From positions 1 through 8,142 of the forward strand of contig JBFLYA010000172.1 in NCBI GenBank assembly GCA_040757115.1: a stretch of 8,142 bases of DNA, written 5' to 3'. Below the pieces are notes generated by a model, which did no database searches, had not been told where the DNA came from, and saw only the letters and a program-made list of their open reading frames with translations. The stretch's first letter is position 1, and each line of letters opens with the position of its first letter. Source of the stretch: a bacterium. GTDB taxonomy: Bacteria > UBA9089 > CG2-30-40-21 > SBAY01. Positions 1 through 8,142 of the stretch are shown here, in pieces. Both the position numbers and the translations under genes were made by a program.

Positions 1-69
1 GTTGAGAAGATTTTCACATCCTTAATCCCCCGCCAGCGGCGGAGAAGGGAGAGTACGTCTTTAACCTTA

Positions 70-561
70 ATGCGGGGAGGTTTCTCTTCTAACCGCACAG
101 ATCGAATAATTGTGCTGAATAGTTACGGTAAAAGAAAGAATAAAGAAACAGGGGCTATATTTCTAAAACAAGCCTGTCCTTTCTATCCTTACAAGATTAA
201 CTATATCCTAACTGACAATGGAGCTGAATTTAGTTATAAAGCATTGCCAAAAGGAAAGAAGACCAAGAAAACTCACCCTTTTGACAAGATTTGTCAAGAA
301 AACAAAATACAACATAGAACTATCAAATTCAAACATCCTTGGACTAATGGAATGATGGAGAACTTCAATAAACGAATTAAGAAAAAAATATTGACACAAT
401 ATCTCTTTCAGAGTATAATAGAAATGAATGGTAAATTGATAGAGTTTATTAATGACTATAATATGAATAAAAGACTTAAATCTTTAAACTATAAAACACC
501 ATCTCAATATTTAAAAGAAATAAAAAATAGAGATTTAAAATTAATTAAAATTACCAACTAA
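70..561 (+). pseudogene. IS481-type transposase, 3' half (integrase core remnant)
   Basis: The C-terminal part of a DDE transposase of the IS481/rve integrase-core type. Visible landmarks are LTDNGAEF (second catalytic Asp), then KICQENKIQHRTIKF, then WTNGMMENFNKRIKKKI, where the Glu of the DDE triad sits, and a final NYKTPSQYLKE typical of the family's C-terminus. Intact members are roughly 300 residues or more and start with a helix-turn-helix. Here only about 163 codons are open, and convincing homology begins near residue 25 (NKETGAIFLKQ), so the helix-turn-helix and first catalytic Asp are gone. The first 20 or so codons read through repeat-like DNA (gctgaatagttac at 114-126 recurs near the window's right end). 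The copy should be unable to transpose by itself. It lies upstream of, and in the same direction as, the prenyl synthase. Family placement is confident; subgroup is not. Confidence 0.85.
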
Positions 562-562
562 C

Positions 563-596
563 GTATCGTTATTTAACACTTAGTTAGTTCACCACA
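563..596 (+). repeat. Probable right terminal inverted repeat of the IS481-type element
   Basis: Immediately after the transposase stop, the reverse complement of this stretch begins TGTGGTGAACTAACTAAG. This is the expected position for an insertion-sequence end and has the TGT opening common in this family. No matching left end is present in the window because the left side of the element is missing. The exact boundary is therefore a guess. Confidence 0.35.
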
Positions 597-610
597 GTCT
601 TCTATAACTT

Positions 611-639
611 TTGATGGCTGATTAATACTTACATATCAT
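611..639 (+). promoter_or_regulatory. Candidate sigma70 promoter ahead of the prenyl synthase
   Basis: TTGATG at 611-616, a 17-bp spacer and TATCAT at 634-639 fit a sigma70 promoter reading toward the gene at 730. It lies just outside the presumed end of the insertion sequence and leaves a leader of roughly 85 bases. No other good match was seen in the gap. The -10 differs from consensus at one position, so this is a moderate call. Confidence 0.4.
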
Positions 640-729
640 ATGCATGCGGGAGGAATGGTTTACATCCCCATATTTAAGATTACAATGTCCACTATCTTCT
701 TTAGTGGTGCACGAACATGAGAGAATGTT

Positions 730-1644
730 ATGGATATAGAGAAATATTTAGTATCAAAGAAAAATATAATAGAGGAGGCATTGGATTATTATTTGCCTAA
801 GGTTGATGAATATCCAAAGGTTATTCATGAGGCAATGCGCTATGGGGTTTTTTCAGGCGGGAAAAGAATAAGGGCTATTTTGGTGTTAACCGCAGGGGAA
901 TCGGTAGGTGGCAACAATAAAGGATTATTCCAGGCGGCGGCCGCTATAGAATTAATTCATGCTTATTCACTCATTCATGATGACCTGCCGGCTATTGATG
1001 ACGATGATTTTAGAAGAGGAAAACCCTCCTGCCATAAAAAATTTAATGAGGCAATCGCTATATTCACTGGTGATGCCTTACTTACTCATTCCTTTTACTT
1101 ATTGTCCAAAATTAAAAACTCACCTGCTCGGGTAATAAAAGTTTATGAAGAAATATCAAAGGCTATTGGCACATCCGGAATGATTGGCGGACAGGTGGTT
1201 GATATTGAATCTGAAGATAGTGAAATATTAGATGTTCCGACCCTTGAGTATATCCATACCCATAAAACAGGTGCTTTAATCTGTGCCGCCGTGAAGGTAG
1301 GAACTATCTTAGGTGGTGGAGATAAAAAACAATTACATTTATTAACTCAATATGGAGAACATATTGGTTTAGCTTTTCAAATTGTCGATGATTTATTAGA
1401 CCTTGAAGAAGGGATAAAGGGAAGAGACAGAAAAAGTGATTTAGTTAAGAAGAAATTAACCTACCCGGCGGTCTATGGTATTGAATCATCAAAAAAGCAA
1501 GTGACAATATTAATTGAATCTGCAATATCCTGTCTTAAGAATTTTAATCATAAGGCTGACCCGCTAAGGGCTATTGCTGAATTTATTGGTAGAAGAGGAT
1601 CTGTGATTCAGACAGTAGACTATAGACATCAGACCTCAGACTAA
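730..1644 (+). CDS. ispA: Short-chain trans-prenyl diphosphate synthase (farnesyl/geranylgeranyl type)
   Basis: A cytosolic isoprenoid synthase that condenses isopentenyl diphosphate onto an allylic diphosphate, giving farnesyl or geranylgeranyl diphosphate for quinone tails, undecaprenyl carriers and similar products. Motifs in order: FSGGKRIR (residues 41-48, substrate binding); HDDLPAIDDDDFRRGKP (83-99, the first Asp-rich motif in its bacterial form with four residues between DD and D); GGQVVDIES (153-161); FQIVDDLLD (216-224, the second Asp-rich motif); and KLTYPAVYG (242-250). The residues just before the first motif (HAYSLIH) match the IspA pattern, favouring a C15 or C20 product; chain length cannot be settled by eye. 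At 304 residues it is full length. The natural C-terminus (LRAIAEFIGRR) is followed by about 15 residues from repeat-like DNA, so the original stop seems lost. The ATG start has only a weak GAGA upstream. No isoprenoid gene is adjacent. Confidence 0.93.
   Translation: MDIEKYLVSKKNIIEEALDYYLPKVDEYPKVIHEAMRYGVFSGGKRIRAILVLTAGESVGGNNKGLFQAAAAIELIHAYSLIHDDLPAIDDDDFRRGKPSCHKKFNEAIAIFTGDALLTHSFYLLSKIKNSPARVIKVYEEISKAIGTSGMIGGQVVDIESEDSEILDVPTLEYIHTHKTGALICAAVKVGTILGGGDKKQLHLLTQYGEHIGLAFQIVDDLLDLEEGIKGRDRKSDLVKKKLTYPAVYGIESSKKQVTILIESAISCLKNFNHKADPLRAIAEFIGRRGSVIQTVDYRHQTSD
1609..1641 (+). repeat. Low-complexity CAGAC/TAGAC repeat forming the end of ispA
   Basis: A run of near-repeats of cagac, tagac and cagac-type words, interrupted by tat and ctc, that overlaps the last codons and nearly reaches the stop of ispA. 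It encodes residues beyond the normal end of the family, so it probably arrived by insertion or recombination at the 3' end of the gene. Confidence 0.5.
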
Positions 1645-1668
1645 AGCGGGCAGAAATTGCAGAAGAAT

Positions 1669-1722
1669 GTTGGAAGAGTTGGAAGTGTTGAAAGGGTTGA
1701 AGGAGTTGGAAGGGTTGAAAAC
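1669..1722 (+). repeat. 9-bp tandem repeat, six copies (gttggaagn/gttgaaggn)
   Basis: Six consecutive 9-bp units, each beginning gttgga or gttgaa: gttggaaga, gttggaagt, gttgaaagg, gttgaagga, gttggaagg, gttgaaaac. The period is regular and the strand strongly purine-biased. It follows the ispA stop by about 25 bp and is not part of a believable reading frame. Confidence 0.85.
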
Positions 1723-1732
1723 ATTTCCTTAA

Positions 1733-1756
1733 CTGACACTGACACTGTCACTGACA
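1733..1756 (+). repeat. 6-bp tandem repeat, four copies (ctgaca)
   Basis: Four adjacent copies of ctgaca, the third being ctgtca. The third unit also makes a small local palindrome (tgacactgtca). It follows the 9-bp array by only 10 bp and has no sequence in common with it. Confidence 0.8.
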
Positions 1757-1857
1757 TAGGTAAGGTTTATGAAAAATTCGGTGGTGTCTTAATCTAGCAT
1801 AAAGGTTAAAATAGTGTATAGGGTTCTGCAAAATAGGATTTGAGGGAGACAACAAAT

Positions 1858-1901
1858 AAATATCAAATATCAAATATTAAATATCAAATATAAATATCAA
1901 A
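1858..1901 (+). repeat. AT-rich array of atatcaa-type words
   Basis: Irregular tandem array of the words aatatcaa, atatcaaat and atattaa, very AT-rich, ending in aatgcaaaatt. Unlike its neighbours no inverted partner is seen nearby. Confidence 0.7.
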
Positions 1902-2036
1902 ATGCAAAATTACAAATCAAATTTCAAAGAGGAAGTAGCAGGGTTTCTCAAAGAGTTGGAGGAATTTGGTAATATCTTTGCTTCAAGTATTTTAACGCTG
2001 AAAGGAAAGAGATAATTTTACTGAACTTTGGCAAAG

Positions 2037-2126
2037 ATAGTTTATAGTTTATAGTTTATAGTTTATAGTTGATAGTTTATAGTTGAAGGACTATAAACTA
2101 TACACTATAAACCATAAACTATAAAC
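2037..2126. repeat. 7-bp tandem repeat with inverted partner (atagttt fold-back)
   Basis: Seven consecutive heptamers (atagttt, with atagttg as fifth and seventh copies) fill 2037-2085. After a 5-base gap, 2091-2126 carries the complementary words (ctataaac, actataaac, ataaac). The two halves can pair over most of their length, so the DNA or RNA can fold into a long AT-rich hairpin. It is not coding. Confidence 0.85.
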
Positions 2127-2268
2127 GAGTTTTGCATTTTGCTCTTTGGAGGAAATCCCTTTTGGACACCAAATCTGCATAGATTTCACTATTAGAGTTA
2201 TTTTCAGACACCACCAAAGCAAAAGTGTTTTCAAAACGATTTTCTGTTTTTCAATCGGTGAAAAATCG

Positions 2269-2452
2269 CCACCTGTGCGGTTAAATGTAAAATGGATAAT
2301 GTAAAATGAGAAATGTAAAATGAAAATGTATAACTGAAAGGTAATGAGTCTTGCGAAGTACTAAAATTTCCCATTTTTCATTTCCTATTTTACATTTTAC
2401 ATTTATTTTTCCTTTGCGTCTCTGCGATGAATTAGTCTAATCGCACAGGTGG
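2269..2452. repeat. Composite fold-back element: outer 15-bp inverted repeat, inner aatgtaaaatg arms
   Basis: The outer pair is ccacctgtgcggtta (2269-2283) and taatcgcacaggtgg (2438-2452), complementary at 14 of 15 positions. Just inside, the left arm (about 2283-2328) holds three aatgtaaaatg-like words and the right arm (about 2370-2405) holds their complements (cattttt, cattt, tattttacattttacattt). The middle is unique. The right side also contains tttgcgtctctgcg, a word that recurs in related form at the right end of the window. The structure resembles a small non-autonomous fold-back element; no target duplication was recognised. Confidence 0.7.
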
Positions 2453-2493
2453 AATTTTTTTGTAAGCTGATTAAACAGATTACATTTTTTATT

Positions 2494-2564
2494 GTAAGCG
2501 GATTGAACGGATTGAGCGGATTTTTTTTATTTCTTTTTCCGCTAAATCCGTTAAATCCGCTTAC
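2494..2564. repeat. Hairpin with 27-bp arms that ends the helicase fragment
   Basis: Arms at 2494-2520 and 2538-2564 are complementary at 25 of 27 positions around a 17-base T-rich loop. Each arm is itself built from near-repeats of ggatt(t/g)aac / gcgga words. A degenerate further copy (gtaagctgattaaacagatt) lies at 2462-2481. The outer end at 2564 coincides with the last base of the helicase remnant's stop codon, so this element marks the breakpoint of that gene. It could also act as a bidirectional terminator-like structure. Confidence 0.85.
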
Positions 2565-3229
2565 TAATCTTTATGTTCATCGGAAATCAAATCGGAACGG
2601 TAATAAAAAACGGTAATCTCGTTTTTAGCAAACGGCAGGACATTTTCGCGCTTCACGCTCTCGTAATCTCTCAAATTTTTAAGGTTTATCTTTGTGTTAA
2701 AGTTAAAGCTGTTAAATTCCTCAACATGATTTTTGAATTGGTCCAAAAGGTCATCGCGGTGAACCAAAAAGAGAATATCTCCTGTAAGCAATTCTTCTTC
2801 GGCAATAAGCTTGCCCAAAAGCTCAATAAGTTTAACGATAATCAGCGTCTTGCCCGAGCCGGTCGCCATCCAAAAGCTCATTCGGTTTATAAAATGTGCG
2901 AAAGGGATTTTTGAATCTATGGCGGGATAATCCTTATCATATTCTAAAAGATATTTTGCCGTCTTTTTGCCTTCCCTCTTTTTCAGGTCGTAATCAAAGT
3001 TTTCCCTAAAATCGTTGGTTTGATAGTGAACAAATAAACTCTGTTTGTCCGCTTTTTTGTCTTTAAAATAAAGCCATAAACCTTTGAGTGCGTTTTGAAG
3101 CCCTTCTTTTTGAAAATCAAAAAGCGTCTTGTCTTTTGAAAACCGCGCAAAATCAAACCCCTGCCATTTTGCCGGTAAGTTTTCAAAAGAAATATCATCT
3201 ACGATGTTTTGTAAGTATAAGTTACTCAT
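2564..3229 (-). pseudogene. Type III restriction (Res-like) DEAD/DEAH helicase, N-terminal fragment
   Basis: The first 221 residues of a superfamily 2 helicase of the kind found as the Res subunit of type III restriction systems, which uses ATP to translocate and cut DNA. Seen here: FDFQKEGLQ (38-46), a Walker A FWMATGSGKTL (119-129) and motif Ia DILFLVHRDDLLDQF (151-165). Intact relatives run to many hundred residues with a DEAH box, a second RecA domain and a nuclease domain, none of which is present. The last family-like residues are RSDLISDEHK; the next codons are Asp and a TAG whose final base is the first base of the 2494-2564 hairpin. The ATG start overlaps the end of the upstream gene (ATGAGTAA), so it was translationally coupled to it. 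It cannot be active as a nuclease. Family assignment is good; the precise subtype is inferred. Confidence 0.85.
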
Positions 3230-3924
3230 TCTTGTTTATACTTTTCTTTTCGAATTTATTTCCTATTTCTTGTTTGTTTTTCGGGTTTATTTCGGGTTTA
3301 TTTCGGGTTTTAGTTAAAACATATTTTGTTTTTCTGCCAGTTATTCCAATTTTTTGAAAATACCCATAGAGCATAAAGAATTTAAGTCAATAAGAGCCAT
3401 CCTATCTGTTATACCGAACATGCTTCTATACTCTTTATTCGTTACCTCTCCCTTCTCCTTAACATACATCACCACTTTTATCTGTCTTTCATTTAATCCC
3501 ATCTTTCTTAAATTTTCTTCTGTATAAATATCTTTATAAAAATAAACTAAAAACCCGCCAAATTCTTCTTTAAATTCTGGTTCAGGCAGTCCCGCCTTTT
3601 TACATTCATCAGTAATTTTAATAGTTCCTCTGCCCCATGCCTCTATCAACCCTGCTTTGAAAAACACATCTGCCAACAATTCATTTCTGGGATAAGATGA
3701 ATGGCTTTTCTTTAATTCATCAATCTTAATTTCTTTTGGAAGTGTTCCTACATTCCAGCAAATCTTCAAGCAATTTTTTTGAATCCTTTAAGCCAACAGG
3801 ATTGCCATTATCATCAACTCCGATTAGCAATCTTCCACCATCAGTATTTGCAAAGGCGCAAAATCCACTTAAGATATTCATCCCGCCAGGATAATTTAAA
3901 TTCGGTTGTCTGGGATTCTCTCAT
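3222..3924 (-). pseudogene. AlbA_2/RecG-like ATP-binding protein, internally deleted and frameshifted
   Basis: Remnant of a two-part protein with an N-terminal AlbA_2 (divergent AAA-4, DNA-binding) domain and a C-terminal GHKL-like plus winged-helix part. The ATG at 3924 gives MRESQTTEFKLSWRDEYLKWI. An extra base in the A run at 3860-3863 (plus strand) then shifts the frame, and the next frame gives FANTDGGRLLIGVDDNGNP and SKKLLEDL, the classic AlbA_2 core. Near 3760 it jumps, in a third frame, to WNVGTLPKEIK, HSSYPRNELLADVFFKAG and EAWGRGTIKI, which belong some 250 residues later in the family, so about 0.7 kb is deleted. The winged helix (ERQIKVVMYVKEKGEVTNKE) runs to 3350, where one base missing from an A run causes a stop at 3341. 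The shifted frame continues IGITGRKTKYVLT for 42 residues to TAA at 3222-3224, overlapping the helicase ATG. The start is preceded by AAAGGG, spacing 6, and lies 2 bp after the Bro-N stop. Confidence 0.85.
3281..3313 (+). repeat. 11-bp tandem repeat, three copies, inside the AlbA_2 gene tail
   Basis: tcgggtttatt, tcgggtttatt, tcgggttttag at 3281-3291, 3292-3302 and 3303-3313. The unit is not a multiple of three, so each copy is read in a different frame on the minus strand (encoding the tail around RNKPEINPK), and a gain or loss of one unit would shift the frame just before the helicase start. Confidence 0.7.
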
Positions 3925-3926
3925 AT

Positions 3927-4757
3927 TTATCCCTTTAATCTCTTTTGACTTTCTGGTTTCTCTAAATAATTATCTTTAGAGACGATAGATTTCTTTAATC
4001 TTCTTTCCAGCTGTCTGCGAGCATTACCAGCAATATCACCACCTGCTTTAGCATCTGCTTTCAATTTTGGCATGCCCATTGAATCTTCTACCTTATGAAT
4101 TTCAGTAGTAGCACGCTCACCAAGCATAGTAAAAATTAATTCCAGGTCATCCATATGGTCACGCAGATTTTCCCGCTTCAGTCCTTTTAATTCTTTATAT
4201 TGGCTTGGGGTTATATCAAATGTTGCTTTTGAGATTTCCGCAGTTAAGATTTCATAATCCTTCTGTTCCTGTGCCCCTCTTTTTTGCCATTCGTCTGTTA
4301 GTTCCTCACGGATGGCAATGCCCCGCATCCTCTTTTCAATCCAATCGTCAGAATAGCCCTTTAATTTATAAAGCATTCGTGTCCGTTTAGTTGCTAATTC
4401 AGGATTTTCTATCTCCTGCACCCGTTCGTAACCAACATGAGCTAACCATTTCTTAAACGGCTCGGCTTTTGGTGAAGGTATTGACTGGATAATCCGAAAA
4501 ACACCTTCTGTATTAGCGCAATCAGTTTCACGCATTTTTCCATCCGGCGCTTCCAATTTCAACCCGTGACAAAATGTCACGACTTCACTTCCTTCTTCTT
4601 TTAATCGCTGTTTCAATTTTCTCCAATAGGCGCCGGCATCGACACTATCTGTCAATGCTTCGCATACATCAGTAACCGAAAACCACCACTCGTTTTGATA
4701 AATGGTTTTTCTGATTTTTTTGCCCTTGAATAATGCTATTTTTGTTGTTGTTTCCAT
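3927..4757 (-). CDS. Bro-N family protein (phage antirepressor-like DNA-binding protein)
   Basis: A complete 276-residue protein with an N-terminal Bro-N domain, a DNA-binding fold known from baculovirus BRO and phage antirepressor proteins. Recognisable stretches are KGKKIRKTIYQNEWWFSV (11-28), LKLEAPDGK (66-74), TDCANTEGVFRIIQSIPSPK (78-97) and FKKWLAHVGYERVQEIENPE (101-120). The rest is helical and basic, including SDDWIEKRMRGIAIREELT (136-154) and GLKRENLRDHMDDLELIFTML (192-212). The start is fixed by GGAGG seven bases upstream of the ATG. It lies between the methyltransferase fragment (16 bp upstream) and the AlbA_2 remnant (2 bp downstream), so it was part of the restriction operon; relatives are often found inside restriction or mobile loci. 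It is the only intact gene of this unit. The likely role is DNA binding or regulation of the locus; the target is unknown. Confidence 0.88.
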   Translation of the reverse strand: METTTKIALFKGKKIRKTIYQNEWWFSVTDVCEALTDSVDAGAYWRKLKQRLKEEGSEVVTFCHGLKLEAPDGKMRETDCANTEGVFRIIQSIPSPKAEPFKKWLAHVGYERVQEIENPELATKRTRMLYKLKGYSDDWIEKRMRGIAIREELTDEWQKRGAQEQKDYEILTAEISKATFDITPSQYKELKGLKRENLRDHMDDLELIFTMLGERATTEIHKVEDSMGMPKLKADAKAGGDIAGNARRQLERRLKKSIVSKDNYLEKPESQKRLKG

Positions 4758-4764
4758 ATTTTTA

Positions 4765-4769
4765 CCTCC
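4765..4769 (-). promoter_or_regulatory. Strong Shine-Dalgarno site for the Bro-N gene
   Basis: GGAGG on the minus strand with seven bases (TAAAAAT) before the ATG. It fixes the start of the Bro-N gene and shows that this gene could still be translated although its upstream neighbour is broken. Confidence 0.8.
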
Positions 4770-4773
4770 ATTC

Positions 4774-5119
4774 CTACTCCCACCAAATCAATGGTTTAAT
4801 TATTTTATAATCCAAATCTTTGGTATTGATTTTTGTGCCGTCTTCAAACTCCACTTCATAATTCCACTCTTTTAGAGGGGTGGCAAACGAAGTTTGACGG
4901 GGTGTTCCTTCCCAGAAATTCAGAGGGGAATTCAACCGGCAAACTTCTGAAAATTCGGTCGGTTTTGACATAGTAAACCATCTGCGTTTTCCAAAAGAGG
5001 ATAACATCCTTCTCATCTGTATAAACCTTTTCGTAGATATTGTTGTGAAAAGGCGTTGAATTGAAATAGATTGAGCCGCTTTTAATAAAGTAGCGGCTGA
5101 AAAATGAGTAAAGTTTGTC
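4774..5119 (-). pseudogene. Probable type III DNA methyltransferase (Mod-like) fragment with a frameshift
   Basis: Reading minus from 5119 gives DKLYSFFSRYFIKSGSIYF, NNIYEKVYTDEKDVILFWK and YYVKTDRIFRSLPVEF, which I recognise by memory as the LY.FFSRYY ... W....YYVKT signature in the N-terminal part of large site-specific adenine methyltransferases of type III systems. This frame stops at 4856. The neighbouring frame then reads EWNYEVEFEDGTKINTKDL and YKIIKPLIWWE to the stop at 4774. One extra base in one of the C runs (plus-strand G runs at 4877-4880, 4899-4902 or 4925-4928) would join them. The gene has no beginning: its 5' side is replaced by the 64-bp repeat starting at 5120. The catalytic motifs (FxGxG, DPPY) are absent. 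An open frame with a TTG start at 5121 spans both parts but is only partly the true frame. Being broken seems certain; identity is moderate. Confidence 0.6.
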
Positions 5120-5183
5120 AACTGATAGGAATTTCCTTTGTGAATCTACAGATGAACGCAGATATTAGGATTTAAAAGAAGAA
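5120..5183. repeat. 64-bp direct repeat, left copy
   Basis: This 64-bp stretch (aactgataggaatttccttt ... ttaaaagaagaa) is repeated in the same orientation at 5907-5970 with only two mismatches. This copy abuts the broken 5' end of the methyltransferase fragment and is followed by another repeat-like string (cacgaattccacaaattaac). The 160 bases from here to the toxin stop contain no gene. Confidence 0.9.
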
Positions 5184-5345
5184 CACGAATTCCACAAATT
5201 AACGAATATTACTAATGAAGAAAAAATATAGGAATTCCCTTTAGTTTTTATTATCCTGATAATCTGCAGAAACCAGCGTCCTATTAACTTGAAAGGCTGT
5301 ATATCCTCCACTATGAGTAGGGGAGAAGTCCGCTGGATTGTTTTG

Positions 5346-5669
5346 TTAAGGGTTTTCCAGTTCTTCTCGATCTTGCAGTTTTCTTTTAATAGTCCGGGGA
5401 GCACGTGCACAATGGAAAAGTCCATACACAATAATCTGGCCATCTTTTATCATGTAATAAATACTATACGGAAATCTTCTGAGCAGACAGCGACGGAATT
5501 CTTTATAAACTTTCGGATAAAGCAATGGATTCCATCGAATTCCTCCAACACATGCATAAAATATCCGAAGAAATTCCTCCCCAAGTCCCGGTGATTTTGT
5601 TTCATACCATACATAAGCACCGATAATATCTTCCTCGATTTCAGGAAGAAAACGCAGTGGGTATATCAT
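5346..5669 (-). CDS. RelE/ParE-family toxin of a type II toxin-antitoxin pair
   Basis: A 107-residue protein with the RelE/ParE fold layout: a helical hairpin (EIEEDIIGAYVWYETKSPGLG, about 10-30), an Arg-rich strand (RRCLLRRFPYSIYYMI, 59-74) and the C-terminal HCARAPRTIKRKL (86-98), which matches the H.AR.PR.. ending common in this family. Members either cut mRNA on the ribosome (RelE-like) or poison gyrase (ParE-like); the sequence does not decide which. The ATG overlaps the antitoxin stop by four bases (ATGA), with AGGT in the antitoxin's last codons as ribosome site, so the two are translationally coupled. It appears complete. Cys87 stands where glycine is more usual. Confidence 0.87.
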   Translation of the reverse strand: MIYPLRFLPEIEEDIIGAYVWYETKSPGLGEEFLRIFYACVGGIRWNPLLYPKVYKEFRRCLLRRFPYSIYYMIKDGQIIVYGLFHCARAPRTIKRKLQDREELENP

Positions 5670-5887
5670 TTTCTACCTTGTATTTTTGCCTGAAGTTCAT
5701 CGAGAGATAAAAGAGTCCCCCGCCCAGATTCATATCTTTTGAACCTTTTGTCCAACTCCTCTATGTGGCTTTGAGGAATAGGAACAACAGATTCATCCGA
5801 AGCAATACTATCCCACAGATTCTCAACAAACAAAATCTTTTCCGGCGTACTTAATTTAGTGATTTCGGGAATATCATTCACGCGCAC
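5666..5887 (-). CDS. Antitoxin of the addiction-module (Unstab_antitox) family
   Basis: A 73-residue acidic-to-mixed protein matching the small addiction-module antitoxins that pair with RelE/ParE toxins. The landmarks are ITKLSTPEKILFVENLWDSIA (9-29), where the ls..E...l.e.LwdSi pattern is diagnostic, and a C-terminal helix with SLDELQAKIQ (61-70) that would wrap the toxin. It is read first in the pair and would neutralise the toxin and probably repress the operon. The start is GTG at 5887, chosen because AAGGAG lies seven bases upstream; a second in-frame GTG two codons later is a weaker alternative. The promoter at 6023-6051 is about 130 bases upstream, and the right copy of the 64-bp repeat sits in the leader between them. 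Confidence 0.85.
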   Translation of the reverse strand: MRVNDIPEITKLSTPEKILFVENLWDSIASDESVVPIPQSHIEELDKRFKRYESGRGTLLSLDELQAKIQGRK

Positions 5888-5894
5888 TTTTTAT

Positions 5895-5900
5895 CTCCTT
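5895..5900 (-). promoter_or_regulatory. Shine-Dalgarno site setting the GTG start of the antitoxin
   Basis: AAGGAG on the minus strand, seven bases before GTG at 5887. It is the main reason to prefer this non-ATG start. Confidence 0.75.
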
Positions 5901-5906
5901 TTCTTT

Positions 5907-5970
5907 AACTGATAGGAATTTCCTTTGTGAATCCACAAATGAACGCAGATATTAGGATTTAAAAGAAGAA
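5907..5970. repeat. 64-bp direct repeat, right copy
   Basis: Partner of 5120-5183, same orientation, with two differences (c for t, a for g near the middle). It lies in the leader of the toxin-antitoxin operon, only seven bases upstream of the antitoxin's ribosome site. Together the copies bracket the toxin-antitoxin pair. Confidence 0.9.
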
Positions 5971-6022
5971 ACTGCATATTACACCTCACTTAAATTCAAG
6001 CATAATCCTTCAACTTAACTTA

Positions 6023-6051
6023 AGTATAGCACGAAGCGATATAAATGTCAA
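6023..6051 (-). promoter_or_regulatory. Strong sigma70 promoter for the toxin-antitoxin operon
   Basis: On the minus strand TTGACA (6051-6046), a 17-bp spacer and TATACT (6028-6023) make a near-consensus promoter pointing at the antitoxin. Immediately downstream is cttaacttaag, including the palindrome ACTTAAGT overlapping the end of the -10, a plausible operator for antitoxin autorepression. The operator idea is inference. Confidence 0.75.
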
Positions 6052-6113
6052 TTAAATTTCATTACAACTCTTCCGTAACCATATCTTCCCTTAAGTCGGT
6101 GAATGCTTACGAC

Positions 6114-7613
6114 TTACGCCAGTATCACTGGTAGGCGAAAGGTTTCACGGATTATGGTTGCTTCTTGAAGAGTAAAAACAACTATAACCATATCTTCTGG
6201 TGAAATCTGATTTAAGAGAACATCACCTGGTATCCGCCATTCTTTTTCCGATGTCCAATCACTCTTTGATAAGTGATGTAATTGGAATCTAAACCGTTCA
6301 GTCGCTGGTAGTTTCTTGAATTTAGATTCAGGGGCATAGATTACTGGTTTAATCGCCATCTTTTTCAGGATATTTCTCCGAATGCCGATTCCATAAGGTT
6401 CAAAAGTCCAGCGAATCAAAGCAGGGTTCCATTTACGGATTTTAATCAATTCATTTGGTAGGCAAGCAGTAAATGAAGTTACCGGCGTTTTTCCCCGAAT
6501 AAGCCGATTACTGGCACGAATAAGTTTTTCTTTGAGAATTCGGCATAAGGTATCAAAAGCCGTATGCCCGGCATCAGATTCACCAGCAATAAGTGATTGG
6601 ATATATGCAGATAAAGATTGTCCTGGCCATGGTCCAGGGCAGGCACGAGTATAATGAAAGAGATACTCATCTAATTTAACCATATCGAGTTCAATTGTAT
6701 GGAGTGGAGTATCCGTGACACTGCCTACCTCAACTGTCTGAAGTGGCGTGTCTATGACACTGCCTACCTCCAAAGACTCTGCACCAGATAATAATAAATT
6801 CTGATTGCCTTTTGTGTTCTGGTCAAATCTTGTTGGTCGAAATACGGTAACCTTCTTTTTTTCTGAAAATGATTTAGCCACTAATCTCTGGATATTCCCT
6901 TGTGCACAAGCCTCAGCTACAAAGAGATACTCGGCTAAAGCCACTACCCAGTAATCGCGAGTAACCAATCGTTCCTTACGAGATGGTAAGGTAATTTCAG
7001 GTAAGAATGGGGAGATAAACAGTGTCTTTTCTAATCCAAACATATTGCTGAATTTATCGTAAAAAGCCTTTTGAAGGTCAGGGGTTAATACCCCTGGTAA
7101 ATATTCATCCAGAACAATAATCACTGGTGAATGAAATTGTTTGGCAATAAAGGTAACTATTTCGTAAGTAAGTATGCCAAGGCTGGAAACAATCGTCAGT
7201 TTTTTTGCGATTACCTGTTGAGTTAATTTTATTGTTACTTTTAGCCAGCGAGTAGTAGGTGTTACGGCACGAAGTTTATGTGAATTTAATACCGCGGCCT
7301 TAGAGGAATTTAGTATCTCTGGATTCCCCTGAGCAAAAAGGATTTGCTCACCAATAAATAACACAAAAACACCATTTTCTAACCATTGCTTTGCTTTTTC
7401 TTTTGCCTGATGAATATTTAACCGATGAGCAGATAAACCATATCTTTTACTTACCTCCGTAATCCAGGTATATGGGTCATCAAAAATATTATTACTTTTA
7501 TTGATTTTTATCAGAAAGGAAGAAACTTGAGTGGCAGTTAAATGTTTAAATTGAGAAAATAAGGCAAGAGTAAAAAGTATGGGAAAAGAAGAGTTATCTT
7601 TCAATTTTTGCAT
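6114..7613 (-). CDS. DprA-like (SLOG/Rossmann) protein fused to a C-terminal DUF2971-like domain
   Basis: A 499-residue protein. Residues 1-85 are mostly helical, like the front domain of DprA. Residues 89-260 follow the DprA Rossmann plan: EQILFAQGNPEIL (the DprA lf.GN..lL motif), AAVLNSHKL, IAKKLTIVSSLG, SPVIIVLDEYLPG, VTRDYWVVALAEYLFVAEAC and KKKVTVFRP. Yet DprA's GSR, SG.A.GID and RNRIIA motifs are replaced, so a role in loading RecA onto DNA is unlikely and a nucleotide-sensing SLOG-type role is more plausible. A linker carries two 13-residue repeats (283-308). The C-terminal part has FHYTRACPGPWPGQS (319-333), VTSFTACLP (378-386), RWTFEPYGIGI (401-411), KPVIYAP and DWTSEKEWRIPGD (452-464). 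This order (HYT, SFT, G-I, P-V-Y, E-E-R) recalls DUF2971/ADP-ribosyltransferase-like proteins; that is a guess. The ATG has AGGGAG only one base upstream, so the TTG at codon 4 is an alternative start. Monocistronic; promoter candidate at 7758-7786. Confidence 0.7.
   Translation of the reverse strand: MQKLKDNSSFPILFTLALFSQFKHLTATQVSSFLIKINKSNNIFDDPYTWITEVSKRYGLSAHRLNIHQAKEKAKQWLENGVFVLFIGEQILFAQGNPEILNSSKAAVLNSHKLRAVTPTTRWLKVTIKLTQQVIAKKLTIVSSLGILTYEIVTFIAKQFHSPVIIVLDEYLPGVLTPDLQKAFYDKFSNMFGLEKTLFISPFLPEITLPSRKERLVTRDYWVVALAEYLFVAEACAQGNIQRLVAKSFSEKKKVTVFRPTRFDQNTKGNQNLLLSGAESLEVGSVIDTPLQTVEVGSVTDTPLHTIELDMVKLDEYLFHYTRACPGPWPGQSLSAYIQSLIAGESDAGHTAFDTLCRILKEKLIRASNRLIRGKTPVTSFTACLPNELIKIRKWNPALIRWTFEPYGIGIRRNILKKMAIKPVIYAPESKFKKLPATERFRFQLHHLSKSDWTSEKEWRIPGDVLLNQISPEDMVIVVFTLQEATIIRETFRLPVILA
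6690..6767 (-). repeat. 39-bp tandem duplication in the linker of the DprA-like fusion gene
   Basis: Two adjacent 39-bp units encode VGSVIDTPLQTVE and VGSVTDTPLHTIE (residues 283-308). It lies exactly between the Rossmann part and the C-terminal domain, so it works as a variable-length linker and keeps the frame. Confidence 0.85.
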
Positions 7614-7626
7614 ACTCCCTGTAATT

Positions 7627-7675
7627 GGTAACTGGTGATTGGTAACTGGTAATTAGTTACCAATCACCAGTTACC
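7627..7675. repeat. Perfect 21-bp inverted repeat in the leader of the DprA-like gene
   Basis: Arms 7627-7647 and 7655-7675 are perfectly complementary around a 7-base loop (ggtaatt). Each arm contains ggtaact twice, so smaller folds are also possible. It lies 13 bases before the gene's start, between the start and its promoter candidate, so the mRNA leader would carry a strong hairpin close to the ribosome site. Confidence 0.92.
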
Positions 7676-7757
7676 AGTACCTTATTCGAGCCAAATGCCT
7701 TATCACAATTTCGTGCGTTATTTGTTCTACACGACACTATCAACTCCGTCATTTCCA

Positions 7758-7786
7758 AGCATACCACAATTTCTTCCTTTTTGCAA
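7758..7786 (-). promoter_or_regulatory. Candidate sigma70 promoter for the DprA-like fusion gene
   Basis: On the minus strand TTGCAA (7786-7781), a 17-bp spacer and TATGCT (7763-7758). It reads toward the gene starting at 7613, leaving a leader of about 135 bases that includes the perfect hairpin. It is back to back with the plus-strand promoter at 7797-7825. Confidence 0.5.
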
Positions 7787-7796
7787 GCATTTTTTA

Positions 7797-7825
7797 TTGA
7801 CTTTTTGGGGAAAACTATGTATAAT
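7797..7825 (+). promoter_or_regulatory. Strong rightward sigma70 promoter with no gene in the window
   Basis: TTGACT at 7797-7802, 17 bp, TATAAT at 7820-7825: a perfect -10 and a five-of-six -35. Transcription would start near 7832 and run straight into the nested inverted-repeat element, with no believable reading frame for the remaining 300 bases. It may serve a gene past the window edge, a non-coding RNA, or a gene that has been lost. Confidence 0.7.
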
Positions 7826-7840
7826 AATCCGCAGATTTCA

Positions 7841-8133
7841 GTAACCGTTCAGGTAGTCCTTTACCGCGGAGACGCAGAGGAACAGAGAAGACATAGAAAT
7901 AAAGTAACTATTCAGCCACTGATTAACACGGATTAGCACGGATAAATCCAGAGGGCAGAAGGCAGAGGACAGAGGACAACAGGAGGAAAAATCTTCAGCC
8001 TAACTACGGACACGGATACCGGACACGATTCACGAATTTTCAGTGTTTCATCTGTGTCCATCTGTGGCTGAATAGTTATCAATAAATTTTAATTTTTTCT
8101 CTGCGTCTCTGTGTCTGTGCGGTGAACGGTTAC
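7841..8133. repeat. Nested inverted-repeat element of about 290 bp
   Basis: Three complementary pairs are nested in order: gtaaccgttca (7841-7851) with tgaacggttac (8123-8133); gagacgcagag (7869-7879) with ctctgcgtctc (8099-8109); taactattcagcca (7905-7918) with tggctgaatagtta (8065-8078). All three are perfect. Inside are near-repeats such as acacggattagcacgg, a purine-rich ggcagaaggcagaggacag run and a cggacacggata...cggacacg pair. No gene is present. The structure fits a non-autonomous fold-back element or a large structured RNA; the words recur elsewhere in the window. Confidence 0.8.
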
Positions 8134-8142
8134 AGAATTTGT

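Follow-up and report, generated by a model that had tools for sequence, protein, structure and literature searches.

An 8,142-nucleotide stretch of bacterial DNA (GenBank assembly GCA_040757115.1, contig JBFLYA010000172.1), analysed here at its full length and called the window, carries the remains of a type III restriction–modification (R-M) locus in which a Bro-N gene and an AlbA_2 gene lie between mod and res. A preliminary description of the sequence had suggested that this four-gene order might be a distinct, regulated or extended version of the restriction system. The question that we address is whether Bro-N and AlbA_2 belong to such a fixed arrangement, or whether the junction between mod and res takes up different genes in different genomes. 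Comparison loci are referred to by their L numbers.

Organization of the locus

The pieces are read on the minus strand in the order Mod remnant, intact Bro-N gene, broken AlbA_2/HATPase_c_4 gene and Res remnant, and each of the four is backed by profile or homology searches. Mod survives as an N-terminal part (4922–5119, about residues 125–190 of 886; 77% identity and E 4e-34 in tblastn of the intact L002 Mod; 89% to the L103 Mod over the same stretch) and a C-terminal tail with its stop codon (4774–4857; residues 860–886, with similarity over 4857–4777; 85% identity to L002 Mod, E 6e-11). Between them lies an interspersed repeat (4858–4921) of a family found again in L175 (81% over 47 bp). 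An extension of the Mod remnant to 5161 reported by tblastn was rejected as a chance match, real similarity beginning at 5119. The Bro-N gene (3927–4757) is intact and encodes 276 amino acids (Pfam E 1.8e-15). The AlbA_2 gene is represented by the frameshifted start of an AlbA_2 (Schlafen-type) domain (3759–3924; Pfam SLFN_AlbA_2 E 1.6e-10; 79–85% identity to residues 8–61 of the L154 AlbA_2 protein) and by a C-terminal part with HATPase_c_4 and a tail (3222–3763; Pfam HATPase_c_4 E 2.4e-17; 82% identity to residues 292–428 of the L154 protein). The Res remnant (2567–3229) covers the N-terminal helicase part, residues 1–229 of 998, with 83% identity to L002 Res and 92–93% to L164 Res (Pfam ResIII E 2.9e-13). 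The remains extend past the span first described, to a second, minus-strand Res scrap at 2279–2163 that starts from residue 318 and contains GDFSPIEKQKIVLKTLLL (tblastn E 2e-6).

The joints between the pieces are narrow. The Mod stop at 4774 and the Bro-N start at 4757 are 16 bp apart, the Bro-N stop at 3927 is separated by 2 bp from the AlbA_2 ATG at 3924, and the AlbA_2 stop and Res start have in common the 8-bp overlap ATGAGTAA at 3229–3222. The four pieces, their order and these spacings had been given in the preliminary description and were recovered at the same places by the searches and from the stop and start coordinates. Its account of a decayed, tightly coupled type III operon whose mod and res enclose two additional genes likely to have DNA-binding parts is likewise borne out by the joints and by the intact relatives L002 and L154.

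Intact relatives identify a type III system

L002, from an Acetothermia genome, holds an intact Mod (886 aa)–Bro-N–Res (998 aa) operon joined by a 13-bp overlap and a 3-bp gap, and L154 holds an intact Mod–AlbA_2–Res operon; both are about 80% identical to the window pieces. L002 Mod has an N6/N4 adenine methylase domain (Pfam N6_N4_Mtase E 1.4e-31; PADLOC MTase_III E 1e-277), and L002 Res combines ResIII (E 5e-18) with the C-terminal PD-(D/E)XK nuclease motif PDFIFW..FVDPK; the window keeps the N-terminal helicase part only. Since both intact loci have Mod and Res together, the Mod and Res pieces come from the same system rather than from unrelated ones, and judged by these sequences they evidently represent one real type III system. 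The Mod–AlbA_2–Res order of L154 is also intact in L167 and L168, and in L155 and L178 a stump of 34 AlbA_2 residues remains at this position. In L166 the order is Mod–Bro-N–Res with a frameshifted Bro-N gene, and L012, from a Bacteroidetes genome, is a second fossil in which a frameshifted Bro-N gene is followed by the first 33 Res residues only.

The L002 Res search, which covered about 1,150 genomes and a plasmid collection, placed this type III subtype in Thermotogota and many other groups. No relatives of Res or AlbA_2 were found in viral contigs, and comparison of Bro-N and Res with the sequences of solved structures gave no useful match. On another contig of the L002 genome, a stray scrap of the Res C-terminus (L136:5734–5864) was found; this genome may have lost a second Res copy.

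Decay of the window copy

About 670 Mod codons are absent, the methylase domain among them, with the interspersed repeat in their place. Relative to the intact L154 protein, the AlbA_2 gene has a deletion of about 230 internal codons and is frameshifted, also near its end, and three quarters of Res are missing. These losses, which took the greater part of Mod and Res and the middle of AlbA_2, show decay by deletion as well as by frameshift. A 64-bp direct repeat (5120–5183, with a copy at 5907–5970) starts exactly where the Mod remnant ends at 5119. Between the two copies, which are 97% identical, a gene pair for a ParE-type toxin and an addiction-module antitoxin (5346–5887) adjoins the Mod remnant.

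Codon comparisons gave dN/dS values of about 0.04 for Bro-N against L002, 0.05–0.07 for the Res piece against L164, L137, L002 and L154, and 0.07 for the AlbA_2 C-terminal piece against L154; these values are rough, as synonymous distances are partly near saturation. Ratios in this range indicate that every piece was under selection for most of its history, and they support a four-gene operon that would have been working in the recent past and would have decayed recently. In the window genome, this Bro-N gene and this Res are each present once. As a restriction system, capable of ATP-dependent cleavage at paired unmethylated sites, the locus is dead; Bro-N, its only intact gene, may still be expressed.

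The Bro-N protein and its relatives

The Bro-N protein matches the full-length PADLOC profile PDC-S13, a candidate defence family (E 1.2e-118 over residues 1–272). Its AlphaFold model is confident (mean pLDDT 88), and in this predicted structure both domains match the fold of Deinococcus radiodurans DdrC in the same order. The whole model reaches Z 14.2 against DdrC (next unrelated fold 6.1) and the C-terminal domain alone Z 14.9 (rmsd 3.7 over 135 residues; next 7.0), at a sequence identity of only 10–13%, so that the fold match proves no function. DdrC binds and holds DNA breaks. Escherichia coli DinD, which is induced by DNA damage, presumably has the same N-terminal domain as the Bro-N protein, and this likeness points in the same direction. 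Given the DdrC-like predicted fold, a role of the Bro-N cargo in handling or sensing DNA breaks seems more likely than one in transcriptional control.

A search seeded with the Bro-N protein returned at least 560 relatives from genomes of bacteria and archaea, and neighbourhoods were read for the best 80 of these. Eleven of the 80 adjoin R-M genes (L002, L005, L009, L012, L014, L020, L027, L029, L035, L053 and L079) and about 69 do not, so that Bro-N does not need an R-M system. In L005, L014, L020 and L053 the gene lies between the R and M genes of other R-M types with 1–3 bp on each side, and of the six Bro-N loci that are tightly flanked by same-strand genes on either side, five are R-M operons. 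Elsewhere Bro-N adjoins housekeeping genes, e.g., those for gyrase A or DNA polymerase III. In one locus (L033:7661–11202) its flanking genes, 24 bp and 2 bp away, both terminate in a PEP-utilising mobile domain. Relatives are rare on plasmids (11) and in viral contigs (4); the gene is thus not carried mainly by phage genomes, as a phage antirepressor of the Bro-N/KilA-N kind would be, and an origin of Bro-N as a phage gene was rejected on this distribution. Among AlbA_2 relatives, one overlaps hsdR in an Arcobacter type I locus and others lie away from R-M genes.

Content of the mod–res junction

Beside the window, 31 mod–res junctions of this type III subtype were readable, mostly from metagenome-assembled or draft genomes that are unevenly sampled. 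Twelve of them are empty (L102, L103, L112, L124, L125, L127, L137, L160, L161, L164, L165 and L175) and 19 are filled, with eight kinds of insert. These are Bro-N (L002, L166); AlbA_2 or its stump (L154, L167, L168, L155, L178); RhuM-Fic (L156); AAA_14/DUF4143 (L157); AAA_13 with a PrrC-like region (L162); MNT plus HEPN (L158); a CBASS pair of CD-NTase/SMODS cyclase and Cap15 on Rhodothermus marinus plasmid pRHOM17201 (L104:4536–5989); and small PD-(D/E)XK-like ORFs (L126, L128, L130, L131, L133, L134, L135). L002, L154, L156, L157, L162 and L104 share with the window an inner gene that is co-oriented with the flanking M and R genes and has operon-like joints. Bro-N and AlbA_2 occur together in none of the 31 junctions. 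PADLOC profiles PDC-S13, S23, S01 and S06 match cargo genes of the slot; the AlbA_2 protein matches only parts of Argonaute-system profiles.

Cargo is exchanged among close relatives. In a Res tree from a quick search, in which the window row is only 23% filled, the window groups with L164 (empty), L002 (Bro-N), L137 (empty) and L154 (AlbA_2), and the distribution of slot content on the tree requires at least 14 changes. This number and the mixed content among the nearest Res relatives indicate that cargo turns over faster than Res diverges. In L158 (positions 3–1361), scraps of an older AlbA_2–Res junction come first and are followed by a Mod tail, MNT, HEPN and an intact Res; this order looks like the product of recombination between two junctions. 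In six of the loci with small ORFs (L126, L128, L131, L133, L134 and L135), Res is shortened to 615–684 aa and its nuclease motif is gone, and a separate ORF of 153–261 aa with a D..ExK pattern lies between mod and res. These ORFs are mostly unrelated to one another, and the six loci resemble type III systems whose nuclease is detached and swappable.

The order Mod–Bro-N–AlbA_2–Res was sought in the 19 genomes of the home phylum, in 386 spread genomes and in the phyla of several relatives; it was absent there, and in all, about 1,150 genomes yielded no recurrence outside the window. The window, a single decayed locus, is the only known case of a two-cargo junction. The distinct or extended restriction subtype of the preliminary description is not supported by these results, as in the closest relatives the junction holds a single insert (Bro-N, AlbA_2 or an AlbA_2 stump) or is empty. 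On the sequence comparisons, the mod–res junction appears to be a swappable cargo slot and not a fixed subtype.

Discussion

We consider it probable that the window holds a recently decayed type III operon whose mod–res slot had taken up Bro-N (PDC-S13) and AlbA_2/HATPase_c_4 cargo. Accessory defence genes would come and go in this slot, which the conserved mod tail and res start flank on either side. Because most joints measure a few bases, the cargo would be co-expressed and probably translationally coupled with Res. Each cargo would then work as a second-line defence module beside the restriction enzyme. More tentatively, the Bro-N protein might bind broken or nicked DNA and so act on, or sense, breaks made by Res or by phage. 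It is conceivable, if rather doubtful, that the mod–res junction of this type III subtype is a dedicated exchange slot in which a recurrent, DdrC-type break-binding cargo couples restriction cuts or restriction failure to a second defence step, and that the slot can hold the nuclease itself, giving detached-nuclease type III systems.

That the four pieces are unrelated debris gathered in a repeat-rich, decaying region can practically be dismissed. The region does contain interspersed repeats, the 64-bp direct repeat and gene scraps, but the order, strand and stop/start joints of the pieces and their similar divergence from L002 and L154 are not the work of chance, and these two intact relatives, which show the same neighbours, already refute it. 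It is also very improbable that the breaks are assembly or sequencing errors in an operon that is intact in the organism. The genome is a draft of 462 contigs and the single-base shifts in AlbA_2 could be such errors; however, the loss of large segments from Mod, AlbA_2 and Res, where repeats now stand instead, is not a matter of base-level errors, and no other copy of this Res was found in the genome.

Two further readings accept the operon and differ on what its inner genes are. One, the view of the preliminary description, makes Bro-N and AlbA_2 fixed subunits of a four-gene type III subtype that regulate or extend restriction. The tight joints, the intact Bro-N gene and the single occurrence of both genes in the slot of close relatives fit this view, but all 31 other readable junctions lack the four-gene order and some close relatives have neither gene, and we regard it as improbable. 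The other has Bro-N as a transcriptional controller of the R-M operon, derived by repurposing a phage antirepressor domain; this is somewhat less improbable, though still unlikely. Bro-N domains are present in repressors and antirepressors of phages, and the N-terminal part of the protein resembles small DNA-binding domains, e.g., that of Mbp1 (Z 4.7). Against this, the gene is internal to the operon, with M and R on either side, and does not stand at its head, its family stands alone beside many housekeeping genes, its C-terminal domain matches DdrC, and four viral contigs with a relative compare with at least 560 stretches in genomes. The wider pattern appears to point to embedded defence or DNA-end-handling genes rather than to a dedicated regulator.

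Genes embedded in R-M operons are an already established kind. The prrC anticodon nuclease is embedded in the EcoprrI type IC locus (PMC3874165; PMC12707154), likewise an accessory defence gene lodged within an R-M operon; that locus is of type I with one well-studied toxin, whereas the window is of type III, has other cargo and is decayed. DarTG2, a full defence module, lies between hsdS and hsdR in the RRDM island, a possible recombination hotspot (PMC12255303), also a type I locus and, unlike the window, one with a dedicated repressor at its head. PDC families were found by their embedding in known defence systems (PMC12988326; PMC10855318). The PADLOC PDC set (Payne et al. 2024 preprint, as cited in PMC12988326) includes PDC-S13 and the three other slot families, and the AlbA_2 protein stands apart from it with its partial Argonaute-system matches. 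Exchangeable toxin-like domains are already on record for R-M loci of types I and III, and the available part of that account of immunity–suicide coupling does not describe Bro-N or AlbA_2 cargo (Makarova et al. 2012; PMC3506569). DdrC resembles the Bro-N protein in predicted fold and domain order and differs in its low sequence identity and in being a stand-alone DNA-damage protein.

Our literature search found nothing direct on Bro-N or AlbA_2 in type III systems. In the literature outside the Payne et al. 2024 preprint we found no description of so broad a range of cargo in a single type III slot, of two cargoes stacked in one junction, of the DdrC-like fold of PDC-S13 or of the detached nuclease in short-Res loci. 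The window copy is no more than a fossil; of interest are the range of cargo and the DdrC-like fold. Should the slot prove real and general, the mod–res junction would be a simple place to seek unknown type III defence genes, as hsd loci are for type I. The predicted fold would give PDC-S13, a widespread family that many candidate phyla carry, a testable activity in DNA-break binding.

Other genes lie on either side of the operon remains. An integrase-core (rve) ORF (1–561) runs off the window start and is followed by a polyprenyl synthetase gene (730–1644), and a 499-aa ORF (6114–7613) has a weak DprA-like match below the Pfam cut-off.

Follow-up and report, generated by a model that had tools for sequence, protein, structure and literature searches.

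A DprA-like protein fused to an AbiGi-related domain of predicted ADP-ribosyltransferase fold in several bacterial phyla

The window analyzed in this study, positions 1-8,142 of contig JBFLYA010000172.1 (assembly GCA_040757115.1), encodes at 6114-7613 on its minus strand an intact open reading frame of 499 codons plus a stop, which begins with ATG and is preceded by an AGGGAG sequence (Table 1). A plus-strand reading of the same interval contained many stops and was rejected. Homologues that share its two-domain layout over all or nearly all of their length, approximately 39 in number and up to 52% identical, occur in Desulfobacterota, LCP-89, Electryoneota, Calditrichota, and Planctomycetota, and because of these homologues the frame was not regarded as a chance occurrence. 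A sequence-only reading had previously described the product as a DprA-like sensor joined to a compact enzyme-like domain, and had proposed it as a one-gene defence protein. The peptides quoted in that reading were all present in the intact frame, where H320, S380-F381-T382, E456, and E458 occupied the positions assigned to them.

Table 1. Coordinates of the fusion gene, its domains and candidate residues, and neighboring genes in the window.
Feature	Coordinates	Strand	Basis
Whole gene, DprA-like and AbiGi/ART-fold fusion	6114..7613	-	Open reading frame and homologues
Residues 1-80, N-terminal helical domain, like the N-terminal part of ShosA	7374..7613	-	AF2 model helices 9-79; VIA-align to 8zva over 5-289
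Residues 81-289, DprA/SLOG Rossmann-like domain	6747..7373	-	PF02481 at 91-281; VIA-align
Residues 290-311, low-confidence linker	6681..6746	-	pLDDT below 50 at 288-308
Residues 312-499, AbiGi-related domain, predicted ADP-ribosyltransferase (DarT-like) fold	6117..6680	-	AF2, VIA-align, hhalign
H320, in H-x-T-R, first strand of the C-terminal domain (strand 317-321)	6654..6656	-	Kept in 58/59 fused, standalone, and AbiGi proteins
Y426, PVxY strand	6336..6338	-	Kept in 59/59
E456-K-E458-W-R460 motif, candidate ART glutamate(s)	6234..6248	-	E456, E458, and R460 kept in 59/59
ParE-type toxin and antitoxin	5346..5887	-
BRO-N protein	3927..4757	-	PADLOC phage-defence candidate PDC-S13, E 1e-118, nearly full length
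ResIII helicase fragment	2564..3229	-

Downstream of the fusion gene lie the ParE-type toxin and antitoxin, the BRO-N protein, a RecG-like C-terminal piece, and the ResIII fragment. The toxin-antitoxin pair and restriction debris reported in the sequence-only reading are real. They are local to the window contig and absent from the surroundings of the homologues.

Several non-coding elements were also observed. An inverted repeat of 22 bp without mismatches, folding around a 7-nt loop (7626-7676; -38.4 kcal/mol, z -7.35), ends some 10 nt ahead of the start codon. It was considered as a gene-specific regulator and rejected, as copies of its core motif are scattered over other parts of the genome: 12 related GGTnATTGGTnA motifs were counted in 400 kb sampled, and three lie near the comEC gene of this genome (L133). 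An intergenic element of about 50 bp (approximately 5240-5294) is a dispersed repeat, with copies at 81-92% identity on at least 12 further contigs of this genome. An Rfam scan of the window returned no match.

A full-length AF2 model, built from an alignment of 22 sequences (A1), had a pLDDT of 85 and a pTM of 0.83. The alignment indicated that the LCP-89 group, like the same-phylum homologues that are about 416-420 amino acids long, has a shorter N-terminal helical domain or none. The linker region (6681-6770, minus strand) encodes a 13-residue tandem repeat, LEVGSVIDTPLQT / VEVGSVTDTPLHT, most of which falls within residues 290-311. A sequence search of the PDB with the single window protein returned no match.

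The description of the first half as DprA-like or SLOG-like was borne out by both sequence and predicted structure. Residues 91-281 matched PF02481 with an E-value of 3.8e-6, at 26.7 bits against a curated cut-off of 29.6, and TIGR00732 with an E-value of 6e-4, at 19.1 bits and far below its cut-off of 191. The top fold match was the DprA-like antitoxin ShosA (PDB 8zva), with a VIA-align Z of 20.0 at 3.6 A over 256 residues (residues 5-289) and 16% identity, followed by pneumococcal DprA (3uqz) with a Z of 19.4 and Helicobacter pylori DprA with a Z of about 19. The remaining SLOG proteins (LOG, ThsA, and TRPM) had Z values of 12 or less. Among these, the SLOG domain of Thoeris ThsA, whose effector is a SIR2 domain, shares the SLOG fold but is far less alike than DprA, with a Z of 7.6-8.0 to residues 102-288. 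With Z values of 19-20 over about 250 residues, the protein has the DprA-type Rossmann core of the DprA/SLOG superfamily, and the model of its first half, N-terminal helical domain included, has the fold of DprA itself, with ShosA as the nearest solved relative.

The fusion protein is nevertheless not a canonical DprA, as it lies below the curated cut-off and its signature motifs have drifted. The position of VGSR is occupied by VLNSR in most homologues and by VLNSH in the window protein, SGxARGID is replaced by SSxGxxxxD, and the RNR region reads RD. The winged helix at the C-terminus of canonical DprA/Smf is also missing. The suggestion that the residues expected for DNA handling had been lost was thus partly correct: the motifs have changed, and the predicted fold is that of DprA. 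At position 112, the window protein has a histidine where 36 of 38 sequences have an arginine, and the altered glycine motifs together with H112 therefore make DNA or nucleotide binding by this half uncertain. A separate canonical dprA was found in all 32 genomes checked.

The comparison with ShosA and PsyrA (PDB 8zva and 9vzo) extended across the N-terminal helical domain and the DprA/SLOG core over residues 5-289. PADLOC models for PsyrA and ShosA matched the window protein weakly, with E-values of 3.7e-5 and 1.9e-3, respectively. In contrast to these antitoxins, the window protein is fused to an AbiGi/ART-fold domain and its homologues occupy a chromosomal housekeeping setting. The phosphoribosyltransferase toxin that adjoins the antitoxin in ShosTA and PsyrTA was not seen: neither PsyrT nor ShosT was identified among 120 neighbors of the homologues (E 1e-10) or among the scanned window proteins.

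The C-terminal domain is the better conserved part of the protein. Over the 39 homologues, mean identity was 41% in this domain and 23% in the DprA half, and the C-terminal value was the higher in 730 of 732 pairs, which is consistent with the expectation for a domain that carries an active site. No Pfam family matched residues 312-499 of the window protein when scanned alone. The domain occurred in 30 of 395 genomes of the Desulfacinum phylum, as 18 fusions, of which a contig end truncates one, as 11 standalone proteins with open frames of roughly 180-310 amino acids, and in one DUF4427-type protein. The standalone form is a protein of about 180-230 amino acids.

Profile comparisons connected these forms to AbiGi (PF10899), labelled by Pfam as a putative antitoxin. 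Using hhalign, the fusion matched the standalone proteins at 99.9%, the standalone proteins matched AbiGi at 98.8%, and the fusion matched AbiGi at 97.3%; the DprA domain, used as a negative control, reached 0.3%, and DUF2971 was a weak match at 52%. Against PF10899, the window domain had no match, one member of its alignment had an E-value of 0.04, and one standalone relative (L058) lay exactly at the curated cut-off of 22.4 bits. H320, Y426, E456, E458, and R460 were common to the fused, standalone, and AbiGi proteins, the last sharing with the window domain both the residues and the order H...PVxY...ExEWR. The profile homology and common residues indicate that the domain belongs to a superfamily containing AbiGi. 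The AbiGi members that were retrieved differ in being standalone proteins of about 240-300 amino acids, while the window domain is below Pfam detection and no AbiGii partner was seen. AbiGi is known only as part of the AbiG phage-resistance system, which was reportedly described in 1996.

The standalone relatives in Desulfacinum-phylum genomes (L057-L067) are a candidate new Pfam family; of the five that were scanned, none clearly passed a Pfam cut-off and one was exactly at that of AbiGi. Viral contigs yielded only a distant standalone relative of 232 amino acids, on a contig from a viral collection (L030, 7845-8543, plus strand). It retains H-x-T-R, PVIY, and EREWR, and matched DUF2971 weakly with an E-value of 0.011.

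When modelled alone by AF2, the C-terminal domain had a pLDDT of 88 and a pTM of 0.85. All 41 PDB entries listed by VIA-align for this model were structures of the ADP-ribosyltransferase (ART) superfamily, led by DarT (Z 7.6-6.7) and followed by tRNA 2'-phosphotransferase (Z of at most 6.5) and then by toxins, Arr, and PARP; the best Z of 7.6 is below 8, the level of a clear match in VIA-align. Foldseek against the PDB, a check proposed in the sequence-only reading, identified no ART at a significant E-value, and the ART claim therefore rests on VIA-align. Against viral structures, the best Foldseek E-value was 1.2e-3, for a Bacillus phage SP-15 protein with a low TM. A PDB sequence search with the C-terminal profile returned only chance-level matches. 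Since the VIA-align list was consistent and the coverage full-length, an ART fold is the best assignment for the modelled domain. Together with the AbiGi profile link, this assignment supports at the level of predicted fold the earlier suggestion of a compact, ADP-ribosyltransferase-like second half.

The near-invariant residues H320 in the first strand, Y426 in the PVxY strand, and E456/E458 follow the sequence order of an H-Y-E triad. An H-Y-[EDQ] triad defines the ARTs of the diphtheria-toxin/PARP type, and DarT, which is without it, relies on R51 and E160 (PMC9967889). The predicted fold resembles DarT (PF14487; 7yk3, 7omw, and 8baq) over 128-140 of 188 residues with 10-16% identity, and an H-x-T sequence in the first strand is common to both. 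In contrast, the DarT motifs IKxRR, VPFYF, and QAEFL are missing, and hhalign against DarT was not significant, with a best value of 6.7%. No macrodomain (DarG) was present among the 25 commonest neighbor families listed, and no DarTG model was among the PADLOC matches. Hence, neither a sequence profile nor a DarG partner places the domain in the DarT family. From the model and the conserved residues, we infer that the domain may be catalytic.

The homologues are single-copy in each genome and their tree tracks lineage, with the window protein grouping with two genomes of the same phylum at 100/99. In a genome of the same family (G002), only a remnant was found (L026, 1411-1758, minus strand). 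It has lost the DprA core, so that residues 35-120 run almost straight into the HYT motif, and its frame stops soon after that motif. The gene can therefore be lost.

The neighborhoods of the homologues varied among lineages. In the Desulfomonilaceae-type loci (L006, L119, L121, L124, and L131, the last of which is cut), comEC on the opposite strand is followed by an HTH_25/RodZ-like gene, a small gene, and the fusion. A prepilin peptidase gene is next downstream in four of these five loci (L006, L119, L124, and L131), and in L124 it overlaps the fusion by 4 nt. The distance from comEC to the fusion was 3-5 kb in the genomes G021, G133, G343, and G416, and comEC was located elsewhere in other genomes. 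This proximity is limited to these four genomes in two clades, and a fifth (G361) ends at a contig end. In Desulfobacterales, a GspA-like AAA gene and a TPR gene follow the fusion (L004, L005, and L008, the last to its contig limit), and in L004 and L005 these are succeeded by MshE-type ATPase and T2SSF genes in an MSHA-type pilus order, with a BPL_N-type gene preceding the fusion. In other lineages, the fusion is often beside ychF or obg (Syntrophobacteraceae) or is beside rlmN, a MoxR ATPase gene, and sppA (LCP-89).

The uncharacterised BPL_N-like protein, of about 430-560 amino acids, recurs upstream in L004 (1568-2857), L005 (8380-9720), L009 (303-2000), and L010 (6693-8024), and its gene in L004 overlaps the fusion by a few bases. 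An apparent second DprA gene upstream in L009 and L010 was shown by alignment to be an antisense reading-frame artefact.

The earlier defence proposal arose from the toxin-antitoxin and restriction surroundings of the window copy itself, and the homologues did not support it. These were beside housekeeping and DNA-uptake genes, and they were not concentrated in defence islands or on mobile elements: among 120 flanking proteins, PADLOC (E 1e-10) identified a single generic protease-type family, RT-Protease_XI, through two models with one member each, and nothing else. Searches of 50,697 phage and 72,556 plasmid records returned no match to the full protein. The recurrence of comEC, prepilin peptidase, MSHA-type pilus genes, ychF, obg, and rlmN is largely the competence or housekeeping setting that the sequence-only reading had itself named as evidence against its proposal.

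We tentatively favor, as possible rather than probable, a chromosomal DprA paralogue that is present in one copy, is inherited vertically, is fused to an AbiGi/DarT-like ART-fold domain, and probably acts on DNA or DNA-handling proteins. The DprA/SLOG half and the ShosA-like helical domain would most likely bind single-stranded DNA or a nucleotide ligand. The DprA half may recruit or gate the AbiGi-family domain, which would most likely use NAD+ to modify DNA or a DNA-handling protein. Because comEC, prepilin peptidase, and pilus genes adjoin the gene in some lineages, its context suggests that the protein serves the uptake or processing of DNA and is not part of a mobile defence island. Against such a role, most lineages show other housekeeping neighbors, and the window copy lies amid toxin-antitoxin and restriction debris. 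The adjoining comEC and prepilin peptidase genes of two clades would also fit a dedicated competence factor, in which a second DprA would act on single-stranded DNA as it enters the cell and the tail would modify or protect that DNA. This is very unlikely, as comEC is distant in most genomes and the canonical dprA and comEC are present regardless.

The C-terminal domain may instead have an ART fold without being an enzyme, serving as a nucleotide- or partner-binding regulator to which the DprA half would be a structural partner. The antitoxin label of AbiGi, the missing DarT-type motifs, and the lack of toxicity in Escherichia coli of lactococcal abiGi and abiGii genes cloned singly (PMC3985639) are in line with such a regulator. 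Polar residues (H, Y, E, E, and R) that stay invariant in three groups and over several phyla would be unusual for a purely structural domain, and we regard the regulator as a serious but unlikely alternative. One-gene abortive infection, in which the DprA-like half would sense phage DNA or recombination intermediates and release a toxic AbiGi/DarT-like domain, draws on the sensing proposed for ShosTA-like systems, on the place of AbiGi in the AbiG phage-resistance system, on the PsyrA and ShosA matches with ShosA as the top fold match, and on the toxin-antitoxin pair and PDC-S13 protein near the window copy. Because DprA-like antitoxins are known in ShosTA, syrTA, and rqlHI, and a DprA and PRTase pair gives protection from T7 and lambda (PMC9122126), a gated effector is conceivable. 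The conserved housekeeping synteny, the lineage-tracking tree, the single copy per genome, the absence of the full protein from the phage and plasmid records searched, and the near-empty PADLOC result for the flanking proteins make abortive infection rather unlikely.

The component parts are of known kinds, and their combination, its context, and the link between AbiGi and ARTs appear to be new; a search covering part of the literature identified no description of a DprA-AbiGi/ART fusion or of an ART fold in AbiGi. In a broader extension of the favored reading, which we consider doubtful, AbiGi, its standalone relatives, and the DprA fusion would form an unrecognised superfamily of NAD-using ADP-ribosyltransferases, and the fusion would be a chromosomal factor that ADP-ribosylates DNA (or carries out DNA-protein modification) and is linked to single-strand binding of the DprA type and, in some lineages, to the uptake of DNA. 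If correct, the ART fold would give testable chemistry to the superfamily of AbiGi, which is so far annotated only as a putative antitoxin. The fusion to a DprA paralogue, conserved across phyla and located away from defence islands, would connect NAD-dependent modification with the routine processing or uptake of DNA, and it would suggest an origin for the DprA-based toxin-antitoxin and defence systems.
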